Shown here: positions 1 to 64,000 of the stretch, piece after piece
How positions within the stretch are numbered: position 1 is the stretch's first letter
Layout of the letters: each line of letters begins with the position of its first letter
Assembly: GCF_003149145.1 (NCBI RefSeq)
Contig: NZ_QGDQ01000011.1
Span: 62,001-126,000, forward strand
DNA from: Quadrisphaera granulorum
Lineage (GTDB): Bacteria; Actinomycetota; Actinomycetes; Actinomycetales; Quadrisphaeraceae
DNA: 64,000 nucleotides
Direction of reading: 5' to 3'
Notes under the pieces: generated by a model
Database searches by the model: none
What the model saw: the letters and a program-made list of their open reading frames with translations, nothing else
What the model was told of the DNA's origin: nothing
Made by a program: the position numbers and the translations under genes

Positions 1-1
1 C

Positions 2-964
2 GGTGTGGTCGGTGTCGGGCCGGACCAGGTGATGCTCGGCAACGGCGTCTCCGAGCTCATCGTCATGACGCTGCAGGCGCTGCTCGACCCGGGAGACCAG
101 GTGCTGGTCCCCTCCCCCGACTACCCGCTCTGGACGGGCGCGGTGCGCCTGTCCGGCGGCACGGCGGTGCACTATCGGTGCGTCGAGGAGGACGGTTGGC
201 AGCCGGACGTCGCCGACGTCGCCGCCAAGGTCACCCCCGCCACCAAGGCGCTGGTGATCATTAACCCGAACAACCCGACGGGCGCCGTGTACTCGCGCGA
301 GACGCTGCTGGCGCTGCTCGACGTCGCGCGTCAGCACAGCCTGCTCGTGCTGGCCGATGAGATCTACGACCACATCCTCTTCGGCTCCCCAGACGCCCCG
401 GTCGTCCACGAGCACGCCGCGGCGCTGGCCCCCGACCTCGTGGTGCTGACCATGTGCGGACTGTCCAAGAACCACCGCGCGGCAGGGTTCCGGTCGGCGT
501 GGCTGGCGATCTCCGGCCCCCGCGAGCGCGCCGCCGATTACCTCGACGGCCTCGAGCTGCTCGCCAACATGCGCATGTGCCCCAACGTGCCGGCGCAGCA
601 CGCCGTGGCGGCGGCGCTGGCCGACCGGGCCAGCATCGACCCGCTCCTCGCCCCGGGTGGGCGCCTGCGCGAGCAGCGCGACCACGCACTGCGCCGCCTC
701 AACGCCATCCCGGGTGTCTCGTGTGTGGAGCCGCGCGGGGCGCTGTACCTGTTCGCCAAGCTGGACCGCTCCGTGCTCGATGTCGACGACGACGAGGCGC
801 TGGTCATGGACCTGCTGAACGCCGAGCACCTGCTCGTCACGCACGGCACGGGGTTCAACCTGCCGACGCCCGACCACCTGCGGATGGTGTTCCTCGCGCC
901 GGTGGAGGTCCTCGACGACGCCGCCGACCGGCTGGAGAGGTTCCTCGCCGGCCGGCATCGCTAA
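2..964 (+). CDS. Pyridoxal-phosphate aminotransferase, class I/II (5' end missing)
   Basis: This is the C-terminal roughly 320 residues of a fold-type I aminotransferase. Such enzymes move an amino group between an amino acid and a 2-oxo acid using PLP bound to a lysine. Visible landmarks are the cofactor-loop stretch GNGVSE near the visible start, the INPNNPTG substrate motif, ADEIYDHI with the PLP-contacting Asp and Tyr, and GLSKNHRAAGFR with the Schiff-base lysine. The order and spacing best fit the AlaA/AlaT (glutamate-pyruvate) type of the aspartate aminotransferase superfamily. The reading frame is open to the left edge, so the true start lies outside the window. The exact substrate is an inference. 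It is followed at once by a large hairpin. Confidence 0.88.
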   Translation, partial: GVVGVGPDQVMLGNGVSELIVMTLQALLDPGDQVLVPSPDYPLWTGAVRLSGGTAVHYRCVEEDGWQPDVADVAAKVTPATKALVIINPNNPTGAVYSRETLLALLDVARQHSLLVLADEIYDHILFGSPDAPVVHEHAAALAPDLVVLTMCGLSKNHRAAGFRSAWLAISGPRERAADYLDGLELLANMRMCPNVPAQHAVAAALADRASIDPLLAPGGRLREQRDHALRRLNAIPGVSCVEPRGALYLFAKLDRSVLDVDDDEALVMDLLNAEHLLVTHGTGFNLPTPDHLRMVFLAPVEVLDDAADRLERFLAGRHR

Positions 965-978
965 CCCCACCCTCCGTC

Positions 979-1031
979 CGTGATCATGGGCCTCCGCCAC
1001 CCTCCCGAGGTGGCGGAGGCCCATGATCACG
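979..1031 (+). terminator. Perfect 22-bp hairpin after the aminotransferase gene
   Basis: The arms 979-1000 and 1010-1031 are exactly complementary over 22 bp around a 9-nt loop. The stem lies 15 nt after the aminotransferase stop and ends 41 nt before the next start, so it is well placed for transcription termination or 3'-end protection. There is no T tract. Each arm carries the word GTGATCATGGG, which recurs elsewhere in the window. Confidence 0.6.
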
Positions 1032-1071
1032 ATGGGTCAGCCGTCGCACGAACTGCCCCGAGAGGACCCGC

Positions 1072-1608
1072 ATGACCACCCCGGTGACCGTCGACGAGCC
1101 GACCGACGCCGACGCGAGCGCCCTGGGCGCGATGCACCTGCGCTCTTGGCACGAGACCTACGACGAGGCTCCCGGGATCGGCGCGGCCTGGGTCGACGAG
1201 CACATCGGCTTCATCACCTCACCCCCCGCCGACGCCTTCCGCGTCCGCACGTTCGCGGCCCAGCGCGCCGATCCGTCGCGCACCTACTACCGGGTGGCGC
1301 GCCGAGGTGAGGTGGTGGTCGGCTTCGTGCACGCCTCCCTGCCTTCACAAGATCAGGACGACGACGGCGACGCGAAGCTCGAGGCGCTGTACGTGCTCCG
1401 CTCCGAGCACGGGACTGGTCTGGCCGATCGGCTGATGACCAGCGCGCTGGCGTGGGCCGACGGTCGTGCAGTCTGGCTGGAGGCGTCACCGCTGAGCGTG
1501 CGCGCCGTCCCCTTCTACCGTCGTCACGGGTTCGAGCCGACAGGCGAGACGGGCGTCTTCCGCCACCGCGTGCTCACGGTGACGCTGCGGCGCCCCGCCG
1601 ACGCCTGA
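1072..1608 (+). CDS. GNAT-family N-acetyltransferase
   Basis: A 178-residue single-domain protein with the GNAT fold, which transfers acetyl from acetyl-CoA to an amine. The N-terminal part holds the helix MHLRSWHETY. The middle strand VVVGFVHASL is followed by KLEALYVLRSEHGTGLADRLM, which corresponds to the acetyl-CoA pyrophosphate-binding motif A. The C-terminal SVRAVPFYRRHGFEPTGE is the usual motif B 'YxxxGF' element. The ATG is preceded by AGAGGA at 1061-1066. The substrate is not predictable. The gene stands alone between a hairpin and a 331-bp gap. Confidence 0.85.
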   Translation: MTTPVTVDEPTDADASALGAMHLRSWHETYDEAPGIGAAWVDEHIGFITSPPADAFRVRTFAAQRADPSRTYYRVARRGEVVVGFVHASLPSQDQDDDGDAKLEALYVLRSEHGTGLADRLMTSALAWADGRAVWLEASPLSVRAVPFYRRHGFEPTGETGVFRHRVLTVTLRRPADA

Positions 1609-1648
1609 CCCGCACCGCACCCGACCGAGGTACGTACGGGCACGGACG

Positions 1649-1822
1649 TCAGCCGCCGAAGGGGCCTCCGACGCGCAGTGCGGCGAGGTTGAAGTCCTCC
1701 GCCTGCCTCTCGGCCAGTGCACGAGGCGACCTGCTGCCCGGCGGTGGGAACCGCTTCGGGCCCAGCACGAACCACCCCACGAATCGACCGACCGATGCCA
1801 GCCCGCTCCCGATCCGCCTCAT
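1649..1822 (-). CDS. Possible 57-residue basic small membrane protein
   Basis: The gap between the acetyltransferase and the VOC gene (1609-1939) holds a reverse-strand frame of 57 codons from ATG 1822. It starts with a short hydrophobic helix (GLASVGRFVGWFVLG) after basic residues and ends FNLAALRVGGPFGG. The composition looks protein-like rather than like the Arg/Pro-rich noise of antisense frames here. An upstream in-frame GTG would add 13 residues. No ribosome binding site is convincing and no family is recognised. Nothing else is seen in the gap. Confidence 0.3.
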   Translation of the reverse strand: MRRIGSGLASVGRFVGWFVLGPKRFPPPGSRSPRALAERQAEDFNLAALRVGGPFGG

Positions 1823-1939
1823 GATCGGACGGTACGCCGGTCGCACCCGCTTCACCAGCACATCCCGTCGACCGTCACGACGACGTACCGCGGGTTTGCC
1901 CGACGTGCCGGGCGGCCCGTCGCGTGCGACGGTCCCCGG

Positions 1940-2362
1940 GTGACGATCCAGACCACCGGCTTCAGCCACGTCCGCCTCACCGTCCGGGACATCGCGGTCT
2001 CGCGGCGGTTCTACGACCGGGTCTTCGGGTGGGAGGTGGCGTACGAGCTGCCCGCCGACGCCGATCAGGCCACCCGCGACCAGCTGTGGTTCGCGTTCGG
2101 CGGAGTCATCTACAGGGTGCCCGGCGGCCTCCTCGGGCTGCGCCCGGTCGCTGCGGGTGACGACTCCATCAGCGAGGACCGCGTCGGCCTCGACCACCTG
2201 TCGTTCTCCGTCGGCTCGAAGGCTGACCTGGACGCCGCCGTCGCCGTCCTCGACGCCGTGGGAGCACCCCACGGCGAGGTGAAGGACGCCGGGACGATGC
2301 ACCTGCTGGAGTTCCGTGACCCGGATGGCATCGCCCTGGAGCTCGTTGCCGCGAAGGGCTGA
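1940..2362 (+). CDS. VOC-superfamily (glyoxalase/bleomycin-resistance fold) protein
   Basis: A 140-residue protein made of two beta-alpha-beta-beta-beta modules, as in glyoxalase I and extradiol dioxygenase relatives, which bind a metal or small molecule between the modules. Typical signs are FSHVRLTVRDIAVSRRFYDRVFGW at the start, GLDHLSFSVGS opening the second module, and the terminal LEFRDPDGIALELV. His at the first strand and Glu in the last strand fit the usual metal ligands. The start is GTG 1940 with no clear Shine-Dalgarno sequence. The ligand is unknown; it could be an enzyme or a binding protein. Confidence 0.85.
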   Translation: MTIQTTGFSHVRLTVRDIAVSRRFYDRVFGWEVAYELPADADQATRDQLWFAFGGVIYRVPGGLLGLRPVAAGDDSISEDRVGLDHLSFSVGSKADLDAAVAVLDAVGAPHGEVKDAGTMHLLEFRDPDGIALELVAAKG

Positions 2363-2393
2363 AAATCCCCGGCGTCGACGCGCCCGGAAGTCC

Positions 2394-2399
2394 TAGCCT
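2394..2399 (+). promoter_or_regulatory. -10 element of a likely leaderless promoter (LysE gene)
   Basis: TAGCCT lies exactly 6 nt before the GTG at 2406, and there is no Shine-Dalgarno sequence between them. This spacing puts the transcription start at or next to the start codon, as in actinobacterial leaderless mRNAs. The same arrangement recurs at other genes in the window. Confidence 0.45.
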
Positions 2400-2405
2400 C
2401 CGAGC

Positions 2406-3038
2406 GTGATCCCGCTCGACCATCTGATCGCGTTCCTCGTGACGTCCATCGTCATCATCGTGATCCCTGGTCCGAGCGTGCTGTTCGTGCTCGGGCGCTC
2501 CATCGCGCAGGGGCGCCGCGCTGGGGTGCTGAGCGTGGTCGGCAACGCCCTCGGCACGGTGCCCGCGGTGCTCGCCGTGGCGTTCGGCGTGGGCGCGGTG
2601 GTGGCGGCGTCGGTGGTCGCCTTCACAGTGCTCAAGCTGGCGGGAGCGGCGTACCTGGTCTGGCTGGGTGTGCAGGCGATCCGTCACCGGCACGACCACA
2701 CCCACGTCGACGCACCAACAGCCGCCACGACCGGCACCCTGCTGTGGCAGGGCTTCGTAGTGGGGGCGACCAACCCCAAGACCATCGCGTTCTTCGTGGC
2801 GGTGCTGCCGCAGTTCGTGGCCGTGGAGGCCGGTCCGGTGTGGGCGCAGCTGCTGGTGCTCGGCGTGATCTTCCAGGTGCTCGCGATGGTCTGTGACAGC
2901 GCCTGGGCGCTAGTTGCGGGCTCGGCGCGGGCGTGGTTCGCCCGCTCCCCCAAGCGCATGTCCACGCTGTCCGGCACGGGCGGCGTGATGATGATCGGCC
3001 TCGGCGACACGCTGGCGCTGTCCGGCTCGAAGCACTGA
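2406..3038 (+). CDS. LysE/RhtB-family amino-acid exporter
   Basis: A 210-residue inner-membrane protein with about six hydrophobic segments, the usual size of the LysE/RhtB family that exports amino acids such as lysine, homoserine or threonine by proton exchange. The family signature is the N-terminal IVIIVIPGPSVLFVLGRSIAQG, followed by GVLSVVGNALG. LWQGFVVGATNPKTIAFFVAVLPQFV is the second conserved block. A histidine-rich loop (RHRHDHTH) separates the two halves. The GTG start is supported by a -10 element 6 nt upstream. The substrate is unknown. Confidence 0.9.
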   Translation: MIPLDHLIAFLVTSIVIIVIPGPSVLFVLGRSIAQGRRAGVLSVVGNALGTVPAVLAVAFGVGAVVAASVVAFTVLKLAGAAYLVWLGVQAIRHRHDHTHVDAPTAATTGTLLWQGFVVGATNPKTIAFFVAVLPQFVAVEAGPVWAQLLVLGVIFQVLAMVCDSAWALVAGSARAWFARSPKRMSTLSGTGGVMMIGLGDTLALSGSKH

Positions 3039-3044
3039 CGGCCG

Positions 3045-4898
3045 GTGACCAGCGACGACGACCTACGAGCGACCGTCCGGCAGGTGATTCCCGGCGTCGC
3101 CGCCAGCGACGTCAGCGCCGCCGAAGTGCTCCGCGGCGAGTTCCACGACGTCGTCCTGCTGCCGGGCAGGGCGGTGGTCAAGGTCGCGCGCGGCCTGGCC
3201 GCCCAGCACCTGGAGCGGCGGACAGCACTGCTCGACGCCCTGGCGGGGGCGGGGCTGCCGTTCGCCGTCCCCCGGCCGCTGAGCGAGGTGCATCGCGCCG
3301 GACGGGCCGCCGCTGCCGTGGCGCTGTCGTGGGTGGAGGGCGAGCCGGCGCCCGCCGGCAGTGGTGGCGCGCGGCGCGTGGAGGAGCTGCAGCGGCTGCT
3401 CGCCGCGCTGGCGAGTGTGGACGTGCGCCCCGACAGCCCGGTGGGCCGGCACCTGGACGTCCCCCACGCCTACGCGGGCCGCGACCGGTGGGCCGAGCTC
3501 ATGGCGCAGGTGGTCGCGATGCTCCCCGACGACGTCCGCGATGACGCCGGAGCCCGCCTGCGCGCCGCCCTCGACCTGCCGCCTGCGCCGGAAGGGCTCG
3601 TCCACGGCGACCTCGCCGGCCACAACCTGCGCTGGCACGCCGACGGGACGCTCGCGGGCGTCATCGACTGGGACCTCGCCAGCGCCTGGGACCCAGCGGT
3701 CGACCTGGGCTGCCTGGTGTGGTTCGGGTGGGACGCCGTCGACGCGGCGTGCGCCGGCCTGGGCGGCGGATGGCCGGCCGCGGCGGACCGGGCCCGGGTG
3801 TGGTTCGCCACGTTCCGGCTGGAGGGACCAGCGGCGCTGCTGGACGACGGCGCCCCGGAAGCCCTCGTCGCCGAGCGGCTGGAGCGGGTGGTCACCGCGC
3901 TGCGCCGGGAGCGCTCGGCCGGCCTCGCGCGGTCATCCGGTGGCGCCGTCGCGGAGGGTGCGCGACGGTCGTCGTCGTCATCGAGGACGACGACGGCGAG
4001 CGAGGAGGCGACCGTGGCGACCACGCGCACCGCGACCACGTCCGACGGCTACGAGCTGTGGTCGCAGCAGAGCGGCGATCCCGCAGGCAGCGCGGTGCTG
4101 CTGGTCATGGGCGCGGCGTCCTCCAGCGCGGTGTGGCCGCCGGGACTTGTCGAGCGGCTCGGGCAGCGGCACCGCGTCATCGTGTGGGACCACCGCGACA
4201 CGGGCCGGTCCAGCAGCTCGGCGGGCCGGGCGCCGTATGCGCTGACGGACCTGGCGGCGGACGCCGTCGTCGTCCTCGATGCCTTTGGGGTGCCGGCGGC
4301 GCACGTGGTGGGGATGTCGATGGGCGGGCTGCTGACCCAGCTGCTGATGCTCGACCGCGCCGAGCGGCTGCTCTCGGCGACGCTGTTCTGCACGGGTCCG
4401 CTGCCCGGCGCCGAGGTTCCTGGTGGCGCCGCTCCGACGCCCGCGCCGGAGCTGCTGGCGCTGTGGGCGCAGCTCGGCGACGAGCGCGACGAGGCCGCCG
4501 AGATGGACTTCCGGCTGCGCCACTGGCAACTGCTCAACGGGGGCGGCACCCCGTTCGACGAGGCGGAGTTCCGGGCCTTGGAGGAGCGGGTGGTCGCGCA
4601 CGGCGGGCCGCTCGACGCGAGCTCGGCCACCGCGCACGCCCGCGCGGGCACGTCAGGTCTGGTGCGCGGGGCCGAGCTGCGGGGCGTGACCGTGCCGACC
4701 CTCGTGGTCGAGGCGCCGGAAGACCCGGCCTACCCGCCGCCGAGCGCGGCGCTGCTGGCGGCGGCGATCGGCAATGCGTCGACGACGCGGCGCGTGGTGG
4801 TCCCCGGGATGGGCCACGCGCTGCCGGCGGCGGTGCTGCCGCCGCTGCTCGATGCGGTGGAGACCCACCTCGACGCCGTGGACCGCGCTGGCGGCTGA
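3045..4898 (+). CDS. Aminoglycoside-phosphotransferase-like kinase fused to an alpha/beta hydrolase
   Basis: This open frame encodes 617 residues with two unrelated catalytic domains. Residues 1 to about 295 form an APH/choline-kinase-like small-molecule kinase: LVHGDLAGHNLRW holds the catalytic Asp and Asn, and GVIDWDLAS holds the metal-binding Asp. Residues from about 325 to 610 form an alpha/beta hydrolase with an oxyanion region LLVMGAASSS, the nucleophile elbow GMSMGG and a late GMGH histidine. A Ser/Thr-rich linker of about 30 residues joins them. A good internal start exists: AGGAGG at 4003-4008, then an in-frame GTG at 4014. The two may therefore be made as one fused protein or as two proteins, and a frameshift that hides an intervening stop is possible. 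The substrates are unknown. Confidence 0.75.
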   Translation: MTSDDDLRATVRQVIPGVAASDVSAAEVLRGEFHDVVLLPGRAVVKVARGLAAQHLERRTALLDALAGAGLPFAVPRPLSEVHRAGRAAAAVALSWVEGEPAPAGSGGARRVEELQRLLAALASVDVRPDSPVGRHLDVPHAYAGRDRWAELMAQVVAMLPDDVRDDAGARLRAALDLPPAPEGLVHGDLAGHNLRWHADGTLAGVIDWDLASAWDPAVDLGCLVWFGWDAVDAACAGLGGGWPAAADRARVWFATFRLEGPAALLDDGAPEALVAERLERVVTALRRERSAGLARSSGGAVAEGARRSSSSSRTTTASEEATVATTRTATTSDGYELWSQQSGDPAGSAVLLVMGAASSSAVWPPGLVERLGQRHRVIVWDHRDTGRSSSSAGRAPYALTDLAADAVVVLDAFGVPAAHVVGMSMGGLLTQLLMLDRAERLLSATLFCTGPLPGAEVPGGAAPTPAPELLALWAQLGDERDEAAEMDFRLRHWQLLNGGGTPFDEAEFRALEERVVAHGGPLDASSATAHARAGTSGLVRGAELRGVTVPTLVVEAPEDPAYPPPSAALLAAAIGNASTTRRVVVPGMGHALPAAVLPPLLDAVETHLDAVDRAGG

Positions 4899-4910
4899 CC
4901 GGCCACGCCG

Positions 4911-4985
4911 GATGTGTCGGAATGGCGCCGAAGATGTCGGAATCGAGCCGCCTTTCCGACATCTTGGGCGTCGTTCCGACACATC
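4911..4985 (+). terminator. 75-nt hairpin with a nearly continuous stem
   Basis: Outer arms 4911-4922 and 4974-4985 and inner arms 4931-4942 and 4954-4965 are each perfect 12-bp complements. The segments between them (4923-4930 and 4966-4973) pair except for one mismatch and two G-T wobbles. The result is a stem of about 32 bp with an 11-nt loop. It begins 13 nt after the hydrolase stop, so it is a candidate terminator, although there is no T tract. Confidence 0.6.
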
Positions 4986-5067
4986 GAGCGAGGTTCCGAC
5001 ACGTCGGGCCGGGCTCACGACGCCAGCCGCCCGCGCGGTGGTTGGGACAAGGCCTGGCGCGCCGCTA

Positions 5068-5097
5068 TTCACTGAGTACCTACTGCTGGTGTAGACA
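5068..5097 (+). promoter_or_regulatory. Promoter and possible PadR autoregulatory site
   Basis: TTCACT (5068-5073), an 18-nt spacer and TAGACA (5092-5097) form a plausible sigma-70-type promoter. The -10 ends 6 nt before the ATG at 5104, so the transcript is probably leaderless. The spacer contains the short dyad AGTACCTACT (5075-5084), a reasonable place for the PadR protein to repress its own operon. The operator role is inferred. Confidence 0.45.
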
Positions 5098-5103
5098 TGG
5101 CTC

Positions 5104-5739
5104 ATGTCCATGGCGGAGATCCACCTCGCGCTGCTACTGGCAGGGCCACGGCACGGCTACGACCTCAAGCACGCGCACGACGCGTGGTTCCCCGAGGAGC
5201 GACCGCTGGCGTTCGGGCAGGTGTACGCGACGCTCGCGCGGCTCGTCCGGGACGGCCTGGCCGAGGCGGTGGACACCCGCAGCGAGGGTGGTCCCGAGCG
5301 CACCCTGTACGCCGTCACCGACGCGGGCCGTGAACGCCTGCTGGCGTGGCTGGCAACGCCGGCGCCCCCGGCGGGTGTCGCCGGGGAGGACGTCGTCCGC
5401 AAGACGGTGGTGGCGTTGCACAGTGCCGCGGCCGGCGCAGATGCCGCGGCGGTGCTGTCGGGGCAGCGCACCGCCCACCTCAAGCGGATGCGGGAGCTGC
5501 AGCGCAGCACACCGCCGGCACCCGGGTCCGCGAGCGGCCTCGCCGAGCACCTCGCCCGGCGCCACGCGCTGCTCCACCTCGACGCCGACCTGCGCTGGCT
5601 GGACGAAGCCGTCGAGGCACTCCGGACCTCGGCGGCGCACGACCTCGCCACACACAGCACCCCACCGGCAACCGCCCCTGACGACAGCCCGCAGGCCCAC
5701 CACGCGCCGACCCAGCACTCCGAGGAGAGCACCCGATGA
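5104..5739 (+). CDS. PadR-family transcriptional regulator
   Basis: A 211-residue regulator. Residues 1-80 form the PadR winged helix: AEIHLALLLAGPRHGYDLKH, then a recognition region FGQVYATLARLVRDGLAE and the wing TLYAVTDAGRERL. Residues of about 95-180 form the helical Vir_C-like dimerisation domain, and the tail is disordered and His/Pro-rich. PadR proteins usually repress a neighbouring efflux operon and are released by a ligand. The stop overlaps the ATPase start by 4 nt (ATGA at 5736), so the three genes are translationally coupled. Confidence 0.9.
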   Translation: MSMAEIHLALLLAGPRHGYDLKHAHDAWFPEERPLAFGQVYATLARLVRDGLAEAVDTRSEGGPERTLYAVTDAGRERLLAWLATPAPPAGVAGEDVVRKTVVALHSAAAGADAAAVLSGQRTAHLKRMRELQRSTPPAPGSASGLAEHLARRHALLHLDADLRWLDEAVEALRTSAAHDLATHSTPPATAPDDSPQAHHAPTQHSEESTR

Positions 5740-6434
5740 GCACTGGTCCCTCCCCCGACCAGGTCCCCCTCCTGGAACTGGACGGCGTCTCCCACGCCTA
5801 CGCCCGCACGCCGGCGCTCCGCGAAGTGAGCCTGACCGTCGCGCCCGGCGAGGTGGTCGCAGTGACCGGTTCCAGTGGCAGTGGCAAATCGACCCTCCTG
5901 CATGTGGCGGCCGGCCTGCTGCGCCCGCAGGCGGGTCGGGTGCACCTGCTCGGCCACGACCTCGCCGGTGTGGACGCCACCGCCCGCGCGGTGCTGCGGC
6001 GCAGCGAGATCGGCATCGTCCTGCAGTACGTCCAGCTGGTGCCCGACCTACCGGTGCTCGACAACGTGGCGCTGCCGCTGACCTTGAACGGCTCCTCGCT
6101 GGCGGCGGCCCGGACGGCCGCAGCCGACGCCCTCGCCGAGGTGGGCCTGACCGACGCCGCCTCCGCTGCGCCCGCCGAGCTGTCCGGCGGCCAAGCCCAG
6201 CGCGCGGCCGTGGCGCGAGCGCTCATCACCAGCCCGCGCATCGTGTTCGCTGACGAGCCCGTGGCCAGCCTCGACCCGGTCGGAGGGCGCCAGGTGCTCG
6301 ACCTGCTGCGCGGTGTCACGGCGCGTGGTGCGGCCCTCGTGCTGATCACTCACGACAACACCGTCGCGGCACTCGCCGACCGTGAGGTCCGCCTGCGACA
6401 GGGCTCCGTCGAGCACGAGGCGGTGCTCCGATGA
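5736..6434 (+). CDS. ABC transporter ATP-binding protein (MacB/LolD type)
   Basis: A 232-residue cytoplasmic ATPase that powers the permease encoded next. The Walker A box GSSGSGKST, the Q-loop region [19 protein letters not shown], the ABC signature [15 protein letters not shown], Walker [15 protein letters not shown] and the H-loop LITHD are all intact. The length and the QLVP/NVALPL context place it in the MacB/LolD/FtsE-like subgroup that pairs with FtsX-type permeases and usually works in drug, peptide or lipoprotein handling. It overlaps both neighbours by 4 nt. Confidence 0.92.
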
Positions 6435-7921
6435 CCGCCACGGCACCCACTCCCCTGGCGGCGCGGCCACTGCCCGCGGAGGTGGTGCGTGAGCTAGCCC
6501 GTCTCCGCAGCAGCGCCGACCACCTGCGCGCCCGTGCGACGGCGGCAGCCGCGGCCGGCATCGGCGTGGCCCTCCTCATGGCGGTGTCCGTCGCCGCCAT
6601 CCCGAACGCCAATGACCCTGACGTCTATCAGCTCTCCGCCGCGCAGCCCGGCCTCGCGCCCTACCTCAGCCAGTCGGGGCTGCGGCCGGGCGCCGTGATG
6701 GCCGCCCTCCTGCTGGTGCTGCCTTTCGCCGCGCTCGCCGTGCAGGCACTTCGGGTCGGCTCGCTGGCGCTGCACCGTCAGGCAGGTCTGTTGGCGCTGG
6801 CAGGTGCGACCCCCGCTGACCTACGGCAGATGCGCGTCGCCCGCACACGGTCGGCCTTTCTCCGAGGTGGGCTGTACGCCGCTCCCGCGTACCTGGTGCT
6901 CTGGCTCCTGCTGGGTCTCGCGCTGCCCCCGGGGACTCGGCTGCTCCCGGCGCCCCAGTGGTGGCTGCCGCTGGCGTGGGCGGTGGTCCTGGCGGTACTT
7001 GCGGGAGTGGGGGCCCTGCTCGGCGTCCGTACTCCCCTCACCGGTGACAACGAGGAGGACGGCGTCTCAGCGGCACTGGTGAGGCTCGGCGCACGTTCCG
7101 GGCGCCCCGTGCGCCTGTGGTGGGCCGTTGCCAGTGGGGTGGCAGCGGCGCTCGTCGTGTCGTACGGCATCCGCTGGGGCAGCGGGTCCGACTACTCGCT
7201 ACCCCTCCTTCTCCTTCTCCTGGGAGCCGCGGTCCTCCTCGCGGCAACGTGCGCTGCTCTGCTCCTCGCTCGCTGGGCCGCGTCGTCCCCGGTGGGCCGG
7301 CAGACGCGCCGGGTGCGGTCGGCCCGGCAGTTGCGCCGCGGAGATGCCGCTGTCGCCATGCTGGCCGGTGCACAACGACGCGCCAACCCCGTGGCAGCAG
7401 GCACAGTCGGGGCGGTGCTGTTCGTCTGCGGGCTGTCCTTCGGCGTAGAAGCTGTCCTGGTCACCAGCATGTTCACCGCGACGTACGGCTACGGCACGGG
7501 CGATCTGCTCTTCTACATCGGCGGCGCCGCGGTCGCCGCGACCGTAGCTGTGGTCGGCGCTCTCGTCGCACTGCTGGCGCTGGCACTCAGCCTCTCCGAC
7601 CACCTCCTCGCCACCCGCAGGTCGGTGGCCGCGGTAGCAGCCCTCGGGCTGGAGCCGCGACGGCTGCTGGGCGTTCAGCGCCGGGCTCTCACCGATACCG
7701 CGGTGCCGGCCGTGGTCTCGGGATCCTTGGTGGGCGGTCTGCTCTACCAGTGGGTCTACGTCCTTGAACACCTAGCCGATGTGGGGATCTACAGCGCGGG
7801 CGTGCTGGCGGCCAGCGTGCTGGCCGGGGTGCTGATCGCGCTCGCGTGCCGACTCGTGGTGGTTCTCCTGGCAGGGCGCGTCCGCGCGGCGGCTGCCCTC
7901 GAACACCTGCGCACGCCGTGA
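6431..7921 (+). CDS. FtsX-like ABC transporter permease
   Basis: A 496-residue membrane protein with about eight to ten hydrophobic segments. LHRQAGLLALAGATPADLRQM and the later DHLLATRRSVAAVAALGLEPRRLLG are the two FtsX-type cytoplasmic motifs that couple to the ATPase. A short extracytoplasmic part lies near residues 58-80. With the preceding ATPase and PadR gene it forms a regulator-pump operon, a common arrangement for export of toxic compounds. The ATG overlaps the ATPase stop, and the stop overlaps the next GTG. The substrate is unknown. Confidence 0.85.
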   Translation: MTATAPTPLAARPLPAEVVRELARLRSSADHLRARATAAAAAGIGVALLMAVSVAAIPNANDPDVYQLSAAQPGLAPYLSQSGLRPGAVMAALLLVLPFAALAVQALRVGSLALHRQAGLLALAGATPADLRQMRVARTRSAFLRGGLYAAPAYLVLWLLLGLALPPGTRLLPAPQWWLPLAWAVVLAVLAGVGALLGVRTPLTGDNEEDGVSAALVRLGARSGRPVRLWWAVASGVAAALVVSYGIRWGSGSDYSLPLLLLLLGAAVLLAATCAALLLARWAASSPVGRQTRRVRSARQLRRGDAAVAMLAGAQRRANPVAAGTVGAVLFVCGLSFGVEAVLVTSMFTATYGYGTGDLLFYIGGAAVAATVAVVGALVALLALALSLSDHLLATRRSVAAVAALGLEPRRLLGVQRRALTDTAVPAVVSGSLVGGLLYQWVYVLEHLADVGIYSAGVLAASVLAGVLIALACRLVVVLLAGRVRAAAALEHLRTP

Positions 7922-8160
7922 GCGCCCCCGCGGCGCCGCGCCCGTCGACTCTGCTCGAACTCCCGACGGACCCGTCGGGAGCGGGGTTGGCGCTCCTCGT
8001 GCAGCGGGCGAGGGTGGCGATCGCGCGTGGTGACGTCGTCGTCGACAGCACCGTCACCACGGGATGGTCACCAGGGCCGCGGCTGGTGCTGCACCGCCTG
8101 CAGCAGCTGGCCGAGCGGGCCGGGCGGCAGTGGACGGACACCGGATCCCCCTCGGCTTGA
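7918..8160 (+). CDS. Small hypothetical protein coupled to the permease gene
   Basis: An 80-codon frame begins with the GTG that overlaps the permease stop (GTGA at 7918), so it is placed like a fourth gene of the PadR-ABC operon. It has no signal peptide or membrane helix and no family I recognise. The central part, LLVQRARVAIARGDVVVDST, could form a helix and strand. It might be a fragment or a chance frame. The start overlap and sense-strand codon usage are the only support. Confidence 0.4.
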   Translation: MSAPAAPRPSTLLELPTDPSGAGLALLVQRARVAIARGDVVVDSTVTTGWSPGPRLVLHRLQQLAERAGRQWTDTGSPSA

Positions 8161-8252
8161 CCGTGCACCACGGCCGCACTCCGCACCCCGGGACGAGAGA
8201 GCGTGCTGGGGAAGCTGCACCGGCGCGACCGGGATGTGGCGCAGGCTTCCTT

Positions 8253-8289
8253 GATCGTCGCAGCGGGGAGGCGGATCGTCGCAGCGGGG
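8253..8289. repeat. 16-bp direct repeat between convergent genes
   Basis: GATCGTCGCAGCGGGG occurs at 8253-8268 and again at 8274-8289, a 21-bp period, in the 135-bp gap between the small plus-strand ORF and the end of rluD. Nothing else is recognised in this gap. Confidence 0.6.
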
Positions 8290-8295
8290 GGCTGG

Positions 8296-9231
8296 TCAGG
8301 CCGGGTCGGCCAGGACGTCGAGCGCGCCCTGTAGGTCAGCGGGGTACTCGCTGGTGAACGCCGTCCACTCCCCCGTCGCCGGGTGATGGAAGGCCAGACC
8401 GACGGCGTGCAGCCACTGCCGCGTGAGCCCAAGTCGCTGCGCGAGAGCCGGGTCGGCGCCGTACGTGAGGTCTCCGCAGCACGGGTGGCGCAGCGCGCTC
8501 ATGTGCACGCGGATCTGGTGGGTGCGGCCCGTCTCCAGGTGCACCTCCAGCAGCGTGGCAGAGCGGAACGCCTCGAGCGTCTCGTAGTGGGTGACGCTGG
8601 GCTTGCCCTCGGCGGTGACGGCCCACTTCCAGTCCGAGGACGGGTGGCGGCCGATGGGGGCGTCGACGGTGCCGGACGTCGGGTCGGGGTGGCCCTGCAC
8701 TAGCGCGTGGTAGGTCTTCTCGACCGTCCGCTCGCGGAAGGCGTCCTTGAGCACGGAGTACGCATGCTCGCTCTTGGCCACCACCATGAGGCCGGAGGTG
8801 CCGACGTCGAGGCGGTGCACCACGCCCTGGCGCTCGGCGGCACCCGACGTGGAGATGCGGTAGCCGGCGGCGGCGAGCCCACCGATGACCGTCGGCCCGG
8901 TCCACCCCGGCGAGGGGTGCGCGGCGACGCCGACCGGCTTGTCGACGACCACGAGGTCGTCGTCGTCGTGGACGATCCGTAGGCCGTCGACCGGTTCGGC
9001 GACGACGCGGGGCGCCTGCGGCGGGTCCGGCAGCGACACCTCGAGCCACGCGCCGGCGCGCAGCCGCTCGGACTTGCCGACCCTCGCGCCGTCCAGCTCG
9101 ACCCCGCCGGCCTCGGCGACCTCGGCCACCCGCGACCGCGACAGACCCAGCAGCCGCGACAGGCCGGCGTCGAGCCGCTCGCCGTCGAGCCCGTCCGGGA
9201 CGGGCAGGGAACGCACCTCGGGCACGGTCAT
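8296..9231 (-). CDS. rluD: RluA/RluD-family 23S rRNA pseudouridine synthase
   Basis: A 311-residue RNA-modifying enzyme that isomerises uridine to pseudouridine. Residues 10-65 form an S4 RNA-binding domain ([20 protein letters not shown]). The catalytic block [17 protein letters not shown] holds the essential Asp (about 142), and [20 protein letters not shown] is the conserved C-terminal motif. The length fits RluD, which acts on helix 69 of 23S rRNA, although other RluA-family targets are possible. It follows lspA with a 4-nt overlap, the standard actinobacterial lspA-rluD pair at the end of the division cluster. Confidence 0.9.
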
Positions 9232-9809
9232 CGCCTCGCTGAGCGGGTGGCGCGGCGCCCGTCGATCTCGACACCGCGCAGCGCGAGGATGACGATCAGC
9301 CCCGCAGCGGTGCAGATCATGGAGTCGGCCACGTTGAACACCGGCCAGTTCGGCAGGGCCAGGAAGTCGACCACGTGCCCACGGGCGAACCCGGGGGCGC
9401 GCACCAGCCTGTCGACGAGGTTGCCGGTAGCACCGGCCAGCAGCAGCCCCAACGCCAACGCCCAGCCGCGGCTGCCGAGCTTGCGGGAGACCCGCAGGAC
9501 GGCGGCGACGACGACGGTCGCGATGATCGTGAAGATCCAGGTGGCGCCGGTCGCGAAGGAGAACGCGGCGCCGGGGTTGCGCAGCAGCACGAGCTGCAGC
9601 ACGTCACCCACCACCGGGACGGGCTCGCCGGGGGTCAGCAGCGCGACAGCGAGCACCTTGGTGATCTGGTCAGCGGCGAGACCGAGCAGTGCGACCACCA
9701 CGAGGAAACGACGCAACCGGCGCGCCAGGAGCTTGCGCGCGATGCCGTCGGTGCCGGCGTCGGGGACGGACGAAGAACTACCGGTGGCCCCGGACGCCGT
9801 CGGCGTCAC
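9228..9809 (-). CDS. lspA: Lipoprotein signal peptidase (signal peptidase II)
   Basis: A 193-residue membrane aspartic protease that cleaves the signal peptide from diacylglyceryl-modified prolipoproteins. About four transmembrane helices are visible. The conserved blocks are [30 protein letters not shown] with one catalytic Asp (about 133) and FNVADSMI with the other (about 162). The N-terminal 25 residues are a polar Ser/Gly-rich extension. The start is a GTG with no clear ribosome binding site, 23 nt after divIVA, so translation probably depends on the upstream gene. Confidence 0.93.
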
Positions 9810-9832
9810 GGGGCCATCGGGGGACGGCTGGC

Positions 9833-10495
9833 TCAGTTAGCACCGCCGCCGAAGGCGTAGCCCACGTCCTGAGCAGAGGAAGGGCTCGGGCGCCCGCCGT
9901 TGCTACCGGCGACGCCGGCACTGCTGCGGGTCTCGAGGTCGCGCAGCTGGGACTCGAGGTAGGACTTCATGCGGTTGCGGTAGTCACGCTCGAAGTTGCG
10001 CAGCTCGTCGATCTTGCGCTCGAGCAGCGACCGCTCCTGCTCGAGGCTGCCGAGCGTCTGGCGGTGCTTGTCTTCCGCCTCGCGGACTAGGCGAGCGGCA
10101 CGGTCCTTCGCTTCGCTGAGGATGGCGTCGCGCTGCTCCTCACCAGAGCGGACGAAGTCATCGTGGAGCTTCTGGGCCAGCGCGAGCATGCCGGTGGCGG
10201 ACTCCAGCGGCTGGCCGACGGGCGAGACCGGCGCCGGTGCGGGCGCGATCGGCTGCGGGGCCGGAGCCACCTGCTGCGGCACCTGCCCGGTGGTTCCGCC
10301 GCTGCGGCTGAGCTCGGTCACGCGGCGTTCGCACGCGGACAGGCTCTGCTGCAGCTGCTCGTTCTCCGCCGTCAACCGGCGCAGTTCACCGACCACCTCG
10401 TCCAGGAAGTCATCGACTTCGTCCTGGTCGTATCCCTCACGGAACTTGGTGGGCTGGAACCGCTTGTTGACGACGTCCTCGGGCGTCAGCGCCAT
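9833..10495 (-). CDS. divIVA: DivIVA/Wag31 polar growth scaffold
   Basis: A 220-residue coiled-coil protein that binds curved membrane at poles and septa and recruits the elongation machinery. The start MALTPEDVVNKRF and the following FREGYDQDEVDDFLDEVV form the DivIVA membrane-binding N-domain. A coiled coil follows, then a Pro/Gln-rich linker (about 95-125), a second long coiled coil and a Gly/Ser tail ending YAFGGGAN. ATG 10495 was chosen because GAGGTG precedes it and the family N-terminus matches exactly; the frame runs further upstream, but without family similarity. In relatives such as mycobacteria the protein is essential and a kinase target. Confidence 0.95.
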   Translation of the reverse strand: MALTPEDVVNKRFQPTKFREGYDQDEVDDFLDEVVGELRRLTAENEQLQQSLSACERRVTELSRSGGTTGQVPQQVAPAPQPIAPAPAPVSPVGQPLESATGMLALAQKLHDDFVRSGEEQRDAILSEAKDRAARLVREAEDKHRQTLGSLEQERSLLERKIDELRNFERDYRNRMKSYLESQLRDLETRSSAGVAGSNGGRPSPSSAQDVGYAFGGGAN

Positions 10496-10667
10496 GTGGT
10501 CACCTCTTCGAGAGTCACCGCGGTGGCACGCACCGGGCCTGCGTTCAGTCGCGTGCCACCGTAGCCGACGACGCGCGAGAGCGCGGTCAGGTGCAGCACG
10601 CGGTGTGTCCGGATGGACGGGATAGGTCGGATCAACGGGGTGGAAAGGGTGGATCGCGCCGCGGCCG

Positions 10668-10967
10668 TCACATCGTTCTCGCGGCCGCACTCGACAGCAG
10701 GCTCATGAGCAGCGAACAGCCCAGCGCCAGGATGATGAAAGCGAGATCCAGCTGGATGCTCCCGAGGCGGATCGGCTTGATGACGCGCCGCAGGCCGCGC
10801 AGCGGCGGGTCGGTGACGGTGTAGACGGCCTCCGCCAGCACGAGGACGACGCCGCGGGGGCGCCAGTCACGGGAGAAGACCTGCACCCACTCCAGCACGA
10901 GCCGTCCGATCAGCAGCACGAAGAAGAGCAGCACGACGAGGTACAGCAGCTGGAAGAGCAGGTTCAC
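10668..10967 (-). CDS. YggT-family membrane protein
   Basis: A 99-residue protein with two hydrophobic regions flanking the family motif DPPLRGLRRVIKPIRLGSIQLDLAFI. YggT/YlmG proteins sit in the membrane next to sepF and divIVA in Gram-positive bacteria and are linked to division or envelope organisation, but their biochemical role is not settled. The start is GTG 10967. The length and position between sepF and divIVA are standard. A gap of 172 bp separates it from divIVA. Confidence 0.88.
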   Translation of the reverse strand: MNLLFQLLYLVVLLFFVLLIGRLVLEWVQVFSRDWRPRGVVLVLAEAVYTVTDPPLRGLRRVIKPIRLGSIQLDLAFIILALGCSLLMSLLSSAAARTM

Positions 10968-11057
10968 CGGACCATCATCTCCTGCCGAACAGGCCGCTGT
11001 GTGCGCGCCGCGTCGAGACCCCGGCGTTGATCGCGATGGACGTCAGGACACGCCGAA

Positions 11058-11087
11058 GAGGGGGCACCGCGGCAGCGGTGCCCCCTC
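11058..11087 (-). terminator. Terminator hairpin downstream of sepF
   Basis: A perfect 13-bp stem (11058-11070 with 11075-11087) closes a 4-nt loop 53 bp after the sepF stop and before yggT. On the reverse strand it is followed by a short pyrimidine run. It probably separates sepF transcription from yggT-divIVA. Confidence 0.65.
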
Positions 11088-11139
11088 GTGGCGGGCGATT
11101 GAGGGGCGCCTCGCCCGCCACCGCCGGTGAACCGGCAGG

Positions 11140-11619
11140 TCAGGACTGGTTGAAGACCGCCTTGACCTGGCCGACCGGCTCACCGGTGACCTCGACGTGT
11201 GCCGGGGAGAGCAGGAAGACCTTGTTGGTGACGCGCTCGATGTTGCCGTGCAGCCCGAAGACCAGGCCGGCCGAGAAGTCGACCAGGCGCTTGGCGTCGG
11301 CGTCGGACATGTCGGTGAGGTTCATGATCACCGGCACGCCGCCGCGGAAGCACTCACCGATGGCCTTGGCCTCGTTGTAGGTGCGGGGGTGGATCGTCGT
11401 GATGCGGCGCAGGTCAGCCGCAGGCGGCGGTGTGAAGCGGGCGACGGATCGGTCGCGGGTGATCGGTGTCACCTCGGCCCGGTAGTCGGATTCGTCTAGG
11501 GCCACCTCGTCGTCCCCCTCCTCCCAGGCGTCCACGTCGAGGTCACGGGGCTCGGCGTAGCGCGGGTCGTCTTCGCGCAAGCCCATCCACACCATCGACT
11601 TGTGCAGTGCTCCAGCCAT
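11140..11619 (-). CDS. sepF: Cell division protein SepF
   Basis: A 159-residue FtsZ partner. SepF has an N-terminal amphipathic helix that binds membrane (here [14 protein letters not shown]), an acidic disordered linker, and a C-terminal globular domain (about 75-159) with the conserved [43 protein letters not shown] and [12 protein letters not shown]. In actinobacteria, which lack FtsA and ZipA, it is the main tether of the Z ring. ATG 11619 was chosen because AGGAGG lies 8 nt upstream; an in-frame GTG 6 nt earlier is too close to it. Confidence 0.95.
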
Positions 11620-11736
11620 GACCACTCCTCCTCACAGCGTGCTTCGCCCGCCCGCCTCGGCGGTCGGTGCGACACCCTTGCGACCCGCCAGCCCCTCCGG
11701 ACTCTTGGGCCTCATTCGTCTCGCTAGTCACAGAAG

Positions 11737-12501
11737 TTACACGATGGCGGGCCGCGCGCCCAGCACGGCGCGGCCGACACGCACGTGGGTTGCCCCTGCG
11801 GCGACGGCGGCTTCGAGGTCGCCACTCATGCCCGCTGAGATGACGGTCGCTTCCGGGTGGTCGGCCCGCAACCGGGCCGCCACCTGGGCAAGTCGCTCGA
11901 AGGGCCCGCGGGGATCGACGCCGGCGGGCGCGACGGCCATGACACCCGCCAGCCGCAGCCCCTCGGCGGCGGCCACCACCTCCGCCAGCTCGGCGACCTC
12001 GCCCGGGCGCGCACCACCGCGGCCAGGGTCGCGCGTGTCGTCGTCGTCGAGATCGATCTGGAGCAGGACGTCGAGCAGGTGACCGGCGGGCCGCTCCCCC
12101 CGCTCCAGCGCCCGTCGGTGTCCGCGCTCCAGGGCCGTGACCAGGCGCGCTCGGTCGACGGAGTGGACCACGTCGGCCCAGCTCGCCACCGCCGCGGCCT
12201 TGTTGGTCTGCACCTGGCCCACCTGGTGCCAGCGCAGCGGCAGGTCCGCGCAGGCGCGGGCCTTCTCGCCCGACTCCGGCTCGCGACTCTCCCCGACGTC
12301 AGTGGCGCCGCACCCGGCGAGTAGGCGCACATCGTCCGCAGGGAAGGTCTTGGTGACCACCACCAGCTGGACCGACCCCGCGGCCCGCCCCGCAGCAGCC
12401 TCGGCGGCGGCCACCCGCTCGCGCACCTCGGCGAGGTTCGCCGCCAGCTCGGCGGCCCGCTCGCTCAGCGCTTCTCCCGCCATGCCGATGCTCCCCGTCA
12501 C
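11737..12501 (-). CDS. yggS: YggS/PROSC-family PLP homeostasis protein
   Basis: A 254-residue PLP-binding TIM-barrel protein of the alanine-racemase N-terminal fold. It has no known catalysis and buffers pyridoxal phosphate. The PLP lysine lies in LVVVTKTFPADDVRLL. Other family marks are DVGESREPE, WHQVGQVQTNKAA, VHSVDRARL and the phosphate-binding end SGDLEAAVAAGATHVRVGRAVLG. The GTG start overlaps the pgeF stop by 4 nt (12498-12501), so the pair is coupled, as in most actinobacterial division clusters. Confidence 0.92.
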   Translation of the reverse strand: MTGSIGMAGEALSERAAELAANLAEVRERVAAAEAAAGRAAGSVQLVVVTKTFPADDVRLLAGCGATDVGESREPESGEKARACADLPLRWHQVGQVQTNKAAAVASWADVVHSVDRARLVTALERGHRRALERGERPAGHLLDVLLQIDLDDDDTRDPGRGGARPGEVAELAEVVAAAEGLRLAGVMAVAPAGVDPRGPFERLAQVAARLRADHPEATVISAGMSGDLEAAVAAGATHVRVGRAVLGARPAIV

Positions 12502-13226
12502 GCCGATGCCTCCTTCCAGACCAGGCCCGCCCAGCGCGGCGCGTCCGGACCGGAACGGCGCACGGAGCCGAGCGACTCGTCTTCCACGGTGCACCCGGGC
12601 AGCTGCTCGGCCGCGACCCCCAGGGCGGCGAGCTGCTCCAGCACGCCGGCCGCAACATCGAGGGACGGAGTACCGGTCCAGGTGCGCGAGGCGGTGACCG
12701 GGTGCCGCCCGGCAACGTCGTCGCGCATCGCCGCCGGCACCTCGTAACAGCGAGCGCACACCGAGGGACCCAGTAGCGCACGCGTGCGACCGGCGTCAGC
12801 ACCAAGCTCCCCCATGAGCGCCACGGCCGCGCCGACTACGCCGGTGTCCATGCCGCGGCGCCCGGCGTGCGCGACGCCCACCACCCCGGCGGCCGGGTCG
12901 GCCAGGAGCACCGGCACGCAGTCGGCCACGAGGACGGCGAGCACCAGGCCCGGCACGTCGGTGACCAGCGCATCAGCGTCGGGCGGCGGCCCGTCCCAGG
13001 GGCCGCGGGCCACGACGGCCCCGTCTCCGTGCACCTGGTGGGCCACGAGCAGGCGCTCCGGAGGCGCGCCGACGTCGGCGGCCAGGGCTGCGCGCGCCGC
13101 GCGGGCACCCTCGGCTCCGGCGGCGCGGTCACTGAGGTCAGCGCCGCCCGAGAGAGCCCAGCGCAGACCGCCGGGCAACTCGCGGCGCCAGGTGGTGGAC
13201 GCAGAAAGGTCGGGCGGGCTCGCCAT
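12498..13226 (-). CDS. pgeF: PgeF/YfiH-family (multicopper polyphenol oxidase domain) protein
   Basis: A 242-residue protein of the DUF152/YfiH family. Homologues have been described as peptidoglycan-editing factors and as purine-nucleoside-processing enzymes. The metal-site residues are visible in AHQVHGDG, LVADCVPVLL (Cys about 103) and GVAHAGRRGMDTG (His about 120), and SVCARCYEVP is also conserved. It lies directly after ftsZ, as is usual in actinobacteria. The ATG at 13226 has CAGGCT exactly 6 nt upstream, so it may have its own leaderless promoter in the 86-bp gap. Confidence 0.9.
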   Translation of the reverse strand: MASPPDLSASTTWRRELPGGLRWALSGGADLSDRAAGAEGARAARAALAADVGAPPERLLVAHQVHGDGAVVARGPWDGPPPDADALVTDVPGLVLAVLVADCVPVLLADPAAGVVGVAHAGRRGMDTGVVGAAVALMGELGADAGRTRALLGPSVCARCYEVPAAMRDDVAGRHPVTASRTWTGTPSLDVAAGVLEQLAALGVAAEQLPGCTVEDESLGSVRRSGPDAPRWAGLVWKEASA

Positions 13227-13312
13227 GGGACGAGCCTGCCCGACCTCTCATCCGGCCCGCCTCGCGGGGCCGGGATGCTGCTGCCGCTGCGCTTGGCTAC
13301 TGGAGCGGCTGA

Positions 13313-14893
13313 CTACTTCAGGAAGTCGGGGACGTCGAGGTCCTCCGGCTCGGCCCGCCCGTAGCGGACGCGCGCCGGCTCGCGCTCGACCACGCCGTGG
13401 CTGCCGGTGTGGACTCCGGCGTGGCCGCCGTCGTACTGACCCGGGAGCTGAGTGGCGGGGTAGGCGGGAGCGGGGGCCGGCTCGGCGGCGGGGCCGTCGT
13501 CCAGAGCGCTCGGGGTGCCCTGGGGGCTGCGCCAGTCGGTGTAGGACTCCGGGTAGGAGTCGGCGTACGCGTCCGGGTGAGCGTCGGCGTAGCGGTCGTA
13601 GGAGTCGGGCTGGACTGCCGGCGCGGCCTGCCGCGCGGGCGCCTCGCTGTAGGCCGGCGGGGCCGCCGGCGCCGCGGCGCGGGCGGGCTGCTGCCAGCTC
13701 GGCCTGTCGACCGACGGCACAGCCGGGGTCTGCCCGGTCCGGGGCCCGGCGGTACGGGCCGGAGGGGCCACCGCGGGCTGCGAGCCGGTGCGCGGGCCGG
13801 TCGAGGCGGGAGCCGCGGGGCCGGCACCGAAGCCGCTGTGGGCGGGGCGCCCGGGGGCGCCGCCCGTCGGCACCGCCGGGGTGCGGGGCAGCGAGACCTG
13901 CGCGGGAGCGGGCTCCGCGCGGCGCTCGTCGCGGCGAACCTGGGGCGTGCCGCCGTCGAAGCCGGCGGCGATGACCGTGACGCGGACCTCGTCACCGAGG
14001 GCGTCGTCGATGACGGCGCCGAAGATGATGTTGGCCTCGGGGTGCGCGGCCTCCTGGACCATGCGCGCGGCCTCGTTGATCTCGAACAGGCCGAGGTCGG
14101 AGCCACCCTGGATGGACAGCAGCACGCCGTGCGCGCCGTCGATGCTGGCCTCGAGCAGCGGCGAGGAGATCGCCAGTTCGGCCGCCTCCACCGCGCGGTT
14201 GTCACCGCGGGAGGAACCGATGCCCATGAGCGCGGAACCCGCGTTGCTCATGACCGACTTCACGTCGGCGAAGTCGAGGTTGATCAGACCCGGCGTGGTG
14301 ATGAGGTCGGTGATGCCCTGCACACCGGACAGCAGCACCTGGTCGGCCGACTTGAAGGCGTCCAGCACGCTGACGCCGCGGTCGCTGATGGACAGCAGCC
14401 TGTCGTTCGGGATGACGATGAGCGTGTCGACCTGCTCGCGCAGCTCCGCGATGCCCGACTCCGCGCTGGTGGCGCGACGACGGCCCTCGAACGTGAACGG
14501 ACGGGTCACGACGCCGATGGTCAGCGCACCCTGCGCCCTGGCGATACGGGCCACCACGGGGGCACCGCCGGTGCCCGTGCCGCCGCCCTCACCGGCCGTG
14601 ACGAAGACCATGTCGGCCCCGCGGAGGACCTCTTCGATCTCCTCGGCGTGATCCTCGGCGGCCTTGCGGCCGACCTCGGGGTCAGCGCCGGCACCGAGAC
14701 CGCGCGTCAGCTCACGGCCGACATCGAGCTTGACGTCGGCGTCGCTCATCAGCAGTGCCTGGGCGTCGGTGTTGACCGCGATGAACTCGACCCCCTTGAG
14801 GCCGACCTCGATCATTCGGTTCACGGCGTTGACGCCGCCACCGCCAACACCCACCACCTTGATGACCGCCAAGTAATTCTGCGGTGCCGCCAC
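13313..14893 (-). CDS. ftsZ: Tubulin-like division GTPase FtsZ (long C-terminal linker)
   Basis: This 526-residue GTPase polymerises into the Z ring. The core (about 1-320) has the [12 protein letters not shown]-terminal glycines, NTDAQAL, the tubulin signature GGGTGTG (103-109) and the T7 catalytic loop NLDFADV (205-211). From about residue 330 to 510 there is a Pro/Ala/Tyr-rich disordered linker with acidic Asp/Tyr repeats, longer than is usual. The C-terminal peptide DLDVPDFLK, which binds SepF and FtsW, is intact. GTG 14893 fits the family start; the frame continues upstream without similarity. The 500-bp upstream gap should hold its promoter. Confidence 0.96.
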
Positions 14894-15393
14894 GGTCCCC
14901 TGCTCTCCCCGATCGCTTCGGGCCTGCCGACCCCGGATCTGCTGCCACCGAGGCCCCCTCAGGCCCCGGAAAAGTCTCAACCTCAACCTGAGGCTGAACG
15001 TTATGTCACAACGGTGTTGTTTGCAGGCTAGGGGCCGGACGCCGATCCCCACAACTCCCCACGCCGCGGGCGCTGAACAGCGGCTCTGCCTCGCAGCTCT
15101 GTGCTCACGGGCGCTGACAGAGCGCAACGTCGAGCACGACGTGTGCGGCGCCGAGCCGCCCGTTCGGGCCTGGGAGAGCCTAGATGCGCTTCCTGGGAGC
15201 CGGGCACAGGGGGCCGGAGGAAGCCTCCCGGAACCGCTCTCCTCCCACACTCGCGGAAGTGCCGGTTACAGCCCGCAGATCAATCCAGAGCAATCACGAG
15301 CAGATCACGACGGCAACGCCAGACGCCGAAACGACGCTTCCGAAAGCTGTCTCGAGCGCCTCCAGCCCCGCCCATAGTGCCGCCCAGTTCCCG
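14894..15393 (-). other. 500-bp ftsQ-ftsZ intergenic region
   Basis: No protein-coding frame with recognisable content lies here. An open frame continuous with ftsZ extends through part of it but looks like noise. The segment is less GC-rich near the ftsZ side and holds the likely ftsZ promoter. No RNA gene is recognised. Confidence 0.7.
14975..15003 (-). promoter_or_regulatory. Likely ftsZ promoter -10 and adjacent CCTCAGGTTGAGG dyad
   Basis: On the reverse strand, TAACGT (15003-14998) is a good -10 element about 105 nt before the ftsZ start. Just downstream is the partly palindromic CAGCCTCAGGTTGAGGTTGAG. Its GTTGAG is repeated in tandem, and the whole lies near the expected transcription start. 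From memory, similar GTTGAGGTT words occur upstream of ftsZ in other actinobacteria. The regulator is unknown. Confidence 0.4.
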
Positions 15394-16428
15394 TTATGGA
15401 GCGGTCGCGGGAGCCCTCGGCGCGCTGACGTCGACAGTGCGGACCCCCTCGCGAGGCAGCAGGAGCTGGGCTACCCGCGCCTTGAGGTCGTCCTCGCCGG
15501 CACCGCCCCACACGACCTGCTTGCCATCGCGCAGAGCCAGGCGGACGTCCTCCGGTCCGCTGGCCGTGATGGCCGAGACCTGCTCTCGCAGGGCAGTCGG
15601 CAGTGCCAGCGCCACAGCCGAGGCAGCCCGCACCGCTCCCGCGCCCGCCGCGCCGGGGTCGACCTGCACCAGCGGCACTCCCTCGGGCGCTGCGTCGGCG
15701 GTCGTGATGCTCGTGCCGTCGCCGTCGAGCAGCATGACGCCCGGGGCGCCGTCGGCAGCGGGCACGGCGGCCACCGGCACCTTCTCGGTGACCGCGACGT
15801 CCAGGCGGTGCGGGAAGCCGCGCGTCACCGACACCGAGGCCACCCACGGCAGCTTCCGGAGCCGCTCGCTCACCGCGCCCGTGTCGACCCGCAGCAGCGG
15901 CAGCCCCATCTGGTCCGCGGCTGCGCTCTGCACGGCGGCAGCGCCCGTCCTGTCGGCACCGCTGACGCGCACGTCCCGCAGCGCTGTCAGCGAGCTGGCC
16001 AGCAGCGCCCACGCCGCCGCTCCGAGAAGGAGGACGACGACGACGGCGACAGCGATCACGCGCCACAGCAGCCTCCGGCCACTCCCAGCGCCGGCCCCGT
16101 CGGAGCTCGACCCGCTGCGCGCCGCCTCGCCCTCGGTGGCCCCGGCGGCACGCGGCCTCTCGGCGCGTCCCTCGCGCTGGGGCGGCCGTCCCGGCTCGTC
16201 GGTGTCGGACCGGGACTGCCGGGTCACCCCGGGCTGCGTCGAGGAGCCCACGGGGCTGGTTGAAACCGCCGGGCTGGATGACGCGGGGTGCGCGGCGCTC
16301 TGCGGCGCCGCGGGTCCGGTCTCGGGCAGCTGCACCGGCTGAGGCTGCTCACGCTGCTCGGGTCGCGGGCGCCGGGGCGCCGCCGGACGGCGCACCGGCG
16401 CCGGGGGCCGCCGCCCGGGAGGGGTCAC
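15394..16428 (-). CDS. ftsQ: Divisome protein FtsQ
   Basis: A 344-residue bitopic membrane protein that links early and late divisome parts through FtsL/FtsB-like partners. Residues 1-115 are a very long Pro/Arg/Ser-rich cytoplasmic tail. One transmembrane helix (about 118-140, VIAVAVVVVLLLGAAAW) follows, then a POTRA domain starting SLTALRDVRVSGADRTG and the beta domain with RKLPWVASVSVTRGFPHRLDVAVTEK. The GTG start overlaps the murC stop by 4 nt. No ftsA follows, which fits actinobacteria. Confidence 0.93.
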   Translation of the reverse strand: MTPPGRRPPAPVRRPAAPRRPRPEQREQPQPVQLPETGPAAPQSAAHPASSSPAVSTSPVGSSTQPGVTRQSRSDTDEPGRPPQREGRAERPRAAGATEGEAARSGSSSDGAGAGSGRRLLWRVIAVAVVVVLLLGAAAWALLASSLTALRDVRVSGADRTGAAAVQSAAADQMGLPLLRVDTGAVSERLRKLPWVASVSVTRGFPHRLDVAVTEKVPVAAVPAADGAPGVMLLDGDGTSITTADAAPEGVPLVQVDPGAAGAGAVRAASAVALALPTALREQVSAITASGPEDVRLALRDGKQVVWGGAGEDDLKARVAQLLLPREGVRTVDVSAPRAPATAP

Positions 16429-17951
16429 GCCGGAGCCTCCGCCAGAGCGGTGCTCGCCTGTGACCGGCCCTGCAGCAGGGCCAGCACCTCGCCGGCCACC
16501 GCGGTGACGTCACCGGCGCCGATGGTGAGCACGAGGTCTCCAGGCTGGGCCAAGTCCACCAGGGTCTGCGCCACGGCGGCCATGTCAGGCTCGAAGCGCA
16601 CCCGCGCCGGGGCCTGCACGAGATCGGCCACGAGTGCTCCCGTCACGCCGGGCACCGGGTCTTCCCGGGCGGCGTACACGTCGAGCACCACCACCTCGTC
16701 GGCTCCGGACAGTGCCCGGGCGAACTCGGCGGCGAAGTCGGCGGTGCGCGAGTACAGGTGCGGTTGGAAGGCGACGACGAGCCGCCCGGCGCCGGCCACC
16801 AGGCGGCCCGTGGCGACGGCAGCGGCCACCTTGGCGGGGTTGTGGGCGTAGTCGTCGTAGACGCGCACGCCGTCGGCCTCCCCGCGCGGCTCGAAGCGGC
16901 GCCGGGTACCGCGGAAGGCTTCCAGGCCGTCGCGCGCGACGGCGGGGTCGGTGCCGAGCGCCACCGCGGCAGACCAGGCCGCCGCCGCGTCGAGGGCGTT
17001 GTGCCAGCCGGGCACGGCCAGCCGCAGGCGACCGCTCCAGCCCTGCGGGGCAAGCGGGCCGGCGGCGCCGGGGACGGCGGTGAGGTCGACGGTGATGCCT
17101 CCCCCGGTGGTGTGGGAGTCGGTGATGCGGACCTCCGCGTCGGGAGCCTCACCGAAGGTCACCACGCGTCGCACGGCGGACGAGGCGGGGCCGTCGCCGT
17201 CGTCGTCCTGAGAGCGCACTGCAGTTGCCCTCACCGACGAGGCCAGGGCGGCGGAGCCCGGGTCGTCGGCGCAGGCCACGAGCACTCCGCCCGGCTGGAT
17301 GCGTGCGGCGAACGCCGCGAACGCCGCCTGGACACCCTCGTAGCTGCCGTGGTGGTCGAGGTGGTCGGGCTGAACGTTGGTGACCACGGAGACCTCGGGG
17401 GCGTACACGAGGAAGCTCGAGTCGGACTCGTCGGCCTCGGCGACGAAGACGTCGCCGCTGCCGTGACGGGCGTTGGTGCCCGCGCCGATCAGCTCGCCGC
17501 CGACGGCGAACGACGGGTCAGCGCCCGCGTGCTCGAGGGCGGCCACGAGCATGGCCGTCGTCGTCGTCTTCCCGTTGGTGCCGGCCACCGCCACGCCCCG
17601 CAGGCCCGTCATGAGCGCTGCGAGGCCCTGGGAGCGGTGCAGCACGCGCAGCCCGGCGGCGCGCGCGGCGGCCAGCTCGGGGTTGTCCTCGCGGATGGCG
17701 GAGCCTGCGACGACGGTGTCGACGCCGTCCAGGCGGGCGGGGTCGAACCCGGCGGCGACGCGTGCACCGAGGGCCCGCAGCGCGTCCATGACCGGCAGGT
17801 CCTTGGCGTCGCTGCCGGAGACGGTCACGCCGCGCTCGATCATGATCCGGGCGACGCCGGAGACGCCCACTCCCCCGATGCCGATGAAGTGCACCGCGCC
17901 GAGCTCCGCCAGCGGCGGCACCGGTGCGGCGAGGTCGAAGCGGGCGCTCAT
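16425..17951 (-). CDS. murC: UDP-N-acetylmuramate--L-alanine ligase
   Basis: A 508-residue Mur ligase that adds L-alanine to UDP-MurNAc with ATP, the first peptide step of peptidoglycan synthesis in the cytoplasm. The nucleotide-sugar domain starts VHFIGIGGVGVSG, with the dinucleotide-type GIGGVG at 24-29. The ATP loop GTNGKTT lies at 124-130. EADESDSSF and NVQPDHLDHHGSYE carry metal and lysine-neighbour residues. The C-domain has RRFEPRGE and YDDYAHNPAKV. ATG 17951 overlaps the murG stop by 4 nt. Confidence 0.96.
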   Translation of the reverse strand: MSARFDLAAPVPPLAELGAVHFIGIGGVGVSGVARIMIERGVTVSGSDAKDLPVMDALRALGARVAAGFDPARLDGVDTVVAGSAIREDNPELAAARAAGLRVLHRSQGLAALMTGLRGVAVAGTNGKTTTTAMLVAALEHAGADPSFAVGGELIGAGTNARHGSGDVFVAEADESDSSFLVYAPEVSVVTNVQPDHLDHHGSYEGVQAAFAAFAARIQPGGVLVACADDPGSAALASSVRATAVRSQDDDGDGPASSAVRRVVTFGEAPDAEVRITDSHTTGGGITVDLTAVPGAAGPLAPQGWSGRLRLAVPGWHNALDAAAAWSAAVALGTDPAVARDGLEAFRGTRRRFEPRGEADGVRVYDDYAHNPAKVAAAVATGRLVAGAGRLVVAFQPHLYSRTADFAAEFARALSGADEVVVLDVYAAREDPVPGVTGALVADLVQAPARVRFEPDMAAVAQTLVDLAQPGDLVLTIGAGDVTAVAGEVLALLQGRSQASTALAEAPA

Positions 17952-19243
17952 CGCGCCTCCCCCGTGGAGTCGCCGGTGGTCTCCCCTGGCCGACGGCCGG
18001 CGGCTCGCTCGACGAGGTCGGCGAGGCGCTCGTCGCCGTCGCGAGCTCCCGAGACCGCCGCGGACGCCGCTGCCGCGGCAGCCATCGCCGCGAGGCGGTG
18101 GGCGCCGTCGCCGTCGGTGAGCAGGTCGCGCAGGGGGCCGCGCACCCAGTCGGCGGTGACGTCGGCGTCGTCGACGATCATCGCCGACCCGGCGGCCACC
18201 GCCCCGGCGGCGTTGAGGCGCTGCTCGCCGTTGCCGATGGGCAGCGGCACGTAGACGGCAGGCAAGCCGACGGCGGTGGTCTCGCAGACCGTGCCGGCGC
18301 CCGCGCGGCACAGCACGAGATCGGCGGCGGCGTAGGCGAGGTCCATGCGGTCGGTGTACTCCAGCACGCGGTAGACGGCGCCCTCGGGCAGCCCCGAGGG
18401 CTGCACGGCCTTGCCCGCGCCGGTGAGGTGCAGCACCTGTGGCGCCAGCCCCCTGTTCGGCCCGCTGGACACTGGAGCCAGCAGCTGCGGAGCACCCTCG
18501 ACCACAGCGGTGTTCAGGCGCAGCGCGCCCAGCGACCCGCCGGTGACCAGGAGGGTGGGCGCGTCGGGGTGCAGCTCGAAGGCGGCCCGTGCCTCGGCCC
18601 GGCGGGCGGCCCTGTCGAGTCGCGTCACCTCGGTGCGCATCGGCAGGCCCGTGAGCACGCCGTTGCCGCCCCGGCCGCGCAGGTCCGTGCCGGGGAAGGT
18701 CGTCGCGACGTGCTCGGTCAGGCGGGCACCCAGCCGGTTGGCGATGCCCGCCCGGTGGTTGGCCTCGTGGACGACGACGGGCACGCCGAGCTTGCGCGCC
18801 GCGAGGTAGGCGGGCACCGCCACGTAGCCCCCGACGCCGACGACGACGTCGGCACGCGGAGCACCCACCACCTCGCCGGCCTTGACGATGGCGCGTTCGG
18901 CGGCCCGCACGGCGCTCAGCAGCCGCCCGGGCAGGCGCAGCAGCGCGGTGGAGGGCTTGCGGGGCAGCGGGACGCGCGGCACCACGGCCAGCTCGTAGCC
19001 GCGCGCGGGCACGAGCCGCGCCTCCAGGCCCTCCGCGGTGCCGAGCACGAGGACGGCGGTGGCCGGGTCGCGGCGGCGCAGGCAGTCGGCCAGGGCCAGC
19101 ATCGGCGAGACGTGCCCGGTGGTGCCGCCACCGGCCAGCAGCACGGCCATCGGCCGGGTGGGCTGCCCGGTGGTCTGTGGCTGGGGCGAGGGCTGGACAG
19201 CCGGCGTGAGGCCCGGCACGGCGGATCCCGTGGTGGCGCTCAT
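17948..19243 (-). CDS. murG: Lipid II synthase: UDP-GlcNAc transferase MurG
   Basis: A 431-residue family 28 glycosyltransferase on the inner face of the membrane that adds GlcNAc to lipid I, making lipid II. The N-domain glycine loops are LLAGGGTTGHVSPMLALAD and DVVVGVGGYVAVPA, and HEANHRAGIANRL is the acceptor-site block. The C-domain has LLVTGGSLGALRLN and the UDP-GlcNAc site CRAGAGTVCETTAVGLPAVYVPLP. About 30 polar residues precede the conserved start, so an internal ATG (MAVLLAGGG) is a second candidate. It overlaps both ftsW and murC by 4 nt. Confidence 0.95.
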   Translation of the reverse strand: MSATTGSAVPGLTPAVQPSPQPQTTGQPTRPMAVLLAGGGTTGHVSPMLALADCLRRRDPATAVLVLGTAEGLEARLVPARGYELAVVPRVPLPRKPSTALLRLPGRLLSAVRAAERAIVKAGEVVGAPRADVVVGVGGYVAVPAYLAARKLGVPVVVHEANHRAGIANRLGARLTEHVATTFPGTDLRGRGGNGVLTGLPMRTEVTRLDRAARRAEARAAFELHPDAPTLLVTGGSLGALRLNTAVVEGAPQLLAPVSSGPNRGLAPQVLHLTGAGKAVQPSGLPEGAVYRVLEYTDRMDLAYAAADLVLCRAGAGTVCETTAVGLPAVYVPLPIGNGEQRLNAAGAVAAGSAMIVDDADVTADWVRGPLRDLLTDGDGAHRLAAMAAAAAASAAVSGARDGDERLADLVERAAGRRPGETTGDSTGEAR

Positions 19244-20610
19244 CGGCGGCCTGCCCGCGAGACGACGGCCAGCGACCGGCGCACCAGCCCCGGCCGGGCG
19301 CTCAGCGCAGCCTGAGCTCCGGGGCTGTAGCGCGCGCACGAGAGCACGAGCCCGACGGCGATGAGCGTGCACAGCAGTGCCGAACCTCCCGCGGAGATGA
19401 GCGGCAGCGGCAGGCCGATGACGGGCAGCACACCGATCACCACGCCGATGTTCACCGCCGCCTGGCCAAGCACCCACGCCAGGACCCCGGAGACGAGGAC
19501 GACGACGAAGAGGTCCTTGCTGCGGCGCACCACCCGGGCGCAGCACCAACCGAAGACGACGAAGAGCGCCAGCACGACGAGCGTGCCGACCAGGCCGAGC
19601 TCCTCGCCGATGATCGCGAAGATGTAGTCGTTGTGGGCCTCGGGCAGCCAGCTCCACTTGAGGCGGCTGCCGCCCAGGCCGACGCCCGTGAGCCCGCCGG
19701 AGGCGAGGGCGTACAGGCCCATGGTTGCTTGGTAGCCCGTGCCCCTCGTGTCCGTGTTCCCCTCGAGGAACGAGCTGATGCGGCTCATGCGGTTGCCGGT
19801 GCCAGCTAGCACCGCAAGAGCCACTAGGCCGACAAGCGCCGCCAGCCCGAGATGGCGCAGCGGTACCCCGACGGCGAAGACGGCGGCGAAGACCACCAGG
19901 CCCATGACCATGGCGGTGCCGAGGTCCTTGCCGGCCAGCACGATGCCGATGATCGGCAGCACACCGAGCGCCAGCGGCAACCCCCAGCGCAGCGGATCGG
20001 TGAGCACCTTGTGCTTGCTGGCGAGCACCGCGGCGCACCACAGCACGAGGGCCACCTTGCCGAACTCCGACGGCTGGCCCTGGATGCTGCCGAAGCGCAC
20101 CCAGTTGACGTTGCCTCCGACGTCAACTCCCAGCGGGGTGAGCACGAGACCCTCGAGGACGACGGCGACGACGAGCACCGGCAGCGCCATGCGCCGCCAG
20201 AACCGCGGTGGCAGGCGCGCGGTGATGAACATCGCCACCAGCCCGAGCACGGCGAACTGCGCCTGGGAGATGCCCGCGGCGTAGGGAGAGCGGTTCTTGG
20301 CAAGGGCCTCGACGCTGGAACTCGACAGCACCATGACCAGGCCGAGGCCCACGAGGAGCACGACGACGCCCTGCAGCACCCCGTAGGTGAGCAGCGGGGT
20401 ATCCCAGCGCGCCAGGCGACCGGGCAGCGCGCCGCCGAGCAGCGCGTCGCCCCAGGCCGCGGCGTGCTGACGGGTCGTCAGTGCAGGACGGCGGGGCGCA
20501 GGCCGGGGGGCGCTGCGGTCGGGAGCCGGCGTGGTGGTGAGCGACGGGGTCACGCCGTCGCGCAGGTCGATCGTCGTGTCGCCGTCGGTCGCGGTGGTCC
20601 TCGTGGCCAC
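19240..20610 (-). CDS. ftsW: Septal peptidoglycan polymerase FtsW (SEDS family)
   Basis: A 456-residue SEDS glycosyltransferase that polymerises lipid II with FtsI at the septum. About ten transmembrane helices follow an 80-residue polar tail. Family marks are VMVLSSSSVEALAKNRSPY, NVNWVRFGSIQGQPSEFGKVALVLW with the catalytic-site region, AGKDLGTAMVMG, and EAHNDYIFAIIGEELGLVG. The last is GLPLPLISAGGSALLC. GTG 20610 is chosen for the AGGAGG just upstream and sits right after the murD stop. It overlaps murG by 4 nt. Confidence 0.95.
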   Translation of the reverse strand: MATRTTATDGDTTIDLRDGVTPSLTTTPAPDRSAPRPAPRRPALTTRQHAAAWGDALLGGALPGRLARWDTPLLTYGVLQGVVVLLVGLGLVMVLSSSSVEALAKNRSPYAAGISQAQFAVLGLVAMFITARLPPRFWRRMALPVLVVAVVLEGLVLTPLGVDVGGNVNWVRFGSIQGQPSEFGKVALVLWCAAVLASKHKVLTDPLRWGLPLALGVLPIIGIVLAGKDLGTAMVMGLVVFAAVFAVGVPLRHLGLAALVGLVALAVLAGTGNRMSRISSFLEGNTDTRGTGYQATMGLYALASGGLTGVGLGGSRLKWSWLPEAHNDYIFAIIGEELGLVGTLVVLALFVVFGWCCARVVRRSKDLFVVVLVSGVLAWVLGQAAVNIGVVIGVLPVIGLPLPLISAGGSALLCTLIAVGLVLSCARYSPGAQAALSARPGLVRRSLAVVSRAGRR

Positions 20611-20611
20611 G

Positions 20612-22249
20612 TCAGCCCTCCTGGTGGTCGGACTGGTCAGCAGAGCCTTCAGCAAGGTGCGCCCGCACGGCCGCGGCGAAGGCGTCGCCGCGCTCGGCGT
20701 AGCTGGTGAACTGGTCCATCGACGCCGAGGCGGGCGCCAGCAGCACGACGTCGCCCGGTAGCGCCGCAGCAGCGGCGGCCCGCACCGCCGCGGGCATGAC
20801 GCCCCCGGCGGCAGTGGCCGCCGGTCCGTCGATCTCCACCACGGGCACGCCCGGCGCGCGGCGGGCCAGCGCCCCGCGCAGGGGCTCGCGGTCGGCACCG
20901 ATGAGCACCGCAGCGCGCAGACGGCCGGCGTGGGCGCCGACCAGCTCGTCGAACTGGGCTCCCTTGGCCAGGCCACCGGCCACCCAGACCACGCGGGAGG
21001 CGTCGCCGCCCTCGCCGCCGGACGCCGCGGCGGCACCGGCCAGCGAAGCGGAGGCGGCGTGGGCGTTGGTGGCCTTGGAGTCATTGATCCACGCGACGCC
21101 GCCGGAGCGGGCCACCACGGCGATCCGGTGGGCGCCCGGCTTCGTCGAGAGCAGCCCGTCGCGGACGGCCTGCTGGCCGACGCCGTGGGCGCGAGCCAGC
21201 GCCGCCGCCGCGAGGGCGTTGGCCACGACGTGCGGCGCGACCACGCCGCCGGAGGCGTCGGCGAGGTCCGCCAGGGTGCACAGCTCGGCGGCGCTGTTGG
21301 CGCGGTCGGCCACGTAGGCGCGGTCGGCGAGGACGTCGTCGACAACGCCCAGCATCGACAGCCCCGGCACACCGAGGGTGAAGCCGATGGCACGGCAGCC
21401 CTCCTGCACGTCGGCGTCCAGAACCAGCTGTTCGGTCACCTGGTCGGTGTCGTCCGCGTTGTAGACGCAGGCCAGCTCGGTGTCGGTGTAGATGCGGCCC
21501 TTGTCGGCGGCGTACGCCCGCATCGAGCCGTGCCAGTCGAGGTGGTCGGGCGCCACGTTGAGGACGGCCGCGGCACGCGGCGCGAGCGTGTGTGCCCCGT
21601 GCAGCTGGAAGCTCGACAGCTCCACGGCCAGCACGTCGGCGCCGGCCGGGTCGAGCACGGCCTCCACCAGCGGGGTGCCGATGTTGCCGGCGGTCGTGGC
21701 GCGCAGGCCGTGGGCCCGCAGGATGCTCGCGAGCATCGTCGTCGTCGTCGTCTTGCCGTTGGTGCCGGTGACGCACAGCCACGGAGCGGACGAGGCAGGG
21801 CCGACGGGCGCGCCCACAGGCCCGGCCGTGCCGCGCAGCCGCCAGGCCAGCTCGACCTCGCCCCAGATCGGGATGCCGGCGCGCGCGGCCTGCGCCAGCA
21901 GCGGAGCGCTCGGCCGCCACCCGGGCGAGGTGACGACGAGGTCGGGCGGGGAACCGTCGACGAGGTGCAGCGCGTCGGAGGCCCCCGGCCCGAGCGCCAC
22001 CTTGCCGCCGAGCATGTCGAGGAGCTTGGCGCGCTCGCGCTCTCCGGCACCGTCGCGACCGTCGACGGCGAGCACCCGCGCACCCCGCTCGGCGAGGGCG
22101 TAGGCGGCCGCAGCTCCGGAGACGGCGAACCCGGCGACGACGACGCGCAGCCCGGCCCAGTCGGCGGGGCCGCGGTCGGGGACGCGCGCGGACCCGGCGC
22201 GCCAGGCGGGCACCGTGGGAAGCGCCTCAGATCTCAGCTCAGATGTCAT
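20612..22249 (-). CDS. murD: UDP-N-acetylmuramoyl-L-alanine--D-glutamate ligase
   Basis: A 545-residue Mur ligase adding D-glutamate to UDP-MurNAc-L-Ala, somewhat longer than usual (about 450-480). The N-domain starts [21 protein letters not shown], and the substrate contact is [14 protein letters not shown]. The ATP loop GTNGKTT lies at 162-168. [10 protein letters not shown] and [13 protein letters not shown] follow, and the C-domain has [12 protein letters not shown] and [22 protein letters not shown]. Extra Gly/Ala-rich insertions near residues 140-155 and 400 explain the added length. It overlaps the end of mraY by 11 nt. Confidence 0.95.
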
Positions 22250-23339
22250 TGCCGACCACCCACTCGCCGTAGAACAGGCCCAGCCCGAGGCCGACGAACA
22301 ACCCGGCGATGATCCAGAACCGGGTGACGATGGTGACCTCGGCCCACCCGACCAGTTCGAAGTGGTGCTGGAGCGGTGCCATCCGGAACACGCGTTTGCG
22401 GGTCATCTTGAAGAAGCCCACCTGGATCACCACGGACAGCGCGATGATCACGAAGAGCCCGCCGAGCACCACGAGCAGCAGCTCGGTGCGGGTGGTGATG
22501 GCCAGGCCGGCGAGCGCACCGCCGAGGGCGAGGGAGCCGGTGTCTCCCATGAAGACCTTGGCCGGTGAGGCGTTCCACCACAGGAAGCCGATGCAGGCCG
22601 CCATGAGCGCGATAGCGACGACGGCGAGGTCGAGCGGATCTCGGGTCGTGTAGCAGGCCGCGACGCCCGGCGCGGTGACCCGCGGGGAGTCGCAGTTCTG
22701 GTTGTACTGCCACACGCCGATGAGGGCGAACGCGCCGGCCACCGCGGCGGTGGCGCCACTGGCCAGGCCGTCGAGGCCGTCGGTGAGGTTCACGCCGTTG
22801 CTCGTCGCGGCGATCATGAGCAGCGCCCACAGCACGAAGAGCACCACTCCGGCGATCGCACCCCAGTGGGCGAAGTCCACCATCGTGTCGCGGGTGAAGG
22901 AGACCTTGGTGGAGGCGGGGGTGTTGCCGTACCCGTCGGGGAACTGCAGCGCCAGCACCGCGAACACCAGGCCGACCAGCGTCTGCCCGATGAGCTTGGG
23001 CACGCTGCGCAGACCGAGGCTCCGCTGTTTGGAGATCTTGATGAAGTCGTCCAGGAAGCCGACCAGCCCCAGGCCCACCATGAGTCCGAGCACGAGCAGG
23101 CCGGACACCGACGGCGGTGTCATGAAGACGAGGTGCGCCACCCCGTAGCCGAGCACGGTTGCCGCGATGATCACCGCGCCACCCATCGTGGGGGTGCCGC
23201 GCTTGGTGTGGTGCGAGGTGGGTCCGTCGTCGCGGATGAACTGCCCATACCCGCGGTGCACGAGGAACCTGATGAACAGTGGTGTGCCGAACAGCGCCAC
23301 CACCAGCGAGGAGAACCCCGCGACGAGGATGCCCTTCAC
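22239..23339 (-). CDS. mraY: Phospho-MurNAc-pentapeptide transferase
   Basis: A 366-residue polytopic membrane enzyme (about ten helices) that moves phospho-MurNAc-pentapeptide to undecaprenyl phosphate, making lipid I. The hallmark motifs are [33 protein letters not shown] with the Asp pair, [18 protein letters not shown], and [19 protein letters not shown]. The C-terminal [15 protein letters not shown] is the HHH-type active-site loop. It overlaps murF by 4 nt and murD by 11 nt. Confidence 0.97.
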
Positions 23340-24805
23340 GCGCGGACCCCCTCGCTGCTGGTGACCGGGGCGGCCCCGGCGAGCGCCAGCCGGTCTCCCA
23401 GGTGCATCAGCCCGGCGCCGTTCGAGCTCTTGACGAGCACCACGTCACCCGGGCGCAGCTCCTGCGCCAGCAGGGCCTCAGCGGCCTCGATATCGGCAAC
23501 CCACATCGACTCGTCGGCGTACGAGCCCTCCAGCACCGCTCCGGTGTGCACCGGCCGCGCTCCCTTCCCCACGGCCACCAGCCGTGAGATGTCGAGGCGG
23601 ACGGCGTACCTGCCGACCGCGTCGTGCTCGTCGCGCGCGGTGTCGCCGAGCTCCAGCATCTCCCCGATGACGGCCCAGGTGCGCCCGCCGGGGCGGTGCA
23701 TGGCCTTGAGCGCCCGCAGCGCGGCGCGCACGGACTCGGGGTTGGCGTTGTAGGCGTCGTTGACGACGACGACGCCGTCGGGCCGCTCCGTCACCTCCAT
23801 GCGCCACCGGCTGGCGGCGCGGGCGGTGGACAGCGCCGCGGCCACGTCGTCCAGCTCGACACCGACGGCCAGCGCGCACGCGGCGGCGGCCAGGGCGTTG
23901 GAGACGTGGTGCTCGCCGTGCAGCTGCATCGAGACCTGGGCGCTGGCGCCCTGTGCGTGCAGCGCGAAGGCCGGGCGGCCGAGCTCGTCGACGCGGACGT
24001 CCTCGGCGCGCACGTCGGCGCTCGCGCCCCAGCCGAAGGTCAGCACGCGGGCGCGGGTACGCGTCGCCATGGCGGCGACGCGGTGGTCGTCGGCGTTGAG
24101 GACGGCAACCCCGCCGTCGAGCAGGCCGGCTCCGGCCTCAGCAGCCGGGGGCAGCGCCTCCACGAGCTCGCCCTTGGCCACGGCGATGGCCTCGGGGCTG
24201 CCGAACTCCCCCACGTGCGCGCTGCCCACGTTGAGCACCGCGCCGACCCGCGGGTGGGCCAGCTCGCACAGGTGCGCGATGTGCCCAATCCCGCGGGCGC
24301 CCATCTCCACGACGAGGGTGCGGGTCTGCTCGTCCACGCGCAGCAGGGTCAGCGGCACGCCAAGCTCGTTGTTGAACGAGCCCGGCGGCGCGACCACGGG
24401 GCCGAGCGGAGCGAGGACGGCGGCCAGCAGGTCCTTGGTGCTCGTCTTGCCCGAGCTCCCGGTCACCCCGACCACGTCGAACGGGGTCGGCAGCTGGTGG
24501 CGGCGGGCCAGCACCTCGGCGGCCAGCGCCGGCAGCGCGTCGAGCACGCGGCCGGGGACGACGACGGCGGGCACGTCGTCGCCGAGGTCACGCTCGGCGA
24601 GCACGGCCACCGCTCCGGCACCGAGGGCGGTGGCGGCGTAGTCGTGCCCGTCGACGCGCTCGCCCGGCACAGCGGCGAACAGGTCACCGCCGCTGGCGGC
24701 GCGCGAGTCGATGACGACGCCGCTGACGACGGCGGCCGGGTCGGCCCCTCCGGTCAGGCGGCCGCCGGTGGCGGCTGCGACGTCTCCCAGCGCGATCGGG
24801 ATCAT
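23336..24805 (-). CDS. murF: UDP-MurNAc-tripeptide--D-Ala-D-Ala ligase
   Basis: A 489-residue Mur ligase that completes the pentapeptide by adding D-Ala-D-Ala. The N-domain is short, with [22 protein letters not shown], the usual MurE/MurF opening. The ATP loop is [15 protein letters not shown], in the GSSGKT form typical of Mur[13 protein letters not shown] and [12 protein letters not shown] carry catalytic-site residues, and the C-domain has [17 protein letters not shown] and [16 protein letters not shown]. It overlaps murE and mraY by 4 nt each. Confidence 0.96.
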
Positions 24806-26559
24806 GCGCGCACCTCCGTGGCTGCCGCCAGCGCGGCGGCGAGCTCCTCGCGGTCGTCGAAGGGGTGCACGGCACCCGCGACCTCCTGGCCCCGCTCGTG
24901 GCCCTTGCCGGCCACCAGCACGGTGCCGCCCGGCCCTCCGGCCAGCGCGAGGGCGACCCCGCGGGCCACGGCCTCGCGGCGATCGGGCACCTCGACCACG
25001 TCAATACCTGCTGGCGTCATGCCCGCTGCCGTCGCTCCCGCGAGCACGGCAGCACGGATGGCGGCCGGATCCTCCGAGCGGGGGTTGTCGTCGGTGACGA
25101 CGACGGCGTCGGCGCCGGCCGCAGCCGCAGCGCCCATGGCGGGGCGTTTGCCGGGGTCTCGGTCACCGCCGGCGCCGAGCACCACCACGAGGCGGCCCGG
25201 CGTGGACGGGCGCAGCGCGGCCAGGGCCGCGGCGACGGCGTCGGGGGTGTGGGCATAGTCGACCACGCCCACCGGAAGACCAGCCGGAAGATCAGCGGCA
25301 GCCTCGGCGGACGGCGCAGCAGCCCCGCGGGGCAGGACCACCTCCATGCGCCCCGGCACGCCGCGCGCACCGGCCAGCGCGGCGGCGGCCGCAGCTGGGT
25401 CGTGGCCGGAGGCAGCGAGCACCGCCACCGCGACCGCGGTGTTGGCGATGTTGAAGGTGCCGGGCAGCGGACTCGCCGCCTCGACGCGTCGGCCCCCCGG
25501 CCCGATCAGGGTGAAGGCGGAGCCGGGACGACCGTCGGACCGCTCGCGCACGCTGGCCGCATCAACGGACCAGTCGACGGACCAGTCGGCCGGCTGGCCA
25601 GCTGCCGCCCGGCCGTCCGTCGTCGTCCTACTCATGACCGTGGTGGTGGGCACCCCGGCGGCCCGGCTGAGCTCGGCCAGCCGGCGGCCCCATTCGTCGT
25701 CGACGCAGACCACGGCGGCCCGGGCACGCGCTGGGGTGAACAGCTGCGCCTTGGCGGCGAAGTAGTCATCCATGGTCGGGTGGAAGTCGAGGTGGTCCTG
25801 GGAGAGGTTGGTGAACGCGGCGACGTCGAGCACCAGCCCGTCCACCCGGTGCAGCACCACGGCGTGGCTGGAGACCTCCAGTGCCGCGGCGCGCGCCCCG
25901 CGCTCGACGGCCAGCGCGAGCAGGGCGTGCAGGTCCGGCGCCTCGGGCGTGGTGCGCGCGCTGGGCAGCTCTTCGCCCGCGATGCGCGTGCACACCGTGC
26001 CCACGAGGGCCGTCGGGGTGCCGAGCTGCGCCAGCGCTGACTCCAGCAGCGTCGTGACGGTGGTCTTGCCGTTGGTGCCGGTGACGCCGAGCACCTGCAG
26101 GTGCTGCGCGGGCTCGCCGTACACGAGGGCGCTCACGGCACCGAGCACGGCGCGGGGGTCGTCGACGACGACGGCGGGCAGCCGCGCCGTCGCGCCCTGC
26201 TCCGCGGCGAGCCGCGCGACGATCTGCGCACCCTCGGGGTCGGTGAGCAGAGCAGTCGCTCCGAGCTGCGCCGCCTGCGCCGCGAAGCGCGCTCCGTGCG
26301 TGTGGGCGCCGGGCAGCGCGGCGTAGAGATCGCCCGGGCGAGCGCGGCGGGAGTCGAGCACCACGCCGGTCACCGTGAGCTGCCCGGAGCCTGCCGGAGC
26401 GGCGGCGCCGGCACGCGCTGCGACCTGCGCGAGCGGTCGCCCGGCGACGCGCACGGGCCGGGAGTCGCGAGCGGGCACGGCGTGCACGCTACCCGGCGCG
26501 GTCCCGGCCACCGGCCGGTTCTTCGCGAGCACCGGCGCAGAGGCGGCCTTCGTTGTCAC
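24802..26559 (-). CDS. murE: UDP-MurNAc-L-Ala-D-Glu--meso-diaminopimelate ligase
   Basis: A 585-residue Mur ligase that adds the third amino acid of the stem peptide. The ATP loop GTNGKTT lies at 161-167. The DNPR motif (491-494) is the signature of meso-diaminopimelate-specific enzymes, so the wall is probably of the DAP type. Other marks are LDSRRARPGDLYAALPG, EVSSHAVVLHRVDGL and NLSQDHLDFH. About 45 polar residues precede the family start, and a short insert near 325-340 contains a duplicated DWSV. The start is GTG 26559 within a short repeat, so an internal start is possible. Confidence 0.95.
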   Translation of the reverse strand: MTTKAASAPVLAKNRPVAGTAPGSVHAVPARDSRPVRVAGRPLAQVAARAGAAAPAGSGQLTVTGVVLDSRRARPGDLYAALPGAHTHGARFAAQAAQLGATALLTDPEGAQIVARLAAEQGATARLPAVVVDDPRAVLGAVSALVYGEPAQHLQVLGVTGTNGKTTVTTLLESALAQLGTPTALVGTVCTRIAGEELPSARTTPEAPDLHALLALAVERGARAAALEVSSHAVVLHRVDGLVLDVAAFTNLSQDHLDFHPTMDDYFAAKAQLFTPARARAAVVCVDDEWGRRLAELSRAAGVPTTTVMSRTTTDGRAAAGQPADWSVDWSVDAASVRERSDGRPGSAFTLIGPGGRRVEAASPLPGTFNIANTAVAVAVLAASGHDPAAAAAALAGARGVPGRMEVVLPRGAAAPSAEAAADLPAGLPVGVVDYAHTPDAVAAALAALRPSTPGRLVVVLGAGGDRDPGKRPAMGAAAAAGADAVVVTDDNPRSEDPAAIRAAVLAGATAAGMTPAGIDVVEVPDRREAVARGVALALAGGPGGTVLVAGKGHERGQEVAGAVHPFDDREELAAALAAATEVRA

Positions 26560-26587
26560 TGCGAGGTCACCGTCACTGCGAGGTCAC
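26555..26587. repeat. 17-bp tandem repeat across the ftsI-murE junction
   Basis: GTCACTGCGAGGTCACC begins at 26555 and is repeated from 26572 to 26587 with its last base missing; a degraded third partial copy follows. The repeat covers both the ftsI stop (26584-26586) and the murE GTG start, so it looks like a recent local duplication that added a spare in-frame GTG. Confidence 0.6.
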
Positions 26588-28602
26588 TGCCAGGTCAGGG
26601 GTGGAAGCTGGGCCGGAGCCCCGCTCGGGGTGATCCCCTCCTTGCCGAGGGCGTAGCCCATGACGTCGGAGAAGACGGGCGCGGCGACCGTGCCGCCGTA
26701 GTGGCTGGTCTGCGGGTGCTGGACGATCACCGCGACCACGAGCTGGGGGTCGTCCGCGGGGGCCATGCCGATGAAGGACGACGTGTACTGCGGGGTGCCC
26801 GTGGCCCTCGTGGCCGGCAGGTCCTGCGCGGTGCCGGTCTTGCCGGCCACGCGGAACCCCGGGACAGCGGCGTTGAGGCCGGTGCCGTCGGAGGTGACCA
26901 CGCCCTCGAGCATGGCGGTGACCTGCTGGGCGGTGGCCTCGCTGACCACGCGGGTGCCGGTCCCCGGGGTCGCGGGGGTGTAGGTGCCGTCGGCGTCGGT
27001 CGTCCCGGCGACGACGTGCGCGGGGATCCGCACCCCGCCGTTGGCGATGGTCGCGTAGACCTGCGCGGCCTGGAGCGCGTTGACGCCGTAGCCCTGCCCG
27101 AACAGCACGTTGTACGGGGTGCGGGCGTCGTTCTTCCAGCTGTCGGGCGTCCCGAGGATGCCGCGGGTCTCGCCGGGCAGGCCGAGCACCTTCTGCCCGA
27201 TGCCGAACGCGCGCAGGTAGTCGTACCGCTGCTGGACGGTCAGCTTCTGGCCCACCTCGATGGTGCCGACGTTGGACGACTCCGCCAGCACCCCGGCGAA
27301 CGTCAGCTTCTGCAGGTCGTGGGGGTGGGAGTCACGGACGAATCCCGCCCGGCCCGGGAGCTGGAGCCTGTCGGGCACCGTCAGCTGCGTCTCGGGGGTG
27401 GCCAGGCCCTCCTGGATGGCGGCGGCGGCGGTGATGAGCTTGCCGGTGGAGCCGGGCTCGAAGGTGTCCTCCAGGGAGCGGTTGTGCCGCTCGGCCTCCG
27501 GCGTCGCGCCAGGGTCGGCCGGGTCGATGGAGCCGGACTCCGCGAGGGCCAGCACCTGGCCGTCCTTGGCCATGACGACGACGGACACCCAGTCCGCCTC
27601 GGCGGCCTCGGCCTGCGCCCGGGCGGCGTTCTGCGCGTAGAACTGGATGTCCTCGTCGAGGGTGAGGCGCACGTCCTTGCCGTCGACGGCGGGTGTGGTG
27701 GTCTCCCCCGCCAGCGGGATGCGCTGGCCGTTGCGGCCCTGCTCGTACAGCTGCTCACCGTCGGTGCCGGACAGCGTGTCGTTCTCGGCGAGTTCCAGCC
27801 CGGCGAGTGCCGTGCCGTCACGGCTGACGTAGCCGACGAGGTTGCCCGCGGTGGTGCCCGCCGGGTACGTGCGGTCTTCCGCGCGCTCGGAGAAGATCCC
27901 CGGGATGCCCAGGGCGTCGACCGCGCGCCACTGCTCGGGGGTGAGGCGCTTGGCGAGGATGACGTACTGCAGCGGCTTGCCGTCGGCGCGGTCACGCGGG
28001 GCCAGCTGCGCGGCGAGCTCGGACTCCGGCACGTTCAGCAGCGGGGCGAGCGCCGCGGCGGCGTCCGGCGCCGTCCACAGGTTCTTCGCGTCGGGCTGCG
28101 GCCCGCGGAAGAGGTTGGGGTTGGCGGTGACGTTGACCCGCTCGACGCTCTCGGCGAGCACGTTGCCGTTGCGGTCGGTGATGGAGCCGCGCTGCGCGGG
28201 CAGCGTGACCTTGGCCAGCCGCTCGGCCAGCGCGTCCTCGGCGAGCTGTCCGGTGTCGAGGGCCTGCACCTGCAGCAGCCGCCCGGTGAAGACGCCGGTC
28301 ACGAGGAGCAGCACCAGGGCGATGACGGCGGCACGCCGCTCGGGCCTGCCGGCGCGGACAGTGCGTCCGCGCACGGGACGCTGCGGCGGACGACCCGCGG
28401 GACGAGGACTCTGGCGGGCGCCTGGGCGCGGCGCCGGTCGATCGCCGGACCGGGCTGCGGACCGGGCTCCGGGCCCGGCTGCGGGGCGGGGGGCGGGTCT
28501 CACCGGGCGGCTCGGGCGCGGCGACCCGGCCGGGCTCGGCTGGCGCCCGGCCGGCGGACGCGGCGCACGGGTGCGCGGCGGGGCGCCGGGGGTGGTGCTC
28601 AC
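26584..28602 (-). CDS. ftsI: Septal transpeptidase FtsI (class B penicillin-binding protein)
   Basis: A 672-residue membrane-anchored transpeptidase that cross-links septal peptidoglycan with FtsW. Residues 1-90 are a Pro/Arg-rich cytoplasmic tail, 91-110 a transmembrane helix, about 135-300 the pedestal (QRGSITDRNGNVLAESV), and the rest the penicillin-binding domain. All three active-site motifs are intact: STGK at 385-388 (nucleophile Ser385), S-x-N at 442-444 and KTGT at 588-591. The GTG start overlaps the upstream ftsL-like gene by 4 nt. Beta-lactams would be expected to bind here. Confidence 0.96.
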   Translation of the reverse strand: MSTTPGAPPRTRAPRPPAGRQPSPAGSPRPSRPVRPAPRPAAGPGARSAARSGDRPAPRPGARQSPRPAGRPPQRPVRGRTVRAGRPERRAAVIALVLLLVTGVFTGRLLQVQALDTGQLAEDALAERLAKVTLPAQRGSITDRNGNVLAESVERVNVTANPNLFRGPQPDAKNLWTAPDAAAALAPLLNVPESELAAQLAPRDRADGKPLQYVILAKRLTPEQWRAVDALGIPGIFSERAEDRTYPAGTTAGNLVGYVSRDGTALAGLELAENDTLSGTDGEQLYEQGRNGQRIPLAGETTTPAVDGKDVRLTLDEDIQFYAQNAARAQAEAAEADWVSVVVMAKDGQVLALAESGSIDPADPGATPEAERHNRSLEDTFEPGSTGKLITAAAAIQEGLATPETQLTVPDRLQLPGRAGFVRDSHPHDLQKLTFAGVLAESSNVGTIEVGQKLTVQQRYDYLRAFGIGQKVLGLPGETRGILGTPDSWKNDARTPYNVLFGQGYGVNALQAAQVYATIANGGVRIPAHVVAGTTDADGTYTPATPGTGTRVVSEATAQQVTAMLEGVVTSDGTGLNAAVPGFRVAGKTGTAQDLPATRATGTPQYTSSFIGMAPADDPQLVVAVIVQHPQTSHYGGTVAAPVFSDVMGYALGKEGITPSGAPAQLPPLTWQ

Positions 28603-29303
28603 GGGGTCCTCTCGCCGGTCGGGCTCGCACTCGAGGTCGGGCTCGACGAACCCGAGCGCGACGGAGTCGGGGTGCTGCTGGCAGTGGCGCCATCGCCGTC
28701 GCCGTCGTCACTGCCGCTGTCGGTGTCCACGGCGCCCTGCTCCAGCTGCGTGCCCGTGGGCGCGCCCGCTGATCCGCTGGGTACCGCTGACGGCGAACCG
28801 CTGGGCGTGGGCGACGAGGCGGGTGTGGGGTCACCGACCACGGCCTGCTCCTGAGGTGCCTGCAGCACCAGCCAGGCGCGCTCGGGCGCCTTGACCATGC
28901 CGAGCTGCCGGGCGCGCTCGTCGACGGCCCCCGGAGAGCTCACCTCCTGCAGGTGCTCCTGCAGCGCCTGCTCCTGCTCGGCGAGCAGGGTCCGCCTGGC
29001 CTGGAGGTCGTGCTCGGCGTAGCTGCCGCGGGAGAGAGCGATGTTGGTCCACAGCGCCGCGAGCAGGGAGGCGACGAGGACGGCGCCGCACAGCATGAGC
29101 GTCCGGGCACGGCCGGACCGAGGTCGCGGGGTGGCCCGGGCCGCGGCGCGCGTCGTCGTCCTCGGGCTTGTGCGGGTCACCGGTCGAGCGGTGCGGGTGC
29201 CCGGGCGGCGCGGGCCGCGCCCAGGGCGCGGGGCGTGCGGCGCAGGTGAAGGGGGCGGGGCCGGCGCTGACGAGGCCGCTGACGTCTTGGTGGGTGAGCT
29301 CAC
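28599..29303 (-). CDS. ftsL: FtsL-like bitopic divisome protein with long tails
   Basis: A 234-residue protein in the ftsL position between rsmH and ftsI. It has a 68-residue Pro/Arg/Thr-rich cytoplasmic tail, one transmembrane helix (about 69-88, [17 protein letters not shown]) and a periplasmic coiled coil (about 95-125, rich in Leu/Glu/Gln). [20 protein letters not shown] then follows, the usual short conserved motif. The final 90 residues are low-complexity Ser/Pro/Asp. FtsL-type proteins are known for topology rather than sequence, so the call relies on the gene order and the coiled coil. Confidence 0.8.
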
Positions 29304-30367
29304 GAACGTCCTCCCGGAGCCGGGACGCGGCCGGACCGTACGCGCTCGGCGGCGCGCAGGCGCACCGGCGCCGAGCGCGGGTTGGCGGCCAGCTCGGCCT
29401 CGCTCGCGCGCTCCGCGCCGCGGGTCAGCAGCTGGAAGCGAGGGGCGTGCTCGGGGGGTTCGAAGGGCAGGCCGGGGGGAGCGGTGCTGGAGGTGGCCGC
29501 GGCGAGGGCCTGCTTGACGATGCGATCCTCGAGCGACTGGTAGCTCATGACCACGAGGCGACCGCCGACGGCGAGGGCGTCCAGGGCCGCCGGCACGGCG
29601 TCGCGCAGGGCGTCGAGCTCGCCGTTGACCTCGATGCGCAGCGCCTGGAAGGTCCGCTTGGCGGGGTTGCCGCCGGTGCGCCGGGCCGGCGCCGGGATCG
29701 AGTCACGGACGACGTCGACCAGACGCAGCGTGCCGCTGAACGGCTCGCGGGCCCGCTCACGGACGACGTTGTCGGCGATGCGCCGGGCGAACTTCTCCTC
29801 GCCGTAGACGTGCAGCACGCGCGACAGGTCGCGGGCGTCGTAGGTGTTGAGCACGTCGGCGGCGGTGATGCCCGAGGTCGGGTCCATCCGCATGTCCAGC
29901 GGGGCGTCGCGGGCGTAGGAGAACCCGCGCTCGACCTCGTCGAGCTGGAGGGAACTGACACCCAGGTCCATGAGCACGCCGTGGACCTGGGCGATGCCCA
30001 GGTCGTCCAGGACGTCGGGCAGCTCGTCGTAGACGGCGCGGACCAGCGTCGCGCGCTCGCCGAACCGTTCCAGGCGCGCGCCGGCGATGGCCAGGGCCTG
30101 CGGGTCCCTGTCGATCGCCACGAGCCGGGCCGCGGGCAGGCGCTCGAGCAGCGCTTCGCTGTGGCCGCCCATGCCGAGGGTGGTGTCGACGACGACGGGC
30201 GCCACGCCATCCGGGCCATCGAGGCGCTGCTGCAGGGCCGGCGCCAGGAGCTCCACGCAGCGGTCGAGGAGCACGGGCACGTGCCGCTCCCCCGCTGTGC
30301 GCTCAGCCGGCACCGGTGACGACTCCGGTGACATCTCGGGGAGGTCGGCGGGCAGGACGTCGTCCAC
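29300..30367 (-). CDS. rsmH: 16S rRNA m4C1402 methyltransferase RsmH (MraW)
   Basis: A 355-residue SAM-dependent enzyme that methylates N4 of C1402 in the 16S decoding centre. The opening [13 protein letters not shown], the SAM loop [25 protein letters not shown], the block [22 protein letters not shown] with PLDMRMD, and [19 protein letters not shown] are all present. The position after mraZ is conserved in most bacteria. Its GTG start has GGGAGG upstream, and a promoter is visible in the preceding 300-bp gap. Confidence 0.96.
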
Positions 30368-30667
30368 GTGCGCTCCTCCCGTCGGCGACTGCGGTCAGCT
30401 GTGCAAGACGCTACTGATGGGACGATTGTGACTCAAGTGACGAGTCAGACACGTCCCCGCCCATCGTGCACGCCGAGAGGGGGGATGCGTGGACGTCGGC
30501 GCCCGGCACGCCGCGCGGCCAGGTCCCCATCCGCTCCGACGGGCCGGGGAAGTGGCCCGCGCTGCCTGACACCGGGGAAGGTGCGTCAGGACGCGAGGAG
30601 CGGCTGGAGGCCTGGCCGCACGGTGCAGGTGCGGTACCGGCGGGCCCCACTCACCCGGTGGCGGCAC
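30368..30667 (-). other. mraZ-rsmH intergenic region
   Basis: These 300 bp between mraZ and rsmH hold no recognisable gene. The rsmH-proximal 80 bp contain the rsmH promoter and a dyad. The remainder is GC-rich with no clear hairpin. In many bacteria these genes nearly touch, so a gap of this size is unusual. Confidence 0.6.
30408..30436 (-). promoter_or_regulatory. Putative rsmH promoter with a TGACTC/GAGTCA dyad
   Basis: On the reverse strand TTGAGT (30436-30431), a 17-nt spacer and TAGCGT (30413-30408) give a well-spaced promoter whose start would be about 35 nt before rsmH. TGACTC and GAGTCA flank 7 nt at 30429-30447, so a dimeric regulator could cover the -35. The regulator is unknown. 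Confidence 0.5.
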
Positions 30668-31099
30668 TCACAGGAACCCGGGCAGGTCGTCGAGCTGGAC
30701 GCCGTCGTAGCTGGCCTCCGCCTGCGCGAACCGCTCGTCCCAGGCGGCGAGGTCCCAGACCTCCAGACGCTCGCCGGCGCCCACCACGGCCACTTCGCGA
30801 TCGAGCCCCGCGAAGGACCTCAGCGTCGGCGGCAGCGTGAAGCGGCCCTGCTTGTCCAGCTCCTCCTCGGAGGCACCGGCCAGCATGACGCGTAGGTAGT
30901 CGCGCACCGAGGGGTTGGTGGCCGTCGCGGCTCGCAGTTCCTCGTAGCGGCGCTCGAAGTCGGCCCTGGGGTAGACGTGCAGGCACGGCCCCTGCCCACG
31001 GGTCAGGTAGAAGCCTCCGGCCAGCGCCTCCCGGTAGCGGGAGGGCACGAGCAGGCGCCCCTTCTCGTCCAGGCGCGGGGTGTGAGTGCCGACGAACAC
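30668..31099 (-). CDS. mraZ: MraZ, transcriptional repressor of the division cluster
   Basis: A 143-residue protein with two AbrB-like (SpoVT-AbrB) halves, each with a conserved DEKGR/DKQGR core: FVGTHTPRLDEKGRLLVPSRY near the start and EELDKQGRFTLPPTLRSFAGL near residue 85. MraZ forms a ring and binds direct repeats in its own promoter. The start is GTG 31099, placed by the family N-terminus; a purine-rich GGGGGAAGGG lies just upstream. Four candidate MraZ boxes are 42 bp further up. Confidence 0.95.
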   Translation of the reverse strand: MFVGTHTPRLDEKGRLLVPSRYREALAGGFYLTRGQGPCLHVYPRADFERRYEELRAATATNPSVRDYLRVMLAGASEEELDKQGRFTLPPTLRSFAGLDREVAVVGAGERLEVWDLAAWDERFAQAEASYDGVQLDDLPGFL

Positions 31100-31140
31100 G
31101 GGTCGGCCCTTCCCCCCGGCGGGAGCCCGGCCTTCCCGCG

Positions 31141-31176
31141 CTCCGCATGCCTCCACGTTACTCCACTTCACTCCAC
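31141..31176 (-). promoter_or_regulatory. Four MraZ boxes at exact 10-bp spacing, with -10 element
   Basis: On the reverse strand the hexamer GTGGAG, with the first copy read as GCGGAG, recurs at 31146, 31156, 31166 and 31176, one helical turn apart. This matches the architecture of known MraZ operators, which are 3-4 direct repeats on one DNA face just before mraZ. The sequence TAACGT, a good -10, lies within the array (plus-strand 31155-31160), so MraZ binding would block RNA polymerase. Confidence 0.75.
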
Positions 31177-31213
31177 CGGACCGGCTCCTTGCTCTTCTCC
31201 CGCCCGGTGCCGT

Positions 31214-31294
31214 GTCCCCGCCGACGTCCCCGCCGACGTCCCCGCCGACGTCCCCGCCGACGTCCCCGCCGACGTCCCCGCCGACGTCCCCGGC
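31214..31294. repeat. 12-bp tandem repeat in the mraZ-moxR divergent region
   Basis: GTCCCCGCCGAC is repeated six times without error from 31214 to 31285, followed by a partial seventh unit. The array lies upstream of both mraZ and moxR, on neither side of a gene boundary. The 12-bp length is a multiple of three, so all frames stay open, but none looks like a protein. Confidence 0.85.
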
Positions 31295-31387
31295 GCACCC
31301 TCGCCACACCCACGCCAGGGAGCGGCTCGCCGTGCCGTCCGTGACAGGAGAGGTGTCTGTGATCGGAGGTCCGCGGGAGGGACTGCG

Positions 31388-32410
<1,023 letters not shown>

Positions 32411-32417
32411 CCCGCTC

Positions 32418-33740
32418 GTGACGCCCGCCGGACGAGCCACCCGCGCGGTGTGGGCCGTCGGGCTCACCCGGCGCGGACGCGCCCTGCTGCTGGCGGGCCT
32501 CCTGCTCGGAGCCGCCGGGATGTGGCAGGGCCAGCAGGCCCTCCTGCGGGTCGCGCTGCTCGTGCTGATGCTCCCCCTGCTGTCCCTGGCGCTGGCTGCC
32601 CTGACGGGCACGAGCACCACCGTGCGGCGCAGCACCTCGCCGGAGCGCGCCGTCGTCGGCCAGGCCTGCCGGGTCCGCCTCGACCTGCGCAACCCCGGCC
32701 GCATGACGACCCCCGTGCTGCTCGCGCAGGACCGGCTGCCCGCCGGCTGGCCGCGCGCGCCCCGCTTCACCGTCGACCCGCTGCCCCCCGGCGGACGCGC
32801 CGCCGTCGCCTACTCCGCCACTCCCCCGCGGCGCGGACACCACCGCCTGGGGCCGCTGCAGGTACGGGTCACCGACCCGCTCGGGCTGTGCGAGCTCCCG
32901 CTGCGCGCCGGAGGCCGCTCCGAGGTGCTCGTGCTGCCCGCCACCACCGCGGTGCCCGGCGCGAGCGCGCTGCTCACCGGCTCCGGTGGCGACGACGCCG
33001 GCGGCGGCGCGGGCACCGTCAGCGGAGAACGCGGCATGAGCACCCGCGAGTACCGCTCCGGAGACGACCTGCGCCGCGTCCACTGGCGCTCCACAGCCCG
33101 CCGAGGCGAGCTCATGGTCCGCCAGGACGAACAGCCCCGGCAGCGCCGCGGCGTCGTCGTCCTCGACCGACGCCCCGGCGCTCACTCCGACGAAGCCGCC
33201 TTCGACCACGCCGTCGCCGCGGCCGCGTCCCTGGCGGTCTCGCTCCACGACGCCGGAGCGGCCGTGCACCTGGAGCTCGCCGACGGCCCTGCCGGGCAGC
33301 CGCAGGCCCAGGGCCGGGAGCACCTGCTGGAGCGGCTGGCCCTCGTCGAGCCGGCCGACGGCCCGTCGCTGGCGCTGAGCACCATGCTGGCCGCCGCGCT
33401 CGGAGGCCGCAGCGAGGCGGAGTCGCGCGACGGGATCGTCGTCGTGGTCGCCGGTGCCCTCGGACGCGCCGACGCCGACGCGCTCGCGACAGCGGGGCGC
33501 GGCGGCACCGTCCGACGGCGCTCGGCGTCCCTCGCCGTGCTCTCCCAACCCCCCGCCCCCGGCGCCGTCGAGGCGCTCCTCGGCGGCGGGTGGGCCGTGC
33601 TCGACCTGTCCGAGGGCGAACCACTGGCCGACGCGTGGCTGCGGGCGCGCGAACCGGCAGCGGCCACCGCCGCGAGCAGCAGCACGATCAGTAGCACGAG
33701 CAGTACGGCCGCCACCACCGCCGGAGGATCAGCACCGTGA
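32418..33740 (+). CDS. DUF58-domain membrane protein
   Basis: A 440-residue protein with two N-terminal membrane helices (about 20-60). An immunoglobulin-like region follows (RVRLDLRNPGRMTTPVLL), then the DUF58 core GMSTREYRSGDDLRRVHWRSTARRGELMVRQDE and a VWA-like C-terminal fold. DUF58 proteins always accompany MoxR ATPases and are thought to be their partners in envelope assembly. The last 30 residues are Ser/Thr/Ala low-complexity. The GTG start follows moxR by 7 nt, and the stop overlaps the next gene by 4 nt. Confidence 0.9.
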   Translation: MTPAGRATRAVWAVGLTRRGRALLLAGLLLGAAGMWQGQQALLRVALLVLMLPLLSLALAALTGTSTTVRRSTSPERAVVGQACRVRLDLRNPGRMTTPVLLAQDRLPAGWPRAPRFTVDPLPPGGRAAVAYSATPPRRGHHRLGPLQVRVTDPLGLCELPLRAGGRSEVLVLPATTAVPGASALLTGSGGDDAGGGAGTVSGERGMSTREYRSGDDLRRVHWRSTARRGELMVRQDEQPRQRRGVVVLDRRPGAHSDEAAFDHAVAAAASLAVSLHDAGAAVHLELADGPAGQPQAQGREHLLERLALVEPADGPSLALSTMLAAALGGRSEAESRDGIVVVVAGALGRADADALATAGRGGTVRRRSASLAVLSQPPAPGAVEALLGGGWAVLDLSEGEPLADAWLRAREPAAATAASSSTISSTSSTAATTAGGSAP

Positions 33741-36148
33741 CCTCGACAGGACGCCTGCGGCTGGCCTCGACCGTCGCCGTGCTGGCCACCACCGCCGGGC
33801 TGCACCTCGTCGTCGAGGGCACCGCGTGGTTCGTGCAGGCGCTCCTGGCCGTCGTCGTCGTCGCGGCGACGGGCGCGGCTGCCTCTGCGCTGCGACTGCC
33901 CGGCTGGGTCGGGGCGCTGGCCCAGCCGCTGGCGCTGCTCGTGGTGCTGTGCGTGCTCTTCGTGCCCGGACAGGCCGTGCTCGGGCTGCTGCCCGGGCCC
34001 GAGGCGCTGCGCGCGCTGTGGGTGCTGGCGCTGGAGGGTCGCGAGACCATCAACAGCCAGGCAGCGCCGGTGGTCGCCGAGCCCGGGCTGCGGCTGCTTA
34101 CGACGGCGGGGGCAGGCGCCGTCGCCGTCGTCGTCGACATCGTCGCCGTGGTGCTGCGCTCCCCCGCCCTCACCGGACCGGTGCTGTTGGCGGTGCACGC
34201 CGTCGCGGTGGTCTTCACCCCCGGTGGCGTGACGTGGGGCTGGTTCGCCCTCGCCGTGGCGGGCTGGCTGCTGCTGATCGCTGCGGACGGCGGCTCGCGC
34301 GCGGCCGCCTGGGGACGGCGCGTCAAGCAGCGGCCCACGGCTCGCACGTCTCCCGGCGGAAACGGCGGCGGAGGCGGTGCGGGCAGGGGCGATGGGCGTG
34401 CCGTCCGGGCGGGGACGGGGGCCGCCACCGCCGTCGCCGTGACGGTCTCGGTGGTCGCCGTCGTCGCCGCCGTGGCGGTGCCTCCGCTGGTGCCGGGCAC
34501 CACGTCGGTGGTGCTGGTGGGCGGCAACGGCGCAGGCATCGGCGGCGCCGCCGCGAACTCCGTCAACCCCCTGCTCGACCTGCGCTCCGACCTGGAGAGC
34601 CAGGGCACCGCCGAGGTGCTGAGCTACCGGACCTCCGCCCTCACCCCCACACCGCTGCGCATCGTCACCGTCGACAACTTCGACGGTGAGGTGTGGCGCC
34701 CGTCCGAGATCGACCGCTCCCAGACCCGCGCGCTGGGCGACGGCATGCCCGGCGTGCCGGGGCTCGCGCCGGACACGCCCCGGACCGACGTCCGCTACGA
34801 CATCACCGTCGAGGCGCTGCGCCAGCAGTGGCTGCCCACGCCCTACCCGGCGACGTCCGTGGAGATCGACGGCGACTGGTTCGTCGACACCAGCACACTC
34901 AACATCCGCGCCCAGGGCCGCACCGCCACGCGTGAGGGGCAGGACTACCGCGTGGTCCAGGCCGCGGTCGCCCCCACCCCGGAGCAGCTGCGCGACGCCG
35001 GCCCCGCCCCCGCCGACGTCGTCGAGCGGTACACGGCGCTGCCGCAAGGCCTTCCTCCCCAGCTGGAGCAGCAAGCGCGCGAGGTGGTCGGCTCCGAGAC
35101 CAGCGGTTTCCTCCAGGCGACGAAGCTGCAGGACTGGTTCCGCAGCACCGGCGGCTTCACGTACTCCCTGGAGGCGCCGGAGCCACGCTCGGCGAACGCC
35201 CTCGTCGACTTCCTCAACGACAAGACCGGGTACTGCGTCCACTTCGCCTCGGCGATGGCCGTGATGGCCCGCACGCTCGGCATCCCCGCGCGGGTGGCGG
35301 TGGGCTTCCTGCCAGGGGCACGGCTCGGCGACGGGACCTGGCAGGTGACGCTGCAGGAGGCCCACGCCTGGCCGGAGCTGTACTTCGAGGGCGCGGGCTG
35401 GGTGCGCTTCGAGCCCACCCCCAGCGCCCGGACCGGCGCCGCTCCCGCGTGGACCATCGCCCCGGTCGCCCCGCCGACCGCCTCGACGGCCCCGACGGAC
35501 GGAGCCAGCGTGCCGTCGGTGGCGCCGAGTGCAGCGGCGACCTCCTCGGCCGCCCCCGCCACCCCCGGGACGACGACGCAGACCAGCGCGCAGAACGCTG
35601 GTGTGCCCTGGTCCGGCCTGCTCGTGGTGCTGGCCCTCGTGCTCGGAGTGCTTGCTGCGCCGCTGGCCAGCCGTTCGCTGGTGCGCCGGCGGCGGTGGCG
35701 GCACGCCGACACCGCCGCAGCGCAGGCGGAAGCCGCGTGGGCCGACCTCGTGGAGCAGATCGGTGACCTCGGGGTGAGCGTGCCGCCCTCACAGACGCCC
35801 CGACAGGTGGGGAGCCGCCTGGCCGAGGGGCTGCGACGGGACGGGCCCGGGGCTCCGGGAGCTCCTGTGGGGAGTTCGGGCGGCTCGGGCGGCTCAGGCG
35901 ACTCGGGCGGCCAGAGAGACCGAGAGCCGCAGGCCGTGGCCCGCCTCGTCGGCGCCGTCGAAGGCGCTCGCTACGGGGCACCCGGCTCTGCCGGCGGCGG
36001 GACGGCGCTGGTCGAGGACGTGCGCGAGGTGGTCGACGCGGTAGTCGCCCAGCGACCGCGCTCGGCGACCTGGCGCTGGCGGCTGCTGCCGCCCTCCGGG
36101 GTGGCGCACCTGCGTCGCTGGGGTCGGGCACTGCTGCGCCGCGGCTGA
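33737..36148 (+). CDS. TgpA-like transglutaminase/protease membrane protein
   Basis: An 803-residue protein. The first 250 residues hold about seven transmembrane helices. After an extracellular stretch comes a transglutaminase-like domain with the catalytic Cys in KTGYCVHFASAMAVMARTL (Cys about 500) and His in QEAHAWPELYFEGAGW (His about 543). A Pro/Thr/Ala-rich linker, a further helix (about 625-650) and a cytoplasmic DUF4129-like tail follow. TgpA-like enzymes are envelope cysteine proteases or transglutaminases that work with the MoxR/DUF58 pair. The substrate is unknown. Confidence 0.9.
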   Translation: MTSTGRLRLASTVAVLATTAGLHLVVEGTAWFVQALLAVVVVAATGAAASALRLPGWVGALAQPLALLVVLCVLFVPGQAVLGLLPGPEALRALWVLALEGRETINSQAAPVVAEPGLRLLTTAGAGAVAVVVDIVAVVLRSPALTGPVLLAVHAVAVVFTPGGVTWGWFALAVAGWLLLIAADGGSRAAAWGRRVKQRPTARTSPGGNGGGGGAGRGDGRAVRAGTGAATAVAVTVSVVAVVAAVAVPPLVPGTTSVVLVGGNGAGIGGAAANSVNPLLDLRSDLESQGTAEVLSYRTSALTPTPLRIVTVDNFDGEVWRPSEIDRSQTRALGDGMPGVPGLAPDTPRTDVRYDITVEALRQQWLPTPYPATSVEIDGDWFVDTSTLNIRAQGRTATREGQDYRVVQAAVAPTPEQLRDAGPAPADVVERYTALPQGLPPQLEQQAREVVGSETSGFLQATKLQDWFRSTGGFTYSLEAPEPRSANALVDFLNDKTGYCVHFASAMAVMARTLGIPARVAVGFLPGARLGDGTWQVTLQEAHAWPELYFEGAGWVRFEPTPSARTGAAPAWTIAPVAPPTASTAPTDGASVPSVAPSAAATSSAAPATPGTTTQTSAQNAGVPWSGLLVVLALVLGVLAAPLASRSLVRRRRWRHADTAAAQAEAAWADLVEQIGDLGVSVPPSQTPRQVGSRLAEGLRRDGPGAPGAPVGSSGGSGGSGDSGGQRDREPQAVARLVGAVEGARYGAPGSAGGGTALVEDVREVVDAVVAQRPRSATWRWRLLPPSGVAHLRRWGRALLRRG

Positions 36149-36196
36149 CGCGCCGCGCCTGACGTGCGAGCCGGCTCGAGGGCCGCCCCGGGGTCA

Positions 36197-36253
36197 CACC
36201 TGCGCACTTCAGGGGCGAGTGCGGGCGCAGGACGCCCCTGAAGTGCGCAGGTG
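36197..36253 (+). terminator. Perfect 21-bp hairpin between convergent genes
   Basis: Arms 36197-36217 and 36233-36253 are perfectly complementary over 21 bp around a 15-nt loop. The hairpin is 48 nt after the transglutaminase stop, in the gap to the convergent DUF3040 gene. It has no T tract. Confidence 0.6.
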
Positions 36254-36294
36254 CGGAGCCGCGGGTCGGCTTTCCTCCGACGGCGGCACGCGAA

Positions 36295-36324
36295 GAGGCC
36301 CGCCCCCTGGTGGGGACGGGCCTC
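36295..36324. terminator. Second hairpin, bidirectional terminator candidate
   Basis: GAGGCCCG (36295-36302) pairs with CGGGCCTC (36317-36324), with a further CCCC/GGGG inside after a one-base bulge. It lies 40 bp beyond the DUF3040 stop and could serve both convergent transcripts. Confidence 0.55.
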
Positions 36325-36364
36325 TCGTCGTCGTGATCCCTGTCAGCGGCAGGGGTGGTGGGGC

Positions 36365-36811
36365 TCAGCCCCAGCGGTCGTCGCGGCGGCGGTCCCACCG
36401 CTGCTCGAGCCGCTGCATGAAGGTGCCGGAGCGGCGAGCCCTCGGGCCGCGCGGTCCGGTGGCCGGGCGCGGCCCCGGGCGTCCGTCGGCGCCGACCACA
36501 CCGATGGGGCCGGACTCTGCGCGACCGCCCCCAGCGCCGGAGACCGCGTAGAGGATGCCGCCGAGCATCACCAGGAATGCTGCGCCACCGAGGCCGTAGA
36601 CCCAGCCGCGCTGCGAGAGCGGGATGAGGAACAAGATGGCCACGAGCGCCGCCAGGCCAGCGACGGCGATGCTGACTCCGAGGACCAGGCTCTTCTTGCC
36701 CCCACCTGCGCGGCGAGGGCCGCGCATGGTCGAAGCGAAGCGGGGGTCGTCAGAGAGCAGTTGCTGCTCCATCTGCTCCAGCAGACGCTGCTCGTGCTCA
36801 GACAGCGGCAC
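36365..36811 (-). CDS. DUF3040 membrane protein
   Basis: A 148-residue actinobacterial protein of the DUF3040 family. It opens with the family signature PLSEHEQRLLEQMEQQLLSDDPRFAS, then a Lys/Arg-rich segment, two transmembrane helices (about 45-65 and 72-90) and an Arg/Pro-rich tail. GTG 36811 is supported by AGGAGG about 6 nt upstream; a longer frame upstream has no family similarity. The function is unknown. It commonly sits near division or polymerase IV genes in actinobacteria. Confidence 0.9.
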   Translation of the reverse strand: MPLSEHEQRLLEQMEQQLLSDDPRFASTMRGPRRAGGGKKSLVLGVSIAVAGLAALVAILFLIPLSQRGWVYGLGGAAFLVMLGGILYAVSGAGGGRAESGPIGVVGADGRPGPRPATGPRGPRARRSGTFMQRLEQRWDRRRDDRWG

Positions 36812-36969
36812 TGCGACCTCCTGCGATCCTTCACTCCGGAACCACAGGATAGGTCCCGTCAAGGGGTGGGGAAAGCCGGTCTCGCCCAGCGTGGGCAAGG
36901 CAACTTTCCTGGTCCCACCTGCACCACTGTCCCCATGCGCACCAGCATGTGAACCCTGTCGGCGAGGCG

Positions 36970-38253
36970 TCAGCGCCCCTTGCCCCCCGGACGAGGGAGC
37001 AGCAGCGACGCCGGGGTCACCGCACCGCTGCCGAAGCGCCGTCCTGCCGCGTCCACAGCCCGGTCAGCCTCACGCCAGCCGCGCTCCGGTTCATCCAGAC
37101 GGAGCTGGCGGGGCACCCGATCGGCGTCGACAAGGCCCTCCACACGCACACCCACCAACCGGATGCGTGCCCGCTGCAGACCCATCGCCGCCCACAGGGC
37201 CGCGGCGGCGGCGTAGACGTCGCGGCCAGAGTCGGTCGCCTCGCGCAGGGTCCGCGAGCGCGTGACGGTGGTGAAGTCGGCGAAGCGGACGACGAGCACC
37301 ACCGTGCGGCCGACGTGCCCGTCGCGACGCAGGTGGCGGGCGACGCGCTCGGACATGCGGAGCACCTCGCGGAGCACGACCTCGGGGTCGTCGACGTCGA
37401 CGGCGAAGGTCTCCTGCGCGCCCGCGGATTTCTCGGCCACGGCCGCACTGGTCACCACGGGGCGGGGGTCGCGGCCCCAGGCCAGCTCGTGCATGGAGGA
37501 GCCGAGCGCGTCACCGAGGGCGCGGCGCAGCGTGGTCGACGGCGTATGCGCCACCTGCCCCACGGTGTGCAGGCCCAGGCGCGCGAGCGCCTCCTGGGTG
37601 CGCTCCCCTACGCCCCACAGCGCACTGGTGGGCAGCGGGTGCAGGAAGGGCACCACCTGGTCGGCGGGCACCACGAGAGCGCCGTCGGGCTTGGCGCGGC
37701 CGGAGGCGAGCTTGGCGACGGCCTTCGTCGTCGCCAGTCCCACCGAGCAGGTGATGCCCTGCTCGTCGGCCACCCTGTCGCGCAGCTCGGTGGCGATCTG
37801 TAGCGGCGTGCCCGAGCGGCGCACCGCTCCGGAGACGTCGAGGAAGGCCTCGTCCATGCCCAGCTGCTCCACCACCGGGGTCACCGAGGTGAGCAGGGCG
37901 ACGACGGCGGCCGAGACCGCGGCGTACCGGTCGGGGTCGGGCGGGAGGACGACGGCGCCCGGACAGAGGCGGCGGGCGCGGCTCATGGACATCGCCGAGT
38001 GGACGCCGGAGCGGCGTGCCTCGTACGTGGCGGAGAGGACGACGCCGCGGCTCGACCCGCCGCCGACGATCACCGGCTTGCCGCGCAGGTCGGGGCGGTC
38101 CAGGAGGGAGACGGAGGCGTAGAAGGCGTCCATGTCGACGTGGAGCACGGTGCAGCCGTCGCTCGCGTCACCGGGGGTGTGCTCGCGCAGACCGGCGACG
38201 GAGGCGGCCACGGCGGGGTCGAGCCCGGCCCGCTCGAGCTGGCGGCGGCTCAC
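36970..38253 (-). CDS. dinB: DNA polymerase IV (Y-family)
   Basis: A 427-residue translesion polymerase. Catalytic acids are intact: VDMDAFYASVSL (Asp about 40 and 42) and GMDEAFLDVSG (Asp-Glu about 134-135). ATYEARRSGVHSAMSM, ITCSVGLATTKAVAKLASGRAKPDG and the little-finger region are typical. These acids separate it from the inactive ImuB proteins that usually accompany DnaE2. GTG 38253 fits the family start; the frame upstream is noise. It lies downstream of dnaE2 in the same direction, after a 229-bp gap with a hairpin, so co-transcription is uncertain. Confidence 0.93.
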   Translation of the reverse strand: MSRRQLERAGLDPAVAASVAGLREHTPGDASDGCTVLHVDMDAFYASVSLLDRPDLRGKPVIVGGGSSRGVVLSATYEARRSGVHSAMSMSRARRLCPGAVVLPPDPDRYAAVSAAVVALLTSVTPVVEQLGMDEAFLDVSGAVRRSGTPLQIATELRDRVADEQGITCSVGLATTKAVAKLASGRAKPDGALVVPADQVVPFLHPLPTSALWGVGERTQEALARLGLHTVGQVAHTPSTTLRRALGDALGSSMHELAWGRDPRPVVTSAAVAEKSAGAQETFAVDVDDPEVVLREVLRMSERVARHLRRDGHVGRTVVLVVRFADFTTVTRSRTLREATDSGRDVYAAAAALWAAMGLQRARIRLVGVRVEGLVDADRVPRQLRLDEPERGWREADRAVDAAGRRFGSGAVTPASLLLPRPGGKGR

Positions 38254-38358
38254 GCGTCCCCACCCCCGCCTGCTCCCCTTCCCGCACTTTCCGCGGCAAG
38301 TGCGCTCCTCCCGCCGCGCGAGCTCCTGCCCCATCCCGCGGATTCCCGCCCCATGGCG

Positions 38359-38401
38359 CGAGTTCCGGCCCCATCCAGCTCCGTGATGGGGCCGGAACTC
38401 G
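38359..38401 (-). terminator. 17-bp perfect hairpin between dnaE2 and dinB
   Basis: Arms 38359-38375 and 38385-38401 form a perfect 17-bp stem with a 9-nt loop, about 80 nt after the dnaE2 stop. Just outside it, degenerate copies of the arm (38314-38354) repeat the word pattern CGAG-N-TCC-GCCCCAT. It may end the dnaE2 transcript. Confidence 0.55.
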
Positions 38402-38482
38402 ACTCAAGGGGCGCGAACTCGGCCGAAGGGGCGGAAGAGCCGCGGAAGGCGTCCGGCCGGTGCGCTACCCGGCTGACCGGGC

Positions 38483-41400
38483 TCACCACCCGGCGCTCCC
38501 GGAGCTGGAGTGCCACAGCTTGCGCGGAGCACCCCGACCAGCAGCGCCGCGCTCGGCGTCGAGGAGGTCCTCGAGGGCGTCGTCGGCGCTGCGCTCGACC
38601 GTCTGGTCGGCGCCCCCGTCGCCACTGCCGGCGGCACCGGCGGCAGAGACCCGGGTGTTGCGGGTGTCACTGCCGGGCGGGGCGATGTCGGCGTACGGCG
38701 AGAGCAGGAAGCCGCTGGCGTGCACGAACACCCGCCGGCCGCCTGCGCGCCCCCGCTCGGAGCGTGGGCGGTCTCCCACCGGCAGCCCGCTCGCCGCCGC
38801 GGCTTCCTCGGCAGCTTCCTCGGCGGCCTCCTGCGCGGCCCGCAGCGCGGCCTCGTCCTGGGCCGCGGCCTCCCGGGCGCCGGCGCCCGCGTACCGCTCG
38901 TCGTGCTGGCCCGGCCCGGAACGCCCCGCGTCGAGACCGGGCACGGCTCCGTCGTCGCGGCCCTGTCCGATGACCCGCGAAGGTGCCATGACCGGCCGGG
39001 TCGAACGGGACGCCGCCGCCCCCGCCACCGCCGCCGAGCCATACCCGGCGGCCGGCTGGCCTGCCATGACGCGGTAGACACCGTCCACCCCGTGCTCGGA
39101 CCAGACCCGCCACAGTGCGGGCATCGCCCAGGCGCCCGTGGCGCGCAGCGACACCCCGCGCGGACCGGTGCGTCGCAGCTCACCGCGCACCACGAGCAGC
39201 CACGACCCGAACACCGTCGAGGCGTACGGCCCCTGCGCGTCCTCGAAGAAGGTCGCGTCGACGGGACCGGTGGAGTCGTCCAAGGTGAGGAACACCACGC
39301 GCCGGCCAGAGCGGATCGGCGGGGTCTGCGTGGCCACCTTCACGCCCGCCACCAGCAGCTCGCTCCGCGACCTCTGCCCGCGCAGCGCACTGGAACGGAC
39401 CACACCGATCGCATCGAGCATCGGCCCGTACGCCGCCACGACGTGGTGGCTGGCGTCCAGGCCGAGCACCTCCAGCTCGGTGCGCACCTGCTCGGCGGGA
39501 GTCATCTCCGGCAGACCGGACGGCTCGACATCACCGGGGGCATCGCCGAGGTCGAGCGCCAGCTGCACGTCCTCCGAGGTGGCCAACTTCCCATGATCAC
39601 GAGGAGTTGAGCGGGACGACGACGACGAGCGGGTCCGGGCAGCACCGCGATCGAGCGCACGGGTGTGCCGGTCGAGGTCGGCGACTTGCAGCAGCAGGTC
39701 GCGCCGCGTCACCACGCCGCGGCGGCGCACCGGCGCGGTGAGCCCGAGCCCGTAGATCGCGTCCAGCGCACCCGTGAGCACGAGCCGCTCCAGCACCGGC
39801 CGAGACGGGCGAGCGCGGTTCCACAGGTCAGCGAGGGAGTGGTAGGGCTGACCAGCGACGATGCGCGCGACCTCGGCGTCGCTGATGCCCTTGACCTCGG
39901 CCAGCGACAGCCGGATGCCCCACGCCCGCCCGTCGGGCACGGCGGCGTCCAGGCGGTAGCGGCTCGCGGACGGGCCGTACCGCTCGGCGGCCTCCCGCTC
40001 GCTCCAGCGCGGCGGTTGCGCGGGCGCCGGCCGCGGCCTCTCGTCGTCGTCGTCGCGACCTGGACCGGCGGGGTACTGCTGCAGCACCGCGGGCGGCGGT
40101 TCGTCCCAGGGCGCCACGTGCTCCACCCGGTACTCCCCGGTGGAGGCGTTGACGTCGAGCGGGAGCACCGCGACGCCCATCGTGCGGGCGTCGTCGAGGA
40201 TGAGGCGCTTGGGGTACATGCCCGGGTCGTGGGTGAGCACCCCGGCGAGGAAGTGCGCCGGCCAGTGGGCCTTGAACCACGCCGACTGGTACGTGGGCAG
40301 CGCGAACGCCGCCGCGTGCGCCTTGCAGAACCCGAACGAGGCGAAGGCCGCCAGCACCTCCCAGATCCGCTGCACCTCGGCCGGCGTAAAGCCGGCCGCG
40401 AGCGCGCGGGGCCGCCACCAGGTCTCCACCTCGGCCTGCCCGTCGCGGGTGCCCAGGGCGCGGCGGACCTCGTCGGCCTGGGTGAGGCTCACCCCTGCGG
40501 TCTCGGCGACGATCTGCAGCACCTGCTCGTGGAAGACCACCACCCCGCAGGTCTGCTCCAGCGCCTTCCGCAGTCGCTCGTGGAGGTAGTCGGGCGCGCG
40601 CCAGCCCTGCCGGGCCATGAGGAACGGCGTGACCATGTCGGACTTCACCGGCCCGGGCCGGAACAGGGAGATGTCGATGACGAGGTCGGCGAAGTCTTGC
40701 GGGGCGAACTTGCCGACCAGCTCTCGCTGCCCGGGTGACTCGATCTGGAAGCACCCGAGCGTGCGGGTGGAGCGGATGAGGCGGAAGGCGTCGTCGTCGT
40801 CCAGGGGCAGGGTGTCGAGGTCGATGCGCTCCCCCGTGGTCCGCTCCACCTCGCGGGTGGCGTGGGCGAACGCCGACTGCATGCGGATGCCGAGCACGTC
40901 GAGCTTGAGCAGGCCCATGACCTCGACGTCGTCCTTGTCGAAGGAGCTCATGGGAAAGCTCGTGGCGGACGGCTGCACGGGCGTCCGGTCCAGCAGCGAC
41001 GCATCCGAGAGGAGCACCCCGCACGGGTGCAGCGCGGTGTGGCGGGGCAGCCCGTCGAGGCTCTCCACGAGGTCGTAGAGCAGGTCGAGGCGGGAGTCGG
41101 CCAGGCCCGAGGCGCGCAGTTCGGGCAGGTCGCGCAGGGCGTGGCGGACGTCGCGGGCGCGCAGGTGCGGGAAGGCCTTGGCGATGGCGTCGACCTCCCC
41201 CGGGGGCATGCCGAGGGCCGCGCCGACGTCGCGGACGGCGTGGCGGACCCGGTAGGTGTCGGTCATGGCGACGGCGGCCACGCGGTCTCCTCCGAAGCGG
41301 GCGAGCACGGCGTCGTAGACCTCGGTGCGGCGGGCGGACTCGACGTCGACGTCGATGTCGGGCAGCTCCGCCCGCGCGGTGGTGAGGAACCGCTCCATGA

Positions 41401-42835
41401 GCAGGCCGTGGGCGATCGGGTCGACCCCGGAGATGCCGAGGAGGTGGTTGACGAGGCTGCCGGCACCGGACCCGCGGGCGGCCACGCGCACGCCAAGCCT
41501 GCGGGTGAGGTCGCACACCTCGGCCACGGTGAGGAAGTACGTGGGGAAGCCGAGCGCGCCGATGACGCCCAGCTCCTCGTCCATCCGGTGTCGCACGCGC
41601 TGCAGGTGCGCGAGGGAGGCGCTCGGGTAGCGGGTGTGGACGGCTGCCTCGCAGCGGGCGCGCAGCACGGCGGCGGCGTCGTCGACGGTGCGCACCGCGG
41701 GACCGGCCACCAGCCACGGCTCGGGCAGGTGGACGGCACCGATGCCGAGGTCGGCGCGGGGGTCGAGGTGGCAGCGGGCGGCGAGCCGCTCGGTGTCGGC
41801 GAGCAGCTGGGCGGCGCCGCCGGACTGGCAGGCTCCCCGACCCGCGCCTGCGGCAGTGGCGATCCGCTCGGCGAGGTCGCGCATGGCAGCGGCCGGCTTG
41901 AGCCAGCCGTGCCCGGTGGCCCTGTCGAGGTGGCGGGAGGCCAGCGGCACGAGGCGGCGGGCAGCGTCGAGCACGTCGGCGGTGGCGGCGCCCTCGGGGC
42001 CGGCGTGGCGGACGGCGTTGGTGAGGACGGCGGGGATCCCGGCCTCGCGTGCCAGGGCCAGGGTGCGCGCGGCGTGCCCGAGGCTGGCGGGGGTGCCCTC
42101 GGGACCGAGGTGGCAGACCACCTCGAGGGCCAGGCAGCCCAGCGGCAGGGCGGAGTACCAGCGCGCCAGCAGCGCGCGAGCGAGGTCGGGGCGGCGGGCC
42201 AGCAGCGCGCGGCCGACCTCGCTGTCGGGTCCGAGCAGCACGGTGAGCGCGGGGGCTCCGGAGGCGGGGTCGACGGCGTGCTCGGCGATCTCCTCAAGGG
42301 TGGTGACGGGGGTCCCGCGCCGTCCGCCGACCGCGCTCAGCGAGCCGGGCGCCTCCCCGCGGGTGTGCGCGGCGGTGGACAGCCGGCACAGACGCGCCCA
42401 CCCGACCCCGGTCGGCAGGGGCGGGTCGCCCGGATCGGGGGTCCAGCCCGCTGCCGCGGTGAGGGAGGTGCTGGACCCGTGGGCGAGGACGACGACGCGG
42501 GGCAGCCGCGCGTCCACGGCGGCTCCGCCGCGCACCGGCGCCCTCCCCCCGCCGTGATCATGGGAGTCCGCCACCCTGCCGCGCCCGGTCCGGTGGAGGA
42601 GGTCGCTGGGCTCGACGGCGAGCTCCATCCCCAAGATCGGGACGACGCCCTCCTGGGCACACGCGATCACGTGCTTGACCGCACCGCGCAGCCCGTCGCG
42701 GTCCGTGAGAGCAAGAGCGTGCTGACCATCGGCGGCGGCTCGCTCGACGAGCGCGGCCGGAGTGTCGGTGCCGTGCTGCAAGCTCCAACCGGAGGCGACG
42801 TGCAGGTGTGTGAACGACTGCTGTGACGGCGGCAC
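38483..42835 (-). CDS. dnaE2: Error-prone DNA polymerase III alpha subunit DnaE2
   Basis: A 1450-residue C-family polymerase for damage-induced mutagenic synthesis. A PHP domain opens it (FTHLHVASGWSLQHG, ALTDRDGL). The polymerase core follows with GSGAGSLVNHLLGI, the catalytic ELPDIDVDV (Asp about 493 and 495), LKLDVLGI and SFGFCKAHAAAFALPTYQSAW. A helix-hairpin-helix region and an OB domain come next. It is about 300-400 residues longer than usual, from Arg/Ala/Glu-rich inserts near 135-200, 910-960 and 1260-1370, before the end LWHSSSGSAGW. GTG 42835 has GGGGAGGA upstream. A perfect SOS box lies 68 bp above, so it is a likely LexA target. No imuA or imuB is next to it. Confidence 0.94.
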   Translation of the reverse strand: MPPSQQSFTHLHVASGWSLQHGTDTPAALVERAAADGQHALALTDRDGLRGAVKHVIACAQEGVVPILGMELAVEPSDLLHRTGRGRVADSHDHGGGRAPVRGGAAVDARLPRVVVLAHGSSTSLTAAAGWTPDPGDPPLPTGVGWARLCRLSTAAHTRGEAPGSLSAVGGRRGTPVTTLEEIAEHAVDPASGAPALTVLLGPDSEVGRALLARRPDLARALLARWYSALPLGCLALEVVCHLGPEGTPASLGHAARTLALAREAGIPAVLTNAVRHAGPEGAATADVLDAARRLVPLASRHLDRATGHGWLKPAAAMRDLAERIATAAGAGRGACQSGGAAQLLADTERLAARCHLDPRADLGIGAVHLPEPWLVAGPAVRTVDDAAAVLRARCEAAVHTRYPSASLAHLQRVRHRMDEELGVIGALGFPTYFLTVAEVCDLTRRLGVRVAARGSGAGSLVNHLLGISGVDPIAHGLLMERFLTTARAELPDIDVDVESARRTEVYDAVLARFGGDRVAAVAMTDTYRVRHAVRDVGAALGMPPGEVDAIAKAFPHLRARDVRHALRDLPELRASGLADSRLDLLYDLVESLDGLPRHTALHPCGVLLSDASLLDRTPVQPSATSFPMSSFDKDDVEVMGLLKLDVLGIRMQSAFAHATREVERTTGERIDLDTLPLDDDDAFRLIRSTRTLGCFQIESPGQRELVGKFAPQDFADLVIDISLFRPGPVKSDMVTPFLMARQGWRAPDYLHERLRKALEQTCGVVVFHEQVLQIVAETAGVSLTQADEVRRALGTRDGQAEVETWWRPRALAAGFTPAEVQRIWEVLAAFASFGFCKAHAAAFALPTYQSAWFKAHWPAHFLAGVLTHDPGMYPKRLILDDARTMGVAVLPLDVNASTGEYRVEHVAPWDEPPPAVLQQYPAGPGRDDDDERPRPAPAQPPRWSEREAAERYGPSASRYRLDAAVPDGRAWGIRLSLAEVKGISDAEVARIVAGQPYHSLADLWNRARPSRPVLERLVLTGALDAIYGLGLTAPVRRRGVVTRRDLLLQVADLDRHTRALDRGAARTRSSSSSRSTPRDHGKLATSEDVQLALDLGDAPGDVEPSGLPEMTPAEQVRTELEVLGLDASHHVVAAYGPMLDAIGVVRSSALRGQRSRSELLVAGVKVATQTPPIRSGRRVVFLTLDDSTGPVDATFFEDAQGPYASTVFGSWLLVVRGELRRTGPRGVSLRATGAWAMPALWRVWSEHGVDGVYRVMAGQPAAGYGSAAVAGAAASRSTRPVMAPSRVIGQGRDDGAVPGLDAGRSGPGQHDERYAGAGAREAAAQDEAALRAAQEAAEEAAEEAAAASGLPVGDRPRSERGRAGGRRVFVHASGFLLSPYADIAPPGSDTRNTRVSAAGAAGSGDGGADQTVERSADDALEDLLDAERGAAGRGAPRKLWHSSSGSAGW
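39590..39601 (-). repeat. CGTGATCATGGG element inside dnaE2 (copy 3)
   Basis: The word CGTGATCATGGG occurs on the reverse strand and encodes a DHG in a Ser/Arg-rich linker of DnaE2. It is followed by GCCACCT 7 nt on, echoing the other two copies. It is a weaker match than the 42553 copy. Confidence 0.4.
42553..42577 (+). repeat. CGTGATCATGGG element inside dnaE2 (copy 2)
   Basis: CGTGATCATGGG, two variable bases, then TCCGCCACCCT matches the left arm of the 979-1031 hairpin at all but the two variable positions. It lies in a low-complexity insert of DnaE2, where it is read in reverse as part of a Gly/Asp/His-rich stretch. It looks like a dispersed intergenic element that entered the coding region. 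Confidence 0.5.
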
Positions 42836-42902
42836 CTCGCTCCTCCCCGGACCGGCCCGCGGCGTTCTCCGCAGGGCAGCAGGCCGGGGAAGGTCAGCCT
42901 GG

Positions 42903-42918
42903 TCGAACTTTTGTTCGA
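42903..42918. promoter_or_regulatory. SOS (LexA) box upstream of dnaE2
   Basis: TCGAACTTTTGTTCGA is a perfect match to the actinobacterial LexA consensus TCGAAC-N4-GTTCGA, a 16-bp palindrome. It is 68 bp before the dnaE2 start. On the reverse strand TAGTCT, a possible -10, lies 10 nt upstream of it, so LexA would cover the transcription start. It could also influence the divergent MFS gene. Confidence 0.9.
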
Positions 42919-43089
42919 CTCCATAGAGACTACACGCCACCCGGCACCGCGCACAGGCGGACGGCAATAGGCCCCACTCCACTTGGGCGACCCGTCGATG
43001 ACCTGCGGCAACGACTTCGAGTGGTTGCCGGGGACAACCGGGCGTAGCGTCGCGCCGCCGTCAAGGACGCGGCACGGAGGAGGAGAGCC

Positions 43090-44586
43090 ATGGCTACCGC
43101 CAGTCCCGCCGCAGCGGGCACCGCCGGCTCCATCAGGAGCTTGATCCCCGCACGCATCGACCGCCTGCGATGGGCGCCCTTCCATACCCGGATGATCATG
43201 GCGCTGGGCACCGCCTGGATTCTGGACGGGCTCGAGATCACCATCGCCGGCTCCCTCAACCCGATCCTCCAGGACAAGGCAGCACTGGGGATGTCGGTCA
43301 CCGAGACCGGCTTCATCGCCACCGTCTACCTCGTCGGCGAGGTGGTGGGAGCGCTGGTCTTCGGCCGCATCTCCGACGCCCTGGGCCGCCAGAAGCTCTT
43401 CATGCTCACCCTGGCCGTCTACCTCGGCGGCAACGCGCTCACGGCGCTGACGTGGAACGGGGAAACCTCCGGGCTGGTCTTCCTCTATCTGACGCGGTTC
43501 ATCGCCGGCGCCGGCATCGGCGGGGAATACGCCGCGATCAACTCGGCGATCGACGAGATGATGCCCGCGCCCTACCGCGGCAGGGTGGATATCGGCGTCA
43601 ACGGCACCTACTGGGCCGGCTCGATCATCGCCACCCTCGGCACCTACCTCCTGCTCGACACCATGCCAGTGAGCTGGGGCTGGCGCGTGGCGTTCCTCAT
43701 CGGCCCGGTGCTGGGCATCGTCATCATCTTCCTGCGCCGCCACCTGCCGGAGAGCCCGCGCTGGCTGCTCATGCACGGCCGCGAGCGCGAGGCCGAGGAG
43801 AACATCGCCACCATCGAGCGTCAGGTGGAGGAGAGCGGGCAGCACCTGGCCCCCGTGGACGACTCCAAGGCCATCGAGGTCCGCCCCGCCCCGGCGCAGG
43901 GGTACATCACGCTGGCGCGGGTCCTCTTCAAGACCTACCCCCAGCGCGCCACGCTCGCCGCCACGCTGATGATCACGCAGTCGTTCCTCTACAACGCGAT
44001 CTTCTTCACGTACACGACCGTGCTGACGGCGTACTACGGCGTCGCCGCGAGCAGCACCCCGCTGTACCTCATCGGGTTCGCTCTGGGGAACTTCATCGGG
44101 CCCCTCGCGCTCGGCCACCTCTTCGACACCTGGGGCCGCAAGAAGATGATCGCGGGGACCTACCTGCTCTCGGGGGCCCTCCTGGCCATCACCGCGGTGC
44201 TGTTCAACGCCGGCGTGCTCAACGCGGTCACCCAGACCATCGCCTGGGCGGTCATCTTCTTCTTCGCCTCCGCGGGGGCCAGCTCGGGCTACCTCACGGC
44301 GAGCGAGCTGTTCCCCATGGAAGTGCGCGCGCAGGCGATCGCCATCTTCTTCGCCATCGCCCAGCTCTGCGGCGCCGGCGCTCCCCTGCTCTACAGCGCG
44401 CTCATCGGCAGCCTGGACGACCCGTCGGTGACCCGGCTGTTCATCGGCTACCTCATCGGCGCCGGTGTGATGATCATCGGTGGTGTCGTCGCGGCGTTCC
44501 TCGCGGTGGACGCCGAGGGCAGGTCGCTCGAGGACGTGACGATGCCCCTGTCCGCGGTGAGCACCCGCCCTCGCGCCACCGGCTGA
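43090..44586 (+). CDS. MFS transporter, sugar-porter/metabolite:H+ symporter type
   Basis: A 498-residue membrane protein with about twelve helices. The family motifs are GRISDALGRQKLFML after helix 2, RFIAGAGIGGEYAAINSAIDEMMPAPYRGR after helix 4, and RRHLPESPRWLLMHGRE at the central loop. LGHLFDTWGRKKMI begins the second half. The PESPRWL and GGEYA pattern fits the metabolite:H+ symporter (MHS) and sugar-porter groups. The ATG has a strong GGAGGAG 6-8 nt upstream. The substrate is unknown. It diverges from dnaE2 across the SOS-box region. Confidence 0.9.
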   Translation: MATASPAAAGTAGSIRSLIPARIDRLRWAPFHTRMIMALGTAWILDGLEITIAGSLNPILQDKAALGMSVTETGFIATVYLVGEVVGALVFGRISDALGRQKLFMLTLAVYLGGNALTALTWNGETSGLVFLYLTRFIAGAGIGGEYAAINSAIDEMMPAPYRGRVDIGVNGTYWAGSIIATLGTYLLLDTMPVSWGWRVAFLIGPVLGIVIIFLRRHLPESPRWLLMHGREREAEENIATIERQVEESGQHLAPVDDSKAIEVRPAPAQGYITLARVLFKTYPQRATLAATLMITQSFLYNAIFFTYTTVLTAYYGVAASSTPLYLIGFALGNFIGPLALGHLFDTWGRKKMIAGTYLLSGALLAITAVLFNAGVLNAVTQTIAWAVIFFFASAGASSGYLTASELFPMEVRAQAIAIFFAIAQLCGAGAPLLYSALIGSLDDPSVTRLFIGYLIGAGVMIIGGVVAAFLAVDAEGRSLEDVTMPLSAVSTRPRATG

Positions 44587-44643
44587 CCCGCGTCGTTTGG
44601 CGTTGCCTGCAGGGACCCGCCCTCCCGTACGCCGGGACAGCGG

Positions 44644-46167
44644 TCACCTGCGGGCCTCCGGGACGGGCACGTCGGCAGGCAAGCCAGCCGCCAGCCCCAC
44701 CGACGCCTCCACCAGGCCCTGCCCCGCCGAGCTCGATCGCTGCGCCGCGGCGTAGGACGCCGACAGTCGCCGGTACTGCGGGCTCGCCAGCGCCAGCAGC
44801 GTCACCACCAGCCCCGCCGCGCCGGTGATCACGAAGACGAGGGCGATGGCGCGTGCCTGTCCGGTGCCGAACCAGCTGCCGATGGCCTGGGCGCCCGCGC
44901 CGTCACCGCTCATGAAGGGGACGACGACGAACTGCGTCAGCGGCCCCATGAGGAACGCCGTGATCGGCGCCGCGGACTGCTCCACGCTCTGCGCGAAGCC
45001 GAACACCCGCCCCTGCCGCTCGTAGGGCACCACGCGCTGGAGCACGGTCTGCTCGGCGGCCTCCGCGAACGGCATGAGCAGCATGAAGACCGCCATCGCG
45101 ACCGTCAGGCTGACGATCGAGGAGGCCAGGGGGAAGAGCATCGTGGCTGTCCACGCGGCGACATTGACGAGCAGCAGCAGGCGCACCGGCCGGCTCCCCA
45201 GGCCCCAGCGCGCCACGAGCAGACCCCCGACGATCATCAACGCGCTCAGGCCGCCCCACAGCAACCCCCACACCTGCACCGACACCAGCGACAGGCCGTA
45301 GGCGTCCATGAGTGCCATGAAGCCGCCACCGATGAAGTTGTTGAAGCAGCTGAAGGCGATGAGCGGCACGAGACCCGGCACACCGCGCACCAACCGCCAG
45401 GTGCCGCGCAGGTCGACCCCGCCAGCGCCTCCGCCAGAACCCGGTGCGGCGTCGCCAGAGCCATCGCGTGGGGTGTCTCCAGGCCCCGCGCCCCCACCTG
45501 GGTTCGCAGGCGGCGACTCTCCGGGCACGGGCTCCGGAACAGGCACGCGAGCGAGGTGGACCACCGAGGCGGTCAGCACCACCAGGGCGAGCAGCAGCAC
45601 GTGCAGCATCCCGCCGGAGGCGACCAGCACCCCGCTGATCACGGAGGTGACGAGCATCGAACTGCCGGTGACGGTGCCGACCAGGCCGTTGGCACGGTCG
45701 CGGCGGTCTTCCGGCACGAGCAGCGTCACGAGCGCAGGCAGCGCGATGGCGCGCGGGTTGCCGGCGATGACGCCCAGCATGAGCGCCACGATGAACACCC
45801 ACAGCTGCCAGGAGGTGACATCGCCGAACGCCTCGGGCGGAGTCAGCAGGTACAGCGCCAGGCAGGCGGCGTAGACACCCGCCGACACGAGCGCGGAGAC
45901 CTGCATGACGGTGCGCTTGCGGTAGTTGTCGACGAGGCTCCCGAACCAGATGCCCGTGGCCGCCGTGGCCACCACGAAGATGCCCGCGATCATGCCGGTC
46001 GCGAAGACGGACCGGGTCTCGAGGAAGACCCAGAACGTGATGGCGAACCAGACCGTGTAGTTGATGACGAAGACCACGGCGTTGCTCACCAGTAGATGGG
46101 CGAACACCCGCTGGGTGCCGTGGCGCAGGTCCAGCCGAGGCTGCGGGGCGGGGTCGGCGGTGGTCAC
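44644..46167 (-). CDS. MFS transporter, DHA3-like drug efflux type
   Basis: A 507-residue transporter with about twelve helices and a Gly/Pro-rich central loop (about 215-250). WFGSLVDNYRKRTVMQVS is the motif A equivalent between helices 2 and 3. EDRRDRANGLVGTVTG and PYERQGRVFGFAQSVEQSAAP are the paired internal motifs of DHA3-type efflux pumps such as the enterobactin or macrolide exporters. GTG 46167 is preceded by GAGGAGAA. It is convergent with the preceding MFS gene; a 57-bp gap between them has no strong hairpin. The substrate is unknown. Confidence 0.9.
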   Translation of the reverse strand: MTTADPAPQPRLDLRHGTQRVFAHLLVSNAVVFVINYTVWFAITFWVFLETRSVFATGMIAGIFVVATAATGIWFGSLVDNYRKRTVMQVSALVSAGVYAACLALYLLTPPEAFGDVTSWQLWVFIVALMLGVIAGNPRAIALPALVTLLVPEDRRDRANGLVGTVTGSSMLVTSVISGVLVASGGMLHVLLLALVVLTASVVHLARVPVPEPVPGESPPANPGGGAGPGDTPRDGSGDAAPGSGGGAGGVDLRGTWRLVRGVPGLVPLIAFSCFNNFIGGGFMALMDAYGLSLVSVQVWGLLWGGLSALMIVGGLLVARWGLGSRPVRLLLLVNVAAWTATMLFPLASSIVSLTVAMAVFMLLMPFAEAAEQTVLQRVVPYERQGRVFGFAQSVEQSAAPITAFLMGPLTQFVVVPFMSGDGAGAQAIGSWFGTGQARAIALVFVITGAAGLVVTLLALASPQYRRLSASYAAAQRSSSAGQGLVEASVGLAAGLPADVPVPEARR

Positions 46168-46247
46168 GGTCTCTTCTCCTCGCCGTAGACGACACCACGA
46201 TGACGGCTTCGGGTCCCGGAAGTCATCGGGTTTCCCGCAGCCCCAGG

Positions 46248-46694
46248 TCAGGAGGCGGCCAGCGGAAGCCCGCCGAGCCAGATCCGGACGTCGAGCAGCT
46301 CGGCGATCAGGGCCGTGAACGCCTCGGCCTGAGCCAGGTGCGCGTCGGCTTCGGGGCCCTGGACCGCCGGGCCGCGGCCGCTCTCGACAGCAGCCCGGCG
46401 CTCGGCAGCGGCCCCGAAGTACAAGGCCCAGCCCTCGACCTCCGGAGCGAGCGCGACCAGCGACTCCCAGACATTGACGGGGCCGCGCCTGCGGCCGCCG
46501 ACCACCTGACGGGCGGCAACGACGGCCGCGCCCGCACGCAGCGCGGCCAGGTGGGCCTCGACGAACCGGTCTGCGGGGTCGGTAGCGGCAGCGGCCAGCG
46601 AGAGTTCCGTGGCAGCGCGTTCGAGCAGCCTGACAGCGCCCGCGGGAGCGGGTGCCTGCGCGGGGCCGCGGCCGCGAGGTCTCACAGCGGCCAC
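46248..46694 (-). CDS. HEPN-like protein of the SAV_6107 type
   Basis: A 148-residue helical protein. RLLERAATELSLAAAATDPADRFVEAHLAALRAGAAVVAARQ and the later VNVWESLVALAPEVEGWALYFGA resemble the actinobacterial SAV_6107-type HEPN family. HEPN domains are four-helix bundles, some of which are RNases. The catalytic R-x4-6-H motif is not obvious here, so activity is doubtful. GTG 46694 begins one nucleotide beyond the DUF6504 stop, so the two are coupled. Their shared promoter has a LexA box. The function is unknown. Confidence 0.75.
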   Translation of the reverse strand: MAAVRPRGRGPAQAPAPAGAVRLLERAATELSLAAAATDPADRFVEAHLAALRAGAAVVAARQVVGGRRRGPVNVWESLVALAPEVEGWALYFGAAAERRAAVESGRGPAVQGPEADAHLAQAEAFTALIAELLDVRIWLGGLPLAAS

Positions 46695-46695
46695 G

Positions 46696-47085
46696 TCAGT
46701 CCACCACCCGCACGAGGCGCCAGCAGGCCTCCGCGGTGGAGCCGCTGGTGTCCGTTGACTCCGCGGGCGCACAGGCGAGCTCGAACGTGCCTGGCTCCAC
46801 CCCGAAGCCCGCGCTGGCCGCCACGCGCCACACCTGCTCGTCAGCGGCAGGGCCGGCGGCGCGGCTGCCCGGCTGGCGGACGAGCGCGCTGCTGCCACGC
46901 ACCTCGACAGCCTCTCCGCGCAGCGCCCTGGCCTCCACGCCCTGCCACCAGGGCAGACGCGAGCTCCAGGTGGCCAGCACCTCACGCACCACAAAGAGGC
47001 GGCCGCGCCAGACGAACGCCGTGGGCGCCTCCGGCTCACCCTGCTCGACCTTGACGTGCACAACCTCGTCGAACGACCGGCTCAC
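46696..47085 (-). CDS. DUF6504-family protein, likely SOS-regulated
   Basis: A 129-residue beta-rich protein: SRSFDEVVHVKVEQGEPEAPTAF, WRGRLFVVREVLATW and the C-terminal FELACAPAES...CWRLVRVVD match the DUF6504 family. These proteins are often encoded beside Y-family polymerases or DnaE2 in actinobacteria. GTG 47085 has AGGAGGAG just upstream. The position 72 bp below a perfect SOS box, in the same neighbourhood as dnaE2 and dinB, suggests a DNA-damage role, but no biochemical function is known to me. Confidence 0.75.
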   Translation of the reverse strand: MSRSFDEVVHVKVEQGEPEAPTAFVWRGRLFVVREVLATWSSRLPWWQGVEARALRGEAVEVRGSSALVRQPGSRAAGPAADEQVWRVAASAGFGVEPGTFELACAPAESTDTSGSTAEACWRLVRVVD

Positions 47086-47156
47086 AGCTCCTCCTCCTGA
47101 GGCACTGGCGGCGCGGCCCCGGGGCTTCCCCTCCCCGGTGACCGCGCCCACCGCCA

Positions 47157-47172
47157 TCGAACACGCGTTCGA
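47157..47172. promoter_or_regulatory. SOS (LexA) box upstream of DUF6504-HEPN
   Basis: TCGAACACGCGTTCGA is a perfect TCGAAC-N4-GTTCGA LexA palindrome, 72 bp before the DUF6504 start and 179 bp before the divergent CrtA-like gene. On the reverse strand TTGATG, 17 nt and TTCACT stand just upstream of it as a possible promoter. The remainder of this 265-bp gap shows nothing else. Confidence 0.85.
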
Positions 47173-47338
47173 CGAGAGCAGTGAATCGGTGATCCCGCTC
47201 GCCATCAACCCGCTGTCCACGTCGACGACGCTGCCACCGGGGTCTGACAACCGGGCCCCACCTGCGGTGACGCCCCGGAGAGCAGTGGATGGCGATCGGG
47301 TGAGCACGCTCGGGAAGCCCACCCGCGCGAGCCGCGGC

Positions 47339-47344
47339 TACCGT
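47339..47344 (+). promoter_or_regulatory. -10 element of a likely leaderless promoter (CrtA-like gene)
   Basis: TACCGT ends 6 nt before GTG 47351, with no Shine-Dalgarno sequence. This supports that start for the CrtA-like gene and for the head of the carotenoid operon. Confidence 0.45.
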
Positions 47345-47350
47345 GCTTCC

Positions 47351-48076
47351 GTGGCATCCGAGCGCTCCGACGACGGCGGGGGCGCCGTCCGCGTGCGCGC
47401 GGTCCTGCACCTGTGGCGGGTGCCGACACCCGCGGTCCCCGCCGCCATCGCGAGGATGGCGCTGGACCGTCGCCACCTGCGCGCGAGCGGAGCTGCCTTC
47501 TGGAAGCTGCTCGGCACCGGCAACGGGCGCACCTTCACCCCTCGCGACGCCGACCCCCACCAATGGGCCGTGCTCACCACCTGGGACGACGACGCCGCCG
47601 CGGCCGCCTTCGAGAGATCGCCCACGGTCCGCGCCTGGGACCGGCTGGCCGCCGAGCGCCTCCGGGTGGAGATGGTGCCGGTCGCCAGCCGCGGGCAGTG
47701 GTCGCGGCGGGAGCCGTTCGGCACACCCGCGCCGTCCCGCGCGGGCGCGACAGGTCCGGTGGCGAGCATCACCCGGGCGCGCATCCGCCTGGGCCGTGGC
47801 CGCTCCTTCTGGGGCGCTGTGCCCCCTGTCTCGAGCGACCTGCACGCCGTTCCCGGCCTGCGGCTCGCGGTGGGCATCGGCGAGGCGCCCATCGGGCTGC
47901 AGGGCACGTTCAGCCTCTGGAACAACTCCGCCTCCCTGCGCGACTTCGCGCACCGGCGCTCCGCCCACCGCGAGGTCGTGGCGCGCACCGCCCGCGAGCG
48001 GTGGTACGTCGAGGAGCTCTTCGCCCGCTTCTCCGTCACCTCACTGGACGGCACGCATCACGGGAGGACGCCGTGA
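47351..48076 (+). CDS. CrtA-like (spheroidene monooxygenase family) carotenoid oxygenase
   Basis: A 241-residue protein resembling the haem-containing spheroidene monooxygenase CrtA, which adds keto or hydroxyl groups to acyclic carotenoids. Visible family marks are FWKLLGTGNGRTFTPRDADPHQWAVLTTWDD, ITRARIRLGRGRSFWGAVPPV, GIGEAPIGLQGTFSLW and ARERWYVEELFARFSV. It heads four plus-strand genes that look like carotenoid tailoring. The GTG at 47351 follows TACCGT by 6 nt. The stop overlaps the next GTG by 4 nt. The exact product is an inference. Confidence 0.8.
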   Translation: MASERSDDGGGAVRVRAVLHLWRVPTPAVPAAIARMALDRRHLRASGAAFWKLLGTGNGRTFTPRDADPHQWAVLTTWDDDAAAAAFERSPTVRAWDRLAAERLRVEMVPVASRGQWSRREPFGTPAPSRAGATGPVASITRARIRLGRGRSFWGAVPPVSSDLHAVPGLRLAVGIGEAPIGLQGTFSLWNNSASLRDFAHRRSAHREVVARTARERWYVEELFARFSVTSLDGTHHGRTP

Positions 48077-48936
48077 GCGCCACCGAGGCCGTCCCGCTGC
48101 GCCGACCGCTGGCCGTCACGGGCGGGCAGCGCGTCGCGCTGCTGCTGGCGGCCGTCGCCGTCGTCGTCCAGATCACCTACCCGCTGCTGTCCGGCCATGT
48201 ACTCATCACGGCCACCGTGACGAGCGTGCTCGTGTTCGCGGCGGCGTCGCTGATCAGCGCCCTCGCCACCCACGGCCTGCGCGCCGCGGCGGCGCTCGCA
48301 CTCGGTGCGGGCGGCGTCGGGCTGCTCGCCGAGGCGGTGGGCGTGAGCACCGGCTTTCCCTTCGGCGACTACGCCTACGCGGGCACGCTGCGCCCGCAGG
48401 TCCTCGGTGTCCCGGCGGTCGTCCCGGCCGCCTGGCTCATGATGGCGTGGCCGACGATGCTCGCCGGTCGCTCCGTGGTCGACCTGCTGCGCCGCCGCTT
48501 CGGGCCCGTGCCGCACTGGGCCGCGGTACCGCTGGCCGCGTGGCTGCTCACGGCGTGGGACCTCTCACTGGACCCGCAGATGGTCGCCGCAGGGCACTGG
48601 AGCTGGGAGCACCCCGCTCCGGCGCTGCCGGGCATCCCCGGCATCCCGCTGACCAACTACGCCGGCTGGTTGCTCGTCTCGCTGGTCGTGCACGCCGTGC
48701 TGCACGTCGGTGTGCCCCGTGGCGTGCGGCGCGGGGTGGCACCGGGTGCAGCGATCGGGGCCGGCGCTCCCGCGCTGCTGCTGGGCTGGACCTGGCTAGG
48801 GTCAGCCCTCGGCAACGCGGTCTTCTTCGGTCGGCCGTGGGTGGCTCTGTGGGTGTTCGTGGCCATGGGCCTGGTGGCCCTGCCGGCGCTCGCGCACCTG
48901 AGGCACCGCGCCCCTGGGCGCTCCCCCACCTCGTGA
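48073..48936 (+). CDS. CruF/DUF422-type carotenoid hydratase-like membrane protein
   Basis: A 287-residue membrane protein with about seven or eight helices. EAVGVSTGFPFGDYAYAGTLRPQVLGVPAVVPAAW and AWDLSLDPQMVAAGHWSWEHPAPALPGIPGIPLTNYAGW are the two defining blocks of the carotenoid biosynthesis protein family (CruF, bisanhydrobacterioruberin hydratase), which hydrates the carotenoid 1,2 double bond. The Asp-rich DLSLDPQM is probably catalytic. It fits a hydration step before glycosylation by the next enzyme. Confidence 0.88.
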   Translation: MSATEAVPLRRPLAVTGGQRVALLLAAVAVVVQITYPLLSGHVLITATVTSVLVFAAASLISALATHGLRAAAALALGAGGVGLLAEAVGVSTGFPFGDYAYAGTLRPQVLGVPAVVPAAWLMMAWPTMLAGRSVVDLLRRRFGPVPHWAAVPLAAWLLTAWDLSLDPQMVAAGHWSWEHPAPALPGIPGIPLTNYAGWLLVSLVVHAVLHVGVPRGVRRGVAPGAAIGAGAPALLLGWTWLGSALGNAVFFGRPWVALWVFVAMGLVALPALAHLRHRAPGRSPTS

Positions 48937-48955
48937 GCGCCCGGGTGAGCGCCGG

Positions 48956-50080
48956 GTGAGTGCCGCGGAGCGGCTGGTGCGGGCCGGCAGCGCCGTCGCC
49001 GTCGTCGTCGCCCTGCACACCGCCGTCAACGCAGCGCTGCTGCGCCGCCCTCTCACCGCGCCACCGCCCGTGGCCGAGCGGGTCAGCGTGCTGCTGCCCG
49101 TGCGCGACGAGGCGCACCAGGTGGGCGGCGCCCTCGCGGCGGCGCTCGCGAGCACAGGCGTGCCCGATTTGGAGGTGCTGGTCCTCGACGACGGCTCGCG
49201 CGACGGCACCGCGGCCACGGCACGCGACGCCGCGGACGGTGATCCGCGGGTGCGCCTGCTGACGGGCGCACCGCTCGCGCCGGGCTGGCTCGGCAAGCCC
49301 CACGCGCTGGCGCAGCTGGCGGCCGCGGCCTCGGGATCGGTGCTCGTCTGTCTGGACGCCGACGTGCGGCTGGCCCCGCATGCCCTGGCGGCCACCGTCG
49401 ACCTGCTGCGTCGCCACCGACTCGACCTCGTCAGCCCGTACCCCCGGCAGCTGGCGCTCACGCCGGCCGAGCGGCTGGTGCAGCCGCTGCTGCAGTGGAG
49501 CTGGCTGGCCACGCTGCCACTGCGGCTGGCTGAGCGGTCGGCCAGGCCGTCGCTCTCGGCGGCGAACGGGCAGCTCATGGCGCTGGACGCCGCCGCGCTG
49601 GTACGAGCCGGCGGCTTCGCGGCGGTGAAGTCCGAGGTTCTCGACGACGTCGCCCTCGTCCGCGCGATCAAAGCCGTCGGCGGACGGGGCGGGGTCGCGG
49701 ACGGGACGGACCTGGCCACCTGCCGGATGTACGACGGCTGGCCAGCGCTGCGTGACGGGTACGCGAAGTCGCTGTGGTCGGCGAGCGGCTCACCCGCGGG
49801 CGCGGCGTTGCTGGTCGGCCTACTCGGGGCCGTGTTCGTGCTGCCCGCCGTGGCGGCGCTGACCGGCATCGGCAGTCGCTCGGGTCGCTGGGTGGGCGTG
49901 CTCGGGTACGCCGCGGGCGTCGCCTCCCGGGTCATCGCCGCGCGCCGCACGGGCGGGCGGGCCTGGCCCGACGCCCTCGCGCACCCCGTGTCGGTCGCGG
50001 TGCTGTGCGGCCTGGTGGTGCGCTCGTGGCGGCTGCGCCGCTCCGGCGGTCTGTCATGGAAGGGCCGGGCGCTGCCCTGA
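48956..50080 (+). CDS. Family 2 glycosyltransferase, carotenoid-type
   Basis: A 374-residue membrane-associated glycosyltransferase. One N-terminal helix is followed by a GT-A fold: VSVLLPVRDEAHQVGGAL, EVLVLDDGSRDGTAATARD, GKPHALAQLAAAASGSVLVCLDADVRL with the DxD-type motif, and a QxxRW-like region further on. Two or three C-terminal helices end it. The placement after CruF fits the CruG role of adding a sugar to the hydroxylated end. GTG 48956 follows three near copies of GTGAGCGCC, so the exact start is slightly uncertain. Confidence 0.85.
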   Translation: MSAAERLVRAGSAVAVVVALHTAVNAALLRRPLTAPPPVAERVSVLLPVRDEAHQVGGALAAALASTGVPDLEVLVLDDGSRDGTAATARDAADGDPRVRLLTGAPLAPGWLGKPHALAQLAAAASGSVLVCLDADVRLAPHALAATVDLLRRHRLDLVSPYPRQLALTPAERLVQPLLQWSWLATLPLRLAERSARPSLSAANGQLMALDAAALVRAGGFAAVKSEVLDDVALVRAIKAVGGRGGVADGTDLATCRMYDGWPALRDGYAKSLWSASGSPAGAALLVGLLGAVFVLPAVAALTGIGSRSGRWVGVLGYAAGVASRVIAARRTGGRAWPDALAHPVSVAVLCGLVVRSWRLRRSGGLSWKGRALP

Positions 50081-50094
50081 CGTCAGCGGGCGCC

Positions 50095-50100
50095 TACCGT
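50095..50100 (+). promoter_or_regulatory. -10 element before the CrtI-family gene
   Basis: TACCGT stands 7 nt before GTG 50108 and no Shine-Dalgarno sequence is present. This favours the internal GTG 50108 over GTG 50099 as the true start, with a leaderless transcript. Confidence 0.4.
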
Positions 50101-50107
50101 GGCGGAC

Positions 50108-51616
50108 GTGGCCCGGGTGATCGTCGTGGGCGCGGGCCTGGGCGGGCTCGCCGCTGCCGCGCGCCTGGCCGCCCTCGGCCACAGCGTCACCGTCTGCGAG
50201 CAGGCTGAGACCGTCGGCGGCAAGCTCGGCTGGTACGAGCGCGACGGCTTCGCCTTCGACACCGGCCCGAGCCTGCTGACCTGGCCCGACCAGCTGCGCC
50301 GCCTCTTCTCCGCCACCGGTACGCCCCTGGAGCAGTCCCTGGCGCTGCAGCCGGTCGCGCCCACCGACCACCGCTTCACCGACGGCAGCCGCCTCCACCT
50401 CGACGACGACCTCGGCCCCGGCTGGCGCCGTCTCCTCGAGCGCGCGCGCCGCATCTGGGACGCCACCGAGGGCCCGTTCCTGAGCCGACCGCTGCACGGC
50501 CCACGCACCCTTGCGGTCCTCGCCGCGCGCCCAGGCGGCCTGTGCGACATCGTGACCATCGCCCCCGGCACCTCGCTGCGCGCCCTGGCCGAAGCCCACC
50601 TCGACGATCCGCGCCACGTCGCCCTCGTCGACCGGATGGCCACGTACACCGGCTCCGACCCGCGCCGCGCGCCCGCGGCGCTCGCGTCAGTGCTGCACCT
50701 GGAGCTGAGCGGTGGCTCCTGGTACGTCCCCGGCGGCCTGCGCCGCGTGGTCGACGCCGTCGAGGAGCGCGCCCGCGAGCGCGGCGCGCACCTCCGCACG
50801 GCCACGCGCGTCGAGGAGGTGCTCCTCACCGGTGGGCGGGTCGTGGGCGTGCGCCTGGAAGGCGGGGAGCACCTGGCCGCGGACGTCGTCGTCGTCAATG
50901 CCGACGCCTCAGCGCTCTACGGCGTGCGCACCCCACCCGGCCAGCCAGCTCTGCTCCCCCTGGCAGGCCGGACGCGCAGCGCCCGCGCGGGCCTCGCGGC
51001 CACCACGCCGTCGCTGAGCGGCTTCGTGCTGCTGCTGGCCCTGCGCGAGCGCACGCCCGACCTCGCCCATCACACGGTGCTGTTCCCGCCCCTGGACGGC
51101 CTCGGCTACGACGACGAGTTCGACGCCGTCTTCGGCTCAGGACGACGACGCGGGCGGCCCAGCGCCGTCCCCGAACCGGCGGTGTACGTCAGCGCCCCCA
51201 ACGACCCGGCGCTGCGCCCGAACGACGACTCCGAGGCGTGGTTCGTGCTGGTCAACGCCCCCCGGCACTCCCCGCACGACCCCCGCGCGGGCGTCGATTG
51301 GCGCGCGCCGGGGTTCGCGGACGCCTACGCCGACCACGTGCTCGCCGTCATGGCGCGCCGCGGCCTTGACGTGCGCGGGCGGGTGCTGTGGCGCCACGTC
51401 CGCACCCCGGCTGACCTCGAGCGCGCCACCGGCAGCGTCGGCGGGTCGATCTATGGCTCCTCCAGCAACGGGGCCCGCGCGGCGTTCCTGCGCCCCGCCA
51501 ACCGCTCGCGGGTGCCCGGGCTGCTCCTGGTGGGCGGGTCGAGCCATCCCGGCGGTGGCATCCCGCTGGTGCTCGCCTCGGCGGAGATCACGGCGGGGCT
51601 GGTCGGCGCGCCCTGA
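50108..51616 (+). CDS. CrtI/CrtD-family carotenoid desaturase or ketolase
   Basis: A 502-residue FAD-dependent enzyme. The N-terminal dinucleotide fold VIVVGAGLGGLAAAARLAALGHSVTVCE is intact, followed by GGKLGWYERDGFAFDTGPSLLT, the phytoene-desaturase motif. The C-terminal VGGSIYGSSSNGARAAFLRPANRS and LLLVGGSSHPGGGIPLVLASAEI form the FAD end of the family. Close relatives dehydrogenate, or in the CrtO group ketolate, carotenoids. The neighbours suggest a late modification such as 3,4-desaturation. The start could also be GTG 50099, three residues earlier. Confidence 0.87.
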   Translation: MARVIVVGAGLGGLAAAARLAALGHSVTVCEQAETVGGKLGWYERDGFAFDTGPSLLTWPDQLRRLFSATGTPLEQSLALQPVAPTDHRFTDGSRLHLDDDLGPGWRRLLERARRIWDATEGPFLSRPLHGPRTLAVLAARPGGLCDIVTIAPGTSLRALAEAHLDDPRHVALVDRMATYTGSDPRRAPAALASVLHLELSGGSWYVPGGLRRVVDAVEERARERGAHLRTATRVEEVLLTGGRVVGVRLEGGEHLAADVVVVNADASALYGVRTPPGQPALLPLAGRTRSARAGLAATTPSLSGFVLLLALRERTPDLAHHTVLFPPLDGLGYDDEFDAVFGSGRRRGRPSAVPEPAVYVSAPNDPALRPNDDSEAWFVLVNAPRHSPHDPRAGVDWRAPGFADAYADHVLAVMARRGLDVRGRVLWRHVRTPADLERATGSVGGSIYGSSSNGARAAFLRPANRSRVPGLLLVGGSSHPGGGIPLVLASAEITAGLVGAP

Positions 51617-51791
51617 CCTTCCGGCAGGACCGGTGCAGGACCAAAGCAAGACGACGACGACGGCGACGGCCGTCCGGGTGACGCCGCGGCGACGCGCTGC
51701 AGGTGACACCTCGACGTGCCGATGCCCAGAGCGCGGCAGCCGCACAGGCTGACTCGCCCGGTACCTGAGCTGTCGATCGGAAGAGGTCACT

Positions 51792-51998
51792 GTGGACACC
51801 ACCGCTCTGCTGAACATCGTCGGAGTTGCCGGGCTGGGCGCGTTCGTCGTGGTTGCTGCGTCCTGGCTGGAGCGCTCGCTGCGCGGCCGCCAGCCCATCC
51901 CCGCCCGCGACCTCCTGGTGCGCCCCGATGGTCAGCACGAGACCACGCCCGCCGAGGCCTTCCAGCACGCCGAGGGCGCGTCCGCCTGGACGCGCTGA
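51792..51998 (+). CDS. Small membrane protein with SAWTR tail (copy A)
   Basis: A 68-residue protein with one transmembrane helix (about 6-26, LLNIVGVAGLGAFVVVAASW) and a polar C-terminal tail ending EAFQHAEGASAWTR. GTG 51792 has AAGAGG about 8 nt upstream. A second small protein 150 bp downstream ends almost identically. Neither has a family I recognise. Confidence 0.65.
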   Translation: MDTTALLNIVGVAGLGAFVVVAASWLERSLRGRQPIPARDLLVRPDGQHETTPAEAFQHAEGASAWTR

Positions 51999-52150
51999 GT
52001 GCCCGGTCGGCGGCGCTGACGACGCGCTGACGGCACCGCCGCGCCGCACTCATCGGTGCTGGAGGCCCCCGCCCCGTACCCGTACCCGTAGCGTCGTGAT
52101 CGACCGGCCGGTCTCGAACCGGCGGCAGGGTGATCACTTCGGAGGTCGTC

Positions 52151-52378
52151 GTGTTCGGTGGGCTTGCGGAATTGCTGCTCGTGGCCGCGATGCTGGGTCT
52201 GCTCCTGGTCGGTCTGCTCGTCTTCGCCGCCACCGTGCTCGTGCGGCGGGCTCGCCGCGGCACGCTGCGTACGCCGCGAGACGGCTTCGCGCGGGCCGGC
52301 GAGGAGCGCGGGCTGCCCCTGAGTGAGGCCTACGAGCAGGCCAACGCCAGCTCGGCCTGGACCCGCACGACGCCCTGA
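52151..52378 (+). CDS. Small membrane protein with SAWTR tail (copy B)
   Basis: A 75-residue protein with one long hydrophobic helix (about 6-29, LLLVAAMLGLLLVGLLVFAATVLV), then basic residues and a tail PLSEAYEQANASSAWTRTTP. Its pattern EA-aromatic-x-x-A-x-x-SAWTR is shared with the upstream small protein, so the two are paralogues or share a binding motif. GTG 52151 was chosen because GGAGG lies 5 nt upstream; an earlier in-frame GTG (52130) has no ribosome site. Confidence 0.6.
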   Translation: MFGGLAELLLVAAMLGLLLVGLLVFAATVLVRRARRGTLRTPRDGFARAGEERGLPLSEAYEQANASSAWTRTTP

Positions 52379-52386
52379 CAGCTGGG

Positions 52387-53079
52387 CTAGCTGTACTGCC
52401 CCGGGAGGTTGGTGACGCGGGTGATCGGGGGTTGGCCGTTGAGCGCGGTGTGGGGTCGGTGGTGGTTGTAGCGATGCTGTCAGAGTTGGAACGCGGCGTT
52501 CCGGTCGGTGTCTGAGGCGTAGGCGACGGCGTAGGCCCATTCGTCGGCGTAGGTGCGGTGGTATCGCTCGACCTTCCCGTTCGTCTGTGGCCGGTAGGCA
52601 CGGGTCCGCTTGTGCGTGATGTCGTCGCCGAGGGCGGCGGCGAACGCGTTGGATCGGTAGCAGGAGCCGTTGTCGGTCAGGACCCGTTCGACGGTGATGC
52701 CGCGGGCGGTGAACCAGGCGTTCGCGCGGGTCCAGAATCCGGCTGCGGTGTCTTTCTTCTCGTCGGTGAGGATCTCGCTGTAGGCGAGGCGGCTGTGGTC
52801 GTCGACCGCGGAGTGGATGAAGTGGTAGCCGGTCACGAGTCGGTGCTGGGTCCCGCGGGCGCGCATCGCCGCGTTCTGTCGGGCCTTGCCGATCTGCCGG
52901 CCGACGACTCGATGTCCGCCGCCGTCAGGGATCTTCCCGAGCTTCTTCACGTCCACATGGACGAGCTCGCCAGGGCGTTCACGTTCGTACCGGCGGATCA
53001 CCCGCCCGGACGCGCGGTCGAGCCAGGTCAGCTTCGCGAGCCCGTATCGGGACAGCACCCGGTGGACGGTCGAGGTCGC
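52387..53079 (-). pseudogene. IS481-type transposase, truncated and with an internal stop
   Basis: The reverse strand encodes the C-terminal two thirds of an IS481-like DDE transposase. TSTVHRVLSRYGL (HTH end), RRYERERPGELVHVDVKKLGKIPDGGGHR, the integrase core VDDHSRLAYSEILTDE and VLTDNGSCYRSNAF, and KRTRAYRPQTNGKVERYHRTYADEWAYA are clear. An in-frame TGA stands at 52480-52482, where relatives have Trp. The remaining HRYNHHRPHTALNGQPPI continues in frame to 52387. The N-terminus is missing and is replaced by a transporter fragment. It is therefore a dead insertion-sequence remnant. No terminal inverted repeats were identified. Confidence 0.85.
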
Positions 53080-53328
53080 GACGATCGGGGCGGCGAGCAG
53101 CATCAGCACGGCGGTGATGCCGACCTGGACCGTCGCGACCGGGACCGCGCCGGGCCCTCGCGGCGTGACGAAGCGGCGCACGTAGACGAAGGACACGCCG
53201 TAGCAGGCTGTCGCTCCTAGGCAGGCGAGCTGCCCGAGCAGGCCGCCGCGCGCCGACTCCTGCCACGGTGCGAGCAGCACCACCGCCCCGGCGAAGCCGA
53301 GCGCCAGTCCAGCGGCCCGGGACCGGGT
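53080..53328 (-). pseudogene. EamA/DMT-family transporter fragment
   Basis: About 83 codons, read in the same frame as the transposase remnant, encode GLALGFAGAVVLLAPW, GLLGQLACLGATACYGVSFVYVRRFV and VPVATVQVGITAVLMLLAAP. This is the junction between the two EamA domains of a drug/metabolite exporter (normally about 300 residues). Both ends are missing: the transposase is joined directly downstream, and the upstream 170 bp are not recognisable. It may be what is left of a transporter once divergent from the SRPBCC-MarR operon. Confidence 0.7.
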
Positions 53329-53491
53329 GCCTCGGATGTGAGCCCGTGTCGAGACATGAGCTCGACGGGCGGGTGCGAACCCCGCGCCCGACTCAATGGT
53401 GTGCGCGCGCAGGAAGGCGCGTGCGAGGGCGGCTGCACGGCATCTCGGAGCCGCCTCGACGACGCCGGTCCCATCGAGAGCCGCGTGCTGC

Positions 53492-53521
53492 TTGACATCG
53501 ATGTTACGACACCAATATTGT
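53492..53521 (+). promoter_or_regulatory. Strong promoter of the SRPBCC-marR operon
   Basis: TTGACA (53492-53497), an 18-nt spacer and TATTGT (53516-53521) make the best sigma-70-type promoter in the window. It lies about 30 nt before the SRPBCC start, in a locally AT-rich stretch. The palindrome at 53500-53533 overlaps its spacer and -10. Confidence 0.75.
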
Positions 53522-53533
53522 TGTCGTAACATC
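53500..53533. promoter_or_regulatory. 34-bp palindrome, likely MarR operator
   Basis: Two 17-nt arms meet with no loop and differ at only one base pair: GATGTTACGACAC and its complement around a central CCAATATTG-type core. It covers the promoter spacer and -10. The two-gene operon below encodes a MarR protein, so autorepression is the simplest reading. Confidence 0.75.
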
Positions 53534-53551
53534 AAATGGAGGGCGGTTCCG

Positions 53552-53986
53552 ATGTACGCATTCGAGGAGACCGGCGTGATCGAGGGCACCGTGGAACAGG
53601 TCTGGGCGGTCGCGACAGACGTCGCCCGGTGGAGCGAGTGGGATCCGCACGAGGAGGCGTCGCGCTTGGACGGCGAGTTCGTGGCCGGGACCACCGGCTG
53701 GGTCAAGCCGAAGGGGGCACCGGCGGGCCCGTTCACGATCACGGCCGTCCGCCCCGAGGAGTCATGGTCGAGTCAGGCGGCGATCCCGTTCGGGCGCCTC
53801 GTCGGCACGCGCCGGTACGAGCAGATCGACGCCAACCACGTGCGACTCGTCGAGCGGGTGGAGGTGCACGGTCCGTTCGCTCCGCTCTTCCGGTTGATCT
53901 GGGAGAAGGGGATGCGACGGGACATGCCCTTGACGTTCGCCGCCCTGGAACGAGAGGCATGCAACCGTTTCGCGCAGCATGGATGA
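53552..53986 (+). CDS. SRPBCC-family (START/Bet v1-like) protein
   Basis: A 144-residue protein of the polyketide cyclase/SRPBCC fold, a hydrophobic-cavity ligand binder. It opens with the usual FEETGVIEGTVEQVWAVATDVARWSEWDP, then FTITAVRPEESWSSQAAIPFGRL and the C-terminal helix WEKGMRRDMPLTFAALEREA. GGAGGG precedes the ATG by 8 nt. It overlaps the marR start by 8 nt, so the two are co-translated. It may bind, or detoxify, the MarR ligand. The function is not known. Confidence 0.85.
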   Translation: MYAFEETGVIEGTVEQVWAVATDVARWSEWDPHEEASRLDGEFVAGTTGWVKPKGAPAGPFTITAVRPEESWSSQAAIPFGRLVGTRRYEQIDANHVRLVERVEVHGPFAPLFRLIWEKGMRRDMPLTFAALEREACNRFAQHG

Positions 53987-54422
53987 CCTCACCGAGGGCC
54001 CGCTGGCTTCGCCGGGCTTCTGGCTGCACCACGCTGCGCTGACCTGGCGCGTCGAGCTCGAGCGAGCCCTGATGGACGAGGACCTCACGCCCACGCAGTT
54101 CATCGCCCTCGCGTCGGTGGGATGGCTCGAGCGACAGGGAGAGCCGCCGACCCAGCAGCAGATCGCCGACCTCTCCGGAGGCGACCGGATGATGACCTCA
54201 CGCCTCATCCGCGGACTCGAGGATCGCGGTCTGGTCGCCCGCTCACCCGATCCGATCGACGCTCGCGCGGTCCGCGTCCATCTCACCGAGGCCGGGCGCG
54301 GACTCGCGAGCCGGGCGGTGCGGAAGGCTCAGGCCACGGACCGCGCCGTCTTCGGCGAGACGGTGGAGGAGTTGCGCTCGAGCCTTCGCAGCATCGCGAG
54401 GCGCCGGGACCGCAGCATCTAG
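53979..54422 (+). CDS. MarR-family transcriptional regulator
   Basis: A 147-residue winged-helix regulator. The helices LHHAALTWRVELERALMDEDLTPTQFIALASVGWL lead to the DNA-binding region TQQQIADLSGGDRMMTSRLIRGLEDRGLVARSPDPIDARAVRVHLTEAG, whose DxR wing tip is the MarR hallmark. It is expected to act as a dimer on the 34-bp palindrome upstream of its own operon and to be released by a small phenolic or similar ligand. It converges with the methyltransferase gene 24 bp away. Confidence 0.9.
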   Translation: MDDLTEGPLASPGFWLHHAALTWRVELERALMDEDLTPTQFIALASVGWLERQGEPPTQQQIADLSGGDRMMTSRLIRGLEDRGLVARSPDPIDARAVRVHLTEAGRGLASRAVRKAQATDRAVFGETVEELRSSLRSIARRRDRSI

Positions 54423-54446
54423 CTAGCACTCCGGCGAGCCAGCGCC

Positions 54447-55268
54447 TCAGCGCAGCTGGACGAGCAGCTCCCCGTGGAGCAGGGCGATCCACCCGTCCGG
54501 TGAGGCCGCCCAGCGGCGCCATGCCGCGGCGATCTCCTCGAGCTGCTCCGCGCTCGCCTCGCCGCGCGCCACGGCCTGCTCGGCGAACGCCGAGGCGGTC
54601 GCCCTGCCGGCCCACGACGTCCCCCACCACTCCCGCTCGTCCGGTGACGCGTAGCACCAGGCCGACGCGCTTGCGGTCACCGTGGCAACGGCGGAGCCGT
54701 CGTCCTGCCTGAGCCCGGCCTCCCGCGCCCAGGCGAGCAGCCGCCGCCCGGCGTCGGGCTCGCCGCCGTTGCTCCGGGCGACCCGGCCGTACAGGTCCAG
54801 CCAGGCGTCGAGGCCTGACTCGGCCGGGTACCAGGTGGTGGCGGCGTAGTCGACGTCGCGGACCGCCAGCACGCCTCCTGGGCGCAGCACCCGCGCCATC
54901 TCGCGCAGCACGCCCACGGGGTCGGCCACGTGCTGGAGCACCTGGTGGGCGTGGACGACGTCGAAGCTCGCGTCGGCGAAGGGCAGCGCCAGGGCGTCGC
55001 CGGTCACCCACTCCACGGCCGCACCTCGGCGCTCGGCGAGTGCGGACGCCTCCTCCAGCACCCCGGCGGCGGCATCCAGCCCGACCACCCGCCCGGGAGC
55101 GACGCGCTCGGCGAGGTCGACCGTGATGGTGCCCGGCCCGCAGCCCAGGTCGAGCAGGTCCTGGCCGGGGCGCAGGTGCGGCAGCAGGTAGGCGCAGGAG
55201 TTCTCGGCCGTGCGCCAGCGGTGGGAGGCCAGCACCGGTTCCGCGTGCCCATGCGTGTACGTCGTCAT
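54447..55268 (-). CDS. Class I SAM-dependent methyltransferase (UbiE-like)
   Basis: A 273-residue methyltransferase. The SAM-binding motif I is LLDLGCGPGTITVDLAE, motif II VVGLDAAAGVLEEA, and VEWVTGDALALPFADASFDVVHAHQVLQHVADPVGVLREMARVLRPGG is the classic UbiE/COQ5-type block. ATG 55268 is chosen because the family start MTTYTHGHAEPVLASHRWRT begins there. It is divergent from the sensor kinase. The substrate cannot be named. Confidence 0.9.
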   Translation of the reverse strand: MTTYTHGHAEPVLASHRWRTAENSCAYLLPHLRPGQDLLDLGCGPGTITVDLAERVAPGRVVGLDAAAGVLEEASALAERRGAAVEWVTGDALALPFADASFDVVHAHQVLQHVADPVGVLREMARVLRPGGVLAVRDVDYAATTWYPAESGLDAWLDLYGRVARSNGGEPDAGRRLLAWAREAGLRQDDGSAVATVTASASAWCYASPDEREWWGTSWAGRATASAFAEQAVARGEASAEQLEEIAAAWRRWAASPDGWIALLHGELLVQLR

Positions 55269-55287
55269 GGGACCACCCTGCCGGATC

Positions 55288-55314
55288 CGTCTCACATTGC
55301 AAACACACGTCTCA
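55288..55314. promoter_or_regulatory. Direct repeats upstream of the methyltransferase gene
   Basis: CGTCTCA occurs at 55288-55294 and 55308-55314, 20 bp apart, in the AT-rich part of the 147-bp divergent region. On the reverse strand TTGATA and CAATGT with 17 nt between form a possible methyltransferase promoter across the repeats. Confidence 0.35.
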
Positions 55315-55415
55315 TATATCAAGACACGCAGCACGAAGCCAAAGTCCGCCCGGCTCGATCACGGCAGACCTAGACTGCACGAGCGGCACATCCCGCCGGT
55401 GACAGGAGGGCAGCC

Positions 55416-56573
55416 ATGCCGGGCAGCAGCGCCACGCAGCGCAGCGCCTCCTGGACGGACGCCGCCACCGCCGGGCTGTACTTATGCCTCAGCACCCAGT
55501 TCGCGCTCCAGCCGTCGCCGCACCCCGGATGGCACCTCGCGCTCAGCGGTCTGATCGCCGCCGCGCTCGCCGTTCGTTCGCGAGCCCCGGTCACCGCACT
55601 GGCGGCGGCCTCAGCGCTCACCGCCATCGCACTGCTGAGCGGCGTCAGCGGAGAGCCGCTGGTGGGCGTCGCCGTCGTCGTCGCCACCGTCCTGACCCAC
55701 CGACCCGATGGCCTCCCGCGGTGGGCGCTGGCCGCCCTCGCGACCGTTGCCGCGTTCATCGTCCTGTCCGTCGCGGTGCCCAGCGGGTCACCTGCGCCTG
55801 GCGAGCTCGGGGGCCTGTGGACGGTGCTGTCGTGCCTGTGCCTCACCGCGGGAGTCATCGTCGGTTCGCACGCGGCTGCCACGCGCAGTGCCGCACGCGT
55901 GGCAGCCCGCGAGCGCGAAGCCCGCGCCCTTCACGAGGAGCGGCTGCGCCTCGCGCGAGAGGTCCACGACGTGAGCTCGAGCACGCTGGTCTCGATCGGG
56001 GTCCAGGCGAGCCTGGCCTCGGTGCAGCGCGACCCCAACGACCTTCGCCAGACACTGCTGGCGGTGGAGGCCCGCAGCAAGCAGGCCGCCCGGCAGCTAC
56101 GGCTCTACCTCACGGATCTCCGCGGCGAGCGCCCCGCCACCGACATGGCAGCCCGCGTAGAGGCCGTCCTGGAGCAGGCGCGCGCCGCCGGTGTGCGGTG
56201 CACAGCCCAGGTCGACGCCATCGCGAGCCGCCACCTGCCCCGCACCACCCAGCACGCCCTCTGCCGCGCGCTGGAGGAAGCCCTCACGAACGTCGCGAAG
56301 CACGCACCGGGGAGCGCCGCGTCGGTACGCCTCGTCCACAGCGAGCAGCCAGCGGCCGTGGATCTGGTGGTCGACGACGACGGACCCGGTTTCCGTCCGC
56401 TAGACCACCAGGACCACGCCTCAACGGCCATGAGCGGCGGGTTCGGCCTGCAGGGGATGCGCGAGCGAGCGGCGTCGCTCGCCGGCACGCTCACGCTCGG
56501 CAGGTCACCCTCCGGCGGCGCTCGCGTGCACCTCCACCTCCCCCTCGTCAGCGGTCTCGGCGACGCGGCGTGA
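55416..56573 (+). CDS. NarL-type sensor histidine kinase
   Basis: A 385-residue membrane kinase. About five hydrophobic segments fill residues 20-150 with no large extracellular domain. A short coiled region then leads to the HisKA_3 box LAREVHDVSSSTLVSIG with the phosphorylated His about 184. The ATPase domain has EEALTNVAKHAPG (N box, Asn about 292), VDDDGPGF and GGFGLQGMRERAASLAG. AGGAGG precedes the ATG. It overlaps the response regulator by 4 nt. Such intramembrane sensors often respond to envelope stress; the signal here is unknown. Confidence 0.9.
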   Translation: MPGSSATQRSASWTDAATAGLYLCLSTQFALQPSPHPGWHLALSGLIAAALAVRSRAPVTALAAASALTAIALLSGVSGEPLVGVAVVVATVLTHRPDGLPRWALAALATVAAFIVLSVAVPSGSPAPGELGGLWTVLSCLCLTAGVIVGSHAAATRSAARVAAREREARALHEERLRLAREVHDVSSSTLVSIGVQASLASVQRDPNDLRQTLLAVEARSKQAARQLRLYLTDLRGERPATDMAARVEAVLEQARAAGVRCTAQVDAIASRHLPRTTQHALCRALEEALTNVAKHAPGSAASVRLVHSEQPAAVDLVVDDDGPGFRPLDHQDHASTAMSGGFGLQGMRERAASLAGTLTLGRSPSGGARVHLHLPLVSGLGDAA

Positions 56574-57259
56574 GCGAGACCAGCGCGCCACCGATCCGGG
56601 TGCTCGTGGTCGACGACGAGCCGCTGCTGCGCGCCGCGTTCGAGGCACTGGTCAACGCCCAGGACGACATGGAGTGCGTCGGCGTCGCACCTGACGGCGC
56701 TGCGGCCATCACGACGTCGCGAGCGCTATCACCGGACGTCGTCCTCATGGATCTCCAGATGCCCCATGTCGACGGCGTCGCCGCCACCCGCGCGATCTGC
56801 CGAGACGCGTCCGCGACGCGCGTCGTCGTCCTCACCGCGTACGACGTCGAGGCAAACCTCTTCGCGGCCCTACAGGCGGGGGCCTGCGGCTTCCTCGCCA
56901 AGGACTGCCTCGCCGACGAGGTGCTGCATGCGGTCCGGGTGGCCCATCGCGGCGACTCGCTGATCGCGCCGCACCTCGTGAAGCACCTCGTGCAGCGCGT
57001 CGTCCGCTCCGTCCCGGCCGAGCCCGGGACGCGGCCGCGACACGGGTCACTAGCCACACCGCTGCCCGCTGACCTCACGGCCCGGGAGCTCGACCTGGTC
57101 CGCGCCGTGGCGCGGGGCCTGTCCAACGACGAGGTCGCGGCCGAGCTGCGCCTCACCCCGCAGACGGTGAAGACGTACGTCAGCAGGCTCCTGGCGAAGC
57201 TCGGCTGCCGCGACCGCGCACAGTTGGTGATCTTCGCTTACGAGAACGCCGTCGTGTAG
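56570..57259 (+). CDS. NarL/LuxR-type response regulator
   Basis: A 229-residue regulator. The receiver domain (8-125) has the acidic pair VVDDE, the phosphorylation site VVLMDLQMP (Asp about 61) and the Lys in FLAKDC (about 111). The C-terminal LuxR helix-turn-helix is LTARELDLVRAVARGLSNDEVAAELRLTPQTVKTYVSRLLAKLG. The GTG start overlaps the kinase stop. The target is probably the ABC operon 117 bp downstream, by position. Confidence 0.93.
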   Translation: MSETSAPPIRVLVVDDEPLLRAAFEALVNAQDDMECVGVAPDGAAAITTSRALSPDVVLMDLQMPHVDGVAATRAICRDASATRVVVLTAYDVEANLFAALQAGACGFLAKDCLADEVLHAVRVAHRGDSLIAPHLVKHLVQRVVRSVPAEPGTRPRHGSLATPLPADLTARELDLVRAVARGLSNDEVAAELRLTPQTVKTYVSRLLAKLGCRDRAQLVIFAYENAVV

Positions 57260-57375
57260 CCACCGGACCGCTGGGCCACTGCCGGGCCAACGTCGGCAGA
57301 GCAGTTTCGGTAGGAGTCCCCCGAAGTCAACGCCAACCGTCCCCCGCAGGCAGTTCTGCTGGGGCCGAAGACCGA

Positions 57376-58104
57376 GTGAGTCTTCCCCGCGTGCCCCCTC
57401 TGCTCCGCTCCACCCACGGAGAGCTCGGCAAGGCCTGCGCACTGCCCAGCGTGCGCCTCACCGCACTGCTCAGCGTGATCGGTGTTGCGGCGTTCCTGCA
57501 GCTCACGATGGCCCGGTATGCCGAGGCCAGCAGCCGCCCCGCGACAGACCTGTCGCTGCTGGCGCTCGACCGGGCGCGGGTAGCGCCCGTGCTCCTGGGC
57601 GCCTGGGTCTTCGGGCAGGACGCCGGAGCCGGGACCTACCGCAGGCTCCTGCTCACCACGCCGCGGCGAGCGCGCATCTGGGCCGCGAAGTCGCTGGTCA
57701 CCGGCGTTCTGTCGCTGGCTCTAGGCGGGGCCGTCATCGCAGCCTCCCTCGGACCACCGCTGCTCCTGGGGCTGACGACGGTTGATGACGTCGAGCGGAT
57801 GCTCCCCCAGCTGGTGCGGACCGGCGCCTCCTGGCCGCTGCTCGCCGTGATGACCGGGGCAGCGGTCCTCGCGCTCCGCACCACGGTCGGCGTGGTCACG
57901 CCCCTGCTGATCTGGATGCTCGGCCTCTCGCACCTGGTAACGGTGTACGTGCCGGCGCTGCGCTGGACCGTCGACCAGCTCCTCGCACCTGACGCGCTCG
58001 CGGACGGCCCACAGACCCTCCTGCGCGGCTCCGTCGCGGCGGCGCAAGCAGCCCTGGTCTGGACGGTGGCCCTGGTCATCGTCCAGCGGCGCGACGCGGC
58101 ATGA
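57376..58104 (+). CDS. ABC-2-like transporter permease (first)
   Basis: A 242-residue integral membrane protein with about six helices. FGQDAGAGTYRRLLLTTPRRARIWAAKSLVTGVLSL is the conserved loop typical of ABC-2 type permeases linked to antibiotic or peptide export. RTTVGVVTPLLIWML and the final helix follow. It precedes its ATPase by 55 bp. The preceding 116-bp gap has no clear promoter. The start is GTG 57376, with no strong ribosome site. Confidence 0.8.
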   Translation: MSLPRVPPLLRSTHGELGKACALPSVRLTALLSVIGVAAFLQLTMARYAEASSRPATDLSLLALDRARVAPVLLGAWVFGQDAGAGTYRRLLLTTPRRARIWAAKSLVTGVLSLALGGAVIAASLGPPLLLGLTTVDDVERMLPQLVRTGASWPLLAVMTGAAVLALRTTVGVVTPLLIWMLGLSHLVTVYVPALRWTVDQLLAPDALADGPQTLLRGSVAAAQAALVWTVALVIVQRRDAA

Positions 58105-58159
58105 GAGGCCGCCCGGCGCCCGCCGCCCCTCGTCGTCGTCCCCGGAAAGGAAGCAGCAC

Positions 58160-58897
58160 GTGATCGAGGTCGAGCGGGTCTCCAAGCGCCACGGATCGGT
58201 GACCTCGGTGGACAACGTGTCATTCGTCGCGCGGTCCGGCGAGGTCACGGGCCTGCTGGGGCCGAACGGCGCCGGCAAGTCGTCGCTCATGCGCATCATC
58301 TGCGATCTGGACCACGCCGACTCCGGCACGGTCCGCGTGGCGGGCCGGCGCTACCGCGACCACCCCGAGCCGGTCCGCGTCATCGGTGTGCAGTTCGAGG
58401 GCTCCGGCGCTCATCCGTCGCGGCGAGCGGTCGACCACCTCCGCTGGGTGGCAGCGGCCGCGGGGATCCCCCGCTCGCGTGTCGACGAGGTGCTGCATCT
58501 TGTCGACCTGCCCCGCGCGGCGTGGCGCCGCCGCGTGCACACCTACTCCCTGGGCATGCACCAGCGCCTCGGCATCGCCACCGCGCTGCTGGGAAACCCC
58601 GAGGTCCTCATCTTCGATGAACCCGCTAACGGGCTGGACCCCGTGGGTATCCGATGGCTGCGGGGCTTCCTCCGAGGCCTCGCGGACGAGGGGCGCACGG
58701 TGCTGCTCAGCTCCCACCTCATGAGCGAGACGGAGCTGGTGGCCGACGGCGTCGTCCTCATGGACCGGGGCCGCACGATTGCCGAAGGGACGACGACGTC
58801 GCTGGTCTCCGCCTACGGATCGCTGGAGCAGGCGTTCTTTGCGCACCTCGCTGCCGACTGCCAACGGGGCGACGACGCGCGCGGGACGGTGAGGTAG
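58160..58897 (+). CDS. ABC transporter ATP-binding protein (drug-export type)
   Basis: A 245-residue ATPase: Walker A GLLGPNGAGKSSLMRII, Q-loop GVQFEGSGAHPSRRAVDHL, signature YSLGMHQRLGIATALLG, Walker B EVLIFDEPANGLDPVGIRWL and H-loop LLSSHLMSE. The GMHQRLGIA signature and NGLDP are typical of CcmA/BcrA-type export ATPases. GTG 58160 follows GGAAAGGAAG. The tail is short. It serves the permeases on both sides. Confidence 0.93.
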   Translation: MIEVERVSKRHGSVTSVDNVSFVARSGEVTGLLGPNGAGKSSLMRIICDLDHADSGTVRVAGRRYRDHPEPVRVIGVQFEGSGAHPSRRAVDHLRWVAAAAGIPRSRVDEVLHLVDLPRAAWRRRVHTYSLGMHQRLGIATALLGNPEVLIFDEPANGLDPVGIRWLRGFLRGLADEGRTVLLSSHLMSETELVADGVVLMDRGRTIAEGTTTSLVSAYGSLEQAFFAHLAADCQRGDDARGTVR

Positions 58898-59713
58898 ATG
58901 TTCTGGCGCACCCTGCACTCCGAAGCCCTCAAGGCCGCCACACAGCCCGCGGTCGCACGCATCGTGGTGGCCCCCCTCATCGTGTGCGCGGCGCTGACAC
59001 CCATCGCCGCCAGCCAGGTCAACGCCTCCCTGCACGGCGCGCCCGGGGCCGGCCAGCTCATTCCCGGGACCAACGCCACCAACGTCGGCCCCGAGATCAT
59101 GGGACTGTGGGGCTTCGTCCCGGTGGTCGTGGGTGTCCTGCTGGCCTCCAGCGAGCACCACGGGGGCCAGTGGACCACCACCGTCCTCACCACACCCCGC
59201 CGAGGGCAGGTGGTAGCAGCCAAGGCGGTGCTGTGCGCAGCACTCAACCTCACCCTCGCAACCATCTACGCCGCGCTGGTCGTGATCGACTACCAGACAG
59301 ACCTCGGGCCAGGAGACGGGCTGGGTGAGCTGTCGGTGTTCGCCACCGGCAGGGCACCCGCCTACCTGGGGGTGCTGGCGATGGCCGTCCTGTACTGGGT
59401 GCTCATCGGCCTGGTCTCCCTCGCTCTGGCCATCGCCCTACCCTCCCCCGTCGCCCCGATGGTGCTCATGGTGCTGCTTGCGGTCACCGCTGACGCCCTG
59501 ATGCTCATCAACCCGGTCTTCAGGTTCGTTCCGACCATCGCCGGGATGCAGATGTTCGCCCCCGACCAGGGCATTGTCCTACCCGAGCACCCCGCCTTCG
59601 CCCCTCTGACCGCGACGCTCGTGGTAGCCGGCTGGGCACTCGGGATGACCGTCTTGGCATGGGCACTGCTCACCCGGCGCGACATCGGCGGCCGGCGGGC
59701 ACCCACGGGCTGA
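58898..59713 (+). CDS. ABC-2-like transporter permease (second)
   Basis: A 271-residue membrane protein with about six helices. EHHGGQWTTTVLTTPRRGQVVAAKAVLCAAL is the same cytoplasmic loop pattern as in the first permease, so the two are homologous halves of one exporter. The ATG follows the ATPase stop directly. The set kinase-regulator-permease-ATPase-permease suggests an inducible export or resistance function, but the substrate is not predictable. Confidence 0.82.
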   Translation: MFWRTLHSEALKAATQPAVARIVVAPLIVCAALTPIAASQVNASLHGAPGAGQLIPGTNATNVGPEIMGLWGFVPVVVGVLLASSEHHGGQWTTTVLTTPRRGQVVAAKAVLCAALNLTLATIYAALVVIDYQTDLGPGDGLGELSVFATGRAPAYLGVLAMAVLYWVLIGLVSLALAIALPSPVAPMVLMVLLAVTADALMLINPVFRFVPTIAGMQMFAPDQGIVLPEHPAFAPLTATLVVAGWALGMTVLAWALLTRRDIGGRRAPTG

Positions 59714-59792
59714 CTCACCGGTCACGCAGGAGACCCCCAGACGAGGGACGGTCCCCCTGCGCACTCAAGATCGCTCAGCCGATCTTCGATGG

Positions 59793-62567
59793 GTGGTCGT
59801 GGAGAACCGCCCGCCGCGCCGGCTTGCCGGCTCCCGTCACGGAGTAGTCGCGGCAGCGACTCTCCTCGCAGGGTGGACCGTCGCGTGGTGGATGACGCTC
59901 GGCACCCCGCTCGCCGACGAGGTCATCACGGTGGGCTGCCCCGTCGTCGTCCTCATCGGCGTGGTGGCGGCGCTCTGGCGCGCGCGGCAGCACACGGGTC
60001 GTCAGCGGTGGGTGTGGGCGCTGCTCGCTGTCGGCGTGCTCGCCTGGTGCCTCAACAGCGTGATGATCGACTGGCAGGGCTGGACGGGCGAGCTGGTCCG
60101 CCGGGGCGGCGCTTCGGCGCTGAGCATCTCGCTCACCGCCGTCTGCACGCTCGCGGGCACCGTGGCCTTTGGCCTGCTTCTCACCATCGCGAACACACCC
60201 GGAGGAGTGGTCCGCGACGCCCTCGACAGCGCGCTCATCACCGCGGCAGCCTGCGGTCTCACCTGGTACGCCCTCTTCGGGGCGCCGGAAGACGTCGCCG
60301 CGGCCACCGGCGGGCGCCTGACGTCGATGGTCGGGGTGGTGATCGTCGCCGAGCTGTTCGCCGTGGCCGTGACCGTGCACACGGCGCTGCGCATGCGCCG
60401 GCGTCACCCGGGACTGGGCATGGTGTGCCTGGGCGTGGTCAGCCTCGTCGCCGGAGACGCCGGGTCAGCGGCACTGGTGATCCACGACCCCTCGGCATCG
60501 AGCGACGCCATCGCCTGGTCGTCGGTGCTCGCCTCCGTCCTGCTCCTCGCCGGTGCAGCGAGCGGTCGGGCGGCGACGACGAAGGACGACGACGGCAGGT
60601 CGCTCCTGAGCAGCGGCGCGCTGCCCTGCTTCGCCGCCCTCCTCGCCCTCGCCACGTCCCTGCCGGCAGCGCTCGCCGGGAGAGCGGGCCCGGTGGACGC
60701 GTGGCTGCACCTGATGGTGCTCGTCCTGCTGCTGGTGCGGGCGCTGCTGCTCGCCCGCGACGGTGACCTGCTCATGCGGGGCCTGGAGCAGCGCGTGGCC
60801 GCGCGCACCCGCGACCTGGCCAGCACCGAGCGCCGCTTCGCGTCTCTCGTCATCCACGGCTCGGACGTGATGACGGTCGTAGGGGCCGACGGCGTCATCA
60901 CCTACGTCAGCCCGGCTGCGTTGCGCGTCTTCGGGATCGATCCGTGCCACCTCGTGGGAAAGAGCATGGATGCTCTGGTGACGAGCGAGGGAGACCGCAC
61001 GCTGCTCGACGCGGTGGTCTCGGCGCTCGGGGCCCCCGGCTCACGGCGGCGGTTCCGGATGACGGCCCCCCACGCGACGGGGCGACAGGTGGTGCTGGAC
61101 GTCTGCGTCACGGGTCTCACCGACGACCCCGCCATCGCCGGCGTCGTCATCAACTCCCACGACGTCAGCGAGGCGGTGCGTCTGGAGGAGGAGCTGAGCC
61201 ACCAGGCATTCAGCGATGCCCTCACGGGACTGCCCAACCGCGCGCTGTTCCGTGATCGCGTCGAGCACGCCCTGCGCAGCCGCGGCACACGCGGGCCCGT
61301 CGAGGTCTGCTACCTGGACCTGGACGGCTTCAAGGAGGTCAATGACACGCTGGGCCACGGGGCGGGTGACGAGCTGCTCGTCGCCGTGGCCGAACGGTTG
61401 CGTGCCACGGTCCGCGAGGGCGACACCGTCGCTCGTCTCGGTGGCGACGAGTTCGCCGTGCTGCTCGACGAGGCGACCGGTGAGCGCGAGCCGGAGCGCC
61501 TCGCGCAGCGCCTGTGCGACGCCGTACGCCGACCGTTCATCGTTCGGGGCGTCGAGGTGAACGTGGCCACCAGCGTGGGGCTGGCCAGCACCGACACCAC
61601 GGGCCGGGACGTCCAGCGGCTGCTGCGCAGCGCGGACCTGGCCATGTACCAGGCCAAGAGCCAGCGGCAGGGCGGGTACGCGACCTACCACCCGCGCATG
61701 CACGAGCAGCTGCTCGAGCGGGTGCGGCTGGAGACCGACCTGCGCCGCGCCGTTGAACAGCATCAGTTCCGCGTCGTCTACCAGCCCCTGGTGGACATGG
61801 GGACGGGTGGCGTCAACGGCGTGGAGGCGCTCGTACGCTGGCACCACCCCGAGCGCGGGGTCATCTCCCCGGTCACGTTCATTCCGCTGGCGGAGAGCAC
61901 CGGGCTCATCGGCGCCATCGGCGAGTACGTCCTGCGCGAGGCCTGCCGGCAGGTCGCCGCATGGCGGTCCGAGGTGCCCGGCGCCGAGAACATGCGCGTT
62001 TCCGTCAACCTGTCCGCCCCTCAGCTCGACGACCCCGATCTGGTCGGCCTGGTCACGCGCACCCTGGAGGAGACGGGGCTGCCCGCCACCTCGCTCGTGC
62101 TCGAGGTCACCGAGGGCGTGCTCGTGGACCAGCACGAAGCAGCCCTGACCACGCTCAACGCGCTGCGCGGGCTCGGGATCCGCCTGGCTATCGACGACTT
62201 CGGCACCGGCTACTCCTCCCTGAGCTACCTGCACCGCCTCCCCGTCGACATCCTCAAGATCGACAAAAGCTTCGTGGACCGACTCTCCGACAACGGCGAC
62301 CTCTCCCTGGTCGACGCCATCCTCAGCATGGCCACCACCCTCGGCCTGGCCACCGTGGCCGAAGGCATCGAGCACGAGCACCAGCGGTCCGCGCTGGCCG
62401 CACAGGGCTGCGACATCGGCCAGGGCTACCACTTCTCCCCGCCCGTGGAGGCCGCAGACATGCCCGGCGTCATCACGGCAGCCCTGCACACGGCCAGCAG
62501 CCGCGGCGCTGGACACCTCGAGCACGTTGGAGACGTCGAGCACGTCGAGCAGGAGGTGGCCCGATGA
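59793..62567 (+). CDS. Membrane PAS-GGDEF-EAL cyclic-di-GMP enzyme
   Basis: A 924-residue protein. About eight hydrophobic segments fill residues 15-325, then a PAS domain (about 345-460, RRFASLVIHGSDVMTVVGADGVITYVSPAALRVFG) and a diguanylate cyclase with RLGGDEFAVLL (550-554). A phosphodiesterase follows with NGVEALVRWHH (678-680), DDFGTGYSSLSYLHRLPVDILKIDKSF and the end EGIEHEHQ. Both catalytic motifs are intact, so it could make and break cyclic di-GMP; PAS probably sets the balance. The last 25 residues are a His/Glu/Val repeat. The start is GTG at 59793. It overlaps the next gene by 4 nt. Confidence 0.92.
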   Translation: MVVENRPPRRLAGSRHGVVAAATLLAGWTVAWWMTLGTPLADEVITVGCPVVVLIGVVAALWRARQHTGRQRWVWALLAVGVLAWCLNSVMIDWQGWTGELVRRGGASALSISLTAVCTLAGTVAFGLLLTIANTPGGVVRDALDSALITAAACGLTWYALFGAPEDVAAATGGRLTSMVGVVIVAELFAVAVTVHTALRMRRRHPGLGMVCLGVVSLVAGDAGSAALVIHDPSASSDAIAWSSVLASVLLLAGAASGRAATTKDDDGRSLLSSGALPCFAALLALATSLPAALAGRAGPVDAWLHLMVLVLLLVRALLLARDGDLLMRGLEQRVAARTRDLASTERRFASLVIHGSDVMTVVGADGVITYVSPAALRVFGIDPCHLVGKSMDALVTSEGDRTLLDAVVSALGAPGSRRRFRMTAPHATGRQVVLDVCVTGLTDDPAIAGVVINSHDVSEAVRLEEELSHQAFSDALTGLPNRALFRDRVEHALRSRGTRGPVEVCYLDLDGFKEVNDTLGHGAGDELLVAVAERLRATVREGDTVARLGGDEFAVLLDEATGEREPERLAQRLCDAVRRPFIVRGVEVNVATSVGLASTDTTGRDVQRLLRSADLAMYQAKSQRQGGYATYHPRMHEQLLERVRLETDLRRAVEQHQFRVVYQPLVDMGTGGVNGVEALVRWHHPERGVISPVTFIPLAESTGLIGAIGEYVLREACRQVAAWRSEVPGAENMRVSVNLSAPQLDDPDLVGLVTRTLEETGLPATSLVLEVTEGVLVDQHEAALTTLNALRGLGIRLAIDDFGTGYSSLSYLHRLPVDILKIDKSFVDRLSDNGDLSLVDAILSMATTLGLATVAEGIEHEHQRSALAAQGCDIGQGYHFSPPVEAADMPGVITAALHTASSRGAGHLEHVGDVEHVEQEVAR

Positions 62568-64000
62568 GCACCTCACTGCTCCTCGTCGGAGTGCCGGTCG
62601 TCCTCGCCGCCGTGGCGGCGGTCATCACCGCGCGGCTGTCTCGAACCCGCTCGGGTCCGCAGCGCCGCTTCTGGACGTTCATCGCCCCCGCATCGCTCGC
62701 CTGGGGACTCGCCACCACCACGTCCCAGCTCCCCGCGGTCGGAGACCCGGCCGGCGGCGTCACCTCGACGGTGCTCGGGCTCGTCGTCCTCGGGACGATC
62801 CTGGCGTGGCCAACGCTGGCGATCAGCGGGATCGCCATGCTCACCGGCCCCTACCAGACCCGCGGGAGCGTCGTCCGCGACGTCCTCGACATCCTCCTGC
62901 TGGTACTGGCAGGCCTCACCGCACTCTGGACCTTCGTGCTCGCTCCCGTCTGGGGCGATGGTCCATCAGGGCTGGCGGGGTGGCTCGTCGTCGTCATCAT
63001 CGTGCTGGCCATCGACGTTCCCCTGACCGGCTTTCACGCACTCCTGCGCAGCCCCGAACGCGAGCGAGGCGTGCGGCTCGCAGCCGCTGGCCTGGGAGTG
63101 GTGTGCCTCGGCGACATCAGCTCCGCGAGGAGCTACTTCGTCGACGGTCAGGGCACAGACGCCATGTCCGGGGCGCTGTGGGGGCTCGGGTGGGCGCTCG
63201 TGCTGGTCGGCGCTTGGCTCCAGCGCGGTCGGCCTCAGCTTCCTCCGGACTCCCGTGGGCTCTCCGGAGACGCTGTGCAAACGGCTGCGGCAGCCATCGT
63301 CACGGTGACCGCCACCGTCTTCGGCCTCGTGCGCTCAGGCGGCACGAGCGACCCGGTGAGCTTCTGGCTCAGCACCTCGGTGCTCTTCTTCGTGGTGTGC
63401 CGGACGCTGCTCGAGCTGCGCCGCACCACGCGCCTGCAGCGCCACCTCGAACGCAAGGTCGAGCAGCGCACGCGAGCCCTGGCTGACAGCCACCGCCGCT
63501 TCGCCGCGCTGGTCGCCCACGGCTCCGACCTCGTCATCGTCGTCGACGCCGAGGAGCGCCTGGACTACGCCAACCCTGGGGCGGCACGCCTCCTCGGTGT
63601 CGACCCAGGGTCGACGTTCGGGCGCCCGGCCGCCGATCACCTGCACGACGAGGACGGGGCTGCCAGCAGTGTCGACGTCCTGAGGTCCATGGTCGTGACG
63701 GGTACCGAGCACCTCGAGGTGCGGTTGGCGCTGCGCCACGCGGACGGCCACCGGGTCGACGTCGACGCCGTCGTCACCAATCTTCTCCACGACCCCGACG
63801 TCAGGGGCATGGTCATCAACGCCCGTGACGTCAGCGACGCGCTGCGCCTCGAGCGGGAGCTGAGCCGGCAGGCCTTCAGCGACTCCCTCACGGGCCTTCC
63901 CAACCGGGCGCTGTTCCGCGACCGCCTCGAGCAGGCCCTGCGCAGCCGCGCCTCGCGCGGGCCCGTGAAGGTCATGTACCTCGACCTGGACGGCTTCAAA
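62564..64000 (+). CDS. Second membrane PAS-GGDEF protein (3' end outside window)
   Basis: The visible 479 residues repeat the layout of the previous gene: about eight hydrophobic segments (5-300), a PAS domain (about 310-430, HGSDLVIVVDAEERLDYANPGAARLLGVDP) and the opening of a GGDEF domain. The latter starts LSRQAFSDSLTGLPNRALFRDRLEQAL and is cut at YLDLDGFK by the window edge. The GGDEF signature itself lies beyond. Sequence likeness to the first protein is strong in the GGDEF start and PAS, weak in the membrane part. The ATGA overlap indicates one operon. An EAL domain is likely but unseen. Confidence 0.88.
   Translation, partial: MSTSLLLVGVPVVLAAVAAVITARLSRTRSGPQRRFWTFIAPASLAWGLATTTSQLPAVGDPAGGVTSTVLGLVVLGTILAWPTLAISGIAMLTGPYQTRGSVVRDVLDILLLVLAGLTALWTFVLAPVWGDGPSGLAGWLVVVIIVLAIDVPLTGFHALLRSPERERGVRLAAAGLGVVCLGDISSARSYFVDGQGTDAMSGALWGLGWALVLVGAWLQRGRPQLPPDSRGLSGDAVQTAAAAIVTVTATVFGLVRSGGTSDPVSFWLSTSVLFFVVCRTLLELRRTTRLQRHLERKVEQRTRALADSHRRFAALVAHGSDLVIVVDAEERLDYANPGAARLLGVDPGSTFGRPAADHLHDEDGAASSVDVLRSMVVTGTEHLEVRLALRHADGHRVDVDAVVTNLLHDPDVRGMVINARDVSDALRLERELSRQAFSDSLTGLPNRALFRDRLEQALRSRASRGPVKVMYLDLDGFK

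Follow-up and report, generated by a model that had tools for sequence, protein, structure and literature searches.

A DUF6504 gene and a HEPN_SAV_6107 gene lie in tandem behind an exact LexA (SOS) box in the window, the 64,000-nucleotide stretch of the Quadrisphaera granulorum genome that was analysed. LexA control of this pair was strongly supported, as well as sequence allows. On balance, the pair probably stands at the damage-inducible head of an actinobacterial mutasome operon, in which the HEPN protein would be a non-catalytic accessory of SOS translesion synthesis (TLS). The features of the window are as follows.

47157..47172, no strand assigned: exact LexA (SOS) palindrome TCGAACACGCGTTCGA ahead of the DUF6504-HEPN pair, by exact match; kept upstream of DUF6504 across the order
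47088..47098, minus strand: putative ribosome-binding-like purine-rich stretch AGGAGGAGGAG ahead of the DUF6504 start, from sequence alone
46696..47085, minus strand: DUF6504 protein, a stand-alone ImuB-C domain of 129 aa, by PF20114 profile
46248..46694 (start approximate), minus strand: HEPN_SAV_6107 protein, by PF18726 profile and HEPN fold in the model
44644..46167, minus strand: MFS transporter gene in the HEPN-dnaE2 interval (PF07690)
43090..44586, plus strand: another MFS transporter gene of that interval, on the opposite strand (PF00083/PF07690)
42903..42918, no strand assigned: second exact LexA box, preceding dnaE2, by exact consensus match
38483..42835, minus strand: dnaE2-type polymerase gene, DnaE2B by the published scheme, start put at GTG 42835 by inference (PHP, DNA_pol3_alpha, finger, HHH_6)
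36970..38334, minus strand: dinB, Y-family polymerase (IMS, IMS_C); the genome has one other IMS protein
36365..36898, minus strand: DUF3040 gene, the conserved flank of the cluster (PF11239)

LexA boxes and polymerase genes in the window

The original prediction of a perfect SOS palindrome ahead of the pair, and of a second one ahead of dnaE2, was borne out when the sequence was read. TCGAACN4GTTCGA occurred exactly twice in the genome of 4,884,413 bases, both times inside the window (47157-47172 and 42903-42918), and its reversed control gave no exact site in the whole genome. At one mismatch or fewer, 19 genome sites were found against 15 for the reversed control; this genome is rich in GC, and only exact sites in it therefore carry information. 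The first box is separated by 71 bases from the GTG start of DUF6504, and the second lies 67 bases ahead of the likeliest dnaE2 start (GTG 42835). An exact promoter box that is also kept in relatives would place the pair in the LexA regulon.

Two DNA_pol3_alpha proteins are encoded by the genome, the dnaE2-type gene accounting for the second, and its gene context leads us to infer that it belongs to DnaE2B. In the dinB product, whose start may lie further in (in-frame GTG at 38253 and 38211), the IMS and IMS_C domains were recognised, and its sequence contains HVDMDAFYAS and GMDEAF, motifs that we take to hold the catalytic acidic residues of an apparently active polymerase. ImuB was not recognised in the genome, where both IMS proteins are DinB/Pol IV-like. 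Elsewhere in the window, an integrase-core (rve) gene at 52480-53742 has an amine-oxidase-like gene on one side and a MarR-type regulator on the other.

Identity of DUF6504

The DUF6504 protein matched PF20114 with 85.2 bits (E 4.2e-24; curated cut-off 24.2 bits), and 1 base separates its stop from the in-frame HEPN GTG at 46694. Caulobacter alone among 14 control genomes gave a PF20114 match at genome level. Nine ImuB-type proteins from proteobacteria, each encoded next to a gene annotated as error-prone DNA polymerase, were also scanned. The profile was found at the C-terminus of eight, with three above the curated cut-off, six at E < 0.01 and two weak (E 0.045 and 0.1); the Caballeronia ImuB gave no match. 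One of the scanned proteins carries the NCBI annotation 'DUF6504 family protein'. Against this identity, none of three scanned actinobacterial ImuBs matched PF20114, and DUF6504 gave a weak result when compared by profile with the tails of such ImuBs. The structure model of DUF6504 was mainly beta (mean pLDDT 79.7), with no clear relative among solved structures; a beta-barrel fold has been reported for ImuB-C.

By its profile, DUF6504 is the ImuB-C domain, a small beta domain, and its membership of a DnaE2B/PolY module is already published. In their available text, papers of 2013 (PMC3765255) and 2019 (PMC6511836) describe ImuB-C and its stand-alone forms, and a 2026 survey (PMC12926913) describes a DnaE2B group, in Actinobacteria only, that combines RecA and a stand-alone ImuB-C with a PolY which appears to be active. 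The name DUF6504 was not found in the literature searched. Since these papers cover the domain, what the finding says of DUF6504 is already in print under a different name, and the original view that DUF6504 has no assigned function has to be given up.

Operon structure across the order

DUF6504 was present in 47 of the 149 genomes of the order, at 48 places, all of which were examined. The usual operon in the order is box-DUF6504-HEPN-dnaE2-dinB, with co-oriented DUF6504, HEPN, DnaE2B and DinB complete at 36 of the 48. HEPN was present at 44; the four places without it belong to family f6 (L076, L079, L080, L081), where dnaE2 lies directly behind DUF6504. One further place (L075) has DUF6504, HEPN and DinB without DnaE2, and the remaining incomplete places were truncated by contig or stretch ends, which affected the arrangement labels of L045, L050, L052, L055, L063 and L083. 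Genome G135 carries a second HEPN and DUF6504 pair (L078, 8201-9395) in reversed order and without nearby polymerase genes.

Between 300 bases upstream and the DUF6504 start, the best LexA match was 12/12 at 39 of the 48 places, 11/12 at six and 10/12 at two; the second copy at L078 (8/12) was the sole place so low. The box is thus kept upstream of the pair in relatives, which is the outcome on which the original prediction of LexA control had been staked, and the suggested context of error-prone synthesis is supported by the dnaE2/dinB operon that is usual in the order.

A box of the pair's own, as originally proposed, applies to the window genus only because other genes there part HEPN from dnaE2; in the rest of the order, this box belongs to the whole operon. 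The HEPN-dnaE2 gap was 2.4 to 4.3 kb in the window (where it holds two MFS genes), L045, L046 and L050. At L069 and L071, of the same genus, HEPN and dnaE2 are adjacent, yet a second exact box lies between them. Because these two loci already have the second box with adjacent genes, the separate box of the pair would most simply be the old operon box, with dnaE2 having gained its own.

HEPN loci across the class and phylum

Among 345 genomes sampled from the class, HEPN_SAV_6107 was found in 223 and DUF6504 in 139. Among the matches listed, 61 HEPN/DUF6504 pairs were taken, leaving out the window's own order. Outside family f35, all 48 genomes (17 families) have the two genes next to each other in this order; within f35, the genes lie apart in all 13 pairs, again among the matches listed. 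Four loci of that family (L158-L161) have a stand-alone DUF6504 with an 11/12 or 12/12 LexA box; DnaE2, DinB and HEPN were not recognised within the 18 kb examined. At three other loci (L145, L146, L037), DnaE2 directly follows DUF6504 without HEPN, and the best upstream LexA match is 10/12, with GTGAAC or GAGAAC as the first half.

A set of 153 HEPN loci was sorted by neighbouring genes. In 65, ImuB-C lies upstream and DnaE2B and DinB downstream of HEPN, and in 63 of these 65 DUF3040 is found downstream of HEPN. Among the named-genome loci, a separate group, Kineosporia (L180, L209), Arsenicicoccus (L197) and Ornithinimicrobium (L218) have this ImuB-C arrangement. DinB alone stands behind HEPN in 18 of the 153, and box-HEPN-DinB occurs in the named-genome loci of Cellulomonas (e.g. 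L182), Isoptericola (L194) and Luteimicrobium (L179). Eight have ImuA', ImuB and a second DnaE2 kind, with or without DinB, and the named Stackebrandtia locus L244 reads HEPN-ImuA'-ImuB-DnaE2; this kind was labelled DnaE2A from its ImuA' and ImuB neighbours and a low score to the DnaE2B profile. In 47, HEPN has no recognised polymerase gene within 9 kb or the available stretch; the named Nonomuraea (L251), Actinomadura (L236) and Jiangella (L257) loci likewise have HEPN but no polymerase at the site. The other 15 of the 153 have other arrangements, several truncated by contig ends. Two metagenome-assembled contigs titled Bifidobacterium breve (L240, L256), possibly misnamed, carry the full DUF6504-HEPN-DnaE2B-DinB arrangement.

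At phylum level, PF18726 was matched in 29 of 296 genomes; 12 of these belong to other classes and score between 21.9 and 32.6 bits, with five above the cut-off, and by this profile the family is rare and faint there.

A toxin-antitoxin pair like MntA-HepT would also be small and tightly coupled, as these two genes are, and HEPN toxins are among the structural neighbours of the modelled protein. This reading is nevertheless highly improbable: the counts of 223 and 139 leave many HEPN genes without a DUF6504 partner, and DUF6504 corresponds to ImuB-C, not to a nucleotidyltransferase. PADLOC gave no match at E 0.1, and one Kineosporia HEPN query returned no phage record, its sole plasmid-filed match being a chromosome.

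Conservation of the LexA box upstream of HEPN operons

A LexA match of at least 11/12 was found within 500 bases upstream of the operon at 136 of the 153 loci, a set that is non-random and the cleaner of the two scored. Over all 229 loci scored, which include named-genome loci partly duplicating genomes of the 153-locus set, 207 had such a match and 164 an exact one; the reversed consensus gave none over the same loci, and 100 shuffled palindromes gave a mean of 0.17 (maximum 4). Four of 80 named-genome loci had fewer than 300 upstream bases and are not part of the 229. Sixty loci (L288-L347) were chosen from the HEPN matches listed, with Streptomyces-like genomes (f37) deliberately excluded; the Streptomyces-like L138 sits in the 153-locus set and was scored as a miss. 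L140, L340 and L341 were likewise scored as misses, with an exact box at 513, 610 and 565 bases upstream, respectively.

None of the 18 Streptomyces-like rows (17 genomes) rose above 10/12. A 10/12 site lies 216 to 227 bases upstream in nine of them (8 of the 17 genomes). This degenerate site, of the type CCGAACNNNNGATCGA (L092, L099, L102, L106, L110, L112, L114, L116, L138), is similar to the less strict LexA motif of S. venezuelae, tCGAAC-N4-GNNCGa, given in the available part of the study PMC9380542, the main text of which, as far as available, does not mention HEPN. In the Mycobacteriaceae-like family f22, HEPN was found in 114 of 121 genomes and in none of six of the Mycobacterium-like genus g66, and the box was present at 11 of 20 loci. 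Paired 11/12 boxes about 40 bases apart were observed upstream of HEPN at L186, L188, L221, L227, L230, L245, L250, L251 and L254, in the genera Herbidospora, Acrocarpospora, Thermocatellispora, Microbispora, Streptosporangium and Nonomuraea.

A physical partnership between HEPN and the polymerases is what we infer from these arrangements, and conserved synteny is its serious and main rival. Under that rival, HEPN would be LexA-controlled with an unrelated function (e.g. as a brake on growth or division) at an old chromosomal site between metF and DUF3040, and TLS cassettes would be kept, or would land, behind its SOS promoter without contact. The box is retained at 35 of the 47 HEPN loci without a recognised polymerase gene, MetF and DUF3040 flank HEPN in many arrangements (metF, HEPN, cassette, methyltransferase, DUF3040), and HEPN lies apart from ImuB-C in f35. 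The neighbouring cassettes are nonetheless of several translesion kinds, with HEPN first or second and co-oriented, and the window genus keeps DUF6504 and HEPN together despite the separation of dnaE2; the rival was accordingly rated as rather unlikely. The preferred reading, an accessory of translesion synthesis, has to accommodate the polymerase-free loci, often at the same site, the separation in f35, the Streptomyces-like rows and the incomplete conservation in f22.

Catalytic potential of the HEPN protein

The HEPN protein, with an in-frame GTG start at 46694 and an alternative GTG at 46685, matched PF18726 above the curated cut-off (90 bits, E 1.6e-25), and its structure model (pLDDT 91.9) showed a clear predicted HEPN fold. 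In active HEPN RNases, the Rx4-6H motif sits in the C-terminal part of the domain. Motif counts were made over 170 HEPN domains drawn from outside the named-genome scan, which used the peptide pattern A[HQ]L and thereby biased alignment A2 to His34. Rx4-6H was found in the last 50 residues of 23 of the 170. R29 is present in 159 and H34 in 140, and 127 have the two as an R-x4-H on helix 2.

An RNase (or DNA-acting) effector induced by damage would suit the predicted fold, and R-x4-H is common enough on helix 2 that a non-canonical activity is conceivable. H34 is, however, replaced by Tyr in 23 and by Gln in six of the 170 domains, and the available text of the 2013 HEPN survey (PMC3710099) lists no conserved catalytic motif for the SAV_6107 subfamily (HEPN-M). 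Because the motif is absent or rare at its usual place, a cleaving form of the RNA- or DNA-acting effector offered in the original prediction is unsupported, and we regard it as very improbable.

Proposed mechanism and comparison with known systems

LexA would repress the promoter ahead of DUF6504, and RecA-stimulated cleavage of LexA would free it, so that induction by damage may be expected in Q. granulorum. ImuB-C, here a separate protein, would work with DnaE2B and an active DinB, presumably by docking; within ImuB, this domain is modelled as docking DnaE2. The co-induced HEPN protein would serve the SOS translesion synthesis machinery as a non-catalytic helical accessory, probably binding the Y-family polymerase or the assembled complex. 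A broader reading, which we lean slightly against, would make HEPN_SAV_6107 a general SOS TLS subunit, a non-catalytic LexA-released adaptor for interchangeable modules (ImuB-C/DnaE2B/DinB, ImuA'-ImuB-DnaE2A or DinB alone).

The closest known system is the DnaE2-[ImuB-C]-PolY-RecA module, the fourth DnaE2B group of PMC12926913 (Tessaracoccus lapidicaptus is an example). As described in the available text, it shares with the window a stand-alone ImuB-C, a DnaE2-type polymerase, an apparently active Y-family polymerase and its occurrence in Actinobacteria; these genes cluster in the window also, though two MFS genes interrupt the cluster and part the pair from dnaE2. In the published description, the PolY carries a RecA-NT motif and DnaE2B is defined by phylogeny. 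That text mentions neither HEPN nor LexA boxes of the cluster, whereas HEPN is a regular member here. The ImuA-ImuB-DnaE2 mutasome has LexA control and DnaE2 with an ImuB-C domain in common with the cluster; it differs in its inactive Y-family ImuB, in place of which the genome has two Pol IV-like IMS proteins, a separate ImuB-C and a Y-family polymerase that looks active. HEPN-M (SAV_6107; PMC3710099; PF18726) is the same Pfam family, present in the available text as a table entry without function, partners or SOS link. Compared with HepT of the HEPN-MNT toxin-antitoxin systems, the protein has no MNT partner, and the canonical catalytic motif is not at its usual place.

The part that appears to be new is HEPN as a LexA-controlled companion of differing translesion cassettes, which was not found in print. 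In the literature searched, nothing was found that combines HEPN and DnaE2, and the papers joining the HEPN domain, LexA and the SOS response concerned other systems, judging by titles.

The C. glutamicum gene cg2381

The C. glutamicum control genome matched the HEPN_SAV_6107 family at genome level. In C. glutamicum, cg2381 presumably lies between mraZ (cg2378) and metF (cg2383); no literature was found joining cg2383 with metF. At the Corynebacterium-like loci (g176, 7 genomes; L268-L274), HEPN lies directly ahead of DUF3040 and no polymerase cassette adjoins it; in four of the seven, MetF lies upstream at a distance of 1.0 to 1.7 kb, and the best upstream box was 11/12 in three and 10/12 in four. 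Because this gene order fits the neighbourhood of cg2381, the gene was taken as a probable HEPN_SAV_6107 orthologue. In the available part of PMC5055667, cg2381 is a LexA regulon member, a 'conserved hypothetical protein' without an assigned function, with an M value of 3.86 after ciprofloxacin, equal to that of recA. If the identity holds, damage induction of the HEPN family has already been measured, apparently without interpretation as far as that text goes.

Implications

Damage-induced mutagenesis by DnaE2 is a route of adaptation in actinobacteria, and in the literature consulted the machinery beyond the mycobacterial ImuA'-ImuB-DnaE2 complex rests on computation. HEPN, LexA-controlled at most loci by its boxes and placed ahead of several kinds of cassette, would be a testable candidate for a subunit or regulator of this machinery. 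If the assignment holds, the strongly damage-induced cg2381 would gain both an identity and a hypothesis.
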